Source of the DNA: a bacterium
GTDB taxonomy: Bacteria; Armatimonadota; Zipacnadia; Zipacnadales; UBA11051
NCBI GenBank assembly: GCA_030604405.1
Contig: JAUVVY010000014.1
Span: 1-64,000, forward strand
Length of the DNA: 64,000 nucleotides
Direction of reading: 5' to 3'
The notes beneath the pieces are model-generated. The model had not been told where the DNA came from. It made no database searches and worked only from the letters and a program-made list of their open reading frames with translations. Shown here one piece after another: positions 1 through 64,000 of the stretch. The position numbers and the translations under genes are program-made. Within the stretch, counting starts at the first letter, position 1. Every line of letters starts with the position of its first letter.

Positions 1-322
1 ATACGAAGCGATTATTACCTGAATAGGTTTGAGTGCGCTATTGCTGTTCCTCGAAAGTCTTGTCGTGTTTGTTAGAGAGTCTCAACAGTTCATTGAAAGC
101 AGCCTGCATTTTGTAGGGCGGGGGCTTGTACCCCGCCGCAGTTATTAGACGACTGCGGCAGCAATGCCAAAAAGCAGCAGCGTCTGGAAAGCCTGTGCCA
201 CGCGTTTTGTAGATTATTCGGGCTAAGCTCGCCCGAGGTATGCAATCAGGTTGGCAGGAATACTTCAACGGGACGAGAAGGGGCCTGGCAGATTAACACC
301 GCGCCAGTCAGGAGTGATGCAA
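1..322. repeat. Spacer with palindromic intergenic repeats
   Basis: No gene is supported here. A hairpin with stem GGCGGGG (117-123) and CCCCGCC (131-137) lies inside a TTGTAGGGCG...-type repeat, the family that recurs at 6684-6820 and 32484-32620. A second repeat, CTGGAAAGCCTGTGCCACGCG-like at about 184-204, belongs to the GGCTGGAAAGCC family tandemly repeated at 56023-56094. The tail that follows (TTTTGT..ATTATTCGGG) is also found after the 56-kb copy. The only open frame on the minus strand (38-268) runs through the repeats and has no coding look. Confidence 0.7.
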
Positions 323-1147
323 ATGCGCCGAGAAATGTGTATCGGTGGTATGGTATGGAGCTTGGGCGATCTGTATGGTCTCTACGAGCAGATCGCCTGG
401 TTTGGTCAGCGCGGTTTCGCAGGAGTGGACTTCCACACCCAACCGAGTTTCACAGACCAATGGGCGAGTTTCGACGTTCGTGAGGCATCCGCCGATGAAC
501 GCCGCGCGCTCAGAGAAGCTCTGGCACCTTTTGACGAGGTCGGCATCCACGGGGAGTCCTTCACCTACGACATCACCTTCGACAGCCCCAACGAGCTAGT
601 CCGGCGCGCTTCGGTCGAATCACTGCGGGGAAGTATTGAGCTGGCTGCAGAAATCGGTGCGCCAGTCGTCACCGTCCACCGGGGCAAGGCTGATGCACAG
701 TGGGCGGGAGAAGTCCTTCGCGAGGCCTTCGCACGCTCCCTCGCTGAGCTGGCGGCCATGGCGGCAGAGGCGGGCGTGACGGTCGGCTTCGAGATCGAGG
801 CCGACTACGACCTGGTGCTGGCGAGCGACGGGCCTGTGGGGATTACCATAGACACGGGCCATCAGAGCTTTGAGGATGGCGCAGGCTATCGCGAGTTCGG
901 GACGCTGGGTAATCTGATTCGCCATCTGGGTGACAGGGTCGTACACGTGCATGTGCATGACTACGACGGCCAGGACGACCACCTTGCCATCGGCGCCGGA
1001 GATATAGATTTCGCCGATGTGCTGGGCGCTCTGCGGGACATCAACTATACCGGGATGCTGTGCCTGGAACTCAGTCCCGATCGCACAACACCGGACGACT
1101 GGGTCGAGAGCCGAGAGGCGCTTCAGGAAATCCTGGCTGAGCTATGA
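323..1147 (+). CDS. Sugar phosphate isomerase/epimerase (xylose isomerase-like TIM barrel)
   Basis: A 274-residue single-domain TIM barrel of the AP-endonuclease-2 superfamily. Expected metal and substrate segments appear in order: a His strand (VTVHRG), an acidic strand (VGFEIEAD), IDTGH, then VHVHVHD and a C-terminal LCLEL strand. Such enzymes isomerise or epimerise sugars or inositols in the cytoplasm; the substrate cannot be told. The ATG at 323 is chosen because AGGAG (310-314) lies 8 nt upstream; the ATG at 317 is only 2 nt from it, and an in-frame start at 251 would begin in repeat sequence. It is convergent with the propeller-permease operon that follows. Confidence 0.85.
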   Translation: MRREMCIGGMVWSLGDLYGLYEQIAWFGQRGFAGVDFHTQPSFTDQWASFDVREASADERRALREALAPFDEVGIHGESFTYDITFDSPNELVRRASVESLRGSIELAAEIGAPVVTVHRGKADAQWAGEVLREAFARSLAELAAMAAEAGVTVGFEIEADYDLVLASDGPVGITIDTGHQSFEDGAGYREFGTLGNLIRHLGDRVVHVHVHDYDGQDDHLAIGAGDIDFADVLGALRDINYTGMLCLELSPDRTTPDDWVESREALQEILAEL

Positions 1148-1257
1148 GCCGGGTGCAATGAGGCCTCATGGCCGTGGCCGCTCTCGTTTTGCGGCTGCGC
1201 GTCTAAGCTTCTGCCTCGCGTATTTCTGCGGCTGGTTTGCTCGCGCGCGCGGGCACG

Positions 1258-3252
1258 TCACCGTCGCTCCGGCGCGAAGAGCACTCGCGTCTCGCCAGTG
1301 TCGAGGTCGAGTCGGACGATGGCTGTTCCGTCGGCATAACGGTCCCATATCACCAGATGCCCGTCATGCGTCCAGCCAAGTATCTCCCCATCCACCTTGG
1401 CGACCACGCGCAGGTCAGCTCCGTCGGGCTTTGCCGTCCAGACATAACGATCTTTTTGCTTGCCGTGCGCGTCCAGATCGTAGCTCATCACGTACATGCG
1501 GTCGCCCCGGGGAGAGATATTGATGTACGAAGGTACCTGGCCGTCCAGTTCAGCGCAGCCGATCGTCCGCACGGTCTGGGCAGTGTTCAAGTCTAATAAG
1601 TTCATTTCCTGTTCCCGAATGTCCTTACCGTAGGCGCGCTTGTTGCACCAGATATGGTTCCCGTCCGGTGTCCATCCCTCACGACTGGGCCAGAAGTCAT
1701 CGAAGTAGTGCATCCGGCCGCTCGTCAGGTCCACAAGGACCATCCGATGCGCGCGCCTGGCAGCAGGTGCCAACGGGCCTTCAGGCTTGCCGTTCATGCG
1801 CTTCTGAGCGACGAGCCACCTCCCGTCAGGCGAAATCGCTGTTCCCCACCAGACGCCACGGGCTTCCCATATTTTCTCCGCATTGCCGCCGGGCATCACT
1901 GCCTTGAATACCGTCGTCGTGCCCTGTACGCTTTCTGCGTCCAGGATTGTCCAGGAAGCGGGCGGATGTTCGGGTGGCGGCAAGCTATCGCTCAGACGCA
2001 TGTGCGGCCTTATGGCCCAATACACCACGCTTTCATCCGCTGCCCAGCCGATCACACTGTCCATTGTGAACTGCTCAGGCATCTCTGTGCGCCGCAGCTT
2101 GCCTCCTGCCATGGTCACGAAGGTGCGCTTCCCTGCAGGCCAATAGGTGCCTTTGGGCGATCCCGGAAATGCCTCTATTCCCCAGGACCATTGTCTGTAC
2201 GGCTCTGCCTTCGACAGGCGTCGCATGTGCCCCGAAGGCACTTCAACGACCCAATCCGACCTTTTGTCAGTACCGGGGAAGCACCAAGTTAAGAACAGCC
2301 TGTCGCCTGCTGGTGACCACCCCACGCCCCCGACTGGGCCGCGGGCTATCAGCCGGCGACGTTCTCCCCCGACATCCACTAGCCACAGGCCTCCCCACCC
2401 CTGATCGCGAGCCGTAACGGCGAACCAGTGACCCGTCGGATCAAGTTCCACCGAACCCAGTAGCTTCGCGGATGGCCTCCCCGCAAATAGCACAGCCAGT
2501 ATCGTGAGCGCAAAGCCCACGCCCACCAGGACGCCGTAGGCTCCGAAGGTACGACCGACGCGCCGCCAGCTTTCCATAATCGGCGTCCGCACGAACCCCC
2601 ATGCCGCTGCAACAACAGCCACGAGCACGATGAAAATGAAGGTGACAGTGGCCGCTGCTTCTGAAATATCCAGCACGCCCCAGCCCAGCCACGGGCCCCA
2701 GCGGCCAGGCAGATAGTCATAGGTCAGGTAGGACTGCAGCAGCAGCACGGCCCCGCCGAACAGGACTCCCAGCCCGGCCGCGGCCATCGGCGACCGCAGC
2801 AGTGTTGAAAGCATCAGCGTAAAACAGAACAGGCCGACGAGCGTGGCTATCTGGATGTCCTGCGGCACCGGGACCATTTCCGTATAGATGTGCCAGGCGT
2901 CGTAGCCCCGCATACTGAGAAGCCCGCAGCAGACCCCGTACATCAGGACAAGCAACAGCGCCAGCATGACAACTGTGACTGCCACTTTGACGGCCCAGAT
3001 ACGCGCCCGCGATACCGGCCAGGAGGACAGGAAGCTCAATTGCCCGTGAGTCTCGCGCGCCATGACGTTGGCGCCGCTGAGGAGCGCCGCTGCCATGCTG
3101 ATCAGCCAGCAGAAGCCCAGCGAGATGCCGACGAAGCGATCCTTGTCCCAGTTGTACCACACGTCCACAATGCCCAGGGTCATCGCCGCACACAGTATCA
3201 GTATGAATGCCGGAAAAAGCTCGCGGACTTCTTTCCAGATCAGCGCGCGCAT
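1258..3252 (-). CDS. ABC-2 type permease fused to a TolB/WD-like beta-propeller (paralogue 2)
   Basis: A 664-residue two-part protein. Residues ~1-260 carry about seven hydrophobic segments typical of ABC-2 permeases (for example LILCAAMTLGIVDV, VTVVMLALLLVLMYGV, and VLVGVGFALTILAVLFAG as the last). The remaining ~400 residues are a soluble beta-propeller with repeated blade strands such as WSPAGDRLFLTW, ISPDGRWLVAQ, WTPDGNHIWC and ISPRGDRMYV. By topology the propeller should follow the last membrane helix, perhaps outside the cytoplasm. The ATG at 3252 overlaps the upstream stop as TGATG and has GGGGAGG 5 nt before it. It is the last gene of the GntR-ATPase-permease-permease operon and a diverged paralogue of the preceding gene (MRALIWKEVRELFPA against MKALIYKEFRELLAP). 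The substrate is unknown. Confidence 0.85.
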   Translation of the reverse strand: MRALIWKEVRELFPAFILILCAAMTLGIVDVWYNWDKDRFVGISLGFCWLISMAAALLSGANVMARETHGQLSFLSSWPVSRARIWAVKVAVTVVMLALLLVLMYGVCCGLLSMRGYDAWHIYTEMVPVPQDIQIATLVGLFCFTLMLSTLLRSPMAAAGLGVLFGGAVLLLQSYLTYDYLPGRWGPWLGWGVLDISEAAATVTFIFIVLVAVVAAAWGFVRTPIMESWRRVGRTFGAYGVLVGVGFALTILAVLFAGRPSAKLLGSVELDPTGHWFAVTARDQGWGGLWLVDVGGERRRLIARGPVGGVGWSPAGDRLFLTWCFPGTDKRSDWVVEVPSGHMRRLSKAEPYRQWSWGIEAFPGSPKGTYWPAGKRTFVTMAGGKLRRTEMPEQFTMDSVIGWAADESVVYWAIRPHMRLSDSLPPPEHPPASWTILDAESVQGTTTVFKAVMPGGNAEKIWEARGVWWGTAISPDGRWLVAQKRMNGKPEGPLAPAARRAHRMVLVDLTSGRMHYFDDFWPSREGWTPDGNHIWCNKRAYGKDIREQEMNLLDLNTAQTVRTIGCAELDGQVPSYINISPRGDRMYVMSYDLDAHGKQKDRYVWTAKPDGADLRVVAKVDGEILGWTHDGHLVIWDRYADGTAIVRLDLDTGETRVLFAPERR

Positions 3253-5222
3253 CAATACCTCCCCTCTGCCTCGGAGTTCTCCGGCGGCACGGAACTGGTC
3301 AATATGTCGGTCTGTACTCCGGTATCCGGATCAATGCTGATTATCTTTCGCTTTTCGACAGTGACTATTATCTGCCCGTCCGCCGTCCAGCCGCCAATGT
3401 AAAAGTCAGTAAAGTTGGTCATCGCGGTCTCGGCGATGCGCCGCAGGCCAGATCCGTTGGCGTTAGTGACCCACACATGGATTGGCCCCCACTCAGTAAT
3501 CTCATCTCTCCGGTACTTGGTATTGTCTCGCACCACTTTGTGAGTTGTCAGCGTCACGCGCTTGCCGTCAAGAGACCAGTGACGCCAAGGCAGTGTTTCC
3601 TCGCCGCTGAAGTCGCTTGTACCGAACTCTCTGATAACGCGCAGGTGGGCAAGATCAACCACGGCGATCCGTCGCCCATTCGTCTGCATCCACACGTATT
3701 GCTCGTCTGGCGACCAAGCACGTCCTGCTGGCCATCCGGCTACCTCCAGTCTCGCGCCGCTGCCAAGGTTTTCCAACGTCGCCACCGCGTTCGCAGGTCG
3801 CGTCAACCGGGTCCCCCACACAACCCAGCGCGCGTGTGGCGAGAGCTCGACGGACTCCGCTTCTTCCGGTCCCTGGGCCACTACTCTGCCGAGCGGGCTC
3901 CCTGAAGGTAGCTCAGTCCGGGCAAGTGTAAGCCGATCATTCTTGCTGTAGGAGAAGTAGATGCCGGATTCGTCTTCCTCCCATCCGACGACTGTCGCCT
4001 TCTGAGGCAATTGCATCTCCAGCAGGACAGGCTGCGGCCTCAGACGCACGAGGCTCGCCCCGTAGGACATGTAGGTGCCCTGCGGAGAGAACTGCGGAGT
4101 CTCATCCTCCACATATTCCAATGCCGGCAGCGACGTTGTTTTGCCGTCGGCTACGTCAATCAGCCAATCCCACTGGAGATAAGTGCGCGGCAGGAAGTGG
4201 AAATCGGCGTCGCGGTCGCCCCAGGATACGAACACCCTCTTGCTGTCCGGCAGCCACACAGCGAACTCGACCGGCTGGCGCGCAAGACATTTCAGCTCAC
4301 TGCCATCAGGCCTCATTCGCCACAGGCGACGAGGCGGACGGTAACTGCGATAGAAGGCCCGATGGTCGTAGAACATTACCCATTCGCCGTCCGGGCTTAC
4401 CTCGGCGCAGGCCCCCCAGCCGACGTCTTCGGGCCCCGGCTCTCCGAGACAGCGCACCCCGACGAAGAACGCCGGGATGATGGCCAGGCACAGGATTGCG
4501 CCGGCTATTGTGGTGCGCCACAGCCGCTTGCTGTAGGCTAAGGGCAGGGAGGCGATGTAGCCATATCCTGACGCCACCAGCAGGCCAAGCCCGAGTATCG
4601 TCGCCAGTATTGCCGGCGTGGAGAATGAAGGCGTATTGTAGAAGATACCCAGTTGCGGCCCGAAGAAGCGCGGCAGCACGTCGGCGGCCAAAAACATCCA
4701 GAACAGGAAAAGCAGCAGCGCCGCCAGTAGCCCCACCCCGGCGGCTTCAAAAGGATTACGCCGCGTTCCGGAGAGGCAGAAGCCCAGGCAGAATACTAAG
4801 AACGTAGTTGCTGCGTGCAGCAATAGCCTCGAGGTTCCTAACTCGGGCAACGGCCGACTGAACGCACGCGCCCCTTCAGGCTCAGTGGCAAATGCCGCCG
4901 TGTAGAGAAGCAGATACACTAGAGCCAACATCAGTAGCCCTGTGCATAATTTTGCCGCCCAGATCGCGCCCCGGGATACCGGAAACGAACCTTGAAATGC
5001 CTCGGACCGGCGGCCGCGTTCATGCGCCAGAGTGTGGGATCCGGCCACCAGCCCCAGCAGCGGCGCGCCGAGCATGAAGAACACACCCGCAAGCACGCGT
5101 TCCTGATCATCAACCAACGGACCCCACAAATACTCCACAAGCAGCAACACCGACGCCACCAAGACCACCACCAGCGCCGGCGCCAGCAGTTCGCGGAATT
5201 CCTTGTAGATGAGCGCCTTCAT
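3252..5222 (-). CDS. ABC-2 type permease fused to a TolB/WD-like beta-propeller (paralogue 1)
   Basis: A 656-residue protein. The N-terminal ~255 residues form the membrane part, beginning LLAPALVVVLVASVLLLVEY and ending AGAILCLAIIPAFFVGV. A ~400-residue propeller follows, with blades VSPDGEWVMFY, LPDSKRVFVSWGD, FSPQGTYMSYG, LSPHARWVVWG, WSPDEQYVWMQ, WSLDGKRVTLTT and WTADGQIIVTV. ABC-2 permeases normally have ~250-400 residues, so the propeller is a whole added domain. Its ATG overlaps the ATPase stop by four bases (ATGA), which suggests translational coupling. With paralogue 2 it probably makes a heterodimeric membrane part for the ATPase. The propeller might bind a substrate, a peptide or the partner propeller; this is inference. 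Confidence 0.87.
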   Translation of the reverse strand: MKALIYKEFRELLAPALVVVLVASVLLLVEYLWGPLVDDQERVLAGVFFMLGAPLLGLVAGSHTLAHERGRRSEAFQGSFPVSRGAIWAAKLCTGLLMLALVYLLLYTAAFATEPEGARAFSRPLPELGTSRLLLHAATTFLVFCLGFCLSGTRRNPFEAAGVGLLAALLLFLFWMFLAADVLPRFFGPQLGIFYNTPSFSTPAILATILGLGLLVASGYGYIASLPLAYSKRLWRTTIAGAILCLAIIPAFFVGVRCLGEPGPEDVGWGACAEVSPDGEWVMFYDHRAFYRSYRPPRRLWRMRPDGSELKCLARQPVEFAVWLPDSKRVFVSWGDRDADFHFLPRTYLQWDWLIDVADGKTTSLPALEYVEDETPQFSPQGTYMSYGASLVRLRPQPVLLEMQLPQKATVVGWEEDESGIYFSYSKNDRLTLARTELPSGSPLGRVVAQGPEEAESVELSPHARWVVWGTRLTRPANAVATLENLGSGARLEVAGWPAGRAWSPDEQYVWMQTNGRRIAVVDLAHLRVIREFGTSDFSGEETLPWRHWSLDGKRVTLTTHKVVRDNTKYRRDEITEWGPIHVWVTNANGSGLRRIAETAMTNFTDFYIGGWTADGQIIVTVEKRKIISIDPDTGVQTDILTSSVPPENSEAEGRY

Positions 5223-6127
5223 GCCGTTCGCCCTTCGGCTACTGCTGCTTGGGGCCGCACGTATGCCACGAAGATGTCCTCCAGGCTGCAGTCCTCGACC
5301 TTGATATCGGTCGCGCCTGCCGCCTGCAGCTTGTGCAGCTTCCCATCATCGAAATCGGCCCAGATGATGGCGCGCTGGCGGCCCTCGCCCTCCTGCTGCA
5401 AGATGTCGCCATCCTCGATGACGACCGCCTTGTCAGGGAAGGTCGCAACCACGCGCTTGACCGAGGTCTTTAGCTCCTCCAGCGGCTTCTGCACGATGAG
5501 CTTGCCCTCGTGCAGGATGCCGACCCAGTCGGCCACGCGCTCGACATCGTCAATGATGTGCGAGGAGAAGAACACGGTGGTGCCGGCTTCCTGCAGGATG
5601 CCGACGATGCTTTCCATGAACTCGCGCCGCACTACGGCGTCGAGGCCGGCGGTGGGATCATCCAGGATGACCAGCACCGGCCGCGGGGCCAGTGCCATCG
5701 TCAGCGCCATCTTGCCCTGCATGCCGCGCGAAAGCTGTCCGATGCGCCGGTCGCCTGGCAGTTCAAAGCGCGCCCGCAGATGCTCGGCAAATTCCTGGTC
5801 CCAGAAGGGGTGTATATTGGCGCCGAACCACAGCATCTCCCGCACCCGCATCCAGTCATACATCTGCACGCGCTCCGGCACATACGACGCGGCGCGCTTC
5901 AGCGCCACATCCTGGCGCAGGGGATCGAAACCCAGGACCGACATTTCCCCGGCGGTCGGCTGGATGAAGCCCATCAGCATCTGGATGGTGGTGGTCTTGC
6001 CGGCACCGTTGAGGCCCAGGTAGCCATAGACCGCCCCTTTCGGCACCTGCAGGTCAACGCTGTCAACCGCCACCAGGCTCCCGAAGCGCCTGGTAAGTCC
6101 GCTGGTTTCTATGGCAAGCTCACTCAT
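5219..6127 (-). CDS. ABC transporter ATP-binding protein (ABC-2/YtrB-BcrA type)
   Basis: A 302-residue ATPase with Walker A GLNGAGKTT at ~40, signature LSRGMQGK at ~134, and Walker B VLVILDDPTAGLD at ~160. It also has the H-loop SSHIID and the ~80-residue C-terminal extension usual in BcrA/YtrB-like subunits. It should energise the two propeller-fused permeases from the cytoplasmic face. The ATG at 6127 overlaps the end of the regulator gene by 8 nt; GAGGTG lies 7 nt upstream, favouring it over the adjacent GTG at 6130. Co-transcription with a GntR repressor is typical of export or antibiotic-sensing ABC-2 systems. Confidence 0.93.
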   Translation of the reverse strand: MSELAIETSGLTRRFGSLVAVDSVDLQVPKGAVYGYLGLNGAGKTTTIQMLMGFIQPTAGEMSVLGFDPLRQDVALKRAASYVPERVQMYDWMRVREMLWFGANIHPFWDQEFAEHLRARFELPGDRRIGQLSRGMQGKMALTMALAPRPVLVILDDPTAGLDAVVRREFMESIVGILQEAGTTVFFSSHIIDDVERVADWVGILHEGKLIVQKPLEELKTSVKRVVATFPDKAVVIEDGDILQQEGEGRQRAIIWADFDDGKLHKLQAAGATDIKVEDCSLEDIFVAYVRPQAAVAEGRTA

Positions 6128-6536
6128 CACCGTTCACCTCTGGATTGGTGTCTGCTTGCTGGCTCATTTTGTCCATAACCTCGGCGACCAGAGCAAGCAG
6201 CTCGTCTCTTTCGATTTGCAGGCTGCGGGCCGTGGCCGCGATTCTGTCGAGCATCTGCTTGACCATCCGGCGACTCTCGGCCTGGCTGATTGCCTTGGCA
6301 TCGGGTGACACAAAGGTGCCGCTGCCCTGGCGGGAGGTGAGCAGCCCTTCGCTCTGGAGCTCACGGTAGGCGCGGGCTACGGTGTTGAGGTTGATGCGTA
6401 ATTGTGTGGCGAGGTCGCGGACGGTGGGGACTTGCTCGCCGGGCTTGATAGCGCCGCTGGCAACAGCCAGGCGCATTTGCTCTTTTATCTGCACGTACAG
6501 CGGGGTACTGCTTTTGGGGTCCACGGAAATATACAT
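6120..6536 (-). CDS. GntR-family transcriptional regulator, YtrA subfamily
   Basis: A 138-residue repressor. The N-terminal winged helix (~5-75) shows the family pattern SSTPLYVQIKEQMRLAVASG, PGEQVPTVRDLA, NLNTVARAYRELQSEG and SRQGSGTFV. A short C-terminal helical dimerisation segment (~85-125) takes the place of a ligand-binding domain, as in YtrA. YtrA-type proteins usually repress the ABC operon they head. The ATG at 6536 is preferred over the in-frame ATG at 6557: the family consensus begins at ISVDPKSSTPLY, and the 6557 codon lies inside the promoter. There is no Shine-Dalgarno; the predicted transcript start is only ~3-4 nt upstream, so the mRNA may be leaderless. Confidence 0.93.
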   Translation of the reverse strand: MYISVDPKSSTPLYVQIKEQMRLAVASGAIKPGEQVPTVRDLATQLRINLNTVARAYRELQSEGLLTSRQGSGTFVSPDAKAISQAESRRMVKQMLDRIAATARSLQIERDELLALVAEVMDKMSQQADTNPEVNGDE

Positions 6537-6573
6537 TGTACTAGTATTATAGTACAATTATCCGCGTTGTCAA
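6535..6573 (-). promoter_or_regulatory. GntR operon promoter with overlapping palindromic operator
   Basis: Read on the minus strand, TTGACA (6573-6568), a 16-nt spacer and TATAAT (6551-6546) match both sigma-70 consensus hexamers. A perfect inverted repeat with 9-bp arms, ATTGTACTA (6535-6543) and TAGTACAAT (6550-6558) on the plus strand, covers the -10 box and reaches the start codon. This is the size and place expected for a YtrA-type autoregulatory operator. The distance from -10 to ATG leaves only a few bases of leader. Confidence 0.85.
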
Positions 6574-6597
6574 CCCCCCCATGCAAGATTTATTTCT

Positions 6598-6643
6598 TGT
6601 GAGCAGACAAATGGGCGCGAGGTCTACGTGATCGTGGCTTTGC
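6598..6643 (+). repeat. 46-bp direct repeat, left copy
   Basis: It matches 6861-6906 at 43 of 46 positions. The pair brackets the triple-hairpin module at 6684-6820. It may be a duplication made when the intervening block inserted, or part of a larger repeat unit. Confidence 0.85.
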
Positions 6644-6683
6644 CAACATGCTCCTCCCAACGGCAACGGCGACAGACAATGCC

Positions 6684-6820
6684 GTTGTAGGGGCGTGATT
6701 TATCACGCCCTCCACACCGTTCCTGAGTGGGCCTTGTTGTAGGGCGCGGGCTTGTACCGCGCCGGCCCTACTCCCTCCACGCTCTCGCTGAGTGGGCGCA
6801 ATGAATTGCGCCCCTACAAC
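6684..6820 (+). mobile_element. 137-bp triple-hairpin module (copy 1)
   Basis: It consists of three palindromes in fixed order: GGGGCGTGATTTATCACGCCC, then GGGCGCGGGCTTGTACCGCGCC, then GGGCGCAATGAATTGCGCCCC (each about 20-22 bp). It begins GTTGTAGGGGCG and ends CGCCCCTACAAC, which are exact 12-bp terminal inverted repeats. The reverse complement of 32484-32620 has the same 137-bp length and agrees at about 124 positions. The differences cluster in the two linkers, while the stems are conserved. There is no coding capacity, so this looks like a non-autonomous, MITE- or REP-like element. Confidence 0.8.
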
Positions 6821-6860
6821 AACCTCAGAACCACAAGGTGAGTAGTTGCGATTCATTCAT

Positions 6861-6906
6861 TGTGAGCAGACAGATCGGCGCGAGGTGTACGTGATCGTGG
6901 CTTTGC
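6861..6906 (+). repeat. 46-bp direct repeat, right copy
   Basis: Partner of 6598-6643 with three mismatches. No gene lies between 6537 and 6957; the interval holds the promoter, this repeat pair and the hairpin module. Confidence 0.85.
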
Positions 6907-6957
6907 GCACACGCCGGAGCTTACAGTCGAGGGGTAGTCGAGCCGCGATTCGATGAA

Positions 6958-7932
6958 TTACAACATCTCGAATTCCGTGCCTATTGCGTTTTCCTGTGCT
7001 TGCTTGTACGCCAGGTGCCCCGCTGCAACATGGTTCACTGCCATGCCTGAATGGACGAACACGATCTTCTCCATATCATCTCGCCTGCCACTTTGCTTCC
7101 CGGCCACTATCTGCGCCAGTTGCACCGGGGCTTCCACTTGACCGCTGCTCTTCAGGAGCTCCAGATTCTCCTGGCTGTCAATCACAACCCTATCAATCTT
7201 GCCGTACACATCCTCCCTATCCAGTTCGCCGCCGAAGCCGGATAGAGCGATGATGAGCGCGCCAGGCTTGATCCAGTCATACTTGACGATAGGCTTGCAG
7301 GGATTGATCGCGATCTCCGCTATATCAGAGGCGCGGATGGCCTCTTCTGCGCTCTCGGCGGCCTCAATGGCAAGGCCGGTCTCTTCGCCCATTTCTGTGA
7401 CATACTTTTCCAGTACGTCTGCCTGCACGTCAAACGCCTTTACGCTCTTTATGTCAAACAGCTCGTTGAAGGCTTGCAGATGCGTTCTCCCCTGATTGCC
7501 GCAGCCGATGATGCCAACAGTCTCCGCGCCTTTCCTGGCCAGATACTTCGCGCCCACCGCCGAGAAGGCGGGCGTCACCAGTTCCGTCAGCCGCGACCTC
7601 TCCATCACCGCCAGCGGCATGCCGGTGGTCATGTCATTGATAAGCTGCAATCCCACGGCGTATGGCAGGCCATACATCGTCGGGTTGTGCACGCACGAGG
7701 CGGAAGAGGCTATCCCCTCGGCATTGACATCGCCCCCGACATACGCGGAAAAGAACTGGAAGTTGCCGTGTATCTCGGGCAGTATCGCAGGGTCGGCCTC
7801 CGCGAGCAGCGAGTATATCGGGGAATTCACCGCATGGCCCATGCCGAGGAGCCTCTGGGCCTCCTCAACGGCCCCGATGATGTCACCCATGTTCACAGCC
7901 TTGTCCAGATCACTCTTTGACAGAAGCAGCAT
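6958..7932 (-). CDS. Ornithine cyclodeaminase / alanine dehydrogenase family protein
   Basis: A 324-residue cytoplasmic NAD(P)-dependent enzyme of the OCD/mu-crystallin family. The dinucleotide-binding loop is GIIGCGNQGRTHLQAF at ~130-145, with the preceding PLAVMERSRLTELVTPAF segment and the later IDRVVIDSQE strand. Family members act on imines or amino acids (ornithine cyclisation, alanine or ketimine reduction); the substrate here is not evident. The start at 7932 has AAAGGAAG a few bases upstream; an ORF extension to 7971 would overlap the preceding gene's end. It is third in the minus-strand unit with a LamG protein and a glycosidase-like protein, so it may act on a sugar-derived amino acid. 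Confidence 0.85.
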   Translation of the reverse strand: MLLLSKSDLDKAVNMGDIIGAVEEAQRLLGMGHAVNSPIYSLLAEADPAILPEIHGNFQFFSAYVGGDVNAEGIASSASCVHNPTMYGLPYAVGLQLINDMTTGMPLAVMERSRLTELVTPAFSAVGAKYLARKGAETVGIIGCGNQGRTHLQAFNELFDIKSVKAFDVQADVLEKYVTEMGEETGLAIEAAESAEEAIRASDIAEIAINPCKPIVKYDWIKPGALIIALSGFGGELDREDVYGKIDRVVIDSQENLELLKSSGQVEAPVQLAQIVAGKQSGRRDDMEKIVFVHSGMAVNHVAAGHLAYKQAQENAIGTEFEML

Positions 7933-7957
7933 CGCGTTCACTTCCTTTGAAGCGGGG

Positions 7958-9379
7958 TCATAGGGTAACAACGACCTTAACGTCCGCGACCGGGCAGCTG
8001 GCGTCCGGATTCTCCACCGTCACCTTCACAAACCTCGCCCCGAGAGCAATATCTTTGGTCTGCCGGACTGTCTTGCCGGGAGTCAATGGCAAGGCTCCGC
8101 AGGCCGGCTTGCCCGCACTGTCCTTCTGCTCCTCGGTATCCCATTGTTCGCCGTCATAACTCGTATATATATGGGTCTCCAGGCCGGCGGATGCGGAGCC
8201 ATCGTAGGTACATTCGACCGTCAGCGTCAGGCTCTGCCCCGGCTCAAGAGAGATCGCCGGATAGCAATCGGTGATCTGTGTGCTCTCTCCGGACCTCAGA
8301 GTTGGCTTTTCGAGGATTGTATTGTACGGCCTGCCGATGAGCGGGATCCTCGCCAGACCGAATACGTTGGGCTTGCCGTAGTCATAGACCACATATCCCA
8401 TTCCCGCCTCCGTAAGCAGCGGGCTGACGTGGCTGTAAAGATAGCCGTCGTCGGGGTAGGTATCCCAGACGCTTTTGGTGCTACCGTACCAGTTCCTCAG
8501 GTCGCGCGAGACCATCCACCGCTCAGGATAGCCCTCGTTTCCCTCCGTATCAAAGGCCCGCGCGCTGTCGTGGGTTATGAGCAGAAAATGCCAGCCCAGC
8601 AGGGGCACAAGTCCGTGCGAATCATAGATGGAGCAGGCCTGGTCCTGCGCCACAATTACTCGTTCGAAACAGTATTCCTCGCCGTCAACCGAGGTAGCCA
8701 GCCCGACAAATCCCTCGTTCTTCGCGTCGGCTGCCTGCAGTAATGATGCGCTGAAGATCAGGAAGTACTTGCCCTCTTCGGCACTGTAGATCGGTATCGG
8801 CTTGGTCGGTGAGTAGGTCCGACCGCCCAACTCGAACTTCTTTAGGACCCGTTGCTTGTTCCCCCAGGTCTTGCCGTCGGCTGAGGTCACTCGCACCGTT
8901 GAAAACAAATGCCTGCCATCCTTTTCGCGCCCGCGGCCGGTGTAGAGCATCTCGTAGGCATGCGAGCCTGGAATCTGAAAGACGTACGGCGTGTGATTCT
9001 GCGGCTCAGGGTTATCATCTCTCGCCGGATCAATTCCGTCATCTTCCCATTCTTCCGTCATGGTCACAATTGGGTTGCCCGGATAGCGCGTCAGCTTCTC
9101 CAGAGAACTCCCGTAGGCCAGACCGATCTGCATGTGGCCTTCAGAGCCTCTCCCCTGGCCGCAGTAATACAGCTTGAACCTCTCCTCCTCGGGGGCTGAG
9201 GTGTCGAAAAAGACCATTGGATCTCTGACGAGCGCGTCATCCCATTCCCCTGGCTCGCCCTTCTCAAAGATCGGATTCTTGTGATAACGAAAGTTATTCA
9301 AGCTGCGGTTGAGCGGAAACTGCTCCAGCGCCAACATGTGTCCGGAAAGGTCCCCGTCAGTACCGCTAGTGGCTTTCAT
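7958..9379 (-). CDS. Five-bladed beta-propeller glycosidase-like protein (GH32/43/130-like fold)
   Basis: A 473-residue protein without a signal peptide. Residues ~1-350 look like a five-bladed propeller of the GH43/GH32/GH130 class: LVRDPMVFFD near the N-terminus, KLYYCGQG, YGSSLEKLTRYPGNPI, and repeated YFLIFSAS / FLLITHDS strands. The C-terminal ~100 residues form a beta-sandwich that could bind carbohydrate. A precise GH family is not assigned. The ATG at 9379 is favoured over an upstream in-frame ATG; the gene sits 55 nt after the LamG-propeller gene and is probably co-transcribed with it. It should act on imported oligosaccharides if it is indeed cytoplasmic. Confidence 0.7.
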   Translation of the reverse strand: MKATSGTDGDLSGHMLALEQFPLNRSLNNFRYHKNPIFEKGEPGEWDDALVRDPMVFFDTSAPEEERFKLYYCGQGRGSEGHMQIGLAYGSSLEKLTRYPGNPIVTMTEEWEDDGIDPARDDNPEPQNHTPYVFQIPGSHAYEMLYTGRGREKDGRHLFSTVRVTSADGKTWGNKQRVLKKFELGGRTYSPTKPIPIYSAEEGKYFLIFSASLLQAADAKNEGFVGLATSVDGEEYCFERVIVAQDQACSIYDSHGLVPLLGWHFLLITHDSARAFDTEGNEGYPERWMVSRDLRNWYGSTKSVWDTYPDDGYLYSHVSPLLTEAGMGYVVYDYGKPNVFGLARIPLIGRPYNTILEKPTLRSGESTQITDCYPAISLEPGQSLTLTVECTYDGSASAGLETHIYTSYDGEQWDTEEQKDSAGKPACGALPLTPGKTVRQTKDIALGARFVKVTVENPDASCPVADVKVVVTL

Positions 9380-9434
9380 TGTCGCCGTCCTCCCCAAGGC
9401 TTCGATGCTCTATTAGCATTTTCGCAACGGCCTG

Positions 9435-11102
9435 CTAGCGCATTTGCCCCAGAGCTTCTACTTCGTTCTCACTCAAAGCGCGGTCGTATATCCGCAGATC
9501 GCTGATGCAGCCGTTGAAATAGTCGTGCGCGCCAAAACCTATCCGCAGCGGTTCATCGTTGGATATATCGTAGTCGCCTGGACTGAAAGCGGATGAGGTC
9601 GCTACCTCTTCCCCGTTGAGATAGAGCTGCAACTTGCCGCCCTCCCTGATGGCCGCCAAATGCTGCCAGCCGGCGGGCAGTTCGCGGTCATAGGTCGCGC
9701 TCTTGCCCGCTTCCAGGCACAGCACGTGCCCCGACGGCAGTGTACCGGCGTAGAGCTTGCCGTCGTAAACGGCCATTGTCCAGACGCGGCGGTAGGTTAC
9801 GTCCGGCGTGAAGTCAAGCCGGCCGACAAGCGCCCACTGACCGTCTCCGTCGTAGCGATAAACCTGGGCCAGTGGCAGCGTGCCGACATAGAGCTTGCCA
9901 TTATACACGGCCATAGCCATGATCTCCCTCTCCTCGCCACAGCGGCCGCAGTTGGCCCAGTCTTTGCCGCCCTCGTAGCGGTAAACCGACCCGCTCGGCC
10001 AGGTGCCGACATGCATCTGGCCCTGATAGACGGCGAAGGAGTACGTCTGGGTATTGTCTTCCTGTTGACCGCAGTCTCGCCATTCAGTGCCGCCCTCGTA
10101 GCGCCAGACACCGGCACTTCCGTTGCCGCTGGTGTACAGCCCACCGTTATACACACCCAACGATATTGCGCGCTGCTCCCCCGGAATGCCGCAATAAGTC
10201 CACGTGGCGTCCCCGTCATAGACGAATACGCCCGGGCTCTTCATCGGTATGGCGAACAGTTGGCCCCGGTAAACCGTCAGGACGTGGACATCGTCCGCGT
10301 CTCCCAACTGACCGCAGTCAACCCATTGCTTGTCGCCTTCGTAACGGTACACGTGCCCGCCCGGCGTTTCGTTGGGTGAATCAGCAAGCGCCGACCCGCC
10401 CGCCCGATAGAAGCCCGTCCCGGCGTAGAGTTGCCCGTTGTACACAGCCAGCGCCGTCACCGAATTGCTCCCGTCAGGACTGCCGCAGTCCTCCCAGTCC
10501 GTGCCGCCTGCATAGCGATAGACGGTGCCGGCTTCATCGGCTTCGGTCTCGAAGGTGCCCACGTAAAGCTCACCCTCGTACACACACATTGCGTAGTCCA
10601 GCAGCGCGTTGCCAGGCCGGCCGCAGTCAGTCCATTCCGCGTCAATCTGGCCGTTATCTATGCCAAAGTGCACGTTGCGGTAGTTGCTCTGGCTGGAGGT
10701 CATACCGGCGTGATGCTTGATGTTGAAGTTGAAGCCCCGGCGGCTGAGCGGATCGTACTTGCTGACGATATCGCCGATGACATCATCCAGCTTGTCGTAG
10801 GTCTTCACCCAGACGGCGATGGAGAAATCGCCGGCCCCGAGATTCAGCGACGGGCTGTTGGGCACCTCGATGTAGTTACTCCGCCCGTCAAGTAGCGCAG
10901 CGCCACCTGGCGAGCCGTCACGCCCCTTGGCCTCCAGTCCGGCCCCGTGGTTCTCTCCGTGGTTGCCCATGCCGGAGTAATCCTTACAGTCGCCAGCCAG
11001 CTTCCAATGCCCGACCAGTCCCTCATCTGCAGCACAAGTCATTGCTGTCACCTCCATAATCAAATACAGCACTCCTGTCATTGCCCACATTGTCCTTGTC
11101 AC
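9435..11102 (-). CDS. Secreted LamG-like lectin domain with an inserted seven-bladed propeller
   Basis: A 555-residue protein beginning at GTG 11102, with GAGGGGG 7 nt upstream. It has a signal peptide (hydrophobic TGVLYLIMEVTAMTCA, cleavage near A24). Residues ~28-150 are the first half of a concanavalin-like LamG domain (GLVGHWKLAGDCKDYSGMGN, FSIAVWVKT). Residues ~150-490 contain seven repeats pairing a DCG-type strand with AVYNGKLYVGT-type strands. Residues ~490-555 give the second LamG half (GWQHLAAIREGGKLQLYLNG, ISDLRIYDRALSENEVEAL). So a whole propeller has been inserted into a loop of a lectin domain. It is likely extracellular glycan binding; an enzymatic role is not apparent. Confidence 0.75.
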   Translation of the reverse strand: MTRTMWAMTGVLYLIMEVTAMTCAADEGLVGHWKLAGDCKDYSGMGNHGENHGAGLEAKGRDGSPGGAALLDGRSNYIEVPNSPSLNLGAGDFSIAVWVKTYDKLDDVIGDIVSKYDPLSRRGFNFNIKHHAGMTSSQSNYRNVHFGIDNGQIDAEWTDCGRPGNALLDYAMCVYEGELYVGTFETEADEAGTVYRYAGGTDWEDCGSPDGSNSVTALAVYNGQLYAGTGFYRAGGSALADSPNETPGGHVYRYEGDKQWVDCGQLGDADDVHVLTVYRGQLFAIPMKSPGVFVYDGDATWTYCGIPGEQRAISLGVYNGGLYTSGNGSAGVWRYEGGTEWRDCGQQEDNTQTYSFAVYQGQMHVGTWPSGSVYRYEGGKDWANCGRCGEEREIMAMAVYNGKLYVGTLPLAQVYRYDGDGQWALVGRLDFTPDVTYRRVWTMAVYDGKLYAGTLPSGHVLCLEAGKSATYDRELPAGWQHLAAIREGGKLQLYLNGEEVATSSAFSPGDYDISNDEPLRIGFGAHDYFNGCISDLRIYDRALSENEVEALGQMR

Positions 11103-11406
11103 GACTGTTCCCCCTCACGCTGAGGTTGTTTCGGCTTCCGCCCTGGTAGTATTGTTGCGACACCACGCATATTCCTCCCCGTCGGGTGCCGGCGAGCAAA
11201 TGAGGCATGCCTGACCGGATTCCCGTCCCGCTATCTGCCTATGCTGCCGCCGGCAAGGTATCCTTAGCAGGAGGCAGGGGCTGCAGCGTTGAACTGTCAG
11301 CTGACGCCGTTCGGATGCGATGTCGGCGATTGATGTTGATCGGCGGCAAGCAACCGCACAGCATTGGTCTCCCATACAGTGCGAGATGGCTATGGAGGGA
11401 TGAAAA
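11103..11406. other. Divergent intergenic region
   Basis: This 304-bp spacer separates the minus-strand LamG unit from the plus-strand lyase unit, so it should hold both promoters. I see no convincing -35/-10 pair. A 10-bp palindrome GTCAGCTGAC (11296-11305) could be an operator but is short enough to be chance. GGAGG at 11394-11398 is the ribosome site of the next gene. Confidence 0.5.
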
Positions 11407-14400
11407 TTGTTACATATCAAGAGCGATATTCCAAGATTTCTGGTGATTGCTTGGGCGCTTGTTGCCTGCATGCTGGCGGCTGATGTCGCTTCAGGAGACG
11501 ATTTGCTCCGCGTGGAGGAGAATCTATTCCCTGCGCGCGTGCCTGCAGGTGCCACTGTGCCGGTTGGTGCCCGGTTCTCCGTCGTGGAGCCGATCCGTGA
11601 TGGGTGGCGAGTCAGCGCCCAGCTCACCCCTGTACCTGGTGGCCCGAGCTTCAAGACGGGGCCGGTCAAATCCCTGTTCAACCTCAAGACCCCGGTTGAC
11701 ACCGAGAAAACTGTGTCTTTTTCCATTCTTGTGCCCGAGGATGCTGCCCCCGGTGTGTACCGGGTAATCCTGGAACACTATGACAAGGTGGATGACAAAT
11801 GGGTCCGCATCCGTTATGTCAACGCCGCCGGTGAGCCGCAGAGCACCGTTTTGGGCGAGCTGGAGATAATTCCGCCCCTACCGAAGCTGCCTGTGCCTGC
11901 CGCGCAGAGGAAGCTGCGTCCCGGCGAGATAGACAATGTCTATGAGTGCGAGGATTTCCTGGGCATGGATGGTGGCGGCGAGGATCTTGCCACAGTCCGG
12001 GGATGGACGTGGTACTCGACGCGGGTTTATTCCCGGCTGCGGGCAGCGGTCAACACCACAGGCTCAGGGACCATTTACACTCAGCTCGAACCGCCGCTGC
12101 CGCCGGGTTCCTATAAGCTCTTTGTCCGTGCCGGGACTGTGTTCTCCACGGTGCGTATCAGTCTTGGCGAGGTCTCAGCCGAGGTCGCGCCACTTCGCGT
12201 CGGATGGAATGAGGTCGGCACACTCGCGACCGCCGAGCCGACCAGCCGTCTCTCCATCGAGGCGGTCAAGAAGCTCGGGCAATATATCATCCTCGATTCG
12301 CTGTACGTCACCAACGATCTTTCCACCGAGGCCACCGCCGGCCTGGACCCTTCCCGCCAATTCCTGCCCGCAGATGCTCGCCCTGTCAAGCAGCGGCGCA
12401 CCGTCTGGACCGAGCAGTACATGAGCGGCGTAAGGCGCAGGATGCAAGAACACGAATCGCTGCAGCAAGCCGCTGATGAGACCATCGCCGCGGGCCGCGA
12501 GATTGCCGCCCATTCCGACCGCGAGCTGTGGAGTCTGCTGGCTGACACCTCGATCAAGCGCACCTACTACGTCAATCAGAACAAAGGCTGTCCGATCTGC
12601 GGGCTGAAGATCAAGCAGCACGGTACTTTCCATCCCTGGCTCTTCGACCCTTTCGAGCGGCCCTTCAAGATGCAGTGCCCGAGCTGCAAGACCAGCTTCC
12701 CTAGCAACGATTTTGCCGCGGGCGAGATCACCGGTGGTGAGTACCCGGATGACGGCACCGGCTGCAAGATCGGCCAGGACACGTATCATTTCATCGGCGA
12801 GTACGTCCACTGGGTTTACAGGACCTATTACCAGCGCTATCTGCGACCCCTGACGTATGCCACCGTCCTGAGCGAGGACCCGGAGCTGGCGCATAAACTT
12901 GGCGTGATGCTCCTGCGCGCAGCCCAGCAGTGGCCCAACTCCGAAGACCGCTACCTGCGATCCTTCAATCAACTGCCGGGCTACCACGCGGGCTGCTTTA
13001 CTGATACGATCTGGTCCAGTGGGGAGGGCCGCTCTTTCGGCTGGGCTTATGATGCGGTCTGGCCCTTCCTGGATAACGACGACGAACTGCTCAAGCTCGC
13101 TCAGCAGGAGATACCCGAAATCCAGACGCACGAGGACCTGCGGCTGTACATTGAGGAGAACCTGCTGCGCCGCATCGGACAGCAGTACTGCGATACGGCT
13201 ATTCAGGGCAATGCCGGCTATCACCACACGGGCATCGCCGCGCTGCTGCTGGCGCTTGATGACATCGACTCCCAGCGCTTTCCCAACTGCCGCGACCTGT
13301 TGGAGTTCTTGTACTATCGCGTCTATGGGGCGATGAGGTACTTACCCAATCTGCTGGGACGCGACGGGTGCAGCTTCGAGAGCACTGGCTATAATGCTTC
13401 CCGGCTCAACATGGTCGAGTGTCTGGCCACGTTGCAGCGGTTCTTCACCGAGCAAGGCGACGAACTGCCGCGCGACCGCTATCCGAGCCTGTGGGATGAT
13501 CCGCGTTTCGCAGCACAGTTCGACTACTATACCGACTACATGATACTTGACCGCTGGCTGCCGTGCGTCGGTGACGTCACCGGCGGGCCGATAATTCCAA
13601 AACGCGAGCCTCCTGAGAGGTTCAGTGTTGTCTCGCCGCAAGTCGCCGTGCCCGCCTGGGACAAATACCGCACTCCCAAGTTGGCGCTGCTTGCCTATGG
13701 CTTGGAGAACAAGCCGCCCAGCCCGTCGCTGTGGGCAGAGGCACCATTGCCGGAGCTCGCCGCGGCCAGAGCCGAAGCTCCTCAGAAGCTGCAGCGTAAA
13801 ACCCATATCCAGGACGAGTACGGCCTGGCTTTTCTGCGCAGTGGGCAGGGCGAGAATGCGCGCGTGCTGTGGGCATGGTACGGCCAGTTGCTGGGCCACG
13901 CCCAGGATGACAAGCTGCTTTACGGCCTGGCCGGCAAGGGTCTGGACCTGCTGCCTGATCTGGGTTATCCCAAGTCATGGGAGCATGGCGGCCGCTGGGA
14001 ATCCCACTGTCTAACTCACAACACCATTGCCGTGGACGGCGCTGCCTTTCCCCGGGGCAGGCAGCGCGGCCGGGTCAAGCTGCTGGGCACGATCTCCCAG
14101 GCGGCCAGACGCGGCCTGGCATCACCCCCGCTGCAAGTTGTGCAAACCGAGAGCGGGGATCTCTCCGAGCAAGGCCAGTTCGCCACACGTCTGCTCGCAC
14201 TCGTGGACATCAGCGATGAGGATTTCTATGCGGTTGATCTTTTCGACGTGCGGGCCGGGCAGACGCATACGCTCAGCTACCATGGGCCGCAAGCAACAGT
14301 GTCCGTAGCAGGGGTGGAGCTGACGAAGCAGGCCGGCGGCACCGTCGCAGGCGAAGATATCGAGTACGGGCAGCCGCAGACGGACACCATTTTCCGGCCC

Positions 14401-15588
14401 AGCATAAGGGGCCGAAACAAGCAGACCTTCACGCCGCTTTCGCACATGACCGAGGTCGAACGAGGCCAGCCAACAGCCCCGTTCTCTCTGGACTACGCGA
14501 TTGGCGATGAACAGGATACACACGTGCGCCTGCAGCACTTCCCGGACACAGACACCTCCCTGGCGCTGGGTACGGGGCGGCCGCCATCGCAGCGTGACGC
14601 ATATCATGTCCGTTACTGCCTGCAGACCCGGTCCGGCGAGGTGCCACTTGCTGGCCGCTACCTGACAGTCGTAGACCCCTACACTCATCAGAGGACAATT
14701 ACTCAAATACAGCGGCTCACGCCTGCAGGCTTCGGCACCGGTGACGCTCTGCGTATTGAGTACGAAAATGGCTCTGACATTTTGCTCTTCGGCCCGACGG
14801 CGGATATCACAACACAAGCCGGCAATGTAGAGTTCACAGGAGGTGCCGCCCTGGTGCGCTATGATAATACTGGCCCCGCCCTGCTCTGCGCCTATGCGTT
14901 TTCTGCTCTGAAGGTCGAAGACTTCTCGCTCGTGGCGGATAGTGCATACCTCACCGGCGAGATCTTGTCCTGCGACTACGACAAGTGGAAGGTGATTATC
15001 TCAGATGTGGCCGCTGACCAGAGGTTAGTCGGCCAGCCGCTGCGCATCTACAACGATCTTCGCAGCACACTGCATATAATTGCTGCCGTGGCCGAGCGAG
15101 AAGGCGGGACGGAGCTGACGCTGACAACCACAGCTTTGCGGCACGAGGGTTGGGTATCAGGAGTTGCTGATCGCACGATCCGCGACGGCGCGCCGAGCCC
15201 GTGGGCACTTGACACGTTCTTTACCGGCACCCGCCTGCTCAACGAGGCCGGAGATGCGCAGTGGATGGTCTCCAATGCGGCCGGGGGTTGGGGCAGTGCT
15301 CCGACAGGCACGCGCATCAGCCTGCTCTCTACAGAGCAAGCGGCCGCATCCGCCGACGCCCTCCGACACGCCCTTACTGATTCTAACGGCGACGGCGTCA
15401 CCGGCTTCTGGATTCATGAGTACGGTGTTGGCGACCGCGTGGAGGTGTCTAGCTTCGCCTCTCTGCAAAGACAAGACGATGGCCGCTGGGCCGGCGTTCT
15501 GTCACCAGGAGCACGCCTGGTACAGCACCCGAATCATGCTCACACACAAGACGCTCACACAGTACATGTTTCCCTTCACGCCGATTGA
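11407..15588 (+). CDS. Large secreted heparinase II/III-like polysaccharide lyase
   Basis: A 1393-residue protein, about twice the usual heparinase II/III length. The start is TTG at 11407, 8 nt after GGAGG, giving a good signal peptide (FLVIAWALVACMLAADVASG). A beta-sandwich (~30-140) and a second carbohydrate-binding-like module (~175-300) follow. A four-cysteine ribbon (CPIC at ~395, CPSC at ~423, then FPSNDF) precedes an alpha/alpha toroid (~440-790). The heparinase C-terminal beta-sandwich carries HNTIAVDG near 869. A further ~250 residues continue to the end. Such lyases beta-eliminate uronate-containing polysaccharides outside the cytoplasm; the substrate is unknown. Related lyases are at 32668-35826 and 38977-42057. 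Confidence 0.82.
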   Translation: MLHIKSDIPRFLVIAWALVACMLAADVASGDDLLRVEENLFPARVPAGATVPVGARFSVVEPIRDGWRVSAQLTPVPGGPSFKTGPVKSLFNLKTPVDTEKTVSFSILVPEDAAPGVYRVILEHYDKVDDKWVRIRYVNAAGEPQSTVLGELEIIPPLPKLPVPAAQRKLRPGEIDNVYECEDFLGMDGGGEDLATVRGWTWYSTRVYSRLRAAVNTTGSGTIYTQLEPPLPPGSYKLFVRAGTVFSTVRISLGEVSAEVAPLRVGWNEVGTLATAEPTSRLSIEAVKKLGQYIILDSLYVTNDLSTEATAGLDPSRQFLPADARPVKQRRTVWTEQYMSGVRRRMQEHESLQQAADETIAAGREIAAHSDRELWSLLADTSIKRTYYVNQNKGCPICGLKIKQHGTFHPWLFDPFERPFKMQCPSCKTSFPSNDFAAGEITGGEYPDDGTGCKIGQDTYHFIGEYVHWVYRTYYQRYLRPLTYATVLSEDPELAHKLGVMLLRAAQQWPNSEDRYLRSFNQLPGYHAGCFTDTIWSSGEGRSFGWAYDAVWPFLDNDDELLKLAQQEIPEIQTHEDLRLYIEENLLRRIGQQYCDTAIQGNAGYHHTGIAALLLALDDIDSQRFPNCRDLLEFLYYRVYGAMRYLPNLLGRDGCSFESTGYNASRLNMVECLATLQRFFTEQGDELPRDRYPSLWDDPRFAAQFDYYTDYMILDRWLPCVGDVTGGPIIPKREPPERFSVVSPQVAVPAWDKYRTPKLALLAYGLENKPPSPSLWAEAPLPELAAARAEAPQKLQRKTHIQDEYGLAFLRSGQGENARVLWAWYGQLLGHAQDDKLLYGLAGKGLDLLPDLGYPKSWEHGGRWESHCLTHNTIAVDGAAFPRGRQRGRVKLLGTISQAARRGLASPPLQVVQTESGDLSEQGQFATRLLALVDISDEDFYAVDLFDVRAGQTHTLSYHGPQATVSVAGVELTKQAGGTVAGEDIEYGQPQTDTIFRPSIRGRNKQTFTPLSHMTEVERGQPTAPFSLDYAIGDEQDTHVRLQHFPDTDTSLALGTGRPPSQRDAYHVRYCLQTRSGEVPLAGRYLTVVDPYTHQRTITQIQRLTPAGFGTGDALRIEYENGSDILLFGPTADITTQAGNVEFTGGAALVRYDNTGPALLCAYAFSALKVEDFSLVADSAYLTGEILSCDYDKWKVIISDVAADQRLVGQPLRIYNDLRSTLHIIAAVAEREGGTELTLTTTALRHEGWVSGVADRTIRDGAPSPWALDTFFTGTRLLNEAGDAQWMVSNAAGGWGSAPTGTRISLLSTEQAAASADALRHALTDSNGDGVTGFWIHEYGVGDRVEVSSFASLQRQDDGRWAGVLSPGARLVQHPNHAHTQDAHTVHVSLHAD

Positions 15589-15672
15589 GCGCCACAGCGG
15601 CTACGTTATTGGCCAGGAGCGGATCCTGACCAACCGTAGCGGCCAGGTAGTCGGCCAAAACAGGTGAAGATC

Positions 15673-17037
15673 ATGACTGAAATAGTCCAACTGCAGCAGC
15701 AACCTCAGGCCTGCCTCGGCGGTCGTCTGCAACCCCCCGCTGTCGCCAGGGACCTCGCCGAGCGCAGTGTTGCCCGCCTCACGCGCATCCACCTCGGCGA
15801 CAATACCGTCAACACCTGCAACCCTGCGATAGCCGACGTGGACGGTGACGGGCTTGACGAGATCGCGATGCCGTTCAACCGTGGCGAAGAAGATGTGGTG
15901 GCCCTGTTCCGTGGCGATGGGACGAAGCTGTGGGAGACCACCGATGTTAAGTTCTACCACTCATTCTACGATGATGACGAGCTCTACCTGCGCAGCCACT
16001 GGCATTATCGCACTCACCACCGCCACCTGCTGACACAGATCTGCGACATTGACGGCGACGGCGAACTGGAGGTCGTCGTCGGACTTGGGCCGATTCACGT
16101 GTTGGACGCGCAGACCGGTCGCATCAAGAATACGTTTGACCTCGACGGCCTGGTGCAGGTGTGGGACATCGGATACTTGCAGGATCGCGGCTCACTATGC
16201 ATCGCTGCCGGCGTCAACCACCATGAGAAAAGTGGCTCGATTGTCGCCCTCGACGGACATGGCAACGAACTATGGCGGCACGAGACTGTCGGCAAATCCT
16301 TCGAGGATAAGCTCTTGTGCGGCGACCTGACCGCCGACGGCCTTGACGAGATCGCCTTCAGCATGGCCGATGCCGAGCGCTTCGAGGTGCGCAGAGGCAC
16401 TGGTGAGCTGCTGTGGGCAAAAGACGTCCCCGAAGAGATCGGCGATGATACGCACGTGGACGATATGGTCATCGGCCCGATTCGGGAAAGCGGCAACCAG
16501 TTGGCTACCGCCACCGGCGCCTGCCTGTTCGACGCCGAGGGGAAGCTGTTGTGGAGTCTTCGTGACCAGATCGAGCACGGGCAGAAGATCGCCTGTGCAG
16601 AGCCGCCGCCTTGCGCTGAGCCGCGTCTCTATATCTGCTCCAAGACCGAACGCCGCGCCTACCTGGTCAGCCCTGGGGGCGAGGTCCTGTGGGAGTACGA
16701 TAACTTCTCGGCGGCCTGTGATGGGCACATCTACCTTACGACCGCCGGAGATTGGGTTGATTGGAGCGGGCCCGGAGCGTGCGAAATAGTCCAGGCAGAG
16801 ATAGTGGGCGCGAGCCCTGATGCAGATACTCCCCAGGGCACCCCGCTTACGCTGTATCTCACCATTCTGTCGCCGGGGGGCGCTGAGGTTGCCAAGCTGC
16901 CTTACCAGGACACGCTGGGCCCGGGAATGAACGGAGCCATGTGTGCGCGCGCCTGTCACGTTCGCACTCGCGACCGCCACGACATCCTCGTGGTGCCGCA
17001 CCACGCCGGCGAAATCCTGATCTTCAGTCCGATGTGA
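15673..17037 (+). CDS. FG-GAP/VCBS repeat beta-propeller protein
   Basis: A 454-residue protein with calcium-loop repeats DVDGDGLDEIA, DIDGDGELEVVVG and LTADGLDEIAFS, as in FG-GAP propellers, including those of rhamnogalacturonan lyase-like proteins. No signal peptide is seen, which is odd for this fold. The ATG at 15673 has AGGTGA 5 nt upstream; the GTG at 15664 lies inside that site. It follows the large lyase by 84 nt in the same direction and precedes an oxidoreductase, so a role in the same glycan pathway is likely, either binding or a lyase-like activity. The precise function is unknown. Confidence 0.75.
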   Translation: MTEIVQLQQQPQACLGGRLQPPAVARDLAERSVARLTRIHLGDNTVNTCNPAIADVDGDGLDEIAMPFNRGEEDVVALFRGDGTKLWETTDVKFYHSFYDDDELYLRSHWHYRTHHRHLLTQICDIDGDGELEVVVGLGPIHVLDAQTGRIKNTFDLDGLVQVWDIGYLQDRGSLCIAAGVNHHEKSGSIVALDGHGNELWRHETVGKSFEDKLLCGDLTADGLDEIAFSMADAERFEVRRGTGELLWAKDVPEEIGDDTHVDDMVIGPIRESGNQLATATGACLFDAEGKLLWSLRDQIEHGQKIACAEPPPCAEPRLYICSKTERRAYLVSPGGEVLWEYDNFSAACDGHIYLTTAGDWVDWSGPGACEIVQAEIVGASPDADTPQGTPLTLYLTILSPGGAEVAKLPYQDTLGPGMNGAMCARACHVRTRDRHDILVVPHHAGEILIFSPM

Positions 17038-17097
17038 GCTGCATCAGCGATTTGCTTCTCGGTCGCGCTTGTTCAGTACATGTCTGGAGGCGATGGT

Positions 17098-18144
17098 ATG
17101 GATCGGGTAAGAATGGGCTTTGTGGGCGCCGGCTTCATGGGGCAACTGGCTCACATCGCTAACTACGCTCAGGTGGCTGAGTGCGAGCTGGTGGCTCTGG
17201 CGGAGGGGCGCACAGAACTCGCCCGGAAAGTGGCGGCCCGCTACGGCATCGCCAAGCTGTACCGCAATCATCAAGAGCTGGCCGCGGACCCCGATGTGGA
17301 GGCAGTCGCGGCAATTCTGCCCTATCGCCTCAACTATGCGGTGGTGAAAGACCTCCTGCAAGCCGGCAAACACGTCATCACCGAAAAGCCAATCGCGGTC
17401 TCGACGGCGGCGGCAGATGAGCTGGTCGCGCTGGCCCAGGCAAAGGGGCTAATTTACCAGGTAGGTTACATGAAGCGGCACGACACCGGAGTCAGCCTCG
17501 CCAGGGAGACCATCGAACAGTTCCGGCAGAGCGGGGAATCTGGCGCCGCGGACCTTGCCAGGGTGTGGTGCTTCGGAGGCGACTGGCTGGCCGGCATCGA
17601 GGACCCCATCCAGACCGATGAAGAGCTGCCGGACTACGGCTATCAGAGCAGCGAGTTTCCGGAATGGCTCTCGCAGCAGCACCACGGCCTGTTCGATCGC
17701 CTTCTCAATCTGTATAGCCACGTGACCAATCTGCTGCGTTACCTGATCGGGGAAGACTACGCGCTGGAGCATGTGGCGTGGAAGCCGAATAAGCCCTTCG
17801 TGATGTCCGGCTGGTCGGAGAGCGACATTCACTGCGTGTTCGAGTGCGGCGATCTGAAGGCCGCCCGCTGGTACGAAGGCGTGGAACTGCACTTTCCGCA
17901 AGCCGTGGTCCGTATAGATTCTCCCGCACCGATGGCCCGACAAACTCACGCGGACGTGACTGTCTATACGATGGGTGATTCGCCGCAGTCCAGACGGCCA
18001 ATACCAAGGCCGAGTTGGGCCTTCCTGGACCAGGCCAGGCATTTTGTAGCCTGCGTTCGCGGCGAGGTGCCCCAACGCTCACCGGCGAGTGATGCGGCCA
18101 AGGACATCGCCCTTGCCGAAGCAGCCATCCGGCTGGTAATGTGA
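17098..18144 (+). CDS. Gfo/Idh/MocA family oxidoreductase
   Basis: A 348-residue NAD(P)-dependent sugar dehydrogenase-like enzyme. The Rossmann loop GFVGAGFMG is at ~7-15, and the family EKP motif (ITEKPIAVS) is at ~95; a C-terminal alpha/beta substrate domain follows. Members oxidise or reduce sugars and inositols in the cytoplasm. The ATG at 17098 has GGAGG at 17086-17090 (7-nt spacing); an upstream ATG at 17080 would swallow this site. It is the last gene of the lyase/FG-GAP unit and probably handles a released sugar. Confidence 0.9.
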   Translation: MDRVRMGFVGAGFMGQLAHIANYAQVAECELVALAEGRTELARKVAARYGIAKLYRNHQELAADPDVEAVAAILPYRLNYAVVKDLLQAGKHVITEKPIAVSTAAADELVALAQAKGLIYQVGYMKRHDTGVSLARETIEQFRQSGESGAADLARVWCFGGDWLAGIEDPIQTDEELPDYGYQSSEFPEWLSQQHHGLFDRLLNLYSHVTNLLRYLIGEDYALEHVAWKPNKPFVMSGWSESDIHCVFECGDLKAARWYEGVELHFPQAVVRIDSPAPMARQTHADVTVYTMGDSPQSRRPIPRPSWAFLDQARHFVACVRGEVPQRSPASDAAKDIALAEAAIRLVM

Positions 18145-18289
18145 CCGTGTTACTGGCCGCTGTTGTCTTCTGCGACCGTGATACGGTAGAATAGGTAGTG
18201 GGCGTTGGGCGTCGAACAAAACACACAAACGTTCATTTGCAGAGGATGACTCCGACTTACACTATCGTGCCCAGACAGATAGTGAGAGA

Positions 18290-18610
18290 GTGGCAGAGAC
18301 AGTGCACAGACACGGAATACAGATACCCCGGGACGAGATAGCCGATTTCTGCCGGCGGAACAAGATCCGCAAGCTGGCCCTGTTCGGCTCCTTCCTCCGC
18401 GATGACTTCGGGCCCGACAGTGATGTTGACGTACTGGTGGAGCTAAAACCCGATGCCGGAGTGGGCTTCTTCAAGCTCTTTGACATGGAGGCCGAGTTGT
18501 CTCAGATGCTCGGCGGAAGACGTGTGGAAATCAACACCCCCAATTCACTCAGCAAGTACTTCCGCGACGAAGTGCTGGCGGAGGCGGAGACCGTCTATGC
18601 CGAGACATGA
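18290..18610 (+). CDS. mntA: MNT-domain nucleotidyltransferase, MntA-type antitoxin
   Basis: A 106-residue minimal nucleotidyltransferase with GSFLRDDFGPDSDVDVLV at ~34-51, the GSxxR...SDxDxxV active site. In HEPN/MNT modules the MNT protein adds AMP to a tyrosine of the HEPN toxin and thereby silences it. The start is a GTG without a well-spaced ribosome site, so the true start may be the GTG at 18302; the domain is complete either way. It overlaps the HEPN gene by 14 nt. The pair lies alone between a sugar oxidoreductase and a convergent UroD operon. Confidence 0.88.
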   Translation: MAETVHRHGIQIPRDEIADFCRRNKIRKLALFGSFLRDDFGPDSDVDVLVELKPDAGVGFFKLFDMEAELSQMLGGRRVEINTPNSLSKYFRDEVLAEAETVYAET

Positions 18611-18941
18611 CCCATCTGTCCGAATGTTGCACATGCGTGACTTTGCTGAGAAGGCCCTGGCCATGTGCGCAGGGAGAACGCGGTCCGACATGGATGCAGA
18701 TGAGATGTTCAGTCTCGCAGTCACTCGCCTGATAGAACTCGTGGGTGAGGCAGCGAGTCATGTTCCCCGTGAGGTACAACAATCGTATCCGCAAATCCCT
18801 TGGCCCAAGGTCGTAGGCATACGTAATCGTCTCATTCACGGCTATGACTACGTGGATTACGACATCGTTTGGAATGTGGTGCATAACGACTTGCCGCAAC
18901 TGCTGGAGACGCTCAACGCGATCCTTCCACCTGACAGATGA
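18597..18941 (+). CDS. hepT: HEPN-domain ribonuclease toxin, HepT type (DUF86)
   Basis: A 114-residue helical protein ending in the catalytic and modification motif RNRLIHGY (Rx4HxY), followed by DYVDYDIVWNVVHNDLPQL, the usual DUF86 C-terminus. It is a predicted RNase toxin whose motif tyrosine is the MntA target in characterised pairs. The ATG at 18597 lies within the antitoxin's last codons, a typical coupled arrangement. All key residues are present, so the module looks intact. Confidence 0.9.
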   Translation: MPRHDPSVRMLHMRDFAEKALAMCAGRTRSDMDADEMFSLAVTRLIELVGEAASHVPREVQQSYPQIPWPKVVGIRNRLIHGYDYVDYDIVWNVVHNDLPQLLETLNAILPPDR

Positions 18942-18992
18942 TTTCGTGCGGCCCGTCCACGCGCCTCCACCCAGACCACCCGGACCGGAACA

Positions 18993-20057
18993 CTACTCGT
19001 AGCGGCCGTACTCCCGGACTGCCCGGCTTATCGCCAGGAAGTTGCCCTGCCAGCGGTCCGGCGGTACGTCCTCGGTGATGCCGATTATCAGCTTTTGTGC
19101 ACCGCCGTCCTCGTCTATCATCTGGCACGCCATCTCATAGACCTGCTCTTCGCTGCGCAAGTGCACTGAGGAGGGAAAGTTGGTCCACAGCGCCTTGTCG
19201 GGCCAGGCCTTGCGCGCAGCGGCGATGCTCATGTCGGTATCCGGCGCGGGCGTGAAGGCCTCGATGAAATCAAGCTCGGAGTCGGCTATCAGGTCCGCAA
19301 ACAGCCCGCAGTTGTCATCCAGATGGCATCCGTACACCTTCCCGTTTTCGTGCAGCATCCGTCCGAACTCGTTGTACAGCGGCAGTATCAGCTCCTCGAA
19401 CCGCTGTCGTCCGACGATTTGCGGGCTGACGTTGCCGCAGTATTGCACGAACCGGAACGGCCCTGCTGCCATCACCTTGAAGGCCCTGCGGTCTTTGGCG
19501 GCCAGCGCCTCGTACAGTTCCATCACCTGCTCGCGGCGGTCGGCCCACTCGACGCAGAAGGTCTCCACGCCCAGGTAGGTGTAGATGATGGCCTGCAGCG
19601 GCGAGTAGCCGATGGTCGCGCGCAGCACTGCGTCGTCCCCCAGCCACGCCTCGGCTTCGTCGTAGGTCTCGTAGGTCGGCTCGAACTGCGTGTCTTCCGC
19701 CAGAGCGATGAGCTTCGGGTAGTCCTCGGGGCCCTTGAACGGCAGTTCGTGCCGCCACGACGTGAACCCGGCCGGCTCGCTGATGTTCTCCAGGTCGCCC
19801 TCGGGCGTATGAGTGACCGTCTTGACGAGGCCCTTGCCGGTTTCGGGGTCCGTATAACTGATGGTCTCGGTCGTGCAGTTGGAGGTGGCGGACTTCATCG
19901 GGCTGAAGCGGCGGTTGTGAATGCACAGGCCTTCATTGCGCAATTGCCGCTCGACCTGGCACCGCGGCAGCATGCCTTCATAGACCGTGAAGGGCACATG
20001 GTCCGGGCTTGTGCCATTGAGTACGGCTTCCACACGTTCACGCGGCGTCATTTCCAT
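18993..20057 (-). CDS. UroD/MtaA-like methyltransferase family protein 1
   Basis: A 354-residue TIM barrel of the uroporphyrinogen decarboxylase superfamily. It starts MEMTPRERVEAVLNG and has the metal-site-like strand GCHLDDNCGLF at ~245, then ELDFIEAFTPAP. True HemE enzymes have a different, conserved N-terminus, so this group is more like the corrinoid/cobalamin methyltransferase branch (MtaA, MtbA, CmuA); no corrinoid protein gene is visible nearby. AAGGTGG precedes the ATG. The leader and first ~20 codons closely resemble those of the next gene upstream, showing a tandem duplication. Confidence 0.85.
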   Translation of the reverse strand: MEMTPRERVEAVLNGTSPDHVPFTVYEGMLPRCQVERQLRNEGLCIHNRRFSPMKSATSNCTTETISYTDPETGKGLVKTVTHTPEGDLENISEPAGFTSWRHELPFKGPEDYPKLIALAEDTQFEPTYETYDEAEAWLGDDAVLRATIGYSPLQAIIYTYLGVETFCVEWADRREQVMELYEALAAKDRRAFKVMAAGPFRFVQYCGNVSPQIVGRQRFEELILPLYNEFGRMLHENGKVYGCHLDDNCGLFADLIADSELDFIEAFTPAPDTDMSIAAARKAWPDKALWTNFPSSVHLRSEEQVYEMACQMIDEDGGAQKLIIGITEDVPPDRWQGNFLAISRAVREYGRYE

Positions 20058-20130
20058 GTTAACCCACCTTGGATAATTTCCCCAGGAGTTGACTGTAATT
20101 CACTTTCGTAATGAAAAAGCTGGAGCGTGA

Positions 20131-21207
20131 TTATTCCACTGGCAGGGGCAAGGCTCCTGCCTCGGCCAGGGCATGGGAGATTGCGCTTACGCTGGTCTGC
20201 CAGACAGCATTGGGGATGTTCTCAGTGATGCCGACTATGAAACCGTCGCCCGGCGCGACGTCGCGCAGCATCTGGCGAGTGTATTCGACTATCTCGTCAG
20301 GCGGCCATAAGTGCACCGGCGAGGGGTAGTTGGTCCAGATGATCTTGTCCGGCCAGGCGGCCCGGGCATCCGCCAGCTCCAAATCGCCGTCAGGGACCGC
20401 CGCGAAGGCCTCCACAATGTCCACCTGCGATGCAGCCACCGCACCAGCCAGCAGCTTCATCCGGCCGTCCATGTGCACCGCCAGGAGCTTGCCCCGCGGA
20501 TGCAGATAAGCCGCGAACTCATCGTAGCAGGGCACACAGTATTGCTCAAAGCGCTCTAAGCCGATCATATCGCTGGTAATGTTGTCACCAACATGCAGCA
20601 CCAGAGCGGGGCTGTCCGCGGCAATCTCGTATTGCTCCCGCCGGCGCTGTGCAATCGTCTCATAGAGCCCGAAGAATTCATCAGGGCGCTCGTGCATGTC
20701 TATAGCGAACTGCTCGTGACTCATCAGCTCCCACATCATGTGCATCATCGGCGTACGCGGGAACCATCCGCCCAGAACCACGCCCGCCTCGCCCATGTTG
20801 GCAACAGCAGTCAGAAACTGCTCGCAAGCCGGCGTATAGACTTCATCGCGCAGCATGAACTCGACGACTTTGTAGTCCTGCGGCCGCTTGATCAGATACT
20901 CGCTGAGGCGGCTTGTACCATACCCGCCACCGGTGCGGTGGGTCTGAGAGACCTCACCCACCGGCGTGCGGAAAGTGTCGCGAATATACAGGACGCCATC
21001 TTCGTAGTATTGCAGGGATTGGACTTGGACGTGCGGGCGCGTGGTGGTGAAGACCTGGCAATCGCTGACCAGGGCCAGACCCTCGTTGCGCAAGGCCTGC
21101 TCTGTTTCCCCTCGCGGGAGCAGTCCAGAATAGCAAGTCAACGGCACGCGGTCGGGCCTGCGCCCGTTGAGCACGGCTTCCACACGTTGTCGCGGCGTCA
21201 TTTCCAT
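20131..21207 (-). CDS. UroD/MtaA-like methyltransferase family protein 2
   Basis: A 358-residue paralogue of the neighbouring gene (MEMTPRQRVEAVLNGRRPDR). The metal-site strand reads LLAVHMDGRMK, lacking the cysteine found in copy 1, so metal binding or substrate may differ. A later segment, AWPDKIIWTNYPSPVHL, parallels copy 1 AWPDKALWTNFPSSVHL. It is in the same minus-strand run, 73 nt before copy 1 and 46 nt after copy 3, so likely one transcript. The methyl donor and acceptor are unknown. Confidence 0.85.
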   Translation of the reverse strand: MEMTPRQRVEAVLNGRRPDRVPLTCYSGLLPRGETEQALRNEGLALVSDCQVFTTTRPHVQVQSLQYYEDGVLYIRDTFRTPVGEVSQTHRTGGGYGTSRLSEYLIKRPQDYKVVEFMLRDEVYTPACEQFLTAVANMGEAGVVLGGWFPRTPMMHMMWELMSHEQFAIDMHERPDEFFGLYETIAQRRREQYEIAADSPALVLHVGDNITSDMIGLERFEQYCVPCYDEFAAYLHPRGKLLAVHMDGRMKLLAGAVAASQVDIVEAFAAVPDGDLELADARAAWPDKIIWTNYPSPVHLWPPDEIVEYTRQMLRDVAPGDGFIVGITENIPNAVWQTSVSAISHALAEAGALPLPVE

Positions 21208-21253
21208 GCTAACCCACCTTGTGCTTGGAATTGCCGAATTCGTCCCGACACTG

Positions 21254-22381
21254 TCAACCAGAACAGGAGCCGTACTTCAGGCCGGCCAGCAGATAGGCCT
21301 CGCAGTTCTCCAGGACCTTGCCGAGTTGCTCGCCGTCCCGGACGGCGTTAGTGCCGGCGGTTCCTCCCGTGGTTCGCAGGCTAAAGCCACCGCCGCGCGC
21401 GCCTGCTGTGATGGCATCGCACACCGCCGCCTCGACCTGCTCTGTGCTCCAGGTTGGAAAGTACGGTGAGGGGATATTGCCGGACAGCAACATGCGATCA
21501 CCGACACGGCGCTTGGCCTCGGCGAGGTCCACATCGCCCATCGGCGCAGCCTCCAGAGGCTCGATCGAATCAATGCCCATCTCCGAGAACCGCTGCAGGT
21601 AGTTCATCGCGTTACCGTGGCAGTGGGCTCGCAGCTTCCCGCCGTGGGCGTGGATGACATCGTTCACCTGCTTGTCATAGTGGAAGACGAACTCCTCGAA
21701 AAAGTCTGTCCCGGCCCAGGGTGGGATCAGCATCTCGTGGGCGCAGACGGAGAAGTAGGGGCCGATACCAGCCTGCAGCATTGCCTCCACCGCGCGGGCG
21801 ACATGTTCGTTGGTCACCTCCAGGAAGCGGTGTATCAAGTCCCGGTGGGTCTTGAACCAGATATACACCTCTTCCATGGTGGCGTTGCGCACCAGCCAGC
21901 CGAGCGGATGCAGGATGCTGACCAGCACAATGCCCTTGTCGCCCACATTGGCGACTGCGCGGTCGAATTCCTCCACATCCGGTTCGCGGACCTCGAAGCT
22001 TGCCTCGATAAGCCTCTCGATGTCCTGTGGGGAGGTGATGTAGCGCTTCTCCCATCGGCAGTCGGGTACATCTACCTCGAAAACAGGCTCCCGGACCACG
22101 CCGCTAAATGGCCCGGCCGGCGTGTCGTAGATGCGCTCGGTGCGCACGAACTCGCCGGGCTTGCGCGCCAGCTCTCTCTCCGAATAGGTCGCCGCCAGAC
22201 CCAGGAAGCCCCACTCGTAGGGGGAGAATTCGAAGAAGTTGTCCGCGTGCTGCGCGATCAGTTCCAGGACCCGCTCGCCGCGCGGGTGTTGGTCGGCGAG
22301 CGCACCGATTCTGAGCTCGATGGGCACCCGATCCGGCTCCCGAAAAGACCAGGCTGTCTCCAGGCGCTCTCTTGAAGTCAT
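21254..22381 (-). CDS. UroD/MtaA-like methyltransferase family protein 3
   Basis: A 375-residue UroD-superfamily barrel beginning MTSRERLETAWSFREPDRVP. It contains LRAHCHGNAMNYLQ (His-x-Cys-His) at ~260, IDSIEPLEAAPMGDV, and a glycine-rich C-terminal strand GGGFSLRTTGGT. The His-Cys arrangement resembles zinc ligands of MtaA-like methyltransferases. The ATG at 22381 is used because GGGGAAG lies just upstream and the family N-terminus begins there. It is second of four UroD-like genes in transcription order. Confidence 0.85.
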   Translation of the reverse strand: MTSRERLETAWSFREPDRVPIELRIGALADQHPRGERVLELIAQHADNFFEFSPYEWGFLGLAATYSERELARKPGEFVRTERIYDTPAGPFSGVVREPVFEVDVPDCRWEKRYITSPQDIERLIEASFEVREPDVEEFDRAVANVGDKGIVLVSILHPLGWLVRNATMEEVYIWFKTHRDLIHRFLEVTNEHVARAVEAMLQAGIGPYFSVCAHEMLIPPWAGTDFFEEFVFHYDKQVNDVIHAHGGKLRAHCHGNAMNYLQRFSEMGIDSIEPLEAAPMGDVDLAEAKRRVGDRMLLSGNIPSPYFPTWSTEQVEAAVCDAITAGARGGGFSLRTTGGTAGTNAVRDGEQLGKVLENCEAYLLAGLKYGSCSG

Positions 22382-22554
22382 CCGATACTTCCCCTTACGG
22401 ACGCGCAGTGTCCCACGGACAAACACACGGATAGATGCTCGGTTCAGCTCGGTCTTGTTAGCGTCTTCCTACTACAGGTAATAAGCAAATCGCTGAGAAC
22501 GCACCATCTTGCCACCACGATGGCTGTGGGCCAGTGCGAAGTGCGAACGGCGTC

Positions 22555-23790
22555 TCACGCGTACTTCTCCGCAATTCCTATCGCCAATCTGGCCCAGTCG
22601 CGGAGGCGCTCAGGGCGCCCCCACAATGTCTCCAACTCGCGCAGCACCACCTGGTAGTAATGCCCCTGCAGCCGCTTTAGACCCGACTCCAGGTGCCGGC
22701 GGTGCTCGTCCAAATCGTCGGGCATTGTGACCTGGGTCGAGGACTGCCGCCACATTATCGTGTAATTTCTGCCGCACGCCTCGATCACCTTGTCCAGCTC
22801 CGTCCAGAAGGAGCACACGAAGATGCGCAGGTTCGGAATCCGCAGCACGATGTCAGTCTTGGTAGTCAGGTTCTCGCAGCAGCCGTACTGCACCGCGCCG
22901 AACTGCTGGAACAGTACCGTCTGGTAATTGAGCAGGAACTCTTCCTGCATGGCTGGGGATACCTGGTCGAATTCCTGGCTATTGGCCGCGACCCAGAGAT
23001 TATGCAGTCCTACCGGGCCATCGGCCGGAGGCTCGTTCAGCGGATCGCTGCAGAACATCGGCTCGTGGTGGTTGGTGGTCAGTGCGCCGGCGTCTTCGGC
23101 TGCGCGCTGGGTACGCAAAACGCCCTCGGTGAGTTTTGCCATCGCCCGGTGCACCAACTCCGGCCGGAATGCCATGTCCTCCATCATCGGCGCCATGCCG
23201 CGCAACTGCTCGAGATGGGTCCCGAGTTGCGGGCCCAGAGGCGGAGAGCCGGTGATGCGCACCGGCATTATATCACCGAGCAGGTCCTGCATCCGCGATG
23301 CCGCCCGCTCTGTTTCCTCCGGATCGCAGGTGAACTCCGGCACGCGGATTCTTGCATAATCCTCAGGCGTCTCAATGGGGTGATAGTAGCGAAAGCCACC
23401 CAACTCCGTGGTGCCGGTCGAGACGTGCGTCGGCAGGCCCCAGGTGTGCTCGGCATCGCATTTCCAGACCGCGCCGGCACCCCACCAGGGCTCAACGATG
23501 TGGTCGTCCCCGACCCAGTCCTTGTACAGATGCTGGCGAAAGGTGTACTCGACGCTGCGGCACAGCGGATCGCTGCATTCCAGCGCATCCTCCGGCAGTA
23601 TCTGGCTCCAGGCCCCGGCGGGTCGGCACCATACCGGCGCACGGTCCGGCCGCCGGCGCTCACTCACATCCCGCCAGCGCTGCCTGCGGTCCTCATATTC
23701 CTCGCTGGTGGCGAGTTCCATGACCCGTGCGGCAAGCTCGCGCACGATGGCCTGGTCTCTGGAAGGAAAGCCGCCTGTGCTGCCAGCCAT
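22555..23790 (-). CDS. UroD-superfamily protein 4 (divergent)
   Basis: A 411-residue protein, distant from the other three. RRRPDRAPVWCRPAGAW matches the family N-terminal RxPDRxPV motif. Later come GLHNLWVAANSQEF, VQYGCCENLTTKTDIVLR and a C-terminal helical stretch ending AIGIAEKYA. The start at 23790 has AGGTGA 5 nt upstream; an open frame continuing to 24078 reads through intergenic palindromes (LTPGPSPAGRGG) and is rejected. It heads the four-gene run; its sequence suggests a different substrate from copies 1-3. Confidence 0.75.
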   Translation of the reverse strand: MAGSTGGFPSRDQAIVRELAARVMELATSEEYEDRRQRWRDVSERRRPDRAPVWCRPAGAWSQILPEDALECSDPLCRSVEYTFRQHLYKDWVGDDHIVEPWWGAGAVWKCDAEHTWGLPTHVSTGTTELGGFRYYHPIETPEDYARIRVPEFTCDPEETERAASRMQDLLGDIMPVRITGSPPLGPQLGTHLEQLRGMAPMMEDMAFRPELVHRAMAKLTEGVLRTQRAAEDAGALTTNHHEPMFCSDPLNEPPADGPVGLHNLWVAANSQEFDQVSPAMQEEFLLNYQTVLFQQFGAVQYGCCENLTTKTDIVLRIPNLRIFVCSFWTELDKVIEACGRNYTIMWRQSSTQVTMPDDLDEHRRHLESGLKRLQGHYYQVVLRELETLWGRPERLRDWARLAIGIAEKYA

Positions 23791-24253
23791 GACTATCACC
23801 TGGTGGGTATTTTCAAGACGCATGCAGTCGGGCACCCACTCCACAGGAGTCGGGTACCCACTCCGAGGAGTGGGTGAGGCGTCTCGCCTGTCTCTTGTAG
23901 GGCACGGGCTTGGCGTAGGCCCTGCCGTGTGCGCCCTGAGCCTGCCGCTGCCGTTCCCCCCTCTCCCTGCGGGAGAGGGGCCGGGGGTGAGGGCCGCCGT
24001 TGCCGTAGCCTTTCGGAGAGCCCGGCCCGCGCACAACGCTATCAAGCCAAGGTCCGCAAACAAGACTTCCACAACCATCAGACATTTCCTGTGTGTACTT
24101 CTCCGTGGGTATGATATTCCTTGTGTGATGCGTCAATTCCTGGCTGTGCCGCTATCCACTGCTCGTCACTATTCACATGCTGGGGAAGGAAATACAACGT
24201 CCTGTGTGTAAAGGAATACTCAGGCCGCAATACTGCACGAGGAGGCCGTAATC
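23791..24253. repeat. Divergent spacer with two classic hairpin repeats
   Basis: This 463-bp spacer lies between divergent genes. It contains CCCACTCC (23857-23864) paired with GGAGTGGG (23867-23874), and CCCCTCTCCC (23958-23967) paired with GGGAGAGGGG (23971-23980) followed by CCGGGGGTGAGGG, a repeat type widespread in uncultured bacterial genomes. A TTGTAGGGCACGGGCTTG unit lies near 23896. GGAGG at 24241-24245 serves the next gene. No small gene is seen. Confidence 0.7.
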
Positions 24254-27200
24254 ATGAGAGCAAGCGTGGTGAGCTGCGTCATAGTGGCGCTGGTCATCTC
24301 CGCTACGCTGGCGTCGGCACAAGGGCTGACGCTGCGGACGGGAGATGGCCTGGTGCTGGAGTTGTCGGTGGCAGGTGAGGTGACCGCGGCACAAATCGGC
24401 GCGGCGAAACTGCCGCTTGCTGGTGCGGGCGGATTCTCTGTCGCCGATTTTCACAGCCAGCCGGAGCCGCAGAATATAGTCGCAAACCCGGGCTTCGAGC
24501 AGGGCGCACAGGGGTGGAATCTGCGAGCCGGCCAGAGCATTGACGAGAAGATATTCCATAGCGGCAAACGTGCGGTGCGGCTGGAGGTCCCGGGGCCAGA
24601 CCCGGCCAGTTCGAATGTCGGCTGCACGGTCCCCGTGAAGCCGAATACCGCGTACCGCTGCGAGCTGTGGGTGCGGCGGGAGAATGTCGGCGTCTGCGGC
24701 GCGTACGCTTCGGAGCGAGATGACAACAACAAGTTGACTGGCAAGCAGACCCAGGTCGGCAGGTCGATTCCGAAGCTGGACGGCGTGTGGCACAAACTCA
24801 TCTGGGAGCTGACCACGCAGCCGCAGACCACCCGGCTCAATTTCCGCAGCGACATCTACAAGTCAACGGGAACGCTGTGGCTGGATGATTTCTTCATTGC
24901 GGAGGTCGACAAGACACTCTATCAGCCGCTTACGGGACAGGCCGAAAAGCGCGGCGACGCGCTAGTGTTCCGTGGCGGTCTGGCTGATGCAGGGCTTGAG
25001 CTACAAGCCACGTTGACCGCTGACGATGAAGCGATCCGGGTCGAGGGTGTGGTGCGTGATACTACGGGCCGGGACCGGGCGGTGGGCGTGCGGTTCGGGG
25101 TGCCGATAAATGCCCAGGGCTGGACCTGGTACAACGAACTGGAAGAGCGCGAGGAAATCTCCGCTGAAAAGGCTTATCGCCACACCTATGGCTGCAGGTC
25201 CGGAACCGGCGTCTGCTCGATCTACCCGTGGTCCGCGCTGAGCGGGCCGGATGCCGGCCTCACTCTGGCGCTGCCGGTCTCACAAGGCCCCCGGGTATTC
25301 CTGATTCAGCACGACCAGCGCCGGCCACAGACCTCGCTTACCTTCTACTTCGGCCTGGCGCAGGATGCGGCTAACAACCCCAGCCGCGCGCCGTTCTCCT
25401 TCCTCATCTACACCCACGATCCCGCCTGGGGGATGCGGTCGGCGATGGAGAAGTACTACCGCCTCTTCCCCGAGAGCTTTGTGAAGCGGCCGCGATACGA
25501 GGGCTATCTCAACTACGCGAACCTGGAGCCATATGACCCAGACACCCACGCTCTCGTGGCGTACGGCACCAACCTCGACGACGCCAGCGATTTCGGTGAG
25601 GGCTACAAGTTCATCTGGCACCTGCACGGCTGCTATGATTTCAGGATGGTGCCCTACGACGATCCCAAGCGGCCTTCTGATGAAAAGGTCATGGAGCTGC
25701 TGGGTGAGATTGTCGAGGCTGAGAAGGAGAAGCCGAGGTACTATATTCCGACCGCCGAGACGATAAAGAAGCTGACCTATGGCCCGGACGGGCAGATCCT
25801 CTACATCGGCGACACCAGGTACTGGCGGCCGCAGGAGGGCTACAACCGCACCGACAAGCCCGGCTGGGGGCTGAACTTCAGGGTCAACGAGGACCCCGGA
25901 GTGTCGGAGCACCTCGCCAACGTCTCGCGGCAGAAGCTCGAAAAGTATGCTGAGGATGAGACCCGCAAGCCCTTCGACGCAATGTTCACGGCCGACGCAA
26001 TCGAGGGGTACTTCGCGAATTCCTCCGGCCTCAACTTCCGCCGCGAGCACTTCGCCACCACGCAAGTGCCGCTGACGTTCGGCAGGGAGAGCCTGAAGGT
26101 CGCGATGCCGAACACGATCTGGGATTTCCACAAGCAGGTCTGGTGGCCGCTGACGCAACAGCATCAGGTCGTCACCCACGGCAATGCCAACAAGTACGAG
26201 CAGACCTTCACGATGCCGTTCGTGGATCTGCCCATGATTGAGAATGAATGGGACCGCGGACACCCGGAGAGATTCGAGCGGTATCTGAGGGCGATCGCGC
26301 ACCATAAGATATGGCGGTTCTGGAGGGTGCTGGGGGCCGGTGAGAAGGATGAGGCGAGTGTGCGGCGGCATTTCGCCCGCGGACTGGCTTATGCGGTGTA
26401 TCCGTGCGTGGGGCCACTGCAGTCAATCAGTGGCGGTCTGGAAAAGTACCGGGACCTATACAGGCAGTATGTACCCGCGATTGAGGAGCTCTCGATCGCC
26501 GGCTGGGAGCCGGTGCCATACGCCCGCGCCACCGCAGACGTCATAGTCGAGCGCTACGGCTCATACGAAGCCGGCGAGCTGCACTTCACCTTCCGCAACT
26601 ACGATGATGAGGCCGCGAAGGTGACGGTGGTGAGCCTCGACCGCCAGGCGCTGGGAATACCCGAAAACGAGGAACTGGTCGCGGTGGACATCCTGCCAGG
26701 GCTGGCTGCAACCACGCGGGTTGAGCCGCAAGACTGGAAGGTCGAAGTCGAACCTGACAATGCGCGAGCTTTTTGGATGGGAACGAGAGAGCAGATGGCG
26801 CAACATGGCTTCAGGCTGGCCGAGCGGCTGCTCGGGAAGATAGACCGGCTGTTCGCCACGGAGCTGAGCGAGCAAAACCGGGCCGACATTGCCACAATGA
26901 TGCAACTTGCCCAGACCGCACGCGGCTTCAGCGGCGATCAGGCCCTGCTTGCGACCAATCGGCTGTATGGCCACATGGATGAACTGCAGCAGGCGATCGA
27001 AACCAAAGCACCCGTGGACCTGGCGAAGCTGTGCGACCGTCTGCGGGCCGCTTTGAGCCACGTGGTCGCCGGGCTGGTGGAGGTGGAAGTATCCGGGCCA
27101 AGGGTGATAGAAAACGGCCTGCGCGGGGAGACACTGGAAGCAAGATGGGCCCTGGATCTGCTGCAAGTTGCTGCCATCAACATCGAAGATGCGCGCGTGC

Positions 27201-28291
27201 GGTGTCCGTGGGAGGAGATCGAAGCGCAGTGCACGGCAGAGCCCGGCCTCAAGGACCCGCCCGACCGCCGGGGGCTGGATGTCATCGCCCAACTCTACGT
27301 CCCCGCCGAGCCGCCGCGCGCCCTGATGCCATACCTGGTGGAAGTAACCGGCGAGTACGGCAAGATACCGTTCGTCATTTCCGTGCCGGTGGATGTCAAG
27401 GTCTCCGAACCGCTCACGGTCGCGGTTCTGCCGCAGCGGGCGTTCCGTGGCGAGGAGAGCAAGCTCAATATCATCGTCACCAGCCGCTTGCAGCAGCCAG
27501 GGGAGATCGTGCTGAAGTTCTCGCCGCCCAGCAACGTCGAGATGGAGCCGAGCGAGCTCGACCTGGCGCTGGGTGCAGAGGCACAACAGCAGCGCCTGGT
27601 GACGGTCAGGCTGGCAGAGAATGCGCGCCTCGGGGAGTTCTACATCCCTTATGAGATTACTAGTGACAACGCCAGGCTGAAGATGCAAGGCAAGATTCTT
27701 CTGACTGTCAGCGATCCGGTGCCGCGGGTGAAGGTCAGCCGGGTGAACACCAGGCCCACGCTGGATGGTAAGCTTGACGAACAAGTGTGGCAGGGCGAGC
27801 CGACGATAGCCGAGCTGACACTGCTGCAGGGGGCAAAGCCGGCGACCGAGAAGACCCCCGTGTGGGTGGCCTATGACGACGCGGGCCTGTACGTGGCGTT
27901 CAGGTGCGCGGAGTCGCAGATGCACAAGCTGGTGGCCAATCTCAGCGACCGTGGCGATCCGCTTTACCAGGATGATGACGTGGAGATATTCCTGCTGCCG
28001 CCGGGTGCGCCGAGGGCGTTTCAGTTCGCGATCAATCCCCTGGGAACGATCGGCGATAATTTCGGCAACAAGGCCGAGTGGCTCGCCCGGGCGCAGCGCT
28101 ACGAAGACGCCTGGACGGTCGAGGTTTTCGTGCCATACGCGGCCGTCGGCGTGAGCAAGCCGCCTGAGCGGGGCTCATCGTGGGCGTGTCAATTCGGCCG
28201 CCAGCAGAAGGCCAAGCGTGAGACCTCTTCGTGGACACCGGGAGCGGGCTTCAACAGGCCGAATGAATTCGGCGAGCTGGTATTTGACTGA
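24254..28291 (+). CDS. Secreted multidomain glycosidase-like protein with CBM4/9- and CBM9-like modules
   Basis: A 1345-residue protein with a signal peptide (VVSCVIVALVISATLASAQG) and a good ribosome site 8 nt before the ATG. Residues ~75-225 resemble a CBM4/9 jelly roll (VANPGFEQGAQGWNL ... TLWLDDFFI). Residues ~230-800 form a large domain with TIM-barrel-like segments (WGMRSAMEKYYRLFPESF, MFTADAIEGYF, VVTHGNANKYEQTF), compatible with a glycoside hydrolase. Beta-rich linker domains follow at ~1000-1180. The last ~150 residues match the CBM9-like pattern (RPTLDGKLDEQVWQ, DDAGLYVAFRC, DDDVEIFLLPPG, WTVEVFVPYAAVG). The catalytic family and residues are not assigned. Confidence 0.7.
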   Translation: MRASVVSCVIVALVISATLASAQGLTLRTGDGLVLELSVAGEVTAAQIGAAKLPLAGAGGFSVADFHSQPEPQNIVANPGFEQGAQGWNLRAGQSIDEKIFHSGKRAVRLEVPGPDPASSNVGCTVPVKPNTAYRCELWVRRENVGVCGAYASERDDNNKLTGKQTQVGRSIPKLDGVWHKLIWELTTQPQTTRLNFRSDIYKSTGTLWLDDFFIAEVDKTLYQPLTGQAEKRGDALVFRGGLADAGLELQATLTADDEAIRVEGVVRDTTGRDRAVGVRFGVPINAQGWTWYNELEEREEISAEKAYRHTYGCRSGTGVCSIYPWSALSGPDAGLTLALPVSQGPRVFLIQHDQRRPQTSLTFYFGLAQDAANNPSRAPFSFLIYTHDPAWGMRSAMEKYYRLFPESFVKRPRYEGYLNYANLEPYDPDTHALVAYGTNLDDASDFGEGYKFIWHLHGCYDFRMVPYDDPKRPSDEKVMELLGEIVEAEKEKPRYYIPTAETIKKLTYGPDGQILYIGDTRYWRPQEGYNRTDKPGWGLNFRVNEDPGVSEHLANVSRQKLEKYAEDETRKPFDAMFTADAIEGYFANSSGLNFRREHFATTQVPLTFGRESLKVAMPNTIWDFHKQVWWPLTQQHQVVTHGNANKYEQTFTMPFVDLPMIENEWDRGHPERFERYLRAIAHHKIWRFWRVLGAGEKDEASVRRHFARGLAYAVYPCVGPLQSISGGLEKYRDLYRQYVPAIEELSIAGWEPVPYARATADVIVERYGSYEAGELHFTFRNYDDEAAKVTVVSLDRQALGIPENEELVAVDILPGLAATTRVEPQDWKVEVEPDNARAFWMGTREQMAQHGFRLAERLLGKIDRLFATELSEQNRADIATMMQLAQTARGFSGDQALLATNRLYGHMDELQQAIETKAPVDLAKLCDRLRAALSHVVAGLVEVEVSGPRVIENGLRGETLEARWALDLLQVAAINIEDARVRCPWEEIEAQCTAEPGLKDPPDRRGLDVIAQLYVPAEPPRALMPYLVEVTGEYGKIPFVISVPVDVKVSEPLTVAVLPQRAFRGEESKLNIIVTSRLQQPGEIVLKFSPPSNVEMEPSELDLALGAEAQQQRLVTVRLAENARLGEFYIPYEITSDNARLKMQGKILLTVSDPVPRVKVSRVNTRPTLDGKLDEQVWQGEPTIAELTLLQGAKPATEKTPVWVAYDDAGLYVAFRCAESQMHKLVANLSDRGDPLYQDDDVEIFLLPPGAPRAFQFAINPLGTIGDNFGNKAEWLARAQRYEDAWTVEVFVPYAAVGVSKPPERGSSWACQFGRQQKAKRETSSWTPGAGFNRPNEFGELVFD

Positions 28292-28856
28292 CCCGAGCAC
28301 AAGCCAGGCGCACGCCGTACGCCCCTGCAAGCTATCCTTGCGTGGCACAGGCTTTCGAGCCTGTGGCCGTTGTGGTCAAGTCGTCCGGAGGGGCCAAATG
28401 GGGGATGTTTGGGGCCCCATCCGGCCCAGCCGTTGCTGTTGTACGGGCGCACGCCGTGCGCCCCTACAAACTATCCTTGCGTGGCACAAGCTTGCCCGCC
28501 GTAGCTTTAGCGAAGGCGGGGCTTCCCGCAGGCCCTGAGCTTGCCGAAGGGCAGCCTGTGGCCGTTGTCGTCAAGTCGTCCGGAGGGGCCAAATGGGGGA
28601 TGTTTGGGGCCCTGTGCGGCGTAGGCGGAGCGAGATGAAGAAAGTTTCTTACCCCCGCCCCGGGCGAGTTATACGCCGTTCACAGGCTGCACACAGACAC
28701 CCATCTACAAGAAAGGACATTTTGAAGCCAAGCTTGACAAAATGAGCAGCTTGTAATATCATAGAACGGGCGTTCGAGGCGCTTGCGATGTTGAAGGCAA
28801 ATATGCTAGACTATTTAGCGGCTGGCCATAGGATTTGGCCAAGGGAGGATAGCACC
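28292..28856. repeat. Repeat-filled spacer before the accessory island
   Basis: It contains a 57-bp direct repeat, 28361-28417 and 28556-28612, with one mismatch. Between the copies lie further palindromic units (GGGCGCACGCCGTGCGCCC near 28446 and a CTTTAGCGAAGGCGGGG-type unit near 28505). A 48-bp stretch at 28385-28432 recurs inverted at 31097-31144 (45 of 48 matching). Frames open across this block have no coding character. Confidence 0.8.
28734..28762 (+). promoter_or_regulatory. Predicted promoter of the antitoxin/toxin pair
   Basis: TTGACA (28734-28739), a 17-nt spacer and TATCAT (28757-28762) give a near-consensus sigma-70 promoter. It lies about 95 bp before the GTG start at 28857. 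The local sequence is richer in A+T than the surrounding genes. Confidence 0.65.
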
Positions 28857-29546
28857 GTGCAGCGCACACGTACACATGGGGAGCACCTGATCGACCAGCT
28901 ATTGGTGCTCGCATCACTGCAAAGAATGAACGAGATAACTGGAGTTTGGCAAGAGATAATGAAGGTCATGAAGGCGGCCTGGGAAGCGGCCTGGCCCATG
29001 TTCTGTGACAAGATAAAAGGGTTCAGCCTACACTTCTATACTTGGAGACACGGGCCACTGAGCAAAGACCTGTATCGTGTACTTGATTCGCTCGTGGCGG
29101 CAGGATTGGCTGAAAGACGCCATGTGTCTTCTCGTTCGTTATTTCGGGGCCAGTGGCCAGCACTCGCATATGCAATAACCGAGAAGGGTTCGCATGTCTT
29201 GGAGCAGTGCGAGCCGTTACTCAGTATTGATACAAATGTGGGAATACTTCATGAGGTCCTCCGGGCCGCCGAAGAAGTGGGACCGATGGACCCTCTGGAG
29301 GCTCGCGACAAGTCGCATCAGATGAGAATACCTCATCGCGATGATCCGTCACGGACGGTCTTGCTTGCCGAACTGCCCAACGGGACTGATTTGATCGAGG
29401 TGCTCCAACCCACGGAGGCACAGGTCGCATTCGCGCTCGACGACGATTGGTTTGAGGCACTCGATATGATGCTGTCACCAGAGTACGAACCTGGACTTAT
29501 GGGAAAGCACTCACACACTACATATGAAGACCTCTTCGGAACATAG
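28857..29546 (+). CDS. Candidate antitoxin with Panacea/winged-helix-like domain
   Basis: A 229-residue protein. The GTG start at 28857 has GGGAGG 8 nt upstream; the ATG at 28788 has no ribosome site. After an N-terminal helical region, FYTWRHGPLSKDLY and DSLVAAGLAER (~65-85) recall the 'GP.s..ly..L...GL' core of Panacea (DUF4065)-like antitoxins. A wing-like ALAYAITEKGSHVLEQ follows. The C-terminal ~100 residues are acidic, end YEDLFGT, and may wrap the partner. The toxin gene overlaps its end by 23 nt. The Panacea link is by pattern only; a generic winged-helix regulator is the alternative. Confidence 0.55.
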   Translation: MQRTRTHGEHLIDQLLVLASLQRMNEITGVWQEIMKVMKAAWEAAWPMFCDKIKGFSLHFYTWRHGPLSKDLYRVLDSLVAAGLAERRHVSSRSLFRGQWPALAYAITEKGSHVLEQCEPLLSIDTNVGILHEVLRAAEEVGPMDPLEARDKSHQMRIPHRDDPSRTVLLAELPNGTDLIEVLQPTEAQVAFALDDDWFEALDMMLSPEYEPGLMGKHSHTTYEDLFGT

Positions 29547-29889
29547 GCGTTTCAAAGCCAAATTCGACGCTCAATTTGAGAAGGCCTTCTATAGTTCCAA
29601 GAAGAGGGATCGGCAGTTCGTTGAAGCGATCAGGCGAGCCGTAGATAAGATACTACAGTATCCACTCAAGAGCGATACCTTTGGCAAGCATGGCCCGATC
29701 AAATACAAACGGAAGCTATACGTTGGGAAAAACATGTACCGCATTGCTTTCTTGAGTTGTTACGAATGCAGACAGAACGGTTGGGCCGATCATAATGCAT
29801 GTGAATTCTGCCAAGAAACTGATGAGTACACGGTAGTATTCTTCATGGCGGGCCGGAAAAAAGACCGGCATAGCGATTACTGCACGTAA
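29524..29889 (+). CDS. RelE/ParE-like toxin with two CxxC motifs
   Basis: A 121-residue protein with the RelE-superfamily layout: an N-terminal helical pair (FDAQFEKAFYSSKKRDRQFV, AVDKILQYP), strands KYKRKLYVGKNMYRIAFL, and a final strand TVVFFMAGRKKDRH. Between the last strands sits CYECRQNGWADHNACEFC, two CxxC pairs ten residues apart, likely a zinc knuckle. RelE-type toxins cleave mRNA on ribosomes; catalytic assignment here is inferred from the fold. It overlaps the upstream gene by 23 nt, fitting a coupled antitoxin-toxin pair. Confidence 0.75.
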   Translation: MKTSSEHRRFKAKFDAQFEKAFYSSKKRDRQFVEAIRRAVDKILQYPLKSDTFGKHGPIKYKRKLYVGKNMYRIAFLSCYECRQNGWADHNACEFCQETDEYTVVFFMAGRKKDRHSDYCT

Positions 29890-29903
29890 GAAATGTAGGA
29901 ACA

Positions 29904-30056
29904 ATGGCAAAGAGGACCAGAACCCAGCGGGATCGGGAACTGCTGCTGCGGCAGATAGATGGCACCGATCAGGAAATTGATAAGCTGGTGTATGAGCTGT
30001 ATGGGCTGACGGAAGAGGGGATCGGTATCGTGGAAGGCAGTGCGGGCGGCGACTAG
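29904..30056 (+). pseudogene. Remnant of a restriction-modification methyltransferase C-terminus (copy 1)
   Basis: A 50-residue frame whose core, EIDKLVYELYGLTEEGIGIVE, is characteristic of the C-terminal tail of Type IIG/TaqI-like DNA methyltransferase-specificity proteins, which normally exceed 800 residues. The rest of the enzyme is absent. It has its own ATG and a weak AGGA, so a small peptide could still be made, but decay from an R-M gene is the simplest reading. A second, more worn copy is at 30991-31089. Confidence 0.75.
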
Positions 30057-30184
30057 AGAACCCACAACCCGCACCACCACACAGCCACAGCGCCCCGCTC
30101 ACCAACCACCGCCACCACGCCCCAAACGTCCAGAGCCCACGGCAAAGCTGGGCATGGCGCGAAGAAGCACAGGGAGACCGAACC
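30057..30184. other. C/A-rich strand-asymmetric spacer
   Basis: From about 30060 to 30128 the plus strand is very poor in G and made of CCA/CAC-like runs, unlike any neighbour. GGGAG at 30172-30176 is the ribosome site of the next gene. No gene is seen. Confidence 0.5.
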
Positions 30185-30973
30185 GTGAAGGTACCTGACG
30201 GTAAAGAGACGGAGAGATCTGCCCGGATAAAGAGCCGCTTTGCGGAGTTTGTTGTCCCGATTAGGATGCCGGAGTTGGGCATATCAGACCGATTCACCAA
30301 GATAGTTGCGGATATCAGTGACGGGATATCCCGGACTCTCAGACAAGCGGCCCTCCAGCCCTCGAAAGCCATTGAAGAGGTCCTTCTGAGGGCACATGAA
30401 GTCACAGAAGCACTGTCCGAAGATGGTTACGAATGGCGCTGGCTGGGGAGCCTATCATTGCCGCTGCATTGCGAACTCCTACGCATAACACGCGACGAAG
30501 GCCCGGCCGCGGCCAGACGTTACTTGATACGAATGGTCGCAGAGGAGGAGCTTCTTGAAGAGCTGGCGACGAGAGGAGGAGAAGTAGACTGCGTCCGTCC
30601 GAGTGCAGATGTGATTCGGGATGCCTTGAATGCGCATGGGGAGCAGCGCTACGCGTTGAGCATACCCGCGCTAATGCCGCAATTGGAAGGTTCCATCCGG
30701 CGGCTGTACAGAGAGAAGTGCAATGTGACTGACGTGCAAGCTGGCATCGATCCGAACACTGGTCGCGACGCCCACAAGATGCCAACGGTCCTCAAAGGAC
30801 TAATGAAGCCTGACAACATTCTTTTCGAGTTCTTCATCACGCACCTAACAGAGAATTTCTTTAGGAAATCTCGGAATCCCGTACTGCACGGGAGGCACCC
30901 GAACTATGCCAGCCCTGAATTGTCCACGGAATGCGTCCTTGCCCTTTATGAGCTGTGTAAGGGCTTTGATTAG
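30185..30973 (+). CDS. HEPN-like protein of unknown function
   Basis: A 262-residue, mostly helical protein starting at GTG, with GGGAG 8 nt upstream. The C-terminal part contains RNPVLHGRHPNY, an Rx4H motif with a following HG as in HEPN ribonucleases and abortive-infection proteins. It is followed by LSTECVLALYELCKGFD, the pattern of many 'NPILHG' HEPN-like proteins. No signal peptide or membrane segment is seen. It lies between two fragments of an R-M enzyme tail, suggesting it replaced or was inserted beside an R-M gene. A defence role is inferred, not shown. Confidence 0.6.
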   Translation: MKVPDGKETERSARIKSRFAEFVVPIRMPELGISDRFTKIVADISDGISRTLRQAALQPSKAIEEVLLRAHEVTEALSEDGYEWRWLGSLSLPLHCELLRITRDEGPAAARRYLIRMVAEEELLEELATRGGEVDCVRPSADVIRDALNAHGEQRYALSIPALMPQLEGSIRRLYREKCNVTDVQAGIDPNTGRDAHKMPTVLKGLMKPDNILFEFFITHLTENFFRKSRNPVLHGRHPNYASPELSTECVLALYELCKGFD

Positions 30974-30990
30974 AGAGCGCAGTCTGCATC

Positions 30991-31089
30991 GCGCACCGCC
31001 GATGAAGGGATTGATAAGCCGGTGTATGAGTTGTATGGGCTGACGGAGGATGAGATCGGTATCGTCGAGGAGGCGACCAGGCGGGAGTG
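30991..31089 (+). pseudogene. Remnant of a restriction-modification methyltransferase C-terminus (copy 2)
   Basis: The frame reads RTADEGIDKPVYELYGLTED, then EIGIVEEATRRE and a stop. This matches the copy at 29904-30056 and the tail of Type IIG/TaqI-like enzymes. There is no start codon in a usable position. With copy 1 it brackets the HEPN-like gene. Confidence 0.75.
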
Positions 31090-31096
31090 AGGGCTA

Positions 31097-31144
31097 ACGG
31101 CTGGGCCGGATGGAGCCCCGAACATCCCCCATTTTGCCCCTCCG
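31097..31144 (-). repeat. Inverted copy of the 28385-28432 repeat
   Basis: It matches the reverse complement of 28385-28432 at 45 of 48 positions. The two copies enclose the 2.3-kb toxin/HEPN/R-M remnant cassette. An unrelated open frame from 31087 reads through it into the next gene. Confidence 0.85.
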
Positions 31145-31206
31145 GAAGGCAACGACAACGGCAAGCGAGTCGGGCAGGATGCCCGACCCACGGGATAATT
31201 ATTGTC

Positions 31207-32454
31207 ATGCCCGAGCCACGCGAATATACGGCACCGGAAGGGACAGTCCCCCAGGTCATCCAGGCAGGACTCCGTGCCCTCAAGCGTGAAAAAGAGCCTG
31301 CGATAATCATGGTAACCAGGATCACCTTCCACACCGAACCGGCCAAACCCAAACGGAAGCGGAGACGGCACGTAATCGGCTTCGTCAAATCCCGCCTCGA
31401 AAGCCTCGGTTGGCTATGGTGGATAGATGTTGATACAGACTGGCTGACCAGGCATGCCGTAATATCCCAGATCAGCTACCTACGCAGCAAAGGCTGGCGA
31501 ATCGAGACCATTTACGGAAAAGGATACAAGCTCATTGCACGTCCCGAAAGCGAACAGTCCGCCGATACCCCGGCGCGCCGACAACCACAGCAGAGCCACC
31601 GCCACCCACAGTTCGTGAAAGGGCTGCTGGTGCAGGACGGCCACCTGTGGCTCGACGAAGTGGCGGGCGAGAGTATTACCCTGAAGCAGATTCAGCAGCA
31701 GGTCTATTGGCTGCGGCAAAAAGGCTGGGAGATTGAGACGACACCGCGCGGCTATCTGCTACACAGCCGGCCGCCGGACCATCCCCCAGCTTCCCCCCGC
31801 CACGCCTTCGTACGAAACCACTTACGGCATCACGGCGTCCTCAAGTGGGTGGACGCCACTTTCGCCCGCGTCAGCAGGCTCGTCGTGTACAACCAGGTGC
31901 ACCGCCTGCGCACAAAAGGCTGGCGAATTGAAAACATTCCCGGAGAAGGATACAAGCTTATCGCAGCTCCGCAAAGCCAACCCTCCGACGATACGCCAGT
32001 TCAAGCACCATCAAAGCCGGGCGGCCGGTACTTCGTCAAAACCTATCTGCTGCAGCACGGCCACCTGTGGCTCGACGAAGTGGCCAACGAGAATATTACC
32101 CGGGCCCAGCTTCGCAAACAGGTCCATTGGCTGCGGCAAAAAGGCTGGGAGATTGAGACGACACCGCGCGGCTATCTGCTACACAGCCGGCCGCCGGAGA
32201 GTCGGCGAGCTACCCCTCGCCCCGGCTTTGTAGAGAAGCACCTACAGCGGCGCGGCTGCGTGTGGTGGGCGGACGTGGCCCGCGCCGGCGTTAGCAGGCA
32301 CGTCGTGCACAATCAGGTGCAATACCTGCGCAGAAAAGGCTGGCGAATTGAGAACACGCGCCGAGGCTTCCGGCTGCGTGGGATTCCCAGGCCCCCGCCT
32401 CGCGGCACACCGAAGTCGCTTACTCGCCTATCCGAGGTCAAGCGTCGGGGCTGA
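31207..32454 (+). CDS. Protein of five tandem winged-helix-like repeats
   Basis: A 415-residue protein. After ~50 basic residues it has five ~60-residue units starting near 55, 134, 199, 275 and 339. Each runs FVKxxLxxxGxLW, a DEVA-type helix, QVxxLRxKGWxIE and a wing GYxLxxRP, like the winged helix of response regulators. Units 1, 3 and 5 resemble one another, and units 2 and 4 resemble one another (A-B-A-B-A). A 73-bp stretch at 31706-31778 is identical at 32126-32198, 420 bp away, so the array grew by recent in-frame duplication. It should bind DNA, possibly repeated sites. The ATG at 31207 lacks a strong ribosome site; an earlier start would read through an intergenic repeat. The function is unknown. 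Confidence 0.7.
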   Translation: MPEPREYTAPEGTVPQVIQAGLRALKREKEPAIIMVTRITFHTEPAKPKRKRRRHVIGFVKSRLESLGWLWWIDVDTDWLTRHAVISQISYLRSKGWRIETIYGKGYKLIARPESEQSADTPARRQPQQSHRHPQFVKGLLVQDGHLWLDEVAGESITLKQIQQQVYWLRQKGWEIETTPRGYLLHSRPPDHPPASPRHAFVRNHLRHHGVLKWVDATFARVSRLVVYNQVHRLRTKGWRIENIPGEGYKLIAAPQSQPSDDTPVQAPSKPGGRYFVKTYLLQHGHLWLDEVANENITRAQLRKQVHWLRQKGWEIETTPRGYLLHSRPPESRRATPRPGFVEKHLQRRGCVWWADVARAGVSRHVVHNQVQYLRRKGWRIENTRRGFRLRGIPRPPPRGTPKSLTRLSEVKRRG

Positions 32455-32483
32455 CAAAGCAGTGCCCTACGAATGCCGATGCT

Positions 32484-32620
32484 GTTGTAGGGGCGCAATT
32501 GATTGCGCCCAATCAGCAGCGGCGTGGAGGGAGTAGGGCCGGCGCGGTACAAGCCCGCGCCCTACAACAAGGCCCAATCAGCGGGAGCGTGGAGGGCGTG
32601 ATAAATCACGCCCCTACAAC
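32484..32620 (-). mobile_element. 137-bp triple-hairpin module (copy 2)
   Basis: It has the same three palindromes as 6684-6820, in inverted orientation, with identical total length and exact 12-bp ends GTTGTAGGGGCG/CGCCCCTACAAC. Stems are conserved while the linkers vary. It lies between the convergent winged-helix array gene and the lyase gene, where it could also act as a bidirectional terminator. Confidence 0.8.
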
Positions 32621-32667
32621 GGCGGTAGGACCGGCGTCGCGTGGCGGCGTGCCCGCGACAGCGCACA

Positions 32668-35600
32668 TCAGCCGCCTACCTGGCAGAGCGCCACCTCATA
32701 GTTGTCTCCCACCCCGTAGTCGTAGATGGTGAACCGGGCCGTGCCGTCGGCGGGGCCGAACATCTCCTGCAGCTTCGCAACGGCCAGCGGCTGCTGCAGG
32801 TGCAGGTCGTAATCTGCCGCGCCGGTGATCCATCCGACACCGTTGATGCCGCGCAGCAGCAGCGATGCCGACCCGTCAGCGCTTTCTACCCGGGCCCCGG
32901 CAAACCGGCAGGAAAAGTCAAACAGATTCCCCTCTTCGTCCACTCTACCCGTAGCGAACGGCAGGCATACATCATTGTCAATGCGCCCCTCCTGGTAGCC
33001 GACGGGTATCCCCCGGCCCAGCAGCGCAGTTTCCTTCAGCCGCAGCACAGTATCGCGGCTATCGTCGCTTCTCCGGGAGCTAATCACCTTGTACATCGAT
33101 GAGCGGCCGGAGTTGTAGATGCGAACCCATCGCGGCGCCGAGCGGCCGGTGGGAAGATGACCCGACACAGTAATCGTGTTCTCCTCACGGTCAAGCGCCA
33201 TGATGTCTCCGCGCAAGACGCCCTCTTCAGTCTGCCCGGGAAGGTAGCCAAAGCTGACGTTGCGCACCTCCGCGTCCGCAACCATGGTACGCACGGAGAC
33301 ACCGATGTTTCGCTGCACACCGCGGTTGAGAGCCTCATCGTCCGACGGCGCGTAAATGGTTATCTCGTCTATCGCGCCGGCACGCTCCACCCTGACCGTC
33401 AGCGGCCATTGCCCGCTAGCTGTCACATTCTTGATGCGGGCCTCCCCCTCGGCCCGATATGGCTCCAGAATTGTCAGGAAGCGCGTCTGCAGACCTTCCT
33501 GCCCCTCGTTGCGCACGAACAGATACGGCAGGTGCCACTCTTCCGGGCGTGCGGGCGATCTGCCGGTGCCATAGATGAGCTGCCGCTCGCCATCTACCGG
33601 CACCACATGCAGTCGCAGTCCGGCCGGCTCCTCGAGTTCGTAATCCCACTCCAACATCGCGTGTTCTTGCAACGCAGCACGCTTGACGCCGGTGATGTAG
33701 CACAAAGCGTCCTGGGTCTCCTGGCCGCGCACGTTGACGTACTTGCCATCATACGGGACCTCCGGGCCGGCCGCAGTGCCCTCCTCCTGATCAATCCAGT
33801 TCAAATCTGGCAAGGCCGGGTCACGCAACACGCTGTGCCAGCTCTGGTCGTGGCGCATCCCGCCCTCGACAACGAACAGGTCCAGCAGATAGCTCTCGTG
33901 CGCATCCTCCTCCACCATCACGCAGATGCGTTCGTATCTGCTTACCGGCGGCTGGTCCGGTTCAAGTTCGGGATGATGCCGGTAAGGCTGGTGTGCGACG
34001 GCAGCTACCTGCACGCCCACGCGATCGCCGATCAGCGATACCCAGCCGCGTGGCACTTTGTGCGCCCACAGCGGCGTGCAGCCGTCCACGGCGACCGTGT
34101 TGTGGCCGTAGATGTTGCTGTCCCACTGCCACCGATAGTCCCAACTATAGGGGTAGCCGAGGTCCGGCAGATGCGACATCTCGTGGGCGAAAAGATACAG
34201 ACTCAAGAAATCGTACTGCTGGTGGCCCTTGAGCGCCGTGTAGTTGATACACGCCTCGCGCTCGTAGCGGCCTGCCTCGCCGCCCTGCAGATATGCAAAG
34301 CCATAATGGTCCAGCAGCCTGGTGGCCGCTTCGATGCTCCCTTCCGGCACGGCGCGCGCCTCCCGAGCTTCCTGTTCGATAGACGGCTCGAAGAGGTCCA
34401 CTCCCGGCATTTCGTCCTTCAAGCCTAACAGCGCACTGGCATAGCGCGGGTCCCGGTAGAGCCTGAAGCCGTCAACGAAGAAGTGCGGATATGAGGCAAG
34501 ATATCTCCTGGGAATGATGCCGGGGCGCAAGCGGGCGCCACCAGCGTCTCCGACCGGCGGGGTGAAAAAGCCCGCGCTGGTCACGTCAATGTAGAAGTCA
34601 TACATCTTGCGCGCTTTAGGCTGGTCAAGTATGCGCGGGAATTGCTTGTCAGTGTAAATGTCGGGCTGCCGGGCGCGCAACTCTTCCATGAGCTTGCCAA
34701 CCGCTATATAGTTGAACTTTATCCTGTCATATCCGGGGCCCTCGTAGCCGCCGCCGTCGCGGGTTATGAAATTGGAAAAGATCCACGCCGCCGGCGCATA
34801 GCCCTTGTGGTACGCGCCCCACACCACATCACGGCTGTTGGGCTTGGCCTCAGAATGGTCGTCCATGACCAAGCCGATCGTCAGCGCGGCTAACTGGTGG
34901 TGTCCTGGATTGCCCGAAATCGCCACGTCGAGCAGCGCCTGCATCCCCTGGCGGAAGATATGGTCCTCGACAAATTCTCGTGCCTCGGCAGCCGTGTCGG
35001 CCGGCAGCCCCTGGGCCTTCAGGTAGGCCAAAAGCGCGGGATCCTGCTCATAGATCGGGTAAATGGCGTCATAGCACTGAACCATCGGCACCAGCACGAT
35101 ATTGGTCCAGATGTAGTCAGTCACCAGGCCCGAACGGTGACCGTACTCGCCCCCATAGCAGTGCTCGCTGTGGTATTTGGGCCCCGGGTACTGGTTGGCT
35201 ATCCCTGCCATCAGCACTGCTGCCTTGTGACCGTATTCCGGCTCCCCGGTCAGCAGATAGGCCATGGACAAGCCCTTGAGCGCAGGCAGGACGTATTCGA
35301 GGTAGCAGCGATGGACGTACATGCGGATGAACTGGTACGTTACCCCGTCAACCTCGCAGCCGTCGCCGTTATCCGGATATTCGCCACTGGTCATATCGCC
35401 GGCGGCAAAGTCGTTTGACGGATACATCTCCCCACCGACAGGGCATTTCAGCTTGTATGGATGGCTCTCATAATCCATCCGCCACGGCTGGTAGGCGCTG
35501 TACCTGCGTAGCGCGATCCCATGCACCGGGCAGGTGGTGGTGGGATGTTGGCGCTTGCGTGGGATCGTGATGTCGGGCATCATGGCGAAGACCTCGTCAT

Positions 35601-35826
35601 CGCTCTTGCCGACTACTCTCTCAGCCCCGACGTATGTTGTGGCCAGGCCGCCCTGCTTCGGCGCCGCGTTCATTATCCAGTCAAACTGCTTTGCGGCCCA
35701 CTCGTGCTTCTCGATGTTCTGTTTCGCTGCAGCGATGCGCTCAGGTGTGTAATATGTGCGCTCGGTCTTGGCCATGGCCAGATTCGCCACTCCAATCAGG
35801 AACAACATTGCCACGATCTTTTGCAT
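32668..35826 (-). CDS. Secreted heparinase II/III-like lyase 2
   Basis: A 1052-residue protein with a signal peptide (MQKIVAMLFLIGVANLAMAK). The ATG at 35826 has GGGGTG 6 nt upstream; an in-frame GTG three codons earlier overlaps that site. The ribbon region found in its relatives is worn: CPVH and CPVG replace the CxxC pairs, followed by YPSNDF. A toroid domain (~150-560) and the C-terminal beta-sandwich with HNTVAVDG follow. It is probably periplasmic or extracellular, and cleaves an acidic polysaccharide by beta-elimination. It is monocistronic by spacing. The worn ribbon suggests that zinc is dispensable or lost here. Confidence 0.8.
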   Translation of the reverse strand: MQKIVAMLFLIGVANLAMAKTERTYYTPERIAAAKQNIEKHEWAAKQFDWIMNAAPKQGGLATTYVGAERVVGKSDDEVFAMMPDITIPRKRQHPTTTCPVHGIALRRYSAYQPWRMDYESHPYKLKCPVGGEMYPSNDFAAGDMTSGEYPDNGDGCEVDGVTYQFIRMYVHRCYLEYVLPALKGLSMAYLLTGEPEYGHKAAVLMAGIANQYPGPKYHSEHCYGGEYGHRSGLVTDYIWTNIVLVPMVQCYDAIYPIYEQDPALLAYLKAQGLPADTAAEAREFVEDHIFRQGMQALLDVAISGNPGHHQLAALTIGLVMDDHSEAKPNSRDVVWGAYHKGYAPAAWIFSNFITRDGGGYEGPGYDRIKFNYIAVGKLMEELRARQPDIYTDKQFPRILDQPKARKMYDFYIDVTSAGFFTPPVGDAGGARLRPGIIPRRYLASYPHFFVDGFRLYRDPRYASALLGLKDEMPGVDLFEPSIEQEAREARAVPEGSIEAATRLLDHYGFAYLQGGEAGRYEREACINYTALKGHQQYDFLSLYLFAHEMSHLPDLGYPYSWDYRWQWDSNIYGHNTVAVDGCTPLWAHKVPRGWVSLIGDRVGVQVAAVAHQPYRHHPELEPDQPPVSRYERICVMVEEDAHESYLLDLFVVEGGMRHDQSWHSVLRDPALPDLNWIDQEEGTAAGPEVPYDGKYVNVRGQETQDALCYITGVKRAALQEHAMLEWDYELEEPAGLRLHVVPVDGERQLIYGTGRSPARPEEWHLPYLFVRNEGQEGLQTRFLTILEPYRAEGEARIKNVTASGQWPLTVRVERAGAIDEITIYAPSDDEALNRGVQRNIGVSVRTMVADAEVRNVSFGYLPGQTEEGVLRGDIMALDREENTITVSGHLPTGRSAPRWVRIYNSGRSSMYKVISSRRSDDSRDTVLRLKETALLGRGIPVGYQEGRIDNDVCLPFATGRVDEEGNLFDFSCRFAGARVESADGSASLLLRGINGVGWITGAADYDLHLQQPLAVAKLQEMFGPADGTARFTIYDYGVGDNYEVALCQVGG

Positions 35827-36394
35827 CTGATGCACCCCATTTCTACGATTCGGTCAAGTAACTCTAGTTATGCAGATTCCTTGTCTGTGCGGCGCGCATT
35901 CAAGATGGTGGGCGATAGGGCTGTGAGAGTCCTTGGGCCGGATAGGGAACCCGAATTTTGCTTTCGCAAAATCCACCCTATTCGGCCCCTCCATTACGAC
36001 CAACGACGCCACATCGTCGCCCTACAACTTGAGTTGACCAAAATCTGCAAGACTGCAGTAGTAAGACGGTCTAAGATTCCTTGCTGGCTACATGAATCCC
36101 TGCTAATGCCGACTGTTTGCCTGGATAAATCGAAGTCTGGGACAACTTGCTGTCACGATGAAAAGAGCCGCTAGAGCGCCTCAAGCTCTTCGTGTAAGGC
36201 CCAGCAAGACGGTGTCTTTGCCGAATCAATAAAGGAACTGGCGCCTGCCAGCGCGTATTATGTGCTATAGATGGCACGCGTCAAACAAGAGCACCACCAA
36301 GAAAACGGGGGGGCAAACGCCGCCTGTGTCGAAATACTATATGGCCCGCAGAAACTGAGGCCAACTGCAGTTTGGCGAATCGGAGGTCAAGACT
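35827..36394. repeat. Spacer with duplicated leader, copy 1
   Basis: The segment 35991-36394 aligns with 38010-38378 at a constant offset of 2019 bp, and then with 38937-38976 after the insertion in the second copy. Similarity is high over the first ~320 bp. In copy 2 this sequence is the leader of the lyase gene at 38977. A separate hairpin (GGATAGGG..., AATTTTGC/GCAAAATC, ...CCCTATTC) lies at about 35940-35983. Confidence 0.8.
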
Positions 36395-36457
36395 ATGGTA
36401 CGTGGCGCAGGCTTGTTCTGCTGATGGCGGCTTTTCTCGCTATGGGCCTTGCTGCCA
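36395..36457 (+). pseudogene. Dead 5' end of a duplicated lyase gene
   Basis: The ATG at 36395 and the following ~65 bases match the start of the 38977 lyase (signal peptide region, LLM..F...MG). One base is missing around 36416, so the frame ends at TGA after nine codons. Homology stops where the minus-strand gene ending at 36458 begins. This is the coding tail of the duplicated leader. Confidence 0.7.
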
Positions 36458-37897
36458 TCAGCCATCCGGCTCAGCCAGGTCAGCCCTCACCTGCAGGTCA
36501 CATATCTGCACGGGGGGCCTATTGTTCGAGCCCGGCAAGCCAGACATCCGTATACGCATCCAAAACCTGTCCAGTCGGTCGAACGGCGCCGTGCTCTGCG
36601 ATTCGACGCCGAGGGGCTGTTCGCCGGGCCCATCTGCCCGCGCACACCGGCTCCAATCCCTGCCGTCGGGAGACAGCTCAACCTCCACGCACCCCTTCAG
36701 GGCCGCCTCTATGCGAACGGTCAGCGATACCTGGGGCGCCTGCGCCCGGGGGTCACAGTCGAAGCAGTAGGTCAGAGTCGCCTTCGTCGGTCGTCCGTTG
36801 AAGCCACGCGCCCTGAGTGTAACTCCATCAAGCACGAGGTCCCTGAACCCCGTCATCGAGGCGTCGTCCACACACCGGGATGTGCGGAAGTCGTCAGTGT
36901 AGAGAAACGTGCCTTGGTCGGTGGGTTCGAGCTCAACGGGCCGCCCACTTGCGAGGTCGGCCGAGGCGAAACCGGCGAAGTCGGCCGGTAGTCCCCGTAC
37001 GCGCTCGATATGGGCCCACACGCGCTGGTTGCTCCTGTCCATCAGCGTGTCGGACGCGCTCCTGTCACCACCGAAATAGGTCGTCGTACCTCGACACCAA
37101 AAGAACGCCACAGGAAGGCCGAACTCCACCGCAATCTGAAGCTGACCGCGGGCGAGTTCGAGCCATGCCTCGTCTCGTTCGCCACCATGCGGCGGATTGG
37201 TCATCACTGCGGCCCAGGGCATGACGATTACAGGCACCCCGGCTATGAGGTACTTGCGCAGGTACTGGCGGAATCGTAGCTTGCCCAGCATGTAGGGGTC
37301 AATCACCCAGCCATCGGCGGGGATCCAGCCACCGGACCCGGGTACGGCCTGGAGCGGCGAGTACCATTGCCAGACATCCACGTCGTACTTCGCCTTGATG
37401 CGCCGGTACAGCTCAGTGAGCAGCTCGGGACGCCCCGCGTAGTGGACATTCTCCTCTGCCAGCACGATGCCGTAGAAGTCGCGCAAGTCCATCGCACCCA
37501 GGAAGGTATCCACGCGAGCCCAGTACAGCTCAATGTCACGCATGGGGCCATCATAACGGTCCTTGCCATCCCAGAAGTGGAGCCGCGGGAGGAACTTCTT
37601 CCCCTGTTGTCTGCCCCAAGCTGCCACGTCCCGGCAGTGCGTCAGGAACTCCTCGGAGATGTTATCGGACAGGTTGACTGAGGCGACGGCGAGGCTCAGG
37701 TCCCTGACACGGTCGGCCCGTGAGCCCGGTTCTACGGGCGTCCCCGGCTTATCCCACGGCCAGTTGGCATACTCACCGACGTCGTGCACTGTGAGCCGCT
37801 GAGCATCAGAGTTGTAACCGGCGGCCACTGCGGGCACTGAAGCCAGGCCAATCAGCGCCCAGAGGGTCAGCAAGGCGGCAATTCCGCAGCCCTTCAT
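36458..37897 (-). CDS. Secreted TIM-barrel-like protein of unknown function
   Basis: A 479-residue protein with an excellent ribosome site (AAAGGAGGT, 8 nt before ATG 37897) and a signal peptide (LTLWALIGLASVPAVAAG). Residues ~60-320 suggest a glycosidase-like barrel: KFLPRLHFWDGKD, DFYGIVLAEENVHY (possible acid/base Glu), VDVWQWYSPL, VPVIVMPWAAVMTNPP and VAFFWCRGTT. The last ~120 residues form a beta-sandwich (ATLTYCFDCDP, GCVEVELSPDGRDW). No family is assigned. An upstream in-frame start at 38008 lies in repeat sequence and is rejected. It is inserted between the two copies of the duplicated leader. Confidence 0.65.
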   Translation of the reverse strand: MKGCGIAALLTLWALIGLASVPAVAAGYNSDAQRLTVHDVGEYANWPWDKPGTPVEPGSRADRVRDLSLAVASVNLSDNISEEFLTHCRDVAAWGRQQGKKFLPRLHFWDGKDRYDGPMRDIELYWARVDTFLGAMDLRDFYGIVLAEENVHYAGRPELLTELYRRIKAKYDVDVWQWYSPLQAVPGSGGWIPADGWVIDPYMLGKLRFRQYLRKYLIAGVPVIVMPWAAVMTNPPHGGERDEAWLELARGQLQIAVEFGLPVAFFWCRGTTTYFGGDRSASDTLMDRSNQRVWAHIERVRGLPADFAGFASADLASGRPVELEPTDQGTFLYTDDFRTSRCVDDASMTGFRDLVLDGVTLRARGFNGRPTKATLTYCFDCDPRAQAPQVSLTVRIEAALKGCVEVELSPDGRDWSRCARADGPGEQPLGVESQSTAPFDRLDRFWMRIRMSGLPGSNNRPPVQICDLQVRADLAEPDG

Positions 37898-38009
37898 TGC
37901 CTCGTACCTCCTTTGGGTGATGGGGTCTTGTATGTCCTTGCCTCCGCCGCCTCTCTGACCCACGCCTTTGGCGCGGGTACCCCGGAGAGGGGAGAACGGC
38001 AACGGCATG

Positions 38010-38380
38010 CCATTACGACTAACGACGCCACATCGTCGCCCTGCAACTTGAGTTGACCAAAATCTGCAAGACTGCAGTAGTAAGACGGTCTAAGATTCTT
38101 TGCCGGCTACATGAATCCCTGCTAATGCCGACTCTTTGCCTGGATAAATCGGAGTCTGGGACAACTTGCTGTCACGATGAAAAGAACCGCTAAGGCGCCT
38201 CAAGCTCTTCGTGTAAGGCCCAGCAAGACGCTGTCTTTGCCGAATCAATAAAGGAACTGGCGCCTGCCAGCGCGTATTATGTGCTATAGATGGCACGCGT
38301 CAAGCAATAGCACCAGCAAGAAAAGGGCGGGACCAAGGCGGCCGGTGTCGAAATACGGTAGAGGCCGGAGAAGCTGAGTG
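38010..38380 (+). repeat. Duplicated leader, copy 2
   Basis: Second copy of the 35991-36360 sequence, offset 2019 bp. It stands upstream of the lyase at 38977 but is separated from that gene's last 40 leader bases by the element at 38381-38936. It likely carried the original promoter of the lyase; I cannot place the -35 and -10 with confidence. Confidence 0.8.
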
Positions 38381-38466
38381 GGGTGGGAGTTTAGATTGTC
38401 GAATGGCTCCAATGCCGTAGGCGACTCAGGCTGGAAAGCCTGAGCCACGCAAGGATAGGTTGTAGG

Positions 38467-38672
38467 GGCGCAATGAGACATTTCTTTCCTAAGTAGGAAG
38501 GAATTGCAGCGGGCGATGACCCACTGGCGCGGATGGCCCGATCTGGGCGCAGTCGTCGAGGCCGGCCGCAGTTGGTGCCAACGCTTTGCAGCCGCGCCCG
38601 CCGCCGTCCGCCGTCTCGTCAGTCTCGAAAGCACTACGCTTCCTAACAAATCAAGAAATGTCTCATTGCGCC
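38467..38672. mobile_element. Inner insertion in a hairpin loop
   Basis: Exact 20-bp inverted repeats, 38467-38486 and 38653-38672. The outer half of each arm (GGCGCAATGA / TCATTGCGCC) is the stem of the GGGCGCAAT..ATTGCGCCC hairpin seen intact in 6684-6820. The inner half (GACATTTCTT / AAGAAATGTC) would be the insert's own ends. So the insert appears to have entered the centre of a palindrome. It has no coding capacity. Confidence 0.7.
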
Positions 38673-38708
38673 AACGCAGCAGCCGCGTGGAGGGCGTGAT
38701 AAATCACG

Positions 38709-38869
38709 GTATGTGTTTAGCGTGGAGCTTGCCGATGGTGACTCGGGCTGGAAGCTGAGAACTGAGGATGCTCGGCATCCTCAGTTCTCACCTGAGCTTT
38801 GGAAACAGCACAAAGCTCAGGCCGAGCCACGCGTCAGAGGTTAGTTGGCCGAATACGCTAAATAGATAC
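38709..38869. mobile_element. Second inner insertion with 7-bp target duplication
   Basis: The ends GTATGTGTTTAGCG (38709-38722) and CGCTAAATAGATAC (38856-38869) are imperfect inverted repeats (12 of 14). AAATCAC is duplicated at 38701-38707 and 38870-38876. Joining the flanks restores GATAAATCACGCCCCTAC, the hairpin-module sequence found at 32600-32618. The insert holds a two-hairpin structure (38745-38833) related to that at 56095-56165. Confidence 0.75.
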
Positions 38870-38976
38870 AAATCACGCCCCTACGAACAGCCACAGCCGG
38901 CCTTTTGTGACTTACCGACAATCTAAACTCGCACCCGCTGAGCGCAACTGCTGTTTGCGAATCGGGGGTCAAGACA

Positions 38977-41900
38977 ATGACACGTGCCGCAGCCCTATGC
39001 TTGCTGATGTTGGTTTTTCTGGTGATGGGCATCCCCGCCTACTCTCTGCCCGACGCAACTGAATGGTGGATGAGCAAATCCGACCAGTACATCTGGGACT
39101 GGATACCGGACTTGCAGATTCACGGCATCGCCCACGGCACCTGGGGCTGCCCCAAGTGTGGCAAAGCCATCTTCGAAGGCCGCGGACACTACCCCTGGAT
39201 ATGGAACCCCGATAGGCCCTACAAGGTCGAGTGCCCTATCTGCAAAGAGGTCTTCCCGAGCAATGATTATCACAAGTGGATGCTCGAGGGGCGGAAAGAA
39301 GAGCTGGACACCACCCAGCCATACGTTGACGACGGCGACGGCTACGTCGGGCCTGACGGCACCCGCTACCTTTTCGTGAAGTACGCGGTCGGCGAGGGCT
39401 ACAAGACGTGCATCTGGTACTGGACTCTGCGCCGCGGTGTGGGCGCTCTGGCCAGCAAGTACGCCGACAGCGGCGACGAGGCCTACGCCCACAAGTGCGC
39501 GACAATCATGGCCCGCATCGCCACCGAATACCCGCTGCTGAATGCCGACCGGCCCGACAACCTCACCCAGGACCAGATCAAGCAGCTTGAGTACAGACGC
39601 CCGCCGAATGGCCGCCTGCACACGGTCGGCGGCTACCAGGTCGAAGCGCCCTACATGCGCAACGTCCTGCAGGCCTATCGCCGCATCTATCCGTACCTGG
39701 AAAAGGGCGGCGATGGGGAACTGAGGCGATTTCTGGCCGCAAAGGGCATAGATGACGTCAAGTCGCTGATCCAGTGGGACCTCTGCCACGAGATGATCTT
39801 AGGGGCGCTGGAGGGTAACTTCGTCTCCGGCAACGGCATCCTGGGCCTGCACAGTGTCCTGGCGCTGGCGGCGGTGGACTGGGAAATGCACGATCCGATG
39901 AAGGGCGCCACTACGAAATACATCCTGGACTGGATTCTGCACCGGGGCCCCAACTGCGTTGACGAATGGCTCTATAACTACTTCGACCGCGACGGCTTCA
40001 GTTGCACCGAGGGCCTCGGCTACAACTTCGGCGGCGGCATTGCACACGTTGTGCCACTGGCCGAGGTCATGAGAACCGCCGGTGTGGACCTCTATGCCCT
40101 GCCCCGCATCCGCGAAGCAATCAGCGCGCCGATCAAGCCGACGGTCGCCGGCAAGTGGGCACCCTCTATCGGTGATGGTGGTAGTTGGCAGGGCTCGCAC
40201 ACCAGGGGCTACTGGAGCCCCAGGCACATGGGGCCACCGTTGATGGCCTACGGCGATCCGCTTCTGGCCCAGGCTATAGCCAATTCGAGCAGGGACGCCG
40301 GCGAGTACACCGAGAAGGTCGAGGAGATAGTCGCCAAGGTCGGCAGAGAAATGACGTGGGAGAGCCGCAACTACCCGATCTTCGGCCTGGGGATATTCGA
40401 AAGCGGAGAAGGTGACTACCGACGCGGCGTGAGTTGCTACTACGGCGGCACGACTGCCCACGGTCACTTCGACCGTCTGACGTTCAGCGTCTTCAACAAA
40501 CGCGGCCCGCTTACTCCCGAACTCGGCTACCCGTACATGAGCAGCCCCGAGCGTTTCGGCTGGACCAACAATACCTCGTCGCACAATACGGTGGTCGTGG
40601 ACGCCCGCAAGCAGGTCAATCTCGAGCCGGCCAATATCAACATGTTCACTATCACCCCCACCGCCCAGGCGCTCGAAGTGGACGGCCAGGTCGCCTACCG
40701 CGGCATCGTGTCAAAATACAACCGCACTCTTATCTGGGTTGATGTGGATGACAGGAACAGTTACCTGGTGGACATTTTCCGCGTGGCCGGCGGCTCGCAG
40801 CATGATTACAGCCTGCACGGGGCCGGCAACCAAGTGAGCGTGCAAGGGCTCGAACTCGTGGCCCAGAAGGGCGGGACTCTCGCCGGGCCGGAGGTGGAGT
40901 ACCTGGAATACTACGACAAACGGCCGCAGGGGAGTTACTACGGCAGCGGCTACCAGTATCTGTTCAACGTCGAAAAGGGCAAGCCGGAAGCAGACTTCAT
41001 CGCAACCTGGGACCATGACAAGGAGGAGACCCCGTTTCTGCGAGTGCATGTCCCCGGAGGCGTGGCCGAGCAGGTGCTATTCGCCGACGGTCTGCCTCCC
41101 TTCGGCAAGTCCCAAGACGCCCTGCGCTACATGTTTCTGCGCAACGGTGACTGCCCGCCATATAACCAGCAAATCAAGGAGGACGGCTCGCGTGCCTTCC
41201 CGGCCGGCGACCTGGAGAGCACGTTCGTCACGGTGCTGGAGCCGGTCTACGACGAGCCGTTTATCAACCGCGTCAAACGCATCAGCGGCATGGAGGGGCT
41301 GGGGGATGCGGACGTCGCCCTGGCCATCGAGCGGGCCGACGGCGCTACCGATCTGCTCATCTGCCTGGAGCATCCCTCAAGGGTGACGGGCCAGGGCATG
41401 ACGCTTGAGGGCCGCATCGGTCTGTGCACCAAGGCCGAAGACGGTGAGGCGAGCCGTGTGGCTCTGCTGGACGGCAGTTCTCTTTCCCTGGGCAAATCGT
41501 CTATCGCCGTCACCGGGCCGACAGGCGGCACCGTAAGCTCCGTGGACTATGACGCGATGACACTGACGGTTCCTGAGAAGCTCCCGGAGGGCGACAAGCT
41601 GGCCGGCAAGACCATCATCTTCAACACCCCGCCACGCACCACCAGCTTCGTCATCAGCTCTGTCGAGGACGTTGAGGCAGGCTCGCGTATCCGGCTGCGC
41701 GCTGTGGACGCCATCGCCTACCGTGGCAAGGTCGAGAGGGCGGATAACGAGACGGCCGTCGTGGTCCTCGACAGCCCCATCAGCATCCTGCACGCCGGTA
41801 CTGGTCTGGCGGGGATGTGGCTGCACAATGAGGACCACTCGCTCAGCGTCAGGATCGAGAGTTTCAATCGGCGCTGGGACCCCAACACGCCCTGGCCACC

Positions 41901-42057
41901 GTTCGGCGGCACAGCCCGTGTCGAGCAGGGTCAGGACCTGGAGCAGGCGTTCGTGGACAAAGATGGCGACGGCATAACGATAGCTTACGTGTATGAGTTC
42001 GGCCCCGGTGATCTCTACCGCATCACCCCGACGGCCTACCTGGAGCAGAAGCAGTAA
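38977..42057 (+). CDS. Secreted heparinase II/III-like lyase 3
   Basis: A 1026-residue protein with a signal peptide (ALCLLMLVFLVMGIPAYSL). The cysteine ribbon is complete (CPKC at ~58, CPIC at ~86, then FPSNDY). A toroid domain (~100-480) is followed by the heparinase C-terminal beta-sandwich with HNTVVVDA near 535. Beta-rich modules run to the end, with an EF-like DKDGDGITIAY near the C-terminus. It should cleave an acidic polysaccharide outside the cytoplasm. GGGGGT precedes the ATG. Its leader has been split by the 556-bp element, so expression may be altered. Confidence 0.82.
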   Translation: MTRAAALCLLMLVFLVMGIPAYSLPDATEWWMSKSDQYIWDWIPDLQIHGIAHGTWGCPKCGKAIFEGRGHYPWIWNPDRPYKVECPICKEVFPSNDYHKWMLEGRKEELDTTQPYVDDGDGYVGPDGTRYLFVKYAVGEGYKTCIWYWTLRRGVGALASKYADSGDEAYAHKCATIMARIATEYPLLNADRPDNLTQDQIKQLEYRRPPNGRLHTVGGYQVEAPYMRNVLQAYRRIYPYLEKGGDGELRRFLAAKGIDDVKSLIQWDLCHEMILGALEGNFVSGNGILGLHSVLALAAVDWEMHDPMKGATTKYILDWILHRGPNCVDEWLYNYFDRDGFSCTEGLGYNFGGGIAHVVPLAEVMRTAGVDLYALPRIREAISAPIKPTVAGKWAPSIGDGGSWQGSHTRGYWSPRHMGPPLMAYGDPLLAQAIANSSRDAGEYTEKVEEIVAKVGREMTWESRNYPIFGLGIFESGEGDYRRGVSCYYGGTTAHGHFDRLTFSVFNKRGPLTPELGYPYMSSPERFGWTNNTSSHNTVVVDARKQVNLEPANINMFTITPTAQALEVDGQVAYRGIVSKYNRTLIWVDVDDRNSYLVDIFRVAGGSQHDYSLHGAGNQVSVQGLELVAQKGGTLAGPEVEYLEYYDKRPQGSYYGSGYQYLFNVEKGKPEADFIATWDHDKEETPFLRVHVPGGVAEQVLFADGLPPFGKSQDALRYMFLRNGDCPPYNQQIKEDGSRAFPAGDLESTFVTVLEPVYDEPFINRVKRISGMEGLGDADVALAIERADGATDLLICLEHPSRVTGQGMTLEGRIGLCTKAEDGEASRVALLDGSSLSLGKSSIAVTGPTGGTVSSVDYDAMTLTVPEKLPEGDKLAGKTIIFNTPPRTTSFVISSVEDVEAGSRIRLRAVDAIAYRGKVERADNETAVVVLDSPISILHAGTGLAGMWLHNEDHSLSVRIESFNRRWDPNTPWPPFGGTARVEQGQDLEQAFVDKDGDGITIAYVYEFGPGDLYRITPTAYLEQKQ

Positions 42058-42064
42058 AGAGACA

Positions 42065-44992
42065 CTAGCGCGGCTCGATGACAATGCAGCAGTGATGCTC
42101 GAAGTCGCGGACCGGGATCTGCAAGTCGCGACCCTGCTTGGTAGTGGCGATCTCCTCGCTGTCCGCCGGATAGAAGGCCCTCTGGTCAGCCCGGCCATCG
42201 GCCAGCAGCACCATGCCGCTGACCGGCCCTTCGTCATCGTAATTGAGCAGATGCACGATCAGCCGCCCGCCCTGTTTGCGCAGGCCGACCTCGACATTGT
42301 CAGGTGCATTCTGGGCCCGCATCGGCAGCCGGGCGCCGGCTTCGCGAGCTGCGTGCAGTATCAGGCTACGCAGATTCTCCTTGAAGCCCGGCCAGTAGTC
42401 CTTGTACAACCCCTTCGGGTAGGCGCTGCCGTCGAAGCTCAGCCCCAAATTGTGCGCGGTCAGCAGGTACGCCGTCCCCGCGCCGTAACTGCACCTGACA
42501 GCGGTGATGTCACCGTTGTCGAAATGGCCGATAATCTGGGCGCTGTCGGCCACCGGCTCGACGGCATCATAGTGCCAGTTCTCGCCCAGCTTGACCTCTG
42601 CGCCATCGTCGAGCTTCCAGGTGTTTGCGCCGGTCTTGGTCTCGCCGCGCGTGACGCCGAATAGCTCGGTGAGGGCACCGTAGTCGTCATGCCGGCGGCC
42701 CCACTGGTCGCGAGTGCCGACACCTCCGAGCGCTATCAGGCTGCCGCCCTCGTGGCACCAGTCTTTGAGTAGCGCAGCTTCATCGTCGGTCAAAAGCTCA
42801 GCATCTACCAAGATTAAAGATGCAAACCTGGACAGCTTCTCCGGCGTCATGCTCTCTGCAAAAAGGGCCTCGCAGGGGATCTGCAACTGCTGCAGCGCCT
42901 GATAGATGCCGAGGTTGTTGACGTAGTAGTCGGCGGTGCGGGTAGCAAGGGTTGAATGGATGCCCGTGCGCTCGCTGTAAACCAAACCTACATTCGCTGC
43001 GGTGTCGGTGTGGACCAAGTAGGGCTCGATAACGGCCATCTTACCCATGATGTCCAGCGCCGCGTCGTACATGCCCGGCTTCCAACGCCCCCGGGATTTC
43101 GGCACCAGGATGTAGGCGGGCGAGCGGTACTCAGACATGTACACCCAGCACCAGGGATAGACCCCGCCGGTGTGCGCAAAGCTGATCGCCAGGTCTTTGG
43201 CGAACCTGCCCGGCGTGCGGTCGTAGCATGTACCTACGACCAGCAGGTTCGGCCCCTTCGAGTTGGATCGCAACAGGTCCATCTGTAGTGCCTCACCGAC
43301 GTTGGCGCTGTTGTAAGGGTCCATCGAGATCCAGTCCAGCACCGCAGGTACGGTGACGTACGATGCCCGCTGTGGCGCAGAGGGCAGGTATTGCTGGATA
43401 ACCAACTGGAAGACCAGGTTGGGGTCCTTGGCTTTGATGTAATCTTCTATGATCTCAAACTGCTGCGCCATCCACTGGGTCATGAAGCGACGCAACTCCA
43501 TGCCCATCACCAGGTCGAAATCGGTCTGGATGGTTGTGGGCCGCTCCCATGCGAGCGCATCGGCCAGCGGAAAGCCGGCGACCTGGTCCTGGTAGCGGGC
43601 GGCCAGCCAGGTGCGGAACTCAGCATAGCCCTGCGGGGTGCAGACGTGCTGCTGCGTAATGCTTGGTTCGTCAATCCCGATGGCGCAGAAGCCGGGCTTG
43701 TCGCGGCTCTCCCCGAAGGTCGCGTCAATGCTCTGCTTGGTCTCGGTCAGATCGAACCAGCCGCCGGCGGGGTCTTTGCGGCCGGCCCAGCTAGCGTAGG
43801 CGATATATGGCATGGTGCGCGGCAGCGTGTGCTTGAGATAGTCAGTATGATCCGGGGCCTCGTAGTCCGGATGAGGATTCGCCAGGAGGATGGTGGGCTT
43901 CAACTCCCACAGGGCGCGGCGGGTGTAATCGTCGGACGGGGTGCGAGTGGTGCTGTAGGAGATGATCCTGTGGAAGCGATCGTTGAGCATCTTCGGGTTG
44001 TACTCGACGGTTGCCTCTACAGGCGCCTGCCAATCACCTTCAAGCGCCTTGGCCCGCACGGCGAGGGTGTCTATCAGCGGCTCCAGTTCAGCCCGCAACT
44101 TGCCGATCTCCGCGTTCAGAGCGTCGGTCAGAACCGCGAGCAGTTTGGCTTTTGCGGCGACCTCCGCATCAGGAAGCGTGGAGAGAACTACTCCGGTCAT
44201 CAGGCGGCGGTCGCGGAAGCTCTTCAGCTCGACAAGGGCATCCCGTAGCTCTTCGTCAAGCTCGTCACAGCGCTGTCTCAGCGGGGCAACCTGGGCGGGG
44301 TTGGCGACCTGGTACTCGACGAGGTCCTCAAGCAGCCACTTGACCACATCCAGCGCGGTGTGGAGGTCGAATTCGACCTTCACTAGCGCCTGAAAGGTGT
44401 CGGCTTCGACGCCAGTGTAGGTGCTCTTGAACTCCTGGACCGTCCTGGAGACCGCCAGTATTTGCACATCGTCAACATAGACCCCGCTGTCCGGCTTCGG
44501 GCCGATGGGGTAAAAGCGGACATAAAGCGGATGGCCCGCCTCCCCGGGAGCCGTGAAATGAACAGCGTACTGGGTCCATTCGAGGTTGGTGAAGTCCTGT
44601 GAGACCAGCGTCTTTGTTTCGCCGAGATCGGGATGCCGGTCTATGACCGAGACCCGGAAGGCGCCATAGGGCTCGCGGCTGAGGGCGTGGAAAACGATCT
44701 CATAGAGCTGGCCGGGCTGATAATTGGTGAACTTCTGCTCGACGACCTGGGTCGCCCCGCCGGGCTGCCTCCTCATGAATAATGACCACTTGCCTGAGGC
44801 GACATTGTCCGTAACCCGGTGCGACACATTGGGCTTATCGGGAAGTCCTCGCCACTTTGTCCAGCCGGCGATAGTCGTCCCCGGCCCGTCGGCTGGCTCC
44901 TCAAAGCCACCGTTAGTTATCAGATTCTGGGCGCATCCCAGACTCGCCAGCAGCAGACAGCACAGTAAGGTGAACAATATCCGCATCAGCAT
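42065..44992 (-). CDS. Secreted glycosidase-like protein, tandem paralogue A
   Basis: A 975-residue protein. The ATG at 44992 has GGAGG 8 nt upstream and gives a signal peptide (MRILFTLLCCLLLASLGCAQ, perhaps a lipobox-like LGC). Residues ~25-170 are a CBM4/9-like jelly roll (LITNGGFEEP ... SGVYVDDVQI). Residues ~200-320 form a helical, probably coiled-coil segment. The catalytic-like barrel (~330-660) has the acidic motif GIDEPS. Residues ~700-830 resemble the Rossmann-like trimerisation domain of GH42 enzymes (FASLILVDAELLTDDE). The extreme C-terminus is RDFEHHCCIVIEPR. The activity is unknown. The gene is a tandem duplicate of the next gene. Confidence 0.7.
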   Translation of the reverse strand: MLMRILFTLLCCLLLASLGCAQNLITNGGFEEPADGPGTTIAGWTKWRGLPDKPNVSHRVTDNVASGKWSLFMRRQPGGATQVVEQKFTNYQPGQLYEIVFHALSREPYGAFRVSVIDRHPDLGETKTLVSQDFTNLEWTQYAVHFTAPGEAGHPLYVRFYPIGPKPDSGVYVDDVQILAVSRTVQEFKSTYTGVEADTFQALVKVEFDLHTALDVVKWLLEDLVEYQVANPAQVAPLRQRCDELDEELRDALVELKSFRDRRLMTGVVLSTLPDAEVAAKAKLLAVLTDALNAEIGKLRAELEPLIDTLAVRAKALEGDWQAPVEATVEYNPKMLNDRFHRIISYSTTRTPSDDYTRRALWELKPTILLANPHPDYEAPDHTDYLKHTLPRTMPYIAYASWAGRKDPAGGWFDLTETKQSIDATFGESRDKPGFCAIGIDEPSITQQHVCTPQGYAEFRTWLAARYQDQVAGFPLADALAWERPTTIQTDFDLVMGMELRRFMTQWMAQQFEIIEDYIKAKDPNLVFQLVIQQYLPSAPQRASYVTVPAVLDWISMDPYNSANVGEALQMDLLRSNSKGPNLLVVGTCYDRTPGRFAKDLAISFAHTGGVYPWCWVYMSEYRSPAYILVPKSRGRWKPGMYDAALDIMGKMAVIEPYLVHTDTAANVGLVYSERTGIHSTLATRTADYYVNNLGIYQALQQLQIPCEALFAESMTPEKLSRFASLILVDAELLTDDEAALLKDWCHEGGSLIALGGVGTRDQWGRRHDDYGALTELFGVTRGETKTGANTWKLDDGAEVKLGENWHYDAVEPVADSAQIIGHFDNGDITAVRCSYGAGTAYLLTAHNLGLSFDGSAYPKGLYKDYWPGFKENLRSLILHAAREAGARLPMRAQNAPDNVEVGLRKQGGRLIVHLLNYDDEGPVSGMVLLADGRADQRAFYPADSEEIATTKQGRDLQIPVRDFEHHCCIVIEPR

Positions 44993-45064
44993 TGCTATTG
45001 CCTCCATTTGTCTGAGGGCTCGCACATCTAGATAGCTGGCCATAGGGTCGCTGGACTGGAAGTA

Positions 45065-47971
45065 CTAGCGCGGCTGGATGACGATGCAGCAGTGATGCTC
45101 GAAGTCGCGGACCGGGATGTGCAGCTCGCGACCGCGCTTGGTAGTGGCGATCTCCTCACCATCTGCCGGATAGAAGGCCTTCTGGTCAGTGCGGCCGTCG
45201 GCCAGCAGCGCCATGCCGCTAACCGGCCCTTCGTCATCGTAATTGAGCAGATGCACCACCAGCCGCTCGCCCTGTTTGCGCAAGCCGACTTCGACATTCT
45301 CCGGAGCATTCTCGGCGCGCACTGGCACGCGGCCACCAGCCTCGCCGACGGCATCCAGCACCAGCTTGCGCAGGTTGTCCTTGAACCCGGGCCAGTAATA
45401 CTTGTACATGCCCTTCATGTATTTGCTGCCGTCAAAGCTCAAGCCCAGATTGTGGGCCGTGAGCAAGTACGCCCGGCCCTGGCCATAGCTGTTGCTGACA
45501 GCGGCGATGTCACCGCTGTCGAAATGGCCGATGACCTGTGCAGTATCAGCCGCAAGCTCGACGGAATCGTATTGCCACGTATCAGGCAGCTTGACCTCTG
45601 CGCCGTCCTCCAGTTTCCAGGTCTGTGCGCCGCTCGTGGCTTCAGCGCGCTTGACGCCAAACAGCTCCGTAAGCTCGCCGTAGTCGTCGTGCTGGCGGGC
45701 CCACTGGTCGCGAGTGCCCACACCGCCAAGTGCTATCAGGCTGCCGCCTTGCCGGCACCAGTCTTTCAGCAGAGCGACTTCATCGTCGGTCAAAAGTTCA
45801 GCATCTACCAAGATTAAAGATGCAAACTTGGACAGCTTCTCCGGCGTCATGCTCTCTGCAAAAAGGGCCTCGCAGGGGATCTGCAACTGCTGCAGCGCCT
45901 GATAGACGCCCAGGTTGCTGCTGTAGCATTGAGGGACGTCAGGAAGGCTGCCGTAGATGCCGGTACGCTCGCTATAGACCAGCCCCACGTTTGCGGCCGT
46001 CTCGGTGTGGATGAGATATGGCTCGATAGCTGCCATCTTGCCCATGATGTCCTGGGCGGCCTCGTACATGCCCTCTTTCCAGCGGCCGCGGTACCGGACC
46101 GGCCATGCGCCTGTAGTTATCCCCACCGGCGCGCGGTGCCTGGCCATGTACACCCAGCACCAGTTCCACACTCCGCCGCAGTGTGCAAAGCTGATGGCCA
46201 TGTCCTTGGCGAAGCGGCCAGAGGTGCGGTCATAGCAGGTACCGACGATCAGCAGGTTGGGCCCCTTAGAATTGGAGCGCAATAGATCCATCAACATCGC
46301 TTCACCCACATTGGCGCTGTTGTAAGGGTCCATACCGATCCAATCCAAGGCGGCAGAAGTTGTGACGTACGAGCAACGCTGTGGCGCAGAGGGCACGAAT
46401 TGCTGGATGCCGACCAACAGTACCGCGTTGGGATTCTTGGAATGGATGTAATCCTGTATCTGCTTAAGCCTGTGGGCGAACCAGTAGGTCTTGAACTGCT
46501 GTAGCTCCATCCATACAACCTGATCGAAATCGGTCTCGATGTTCTCGGGTAGCTCCCACTTCAGCGCTTCGGCGATAGGAAAGCCGCCTACCTCATCGGC
46601 ATAGCGAGAGGCGAGCCAGCTACGAAATTGGGCATAGCCTTCTGGAGTGGTGACAGCCTCATCGCTAATGCTAGGCTCATCGATCTCGAACCCGCTGAAG
46701 CCCGCCTCATCTCCGATCTCATCGAAAGTGGCGTCTATGGACTGTTCGGTGGCCGACAAGTCAAACAACCAGCCATCAACTCGGGTGCCTTCGATGTAAG
46801 GGATCGTGCGCGGCTGATTGAATCTGAGAAACTCGGCCCGGTTATCCTTTCTGGCCTCGTTGCGCCCGCAGTAGCTCTGGATCGCGGTTGGCTGAAGCTC
46901 CCACATCGAGCGGTGCAGGTACTCACTGGCGGGCATGTATCCATGGTATGAGATGATGCGGTGGAAGCGGTCGTTGAGCATCCCAGGGCTGTAAGTTGCG
47001 GTGCGCTGGACGGGCGGCTGCCACCCCGGCGCCGCGCCATCTATTTGCTCGCGGAATGAGGCGATTTGTGGCTGCAGGTCGGCGCTTGCTGCGTCAATGG
47101 CGGCATCCAGGTCGTTGACCAGCTTCTCCAACTGCTCAGTTCTCTCGTCGATCTCATCATCAGGAAGGGCTGAGAGTACGATGTCCGAAAAGAGGTTCTG
47201 CTCGCGCAGGTCTTGCAGTTGCTCGATGCGCGCCTGGACCTCGGCGTCCAGTTCTTCAGCCTGCCTGCGCAGTGGCGCGAGCTTGTCGTCTGCGGCGGCC
47301 TGGTGTGTCGCCATATCCTCCAGGCGCCATCTGGCGGCATGAAGTTTGGTCTCCAGGTCGAAGATCAACTGGGTGATTGCGTTGAAGGTGTCGAGCTCGA
47401 TCTTGTGGTAAGCTATCGTGAATTCCACCGCAGCACCAGACACAGATAGCACGCGCACGTCATCTATGAAGACGGCACTATCCATCTTCGGCCCGCGCGG
47501 GTAAAAGCGCAGGGCAAGTGGATGGCCGGCTTCCTCGGGTGCAGTGAAACGGAGGCTGTACTGCGTCCAGTCCAGATTGGTGTAAGCTTTGTTCACCACC
47601 ACGCGCTGCCTGGGAGTCGCGGCCCGGTCGAGCACGTCCACGTTGAAGGAGTCGTACGACTCGGCGCTGCGGGCCTGGAAAACGATCTCATAGAGCTGGC
47701 CGGCCTGGTACTCCTTCAGCGTCTGCCGCACCACCTGGGAGCCGCGTGCTACGTTCATCTTAATAAACAGCGCCCAGTCTCCCTCGGTCTTCTGGTCCGT
47801 TACACGGTAAGCCGTCTGCGCAGAGGACTGCCAGCGGCCCCAAGGGGTGATGGTAGTTGGCGCGCCGTCGGCCGGCTCTTCGAAGCCGCCATTGGTGACC
47901 AAATCCTCGGCGCTTGCCGAACTTACCAGCACCAGACAGCACAACAGCATGAACGCGATTCGCAGTAACAC
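45065..47971 (-). CDS. Secreted glycosidase-like protein, tandem paralogue B
   Basis: A 968-residue paralogue with the same domain order as paralogue A. The start is GTG 47971: AGGTGA lies 6 nt upstream and the resulting (M)LLRIAFMLLCC aligns with the MLMRILFTLLCC of paralogue A. The signal peptide ends near SSASA. The acidic motif reads EIDEPS. One stretch, 45781-45906, matches 42781-42906 at 124 of 126 bases although flanking DNA is much more diverged, suggesting gene conversion. It is separated from paralogue A by 72 nt, so the two are probably co-transcribed and may act together. Confidence 0.7.
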   Translation of the reverse strand: MLLRIAFMLLCCLVLVSSASAEDLVTNGGFEEPADGAPTTITPWGRWQSSAQTAYRVTDQKTEGDWALFIKMNVARGSQVVRQTLKEYQAGQLYEIVFQARSAESYDSFNVDVLDRAATPRQRVVVNKAYTNLDWTQYSLRFTAPEEAGHPLALRFYPRGPKMDSAVFIDDVRVLSVSGAAVEFTIAYHKIELDTFNAITQLIFDLETKLHAARWRLEDMATHQAAADDKLAPLRRQAEELDAEVQARIEQLQDLREQNLFSDIVLSALPDDEIDERTEQLEKLVNDLDAAIDAASADLQPQIASFREQIDGAAPGWQPPVQRTATYSPGMLNDRFHRIISYHGYMPASEYLHRSMWELQPTAIQSYCGRNEARKDNRAEFLRFNQPRTIPYIEGTRVDGWLFDLSATEQSIDATFDEIGDEAGFSGFEIDEPSISDEAVTTPEGYAQFRSWLASRYADEVGGFPIAEALKWELPENIETDFDQVVWMELQQFKTYWFAHRLKQIQDYIHSKNPNAVLLVGIQQFVPSAPQRCSYVTTSAALDWIGMDPYNSANVGEAMLMDLLRSNSKGPNLLIVGTCYDRTSGRFAKDMAISFAHCGGVWNWCWVYMARHRAPVGITTGAWPVRYRGRWKEGMYEAAQDIMGKMAAIEPYLIHTETAANVGLVYSERTGIYGSLPDVPQCYSSNLGVYQALQQLQIPCEALFAESMTPEKLSKFASLILVDAELLTDDEVALLKDWCRQGGSLIALGGVGTRDQWARQHDDYGELTELFGVKRAEATSGAQTWKLEDGAEVKLPDTWQYDSVELAADTAQVIGHFDSGDIAAVSNSYGQGRAYLLTAHNLGLSFDGSKYMKGMYKYYWPGFKDNLRKLVLDAVGEAGGRVPVRAENAPENVEVGLRKQGERLVVHLLNYDDEGPVSGMALLADGRTDQKAFYPADGEEIATTKRGRELHIPVRDFEHHCCIVIQPR

Positions 47972-48309
47972 TGTCATCACCTGAGTTCTGTGGATGTTGT
48001 ACGTATCGCTTCGCGAGTACACCATTCCTCAGCGACGGAGATAACTCCTGCCTGTTGGCTCTGCGGGTTCGTTGGGAACGCGGAAGAGAGGACGGAAAAA
48101 GAGGCCCCAATGTTTGGGAGGTAGAAGGGGACGGAACGGCACTACAGAGTCCGGCAGGATGCCTAACCCACGCCTTCGGCGCGGGTACCCGACGAGATAG
48201 AAAAGGCATTGCCAGGCTGGAAAGCCTGGCCCACGCGACAGAAGGACGAAGGGCGCGGCGCTCGGAGCTCTGCCAGTGTGAAAATGCGATGATGTCAGCC
48301 AAGGCCGCC
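47972..48309. repeat. Divergent spacer with palindromic repeats
   Basis: It contains CCCACGCC-TTC-GGCGCGGGTACCCG at about 48167-48192, a unit also seen near 37960-37981. It also has CCAGGCTGGAAAGCCTGG at 48212-48229, a member of the GGCTGGAAAGCC family. The open frame leading into the UroD-like gene passes through both and is not coding. The divergent promoters are not recognisable. Confidence 0.65.
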
Positions 48310-49398
48310 ATGACAATCGAGCAGAGAGTGCTGACTGCGCTGAGGTGCGAGCAGCCGGACCGCGTGCCCGTCTTCATCTACTTGAATCCCTACGTCGAGA
48401 GCTGGCACACCGCCGACTCGTCGTATGCTGATGTCCTGAAAGCGTGCGAGCAGTATGCTGATGTGATCTACGACTGGGGGTTCCCATCCGGCTTGTTCCA
48501 CACCGCCGCCCAGTTGAGGACCGAGACGCGGCAGTTGGAGGACGGGCGGACTGAGCATATCTGCCACACGCCCGCAGGCCCGATCACCTCTATCAGCCGG
48601 GACGATTGGCGCGGCGGCGGAACCATCAAGCGATGGATAACACAGCCCGAAGACGTGGAACGGATACTGTCGATTCCATACGTGCCACAGCGGCCGGATC
48701 TGACCGAGTTCTTCGAGACCAAGAAGCGTCTGGAGGGGAAGTGTCTCGCCCAGGCCACCTTCCAGGACCCGATCTGCTGCGCCGGCATGTTCGACGAGAC
48801 GACGGTGGCGCTCTGGACGCTCGAGAGGCGCGATCTGATTAAACGCATGCTCGACGCGGCCTTTGAGCGCATCATGGATCAGTTGCGATACTGCCTCGAA
48901 AACGATGTGGGGCCGGTCTATTACTTCAACGGCCCCGAGTACGCGCTGCCGCCGCTGATGTCGCCGGCCGATTTCGAGGAGTTCGTCACCGAGTACGACA
49001 CCAAGCTGGTTGAACTGATTCATTCGTACCCGGACAAGTACGTCATTATCCACAGCCACGGCAAGGTGAACCAGTTTCTCGAAAGTTTCGCCAGCACAGG
49101 GATCGACGGCCTGAATGTGCTTGAGCCGCCGCCAATCGGCGATGCGATCCTGTCCGACGCGAAAGCGCGCATCGGGGATCGCGTTTGTCTCATCGGTAAC
49201 ATTCAATACGATGACCTGGCCCGCGGGACCGAGCAAAAGATCGAACGGCTCGTTGCGGAAGCGATCGCACAGGGCGGCCCAGGTGGAGGCTTCATCCTGT
49301 CGCCGTGCGCATCGCCCTACGAAAGGCCGCTGCCGGAGAAGGCGTCGAATAACCTGATTCACTACTTACAGATGGCGATGAAGCACGGGGGATACTGA
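48310..49398 (+). CDS. UroD/MtaA-like methyltransferase family protein 5
   Basis: A 362-residue UroD-superfamily barrel beginning MTIEQRVLTALRCEQPDRVP, the family N-terminus. The metal-site-like strand is YVIIHSHGKVNQF at ~245, then GLNVLEPPPIGDA and a C-terminal GGPGGGFILSPCASP. The His and late Cys resemble zinc ligands of MtaA-type proteins. The ATG at 48310 has only a weak AAGG; ATGs at 48289 and 48292 are alternatives. It leads an operon of sugar-catabolic genes, far from the four-gene UroD run at 18993-23790. Confidence 0.82.
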   Translation: MTIEQRVLTALRCEQPDRVPVFIYLNPYVESWHTADSSYADVLKACEQYADVIYDWGFPSGLFHTAAQLRTETRQLEDGRTEHICHTPAGPITSISRDDWRGGGTIKRWITQPEDVERILSIPYVPQRPDLTEFFETKKRLEGKCLAQATFQDPICCAGMFDETTVALWTLERRDLIKRMLDAAFERIMDQLRYCLENDVGPVYYFNGPEYALPPLMSPADFEEFVTEYDTKLVELIHSYPDKYVIIHSHGKVNQFLESFASTGIDGLNVLEPPPIGDAILSDAKARIGDRVCLIGNIQYDDLARGTEQKIERLVAEAIAQGGPGGGFILSPCASPYERPLPEKASNNLIHYLQMAMKHGGY

Positions 49399-49556
49399 TA
49401 AGGAAGCGTCATCAATAATGGATTTCGAGCAGTTCAGCGGCGAGCACGAGCGCGAGGATTGATCGGCAGGCCGAGGCAAAGGTTTCGCTTCAGGCGGCAG
49501 GGAAAACCTCAGACGCGCGGACTGCCAAATCATTATGCCCTACGGGTGAAAGCCAC

Positions 49557-50252
49557 TTGGAGAAGGCAGACCTGAGCAAGATCGCCGTCCAAGTATCGCT
49601 GGACGTCACTTCGATTGACCAAGCACTGGCAATGGCTCGCGGCGCTGTCAGCGCAGGCGTGGATTGGCTGGAGGCCGGCACGCCGCTGATCCTGGCCGAG
49701 GGGCTTGGAGCCGTCCGCGCATTGCGCGAGGAGTTCCCCGACCACCCCATCGTCGCGGACCTGAAGACTATGGATGGCGGCGGCCTGGAGGCGGAGATGA
49801 TGTTTGATGCCGGCGCTACTTTTGCTGTGGTCATGAGCCAGGCACACTGGGCGACGGTCAAAGAGGTCGTGCTCATGGCCCGCGAGAGGGGCGGCAAGGT
49901 CATGGCCGATGTGCTTAATGCGCCGGACAAGGCCGAAGCTGCGTGGCGGATGGCGGAGCTGGGTGCCGACTACATCATCGCCCACCTGGGCTACGACGAG
50001 CGCCGTCATGTCTCCGGTCTCAGCGCCCTCGACGACCTGGAGCGGATCGTCGAGGCCGTGGACATTCCGGTGCAAGCTGTCGGCGGACTGTCTATAGATG
50101 AAGCCGTAGAATCGCTGCGAGTCGGGGCGCGCTCGGTGGTCATCGGCGCGCCGCTAGCCATTCAGGGCGACCGCTTCGCCATCAGCGACGAGTTCGAGGA
50201 CATCCTGCAGCAAGTCGTGCGCCGTGTGGACGAATTCAGGAGACAAGCGTAA
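49557..50252 (+). CDS. Hexulose-6-phosphate synthase / ketogulonate-6-phosphate decarboxylase family (HUMPS)
   Basis: A 231-residue TIM barrel of the OMP decarboxylase suprafamily. The defining DxKxxD motif is present (VADLKTMDGG at ~62-71), along with WLEAGTPL at ~33, HLGYDERR and the phosphate-binding end AVGGL...VVIGAPL. Enzymes of this family perform retro-aldol, aldol or decarboxylation chemistry on hexulose or keto-gulonate phosphates. The start is TTG, with GGGTGA upstream and no in-frame ATG nearby. It is followed with no gap by an epimerase, which supports a keto-sugar phosphate pathway rather than formaldehyde fixation; no HPI isomerase is adjacent. Confidence 0.88.
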   Translation: MEKADLSKIAVQVSLDVTSIDQALAMARGAVSAGVDWLEAGTPLILAEGLGAVRALREEFPDHPIVADLKTMDGGGLEAEMMFDAGATFAVVMSQAHWATVKEVVLMARERGGKVMADVLNAPDKAEAAWRMAELGADYIIAHLGYDERRHVSGLSALDDLERIVEAVDIPVQAVGGLSIDEAVESLRVGARSVVIGAPLAIQGDRFAISDEFEDILQQVVRRVDEFRRQA

Positions 50253-51143
50253 ATGGCACCGCCACGAATCTCAGCGTTTCCGAAGTGCTATCTGGAGGAC
50301 ATTGCTCTGGGGCGGATGTCGCTGCTGGGTTGGATAGATATGTCCGTGGAGTTGGAGCCGGAGGGCCTGGAACTGTACAGTGGCTGGCTGCACGACAGGT
50401 CATCGGGTGCGCTGGCTGAAGTGAAGCGCCGCGCTGACAGTTATGGCCTGCCACTTGCGATGATGTGCCATTCGCCCGACTTTACCAAGCCAGAGCCGGA
50501 GGCGCGCCAGGCCGAAATTGATGGCCAGGTTGAAATGATTCGCGTGACGGCCGAGCTCGGCGGGCAGTACTGCCGCACGCTTTCAGGACAGAAGCGACCC
50601 GAGCTGAGCGTGGACGAGGGCGTTGACCGCGTGGTCTGTTGCATCGAAGCGTGCCTGCCTGAGGCGGAACGCTGCGGCATTTACCTCGTCATCGAGAATC
50701 ACTACAAGGACAGCTTCTGGCGCTACCCGGAGTTCGCCCAGAAGATGAACGTATTCCTGCAGGTGATCGAGCGCATAGACTCGCCCTGGTTCGGGGTACA
50801 GTTCGACCCGTCGAATAGCGTTATCGCGGGGGAGGACCCGGTGGAGTTGCTGCGCCACGTCAGCGGCCACGTCCTGACCATGCACGCCTCGGATCGCTAC
50901 CTGGCGCCGGGACATTCGCTGGATGAACTGAGAGAGGCCGAGGGCGAACTCGGCTACGCGGATATCTTGCACCACGGGGTGACCGGCCAGGGGCTGAATG
51001 ACTATGATGCTATCTTCGCCATCCTGCGCGATAGCGGCTTTGACGGGTGGATTTCGATAGAGGACGGAATAAACGGTATGGACGAGATGCGCCAGTCCAT
51101 TGATTTTCTCAAAGCCAAGCGCAAACAGTACTACGGAAAGTAG
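50253..51143 (+). CDS. Sugar phosphate isomerase/epimerase (TIM barrel)
   Basis: A 296-residue xylose isomerase-like barrel. Metal-site strands are MMCHSPDF, YLVIENHY at ~145, VQFDPSN at ~182, TMHASDRY at ~205, and WISIEDG at the end. The ATG directly follows the stop of the HUMPS gene. It probably epimerises a keto-sugar or keto-sugar phosphate in the same pathway. It is distinct from the epimerase at 323-1147. Confidence 0.87.
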   Translation: MAPPRISAFPKCYLEDIALGRMSLLGWIDMSVELEPEGLELYSGWLHDRSSGALAEVKRRADSYGLPLAMMCHSPDFTKPEPEARQAEIDGQVEMIRVTAELGGQYCRTLSGQKRPELSVDEGVDRVVCCIEACLPEAERCGIYLVIENHYKDSFWRYPEFAQKMNVFLQVIERIDSPWFGVQFDPSNSVIAGEDPVELLRHVSGHVLTMHASDRYLAPGHSLDELREAEGELGYADILHHGVTGQGLNDYDAIFAILRDSGFDGWISIEDGINGMDEMRQSIDFLKAKRKQYYGK

Positions 51144-51149
51144 GCGCCC

Positions 51150-52658
51150 ATGAAGCGCATCGCCGTCGGCCAGATCCTTCAGGAGACTAACAGCATCAAC
51201 CCGGTGCCGACTAGCCTGGCGGATTTCGACGTGTTCGGCCTCGCCATTGGGGATGACGTGATGGGCGAGTACGGTGATGTGGGAGAACTGGCCGGGTTCG
51301 GCAGCCTGCCGGATGCGCTGGGTGAAGATGTTGAATGGCTGGGGCTGGTGCGGGCCGTGGCGTGGTCCGGCGGGCCGATGCGCGATGAGGTGCTGGCAGG
51401 TCTGATAGAGCAGTTGGTTGGCCCGCTGCGCCAACAGCGTACCGACGGCGTGCTGCTATCCTTGCATGGCGCGCAATGTGCACAGAGTTGCTTCGATGCT
51501 GCGGGCAAGATCATTCAACAGGTGCGCGATAGCGTTGGACCGGACACACCGATAGTGGCGACGCTGGACCTGCACGCCAACATTACACGGCGGATGGTGC
51601 GCAACGCCGACGTGCTTGTCGGGTACCAGACCCACCCGCACACCGACCACGTTAAGACGGGGCAGCGGGCGGCCCGGGCGCTGGCGCAAATGATCGCAAA
51701 CGGCAAGCGGCCACGGGTGTCGGCGTACAAGATACCGATGATCGCCAATGACGACGGGCGCTCTACTGACCGCGGCGTGCTGGCCGAGCTATGGCAGGAG
51801 CTGGTGGCGACCGAGTGCTGCCCCGATGTGCTCTCCGTCGGGCTCTATCAGGTGCAGCCCTGGTTCGACGTGCCCGCGACAGGCTGGACCTTCTATCAGG
51901 CCTGCTTCGGCGAGGCTCCGCCACTGGACAGCGAGCGCGTCGCCCAAGCCTGCTGGGCCACGCGCACCTACGCCGAGCGGCGCTTTCTGGAGCCTGGAGA
52001 TGTAGTGGCTGAAGCTGCAGCCATTACAGGCCGCCCGATCGCAGTCTCTGAGGGCCACGATGCGACCAACAGCGGCGCGCCGGGAGACAGCACTCTGCTC
52101 CTCGCTGAGCTGATTCGGGCCGAGATTCCACAGGGCGGCGCACTGACCTTCTGCGTTGATCCGGAGGCTGCGGCGGCGTGCTGCGAGGCGGGTGAGGGCG
52201 CAGAGATAGAGCTGACAGTTGGAGGCAAGCGCGATAGCCGCTATTGTCAGCCGCTGCCACTGACCGGCAAAGTCCAGCGGCTGGGCACTGTGCAGTACAC
52301 GCTGCACGGCCACGCCGGGAATAACCTGCAGGTCAGCATGGGTCGGGCGGCGGCGCTGCAGGCCGGATCTGCGACGGTACTGTTGACCGAGTACACCGGG
52401 CCGGGAAGCTCGCCACTGATGTATCAGGCAATCGGGCTCGATCCGCGCGATTTCAAGATCGTTGTGGCCAAGAGCCCGGAAGGCTTCCGCAATGATTATG
52501 AGCCGTTCGCGGCAGGGATACTGTACTGCGCTGCGCCGGGCTGCTCTAACCCCAATCTGAAAGCGATAGGATATCAGCACATGAGCCGGCCGCTGTATCC
52601 GCTCGATGACATGACTGAGATCGCGGAAGCGAAGTGGGCGGGCCGGTTCGGCAAGTGA
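51150..52658 (+). CDS. M81 family metalloprotein (MlrC-like)
   Basis: A 502-residue protein of the MlrC family named after microcystin degradation. The N-terminal domain contains QILQETNSINP, LSLHGAQ, DLHANITRRM at ~132 and YQTHPHTDH at ~155, likely zinc ligands. The C-terminal domain contains ATNSGAPGDST and ends near MSRPLYPLD. Many members sit in sugar or amino-acid operons and are not microcystinases; a hydrolase acting on an amide or lactam-like intermediate is plausible. It is 6 nt after the epimerase gene. Confidence 0.9.
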   Translation: MKRIAVGQILQETNSINPVPTSLADFDVFGLAIGDDVMGEYGDVGELAGFGSLPDALGEDVEWLGLVRAVAWSGGPMRDEVLAGLIEQLVGPLRQQRTDGVLLSLHGAQCAQSCFDAAGKIIQQVRDSVGPDTPIVATLDLHANITRRMVRNADVLVGYQTHPHTDHVKTGQRAARALAQMIANGKRPRVSAYKIPMIANDDGRSTDRGVLAELWQELVATECCPDVLSVGLYQVQPWFDVPATGWTFYQACFGEAPPLDSERVAQACWATRTYAERRFLEPGDVVAEAAAITGRPIAVSEGHDATNSGAPGDSTLLLAELIRAEIPQGGALTFCVDPEAAAACCEAGEGAEIELTVGGKRDSRYCQPLPLTGKVQRLGTVQYTLHGHAGNNLQVSMGRAAALQAGSATVLLTEYTGPGSSPLMYQAIGLDPRDFKIVVAKSPEGFRNDYEPFAAGILYCAAPGCSNPNLKAIGYQHMSRPLYPLDDMTEIAEAKWAGRFGK

Positions 52659-52683
52659 GCACCGCAACAGGAGGACGCAGACC

Positions 52684-53457
52684 ATGAAGGCTCTGAATGG
52701 AATGAGCGCGCTGGTGACAGGCTCATCGAGCGGAATAGGTGCGGCCACGGCCCGCCATTTCGCCGCTGCCGGAGCGCGTGTCGCGGTCAACTACCGCAGC
52801 AATCAAGCGGGAGCCGAGGAGACCGCCAAATCAGTGCGCGAAGCCGGCTCCGAAGCCATCGTCATCCGGGCCGATGTGGGCGTGGCCGCCGATGTCGAGC
52901 GCATGTTCAGTGAGATAGATGATGAGTTCGGGGACCTCGATATCCTGGTCAATAACGCCGGCATCACGCCCTGGATGCCGCTGCTGGAGACGCCTGAAGA
53001 AGTATTCGACAGGGCCATCAATACGAATCTGAGAGGCGTGTTTCTGTGTTCGCAGCAGGCGGCGCGGCGGATGCTGCACAAGGGCGGAGCCATCCTCAAC
53101 ATCTCTTCCGTCCATGCCGCTGTCACTACCTTCAACTTCGGGGTTTACGCAGCCTCAAAGGGCGGCATCGAATCGCTCACGCGTGCCGCGGCAATAGAGT
53201 GGGGCGAGTACGGGATTCGCGTCAATGCCCTGCGGGTCGGCTGGGTAAGCGTTGAGAGCGATGCTCTGAAGCCCGGTGACCCGGTGTACGAAGAGTTCTG
53301 CCAGCGTCGCCCGCTTCAGCGGCCCGCCAGTCCGGATGAGATCGCTACAATGGCCGTGCAGACATGCTCGCCGGCGGCCTCCTATGTGACGGGGGCGGTC
53401 ATCGCGGTGGACGGCGGCGCGACAGCCAAGCTCAACATACCGGAGCGGAGAGACTGA
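52684..53457 (+). CDS. Short-chain dehydrogenase/reductase
   Basis: A 257-residue classical SDR. The cofactor loop TGSSSGIGAATARHF is at ~12-26 and NNAG is at ~89. The catalytic Ser lies in LNISSVH (~140), YAASKGG supplies Tyr and Lys (~155-159), and the C-terminus has AVIAVDGG. It acts in the cytoplasm on an alcohol or ketone group, here most likely a sugar intermediate. AGGAGG lies shortly before the ATG. It is the last gene of the 48310-53457 operon. Confidence 0.93.
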   Translation: MKALNGMSALVTGSSSGIGAATARHFAAAGARVAVNYRSNQAGAEETAKSVREAGSEAIVIRADVGVAADVERMFSEIDDEFGDLDILVNNAGITPWMPLLETPEEVFDRAINTNLRGVFLCSQQAARRMLHKGGAILNISSVHAAVTTFNFGVYAASKGGIESLTRAAAIEWGEYGIRVNALRVGWVSVESDALKPGDPVYEEFCQRRPLQRPASPDEIATMAVQTCSPAASYVTGAVIAVDGGATAKLNIPERRD

Positions 53458-53633
53458 ATGTCCCATGCGCTCAGAAGCCTGATGTGGCGGGCCTCAACTG
53501 ATGCCATAAGTCATTGCCTGACAGCAACCGAGGCCGGCGAGCGCAGCCGGACCAGGTTCGTGTGAGGCGCCAGAGCGAAGCGTCCTGTCGCAGCGGTTTC
53601 CAGCCGACGTACCGAAAGACGAGGGTGAGAGTG

Positions 53634-55952
53634 ATGGAGAAAAAGCTACTGCTCTTTACACTGCTGATGGTGTCGGGGCTGTGCGGTCCTGCCATCAGTC
53701 AGGAATACGGCAAGGCGCTGATCGAACATGGCATGTTCGACAAGGACCTTTCCGGGTGGCAGCGAGTCTATGGCTCGCCCGCCTGGGACGGTGAGGTGGG
53801 CCACGACACCGCGGGCTGTCTGCGGATCGAAGGCCCCGGAAGCATGACCACCGATTTTATCCCTTTCGCAGGCGAGTTCGTGAGGGTCACGGCGTGGATG
53901 AAAACCAAAGATGTCGTCCGCGGCGAGCAGCCCTGGCACAAGGCGACCGTTCAGGTCATCTATTACGATAAGGACAAGAAGAGTCTCGGCCACTTCGACC
54001 CCGGAAGCGCACAAGAGACCACCGACTGGACCCAGTACGAGAGCATCTTCTTCTGGGAAAAACAGCGGGGCGTCGCGTTTTTCAAGATCGGCCTGATGAA
54101 CTGGAACTGTCAGGGCACGAGCTGGTTCGACGATGTGGAGGTGGTCACCGCGCCGCCGACCAAGGCATGGGAGATAGCTCCCCCGCGCGACCAGATGGAG
54201 AATAACCCGCCGTTGACCTGGCCGCAGCCGCAGGTGGGGCCGGAGCAGACAGCGCTGCAGACCGACGTGCTGCGCCTGGACCTCGAGGACGGGTTCGAAC
54301 TTTCCCGCGTTGACGGCGGCGGCATTGGTGTGACCGATTTTGTCTATCGCGAACCAGGTGTTGAGAGCGACCTTGAGCGCTACCCGCCCCGCCTTCAGAT
54401 TGACCGCGGATATATGACAAGACTGGTCCTGGCTGGGCAGCCAGATGGGCCGCCAAAGCCCGACACCGCCGAAGGCTACGTGGAAACATTCCGAGGCTCT
54501 CCAATACTCGACACTTTCATAAGGTCCTGGCTTGGCAACGGTGCCGAGGGCAATCAGCTCGATGCGGCGGTGCTTGTGGCAGCCGATGACGCGCAGTTGT
54601 GGGGATTCCAGGGCAACAAGCTCGTGCAGTGTGACGACGGACGGCTGGTGCTCGACCAGGCCACAACCAAGCCGTTTGCCGTTCTCCGCAAGCCCGACGA
54701 CTCCGGCGGTCTGGTCATCTATCACCCGATCCCCGCCGAGGTGCGGCGCTGGTATGTCGAAGACTACATAGTGGAAGCTGAGCTGGCGGTGCGTTTAGAA
54801 CTCGCAAGCGGGCAGCTACATTACAGTTCAGATGAATTCGGTACCAGCGAAGCAGGCTATATCCACTCGCTGGACTTCTACTTCAGCTTCATGCCCTACG
54901 AAGGCCCTCTGGCCGAGGCCATGAAGCAGCTTGCCGCAACTGACATTGATTTGATGCAAGACGTCTCGCCGCTCAACGGAAATCCACCGCGCGGCTACTG
55001 GGAGCCGCACATGAGCCTGGCCTCCGGCCAGCGGCTGCTGCGGATGGCCCGCTACTTCCCCCGCGAGTTCACAAGCTGGATGAAATCCGACGGGTGGGCT
55101 TACGGCCACGAGGGCGGCCGCGGTTGGGGCTGCACCACCGCCACCATGAAGGGTATCCGGGTTGGCCCGTTGGCTGAGGCGGCTCTGCAGCGCAACCATG
55201 CGCTGCGGATGCTGACCTTTTTCGTCGAGTATGGCGGGCCGCAGGGCGCTCCGTGGATGTGCTATACCTGGCGCGCCGAGGCCGGTCGCGTCGGCAGCCT
55301 GAAGCTGCACCACCAGAGCGTTTTCTGCCAGTACTGGGAATGGCGGCTGGGCGAATTCCTGGCCCTGCTGCGGGACCCGGGGCTTCTTTCGCAGCAAGAA
55401 AAGCTGCGGCTGTTTCGTGACCTGGACCGCGCGCGTTACGTCTTTGACCCCGACGGTCCCGGGACCTGGACGCGACTTCAGCCCAACGGCGGCTACTGGT
55501 TCAACTATATTGACCAGCCGCCTGGACGCCAGACGCGGTACGTCATCAACAGCCACACTACGAGCGTGGGCAACGTAGGGCACCTGGCGATGCTGGCCCG
55601 CGTCATGGGCCAGACGGAGGCTGAGGCGTACTGGACGAAGATGTTCGAAAAGGGCATTGACGGGCTGCTGTACGCAATGGGCGAGCCCTGGATGTGGCAG
55701 GAGTGGGACGAAAACGAGGTCGCGTACGCCGGCGCGGGTGGCGGCAAGCGCGGCTACTCCCTGTACATGGTCTCATCATGGATGCCGACGGTGCTGAAAG
55801 TGAATGTCGAGTTGGGCGTCGAGCACCGGCTGGACGAGCTGGTGGCAATGCAGAAGCGGATGATGAAGGCCGAGTACACCATAGCAAATGAGCGGTTCGT
55901 TAACCTCGGACAGGAATGCCTCGACTGGGTCCAGGAGAACCGCAGACAGTAG
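53634..55952 (+). CDS. Secreted protein with CBM-like and alpha/alpha-barrel domains
   Basis: A 772-residue protein. The ATG at 53634 has GAGGGTGAG just upstream and gives a signal peptide (KKLLLFTLLMVSGLCGPAIS). Residues ~22-180 resemble a jelly-roll binding module (MFDKDLSGWQRVYGSP ... SWFDDVEVV). A beta-rich middle region runs to ~430. From ~440 an alpha/alpha-barrel-like part has GYWEPHMSLASG, GRGWGCTTAT and SHTTSVGNVGHLAM, compatible with exo-rhamnogalacturonan-lyase-like or other toroid enzymes. The family assignment is tentative. It follows the catabolic operon in the same direction. Confidence 0.65.
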   Translation: MEKKLLLFTLLMVSGLCGPAISQEYGKALIEHGMFDKDLSGWQRVYGSPAWDGEVGHDTAGCLRIEGPGSMTTDFIPFAGEFVRVTAWMKTKDVVRGEQPWHKATVQVIYYDKDKKSLGHFDPGSAQETTDWTQYESIFFWEKQRGVAFFKIGLMNWNCQGTSWFDDVEVVTAPPTKAWEIAPPRDQMENNPPLTWPQPQVGPEQTALQTDVLRLDLEDGFELSRVDGGGIGVTDFVYREPGVESDLERYPPRLQIDRGYMTRLVLAGQPDGPPKPDTAEGYVETFRGSPILDTFIRSWLGNGAEGNQLDAAVLVAADDAQLWGFQGNKLVQCDDGRLVLDQATTKPFAVLRKPDDSGGLVIYHPIPAEVRRWYVEDYIVEAELAVRLELASGQLHYSSDEFGTSEAGYIHSLDFYFSFMPYEGPLAEAMKQLAATDIDLMQDVSPLNGNPPRGYWEPHMSLASGQRLLRMARYFPREFTSWMKSDGWAYGHEGGRGWGCTTATMKGIRVGPLAEAALQRNHALRMLTFFVEYGGPQGAPWMCYTWRAEAGRVGSLKLHHQSVFCQYWEWRLGEFLALLRDPGLLSQQEKLRLFRDLDRARYVFDPDGPGTWTRLQPNGGYWFNYIDQPPGRQTRYVINSHTTSVGNVGHLAMLARVMGQTEAEAYWTKMFEKGIDGLLYAMGEPWMWQEWDENEVAYAGAGGGKRGYSLYMVSSWMPTVLKVNVELGVEHRLDELVAMQKRMMKAEYTIANERFVNLGQECLDWVQENRRQ

Positions 55953-56237
55953 CCAGTGCTCAGTTGATTCAGTTCGCTCTATATTCTTAGCGTTGTGTAG
56001 TACGTCAACTAACGGCATTCACGGGCTGGAAAGCCCGTGCCACGCGGGGCTGGAAAGCCCGTGCCACGCGGGGCTGGAAAGCCCGTGCCACGCGGGGCTG
56101 GAAGCTGAGAATGCTGTCGCATTCTCACCTGACCTGTGCCAAGCACAGGTCAGGCCGAGCTACGGATTTTGTGAATTATTCGGGTTAGCTGAGTCGACAG
56201 CTTGTGGGCGGCGTCTGCCTCCATGTTTTGCAGGCTC
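55953..56237. repeat. Three tandem 24-bp hairpin repeats and a two-hairpin structure
   Basis: A unit starting GGGCTGGAAAGCCCGTGCC is perfectly repeated at 56023-56046, 56047-56070 and 56071-56094. Each contains the palindrome GGGCT..AGCCC. A fourth unit begins at 56095 but opens into two hairpins, GAGAATGC-TGTC-GCATTCTC and CCTGTGC-CAA-GCACAGG, and closes with CCGAGC by 56161. It is located between convergent genes, where it may terminate both transcripts. Confidence 0.85.
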
Positions 56238-58946
56238 TTATGATTCGTAGCTCACACAGACCTCGGTGACGCGGGGAGTGTTGCCACTGCCGACCGCTCC
56301 CAGCGCAAGGCAGTACTGCACCCAGCGGTCCTGGCGCAGGTCTGTTGTGTCATCACCGCACTCGAGCCAACCGTCGTCCCCAGGCCCCTGCCAGGGGGCG
56401 GTTTCGAGCGCCTCGGCGGTGGGTGCAAAGCGCAGCCGGGCACGCACCCAGGTCTTGACGGGCAGTTGTGCTTCCCAACTGATTCGCTTGACCGTCGCGC
56501 CCTCCGGTAGCTCGAAGGCGGCCGAAAGGTAGTATTCCTCCGAGCCCCGATCCCGCTGGTTGCCCGGGTCCACGCCGATCATGCCATGCGGTCCCTCGCT
56601 GGGAAATTCTGTGACGCGCTCTTCGGAGAAGCCATCAGGACCATTCCACCAGACAGCCGAGTGGCCCACGTGGTCGCCGTGGACCTTGTGATATGCCACC
56701 GCCAGGTCAGTGTAGCCGTCCTCGTTGAAATCGGCTGCGATGACGCCGGAGGCTGAGTGCATGAACAGGCGCGTGCGGTCCGCCGCCGAGAACCTCCCGC
56801 CCTCGCCTCCCCAGTACACATACGAGTCAATATCCCGCGTGTGGCCGGCATGGTAGTTACAGATGAACAGGTCGAGATGGCCGTCGTTGTTGAAGTCGGC
56901 CACCGCGATGCCGTTGATGCCGTTGGCAGGTAACTGAGTGCGGCGATCCTCGCGCAGGCCTTCGGGCCCGTTCCAGTAAACGTGAACAAACGATTCGTGC
57001 GGAGTGCGAGCGTCCAGGGCAAGGTGGCCGCCGATAATCAGGTCGAGCCAGCCGTTGCCGGTGAAGTCGGCCGCCTTGGCGAACGAGCCGTTGATCACCG
57101 ACAGCAACTGGTGGCGCTGGATGTCGAAGCCGTCAGGCCCGCCCCAGAGAATGATGCTGCGGTCGAAGCTTATCTGCGGAATCACCAGGTCCAACCAGCC
57201 GTCGTTGTTCAGATCGGCCAGGTATATCCGGCGCGGATCGTCATACACGACACCGTCAATCTCCGTGCGAATGCGCTGCGGGTCGTCGGGATCAAAGCCG
57301 TCGGCGCTGCCGTAGAAGACCAGGATCTCGGGGAACGAAAAGCCGCAGAAAACCAGGTCCAGGTAGCCGTCGCGATTCAGGTCAGCGCAGCAGACGCCGT
57401 GGGCGCGAGTGGTGCGCAAGGCCAGGCTCGGCTGGTACGAGAAGCCGTCCGGCCCGCCCACAAAGATAAATGAGCCGGGGTCGAGGTGGATGGCGTTTTC
57501 GGAGCAGTTGGCTACGATCAGGTCGGCTTCTCCGTCGTCGTTCAGATCGCAGACTGCGGCATCCACTGCATCCCGACCGCGCATACGATGGCAGCGTTCG
57601 CTTGAAAAGCCGTTCGGGCCGCCGTAATAGATGACGGGGTCCACATCGCCGCCAACCCGCCGCGCCCGGCTGTTGACGAAGAGCACCTGCGGCAAGGGAT
57701 GATCGGAGGTGCGGGCAACGAGAACTCGGCGGGCATCGTGGGTCTCCAGGCCAACAGGCTCGAGGCTCACGCCGTCAGCGCCGCCGCGATAGACCAGCGA
57801 ATCGATGGAAAACGTTGCCTCGGTGCGGTCCTGACAGATTACGATGTCATCAAAGCCGTCGCCGTCGAGATCGCCGAGGGCCACATCACAAGCACGAGCC
57901 GTTGGCAGCGGCGTCCGCTCGCCGGCGGTGAAGCCCTGTTCGCTCCCCCAGTACACCCACGAACATTGCTGGCCGTGGTGCTCGCCTCGCGTGGCGAATA
58001 CCAGGTCCGCATAGCCGTCACCATTGACGTCGCCTACGGCGACCGACAGCGCCCGCGGGCAATCTATGACAATCGGCTCGCCGAAGCTGCGGTCCGGATT
58101 GACAGGTACGAGGCAGATGCGATCATTGCGGGGCACAAACAGATGCGGAATACCTCCCAGGCAGATAATCTTTGCCAGCGGGCGCGTACCCGCGATGGCT
58201 TCCAGCTCACTGGTCTGCTGTTGATCGTCCTCAGACGCTTCGCCGATGCCTTCGGCCACCGCTACATCGCTGTATGCTTCAGGCGAAATGCCCTGCGGGC
58301 CGCCCCAGAACACCCGCGCGTGCCCGTCCTTGTCGAGAGCGTACAAGTCGGCGCAGCCGTCACCGTCCAGGTCCCCAGCGCCTATTTGATCGGCCTCAAT
58401 ATCCAGGTCCACGAGGCGCCTGGGATCAAAGGACAGCTCGCCCTGATAGAACACGCGCACCCGGCCGTCGCACACAAAGGCCAGGTCCACAAGCCCATCA
58501 CCGTTGAAATCGCCAGCCGTCACCGAGGTGGACTTCGGCGCCGGCAAGTGACGCTGATAGCTCTCGCTGAGGCCGTCAGGAGCGCCGTAATAGACGATGG
58601 CATTCAGGTCCCGCCGGACGCCGTCGTAGTTCATCGCCAGCACCAGATCGTCGTAGCCATCGCCATTGAGGTCAGCTACGACACCGGACAATGCCCCGGA
58701 CGAGGGCAACTCGATGCGGGGTGCGGCCCCCAGAGCGTCGCTATAGACATAGGCCGGCGGCTTCTCCCAGTGATCCTGGCTGTTGCAGATTAGCAGGTCC
58801 AAGTAGCCGTCGCCATCCACATCGAACTGGTGGATGCGCTGCAGCACGCCGGCGCGGGAGACGTACAGGTTCTGGCCCGCATTGTCGAAGGTGCCCTGAA
58901 TAAAGCCCTCATACCCACGGGTAATCCATTTTCCTGATGCTGACAT
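56238..58946 (-). CDS. Double FG-GAP propeller protein
   Basis: A 902-residue protein built almost wholly of FG-GAP/VCBS repeats. Twelve canonical calcium loops can be read, among them DVDGDGYLDL, DLNGDGYDDL, DFNGDGLVDL, DVNGDGYADL, DLNNDGWLDL and DFNEDGYTDL; two blades have lost the loop. Fourteen blades suit two seven-bladed propellers. The last ~100 residues are a beta-sandwich (AAFELPEGATVKRISWEAQL). No signal peptide is visible, odd for a calcium-loaded propeller. AGGAG precedes the ATG at 58946. It is probably co-transcribed with the BNR gene 54 nt upstream. It likely binds ligand or glycan; no catalytic site is apparent. Confidence 0.8.
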   Translation of the reverse strand: MSASGKWITRGYEGFIQGTFDNAGQNLYVSRAGVLQRIHQFDVDGDGYLDLLICNSQDHWEKPPAYVYSDALGAAPRIELPSSGALSGVVADLNGDGYDDLVLAMNYDGVRRDLNAIVYYGAPDGLSESYQRHLPAPKSTSVTAGDFNGDGLVDLAFVCDGRVRVFYQGELSFDPRRLVDLDIEADQIGAGDLDGDGCADLYALDKDGHARVFWGGPQGISPEAYSDVAVAEGIGEASEDDQQQTSELEAIAGTRPLAKIICLGGIPHLFVPRNDRICLVPVNPDRSFGEPIVIDCPRALSVAVGDVNGDGYADLVFATRGEHHGQQCSWVYWGSEQGFTAGERTPLPTARACDVALGDLDGDGFDDIVICQDRTEATFSIDSLVYRGGADGVSLEPVGLETHDARRVLVARTSDHPLPQVLFVNSRARRVGGDVDPVIYYGGPNGFSSERCHRMRGRDAVDAAVCDLNDDGEADLIVANCSENAIHLDPGSFIFVGGPDGFSYQPSLALRTTRAHGVCCADLNRDGYLDLVFCGFSFPEILVFYGSADGFDPDDPQRIRTEIDGVVYDDPRRIYLADLNNDGWLDLVIPQISFDRSIILWGGPDGFDIQRHQLLSVINGSFAKAADFTGNGWLDLIIGGHLALDARTPHESFVHVYWNGPEGLREDRRTQLPANGINGIAVADFNNDGHLDLFICNYHAGHTRDIDSYVYWGGEGGRFSAADRTRLFMHSASGVIAADFNEDGYTDLAVAYHKVHGDHVGHSAVWWNGPDGFSEERVTEFPSEGPHGMIGVDPGNQRDRGSEEYYLSAAFELPEGATVKRISWEAQLPVKTWVRARLRFAPTAEALETAPWQGPGDDGWLECGDDTTDLRQDRWVQYCLALGAVGSGNTPRVTEVCVSYES

Positions 58947-59000
58947 GACTTCTGCTCCTGTTCCACTTCATCTCGCGGCTCGCCCGATGCCGGCACGGAG

Positions 59001-60116
59001 CTATTCGATCCTGAGCTTGAACCAGCGGATATTCGAGACGCACTCCTCATAACACCAGAACGCGACAAAGATCGTGCCATCCGCCAGATGCGTTATACAA
59101 GGCGCGCCGAACCTGAGGACATTGAAGTTGTGCGCCATGTTGTCCGAGGTTTCGGTAAGCCCCTCGATGTCGTGGCCCCACAGTGGCGCGCACTCGTCGT
59201 TGATCCAGTCGCTTCCCTCGATGCGTGATATGTCCGCCCACAGCCCGGTCTCGTCCATGCGACGATAGACGCTGAGGACTCGTCCATCATCAAGGGCGAA
59301 CGGTGTAAGCGTCTGGCCCAGCAGCCGGGTAGATGCCGGCGCGGACCACGTCTTGCCGCCGTCCTCGCTGAGCACGTATTGATTCGGCAGGTCGGCTGCG
59401 GCGGACTCATTGTAGGCCCACGCGGCGGCCAGTAATCTGCCGTCGGGAAGCTCTACGATCTTGGACTCCCAGTAGATGACGTTCTGGTCGGGATCGTTCA
59501 TCACATCCCAGTACTCCGGCCAGGTCCGGCCCCGGTCCTCGGAGACGAGCGCGATCATTTTCATGCCGTTAGGACAGTCGCCATCCCAGCCTCGCCACGT
59601 GGAGGTCGGCAGTATCCAGCGCCCATCGCTCAGAGGGGTTATCGGGCAGCACAGTTCGAACGCCGGGCCGACCAGCGGCGGCTCTATCGCCTCGGGGCCG
59701 GCCCAGGTGTGACCATAGTCCTGCGACCGCCACAGCAGCATCTCCACCGGCACAAGTCCCAGGTTCTCGGAGTTCGTAAAGCCCTCATCCGGATGCTCGC
59801 TGCGGTCCGCCCGATGCATCACCACCACGACTTCACCGTCAGGCAAGGCGGTGATTCTCGAGGAATCGGAGGTAAGGTGATCCGTGGTGCCCTCGTATAT
59901 CGTGTCCTCAAGCTCCCAGGTCTTCCCGTCATCCCTGGAGCGGGCGACATAGGTGCGCAGGTTGGTGGCTTCGAACGCCTCGCCCAGCACCAGCGTCGCC
60001 AGCATCTCGCCATTGTCCATGCAAACAACCGACGGGAAGCAGGCATGCACGCTGTGTAGGTGCGGCTTCGGGTTCCTGTAGATAAGTCCCGTGTTTAAGG
60101 CCTCGATATTCGCCAT
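59001..60116 (-). CDS. BNR-repeat / sialidase-fold protein 1
   Basis: A 371-residue six-bladed propeller candidate with four Asp-boxes: SRDDGKTWELE, SQDYGHTWAGP, SEDRGRTWPEY and SEDGGKTWSAP. Exo-sialidases share the fold, but I cannot confirm the arginine triad, so the hydrolase label is not certain. No signal peptide is seen. The ATG at 60116 has an AGGCAGGT site; an in-frame extension to 60218 is not supported. It is divergent from a related gene at 60349. Confidence 0.78.
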   Translation of the reverse strand: MANIEALNTGLIYRNPKPHLHSVHACFPSVVCMDNGEMLATLVLGEAFEATNLRTYVARSRDDGKTWELEDTIYEGTTDHLTSDSSRITALPDGEVVVVMHRADRSEHPDEGFTNSENLGLVPVEMLLWRSQDYGHTWAGPEAIEPPLVGPAFELCCPITPLSDGRWILPTSTWRGWDGDCPNGMKMIALVSEDRGRTWPEYWDVMNDPDQNVIYWESKIVELPDGRLLAAAWAYNESAAADLPNQYVLSEDGGKTWSAPASTRLLGQTLTPFALDDGRVLSVYRRMDETGLWADISRIEGSDWINDECAPLWGHDIEGLTETSDNMAHNFNVLRFGAPCITHLADGTIFVAFWCYEECVSNIRWFKLRIE

Positions 60117-60348
60117 CTTCGTACCTGCCTTCCGGTATAGGCTCTGCCAACACTGTCGGGAGCCTTCGCTGTTACGCTCTGCACGACATATAGTATTGGC
60201 AATAGACAGCGCCTTCACCTCCGTGAAGCACTCGCTCTGCTTTCAGGAAGGTATGCGCTACCGAAATACAGAACTTGCCTTCACGCTCGGGCCTTCCGGA
60301 GCCGCATTGCCGGCTATGCACGACAGCACCTGCAAAGAGGGATAAACA

Positions 60349-61473
60349 ATGACCATAGTTGACCGTGGCATCGTATTCAGTGGGGAGCCTGGTTCAGACA
60401 CGCAGAGCGCGGCGTTTCCGGGCATCTGTGTCACACCCGGCGGACGTTGGCTCTGCGGCTTTCGCACAGCGCCCGAAAAAGGCTCCACCACAGACACAAC
60501 GCAGCTTACCTGGTCAGATGACCAGGGCCGAAGCTGGCGAGAGCCCATCTCGCCGTGGGGAGTGCTCGAATTCAACGGAAAGCCGGGGCGCTTTCGAGGC
60601 GCGTATGTGACTTCTCTCGGCGGGGACAGCCTCGTCGTCGCGCTCTGCTGGGTGGATGCCTCAGACCCGAGCCTGCCCTTCTGGCACGAGGCCACGGAAT
60701 GTCTGCTCGACACGCGCATCTTTTTGTCCCGCTCTGAAGACTGCGGCGAGACATGGTCGGCGCCCGAGTACGTGGACACTCACCCGATTGCAATGTGCGT
60801 CCCGCTGACCGGCCCGATCTTGTTGCTTCAAAATGGCGACTGGGCGTGCCATTTTGAGCTGAACAAACCGTACGGTGATACCTCCGTCTGGCGCCATGGC
60901 TCGATGATGGCCTTTTCGCATGATGCCGGAGCGACCTGGCCGCTCTTCAGCGTCGTCAGCAACGACCCGGCTGGCCGCTTCTTCTGGTGGGACCAGCGAC
61001 CAACAGTGCTTCTGGATGGCACGATTCTGAATATGTTCTGGACGCTGGACAACGAAGCGGGTGCATACATCAACATTCAGGCCCGCGAATCGAAGGACCA
61101 CGGCCGCGCCTGGTCGGAGATGTGGGATACCGGCCTGCCCGGTCAGCCCGGCAATCCGGTGCCGCTGCTCGACGGGCGCATCGCCATGCCCTATGTCAAT
61201 CGCAGCGACGAGCCGAAGATCATGCTCCGCTGCAGCTCCGACGGCGGCCGCACGTGGCCCGATGACACGGAGCTGCCCATCTACACGTCCGGGATGGAAA
61301 CGCAGACGTGGGGCCGCAAGAAAACGATGCAGGACACCTGGGCGGAGATGGCCGAGTTCTCTGTCGGGCTTCCTGCGGCGGCGGCGCTTGCGGACGGGGA
61401 TGTATTGATCGTCTATTACGCCGGCCCTGAGACAGATATGACGGCGATTGAATGGGCGCGTGTTCGCCCATAA
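60349..61473 (+). CDS. BNR-repeat / sialidase-fold protein 2
   Basis: A 374-residue protein with five Asp-box-like units: SDDQGRSWREP, SEDCGETWSAP, SHDAGATWPLF, SKDHGRAWSEM and SSDGGRTWPDD. It is similar in size and fold to its divergent neighbour but well diverged. It is cytoplasmic by lack of a signal peptide. AGAGGGA precedes the ATG at 60349. It is followed 47 nt later by the amidohydrolase-aminotransferase fusion, so the pair may process an amino sugar or acylated sugar; this is inference. Confidence 0.78.
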   Translation: MTIVDRGIVFSGEPGSDTQSAAFPGICVTPGGRWLCGFRTAPEKGSTTDTTQLTWSDDQGRSWREPISPWGVLEFNGKPGRFRGAYVTSLGGDSLVVALCWVDASDPSLPFWHEATECLLDTRIFLSRSEDCGETWSAPEYVDTHPIAMCVPLTGPILLLQNGDWACHFELNKPYGDTSVWRHGSMMAFSHDAGATWPLFSVVSNDPAGRFFWWDQRPTVLLDGTILNMFWTLDNEAGAYINIQARESKDHGRAWSEMWDTGLPGQPGNPVPLLDGRIAMPYVNRSDEPKIMLRCSSDGGRTWPDDTELPIYTSGMETQTWGRKKTMQDTWAEMAEFSVGLPAAAALADGDVLIVYYAGPETDMTAIEWARVRP

Positions 61474-61520
61474 GAACACAAGCCCGCCATTCGCACCACT
61501 GCGCAAGAGGGAAGAATGCT

Positions 61521-63836
<2,316 letters not shown>

Positions 63837-64000
63837 TTACAAGGCATCTCGGCGCGCGGATGGCGAGTCGCGCAAGCTTCAGCTTTGAAAACAGCCGCCG
63901 CCTGCTCGATGTAGGCAATTCTGCAACAAGTAAGAACTCATACGGGAGACCCCGACGGACAAAGCCCTGGACGAGGGATCGGCACGATGGCAACGATATT
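63837..64000. other. Downstream spacer at window edge
   Basis: 164 bp with no recognisable gene, hairpin or promoter. It may be the upstream region of a gene beyond the window. Confidence 0.6.

Follow-up and report, generated by a model that had tools for sequence, protein, structure and literature searches.

ABC-2 exporters rank with the commonest transporters of bacteria, and the majority are taken as bare six-helix permeases working with an ATPase. In the Bacillus subtilis ytrGABCDEF and Staphylococcus aureus pmtRABCD operons, a GntR-family gene comes first, an ATPase is encoded together with a permease pair, and control is exerted at the operon's own promoter; no fused propeller is described in the papers compared. 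The original prediction regarded YtrA-type systems as known exporters, which is too strong a statement, for both an import role and non-transport roles have been argued for B. subtilis Ytr (PMC8060467, PMC12772383). In NosDFY, the transporter NosFY contributes to formation of the CuZ site together with NosD, an accessory protein separate from it (PMC7558416).

Here, we describe an operon of the YtrA type in which both permeases are fused to a C-terminal beta-propeller. The window, that is, the whole stretch of 64,000 nucleotides analysed, comes from a member of Zipacnadia, an Armatimonadota class described from marine sediment (PMC10290634). At positions 1258-6536 it carries on the minus strand four uninterrupted open reading frames in the order GntR, ATPase, permease A and permease B, with the following features:

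6546..6573, minus strand: sigma-70-like promoter, read from the sequence (TTGACA at 6573-6568, 16-nt spacer, TATAAT at 6551-6546)
6536..6557, minus strand: candidate repressor operator, the 22-bp inverted repeat TTGTACTATAATACTAGTACAA, overlying the -10 box and touching the GntR ATG
6120..6536, minus strand: GntR-family repressor, YtrA-like, 138 aa (Pfam GntR, 2.9e-18)
5219..6127, minus strand: ABC ATPase, 302 aa (Pfam ABC_tran, 1.5e-22, and motifs)
3252..5222, minus strand: permease-propeller A, 656 aa
4443..5222, minus strand: membrane half of permease A, residues 1-260, 7 helices (Pfam ABC2_membrane_2, 8.7e-7, above cut-off)
3255..4442, minus strand: C-terminal beta-propeller of permease A, residues 261-656 (AlphaFold, Foldseek)
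1258..3252, minus strand: permease-propeller B, 664 aa
2479..3252, minus strand: membrane half of permease B, residues 1-258, 7 helices (Pfam ABC2_membrane_4, 0.0026, sub-threshold; AlphaFold)
1261..2478, minus strand: C-terminal beta-propeller of permease B, residues 259-664 (AlphaFold, Foldseek)

With a short GntR repressor as its first gene, and an ABC ATPase and two ABC-2 permeases in one operon, the fusion system is a variant of the YtrA-type ABC-2 systems and not a new category. Among NCBIfam models the GntR protein matched Rv1152 (1.5e-23) and PmtR (3.9e-20), both under the cut-offs of the models. Unlike ytr, the operon has no YtrE/YtrF-like genes, and neither a fifth gene nor a separate NosD partner was found in it. 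The junction overlaps of 8, 4 (ATGA) and 1 nt (TGATG) were reproduced with ATG starts assumed, and such an overlapping operon supports the earlier claim that the four genes are co-expressed. It is the sole copy found in the 96-contig genome assembly; its neighbours are a TIM-barrel isomerase-like and an ornithine-cyclodeaminase-like gene, and no neighbour conserved across relatives names a substrate.

The promoter layout ahead of the GntR gene recurs in relatives, and repeats resembling TTGTACTATAATACTAGTACAA lie at the equivalent place in L016, L019, L020 and L015/L056. A site of this type is single in the whole genome, allowing up to 3 mismatches, and the repeat did not occur in 100 shuffles of the window. 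With the repeat overlying the -10 box and abutting the GntR ATG, the operon transcript is probably leaderless. YtrA regulators usually repress their own expression (PMC6746942), from which we infer, by analogy, that the operon is repressed by its own GntR protein at the candidate operator. An outward sensor or receptor that gates export, the role proposed earlier, is one candidate among several. Having its own repressor and just one operator-like site in the genome, the operon would also suit propellers acting as sensors, a ligand on the outside altering the permease and then, via the ATPase, the repressor, as in sensing transporters of the BceAB type; along the same line, the B. subtilis ytr operon responds to lipid II cycle inhibitors (PMC12772383). 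Such signalling is nevertheless unlikely, since the operon has no histidine kinase or other relay and YtrA proteins, which repress by binding DNA, are not known to contact the transporter. Upstream of the operon, at window positions 6640-6860, there are short G+C-rich palindromes (e.g. GGGCGCAATTCATTGCGCCC) that look like dispersed hairpin repeats.

Permeases A and B are homologous over their full length (25% identity, 3e-33). Each has seven hydrophobic segments by hydropathy, and in the AlphaFold models seven long helices, located in permease A at residues 2-33, 40-69, 84-113, 131-151, 157-191, 201-224 and 230-259, are followed by 30-31 strands. The unfused partner permeases in G101 (L058) and G398 (L109) have six helices, whose positions match helices 1-6 of the fused proteins; helix 7 thus arrives together with the C-terminal domain. 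Taking the N-terminus as inside, the count of Lys+Arg per segment is 2.7, 3.7, 0.9 and 3.9 for the inside segments and 1.6, 1.2 and 1.2 for the outside ones. Given the seven helices, the six-helix unfused partners and this positive-inside bias, helix 7 is predicted to carry the C-terminus across the membrane and to place the propeller outside, in agreement with the outward orientation proposed earlier; a cytoplasmic propeller fits poorly with the number of helices and the distribution of charge. A tandem permease of G029 (L017 8005-9954) is without the helix 2-3 stretch normally bearing the coupling helix, being either a degenerate copy or a sequence error.

The identity of the C-terminal halves as propellers, predicted for both permeases, is supported by AlphaFold, Foldseek and a family profile. 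The AlphaFold models, single chains computed from alignments of 7 window and relative sequences, have a mean pLDDT of 77 for protein A as a whole, with strands throughout its C-terminal half, and of 75 for protein B (pTM 0.63). Searched against the PDB with Foldseek, propeller A matched S9, DPP-IV and TolB propellers (E 1e-10 to 4e-9) and propeller B the propellers of S9 peptidases (2e-11) and DPP IV (4e-10). Independently of the models, the family profile, built from the 15 fused proteins of A1, matched with its C-terminal half the propeller of an S9 peptidase (8e-15) and that of TolB (3e-7) in the PDB; A5 was set aside for the bias that comes with its stand-alone PD40 protein, L063. Six of the 15 fused proteins match PD40 singly, and the window proteins A and B, also taken singly, give no significant propeller match in Pfam or NCBIfam, the Pfam matches being sub-threshold. 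The profile search of each half, proposed as a check, has therefore found the propeller by way of the family profile and structure model, permease A in Pfam directly and permease B below threshold. The two propeller halves are truly homologous, their local alignment scoring 220 where shuffled sequences average 41 (sd 5.8, z ~31), and the strand count together with the DPP-IV match suggests about eight blades in the modelled domain.

Likeness to TolB, DPP-IV and S9 peptidases extends to both profile and fold. Unlike TolB proper, the window proteins have no N-terminal TolB domain and are not secreted soluble proteins, their N-terminal half being an ABC-2 permease; unlike S9/DPP-IV peptidases, they end after the propeller, with no alpha/beta-hydrolase domain and no match to Pfam Peptidase_S9. 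Some propellers are catalytic, and structures of oligogalacturonate lyase and gluconolactonase occur among the profile matches, yet an enzymatic role for the propeller, as a hydrolase, lyase or lactonase with the exported substrate as its target, is decidedly improbable: no invariant set of His, Asp or Glu runs across members, and the propellers matched best, those of S9 peptidases and TolB, are non-catalytic. Nor do any residues of the members stand out as catalytic or ligand-binding, the invariant columns (W, SP, G) looking structural.

The fusion is present in seven genomes of the window's order, the window's own included. A survey of 291 Armatimonadota genomes, queried with the membrane half only, to keep the propeller from contributing to any match, gave 26 matches at E ~1e-25 or better, 23 of them in frames of at least 600 codons; as fused proteins supplied most of the membrane profile and only a few candidates were scored in each genome, the fused fraction and the absences are not firm. 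Of the remaining three frames, that of G067 is truncated where its contig ends, and those of G006 and G116 are short; for the G116 permease, a single-frame translation of L060 runs into stop codons. Armatimonadota genomes with long-frame members number 13, and wherever the sequences were read, alignment, profile or motif confirmed the propeller. Outside the phylum, one of ~106 genomes matched (G313) and led to a phylum of three genomes, among which G398 encodes a GntR protein, an ATPase and two permease-propellers (L110), one of the two matching the propeller profile (6e-13) and PD40 (6e-6). The GntR-ATPase-permease order is kept in the Armatimonadota relatives and in G398. Scanning the genome collection with A2 recovered three named loci, from two Candidatus Zipacnadia genomes and one Armatimonadetes genome, and the scan with the single query P0002 yielded no match, nor did a tblastn search of plasmids. 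The fusion is hence conserved in relatives, as expected, with its recurrence in 13 Armatimonadota genomes and one of another phylum, and a frameshift or assembly join is ruled out by the identical fusion in many independent genomes. No description of an ABC-2 permease-propeller fusion was found in the open-access library searched; the co-occurrence of permease and propeller in PMC10266531 is unrelated.

Trees of the membrane half and of the propeller half both split the Zipacnadia group from a group comprising G263, G264, G067, G080 and G053, and in both trees the A and B types separate inside each group. The two trees agree broadly and not in detail, the agreement being only broad because several inner nodes have low support. 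In G006, the unfused B protein has seven helices, stops right after helix 7 and nests among fused B proteins (grouped with G017 at support 95); judging from sequence, this partner has probably lost its propeller and kept helix 7. Fusion on both subunits accordingly holds in the window and not in every pair, for one partner is unfused in G006 (seven helices) and in G101 (six helices).

Between the B protein and its G001 orthologue the permease is 85% identical and the propeller 66%, with dN/dS of ~0.39 and ~0.57, respectively, by a simple Nei-Gojobori count on this one pair; in other pairs the propeller likewise diverges faster than the permease. Constraint on the propeller is present but mild. 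The claim that both paralogues keep the fusion, and that it is therefore under selection, stands insofar as the two are 25% identical, both fused and constrained, and is tempered by the mildness of that constraint. A fast-evolving propeller fits a ligand-recognition domain, and relaxed or mild constraint could also explain it. Taken further, the higher dN/dS of the propeller in this close pair and the propeller loss on one G006 subunit would agree with a dispensable remnant of an old fusion under relaxed selection. The chance of this is very small, in view of the long frames kept in both paralogues and across many genomes, as well as in most of the best permease matches, a count that leans to fusion through the make-up of the profile.

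The reading we favour, with middling confidence, is that of a heterodimeric ABC-2 transporter encoded by a self-repressed operon, whose propellers dock a substrate or a partner on the outside. A single type of ATPase, probably dimeric, would drive two different seven-helix permease subunits, A and B, presumed to pair as a heterodimer. Helix 7, added to the usual six, would pass each C-terminus through the membrane, where the propeller folds. Side by side above the outer mouth, the two propellers might then dock a ligand, be it protein, peptide or glycan. This ligand would be either a substrate being exported, caught on its way out, or a stationary partner that receives mechanical work from ATP-driven movement. 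Two propellers are not essential to such a system, because G006 keeps the operon after the probable loss and the G101 partner is unfused.

The ATPase bears the motifs expected of its family, namely Walker A (GLNGAGKTT), the signature (LSRGM) and Walker B (ILDDP), and has Asp157 (LDDPT; window 5657-5659) where a catalytic Glu is usual. Its relatives with solved structures are ABCA lipid transporters, Rv1218c and NosF. The ABCA ATPases are the nearest among these by sequence, and large extracytoplasmic domains, predicted ones in the window proteins, are common to both systems; those of ABCA are insertions into the membrane half and lack the propeller fold. As to NosDFY, NosF is related to the window ATPase, permease A belongs to the ABC2_membrane_2 family, and both systems have a large periplasmic module. 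NosD, a beta-helix, is separate, whereas the window module is fused, is a propeller and is present on both subunits.

That NosF is among the nearest solved bacterial ATPases raises another explanation, rather unlikely and counted apart from the favoured reading, in which ATP hydrolysis moves the propellers so as to activate or load a periplasmic partner and nothing crosses the membrane, by analogy with FtsEX-EnvC and NosDFY. Replacement of the catalytic Glu by Asp, a change that often makes hydrolysis slower elsewhere among ABC proteins, would be in keeping with it and occurs in six ATPases, that of the window and those of five relatives (the window's Zipacnadia clade plus G101); in the second Armatimonadota clade (G263, G264, G067, G080 and G053), however, the ATPases retain LDEA, and the window operon has no linked partner gene. 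Also on the side of such mechanotransmission is the second phylum, where a related permease in G313, G398 and G397 bears HEAT repeats after helix 7 instead of the propeller (HEAT_2 1e-38 and 2e-30 for the two permeases tested); repeats of this kind typically serve as protein-binding scaffolds. These permeases (L102 3505-5478, L109 4795-6843 and L111 1356-3620; L102 and L109 also encode an unfused partner) are followed by a secreted protein of ~240 aa (L102 2460-3179, L109 6846-7574 and L111 3785-4510), a candidate partner or substrate of the HEAT-type permease. The N-terminal sequences of the ~240-aa proteins are similar by eye in all three genomes.

More broadly, and tentatively, there may be a class of ABC-2 systems in which helix 7 presents interchangeable outer protein-binding scaffolds (eight-bladed propellers, perhaps half-propellers, or HEAT solenoids), the transporter then acting on a partner outside and not merely moving a substrate. 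What recurs is a large, predicted outer domain fused on both subunits at the cost of one extra helix and apparently swappable, propeller for HEAT. Were this reading true, it would provide a tractable model for the transmission of ATP-driven motion to the membrane's outer face, and would point to a likely role for proteins whose present annotation says no more than permease.

Tandem permeases at L099 4671-8676, L100 1825-4498 and L101 2896-5528 have C-terminal domains of only ~180-200 residues, roughly half a propeller, some of which match the propeller profile weakly; in permeases of this type, two half-propellers could complete each other in the dimer.
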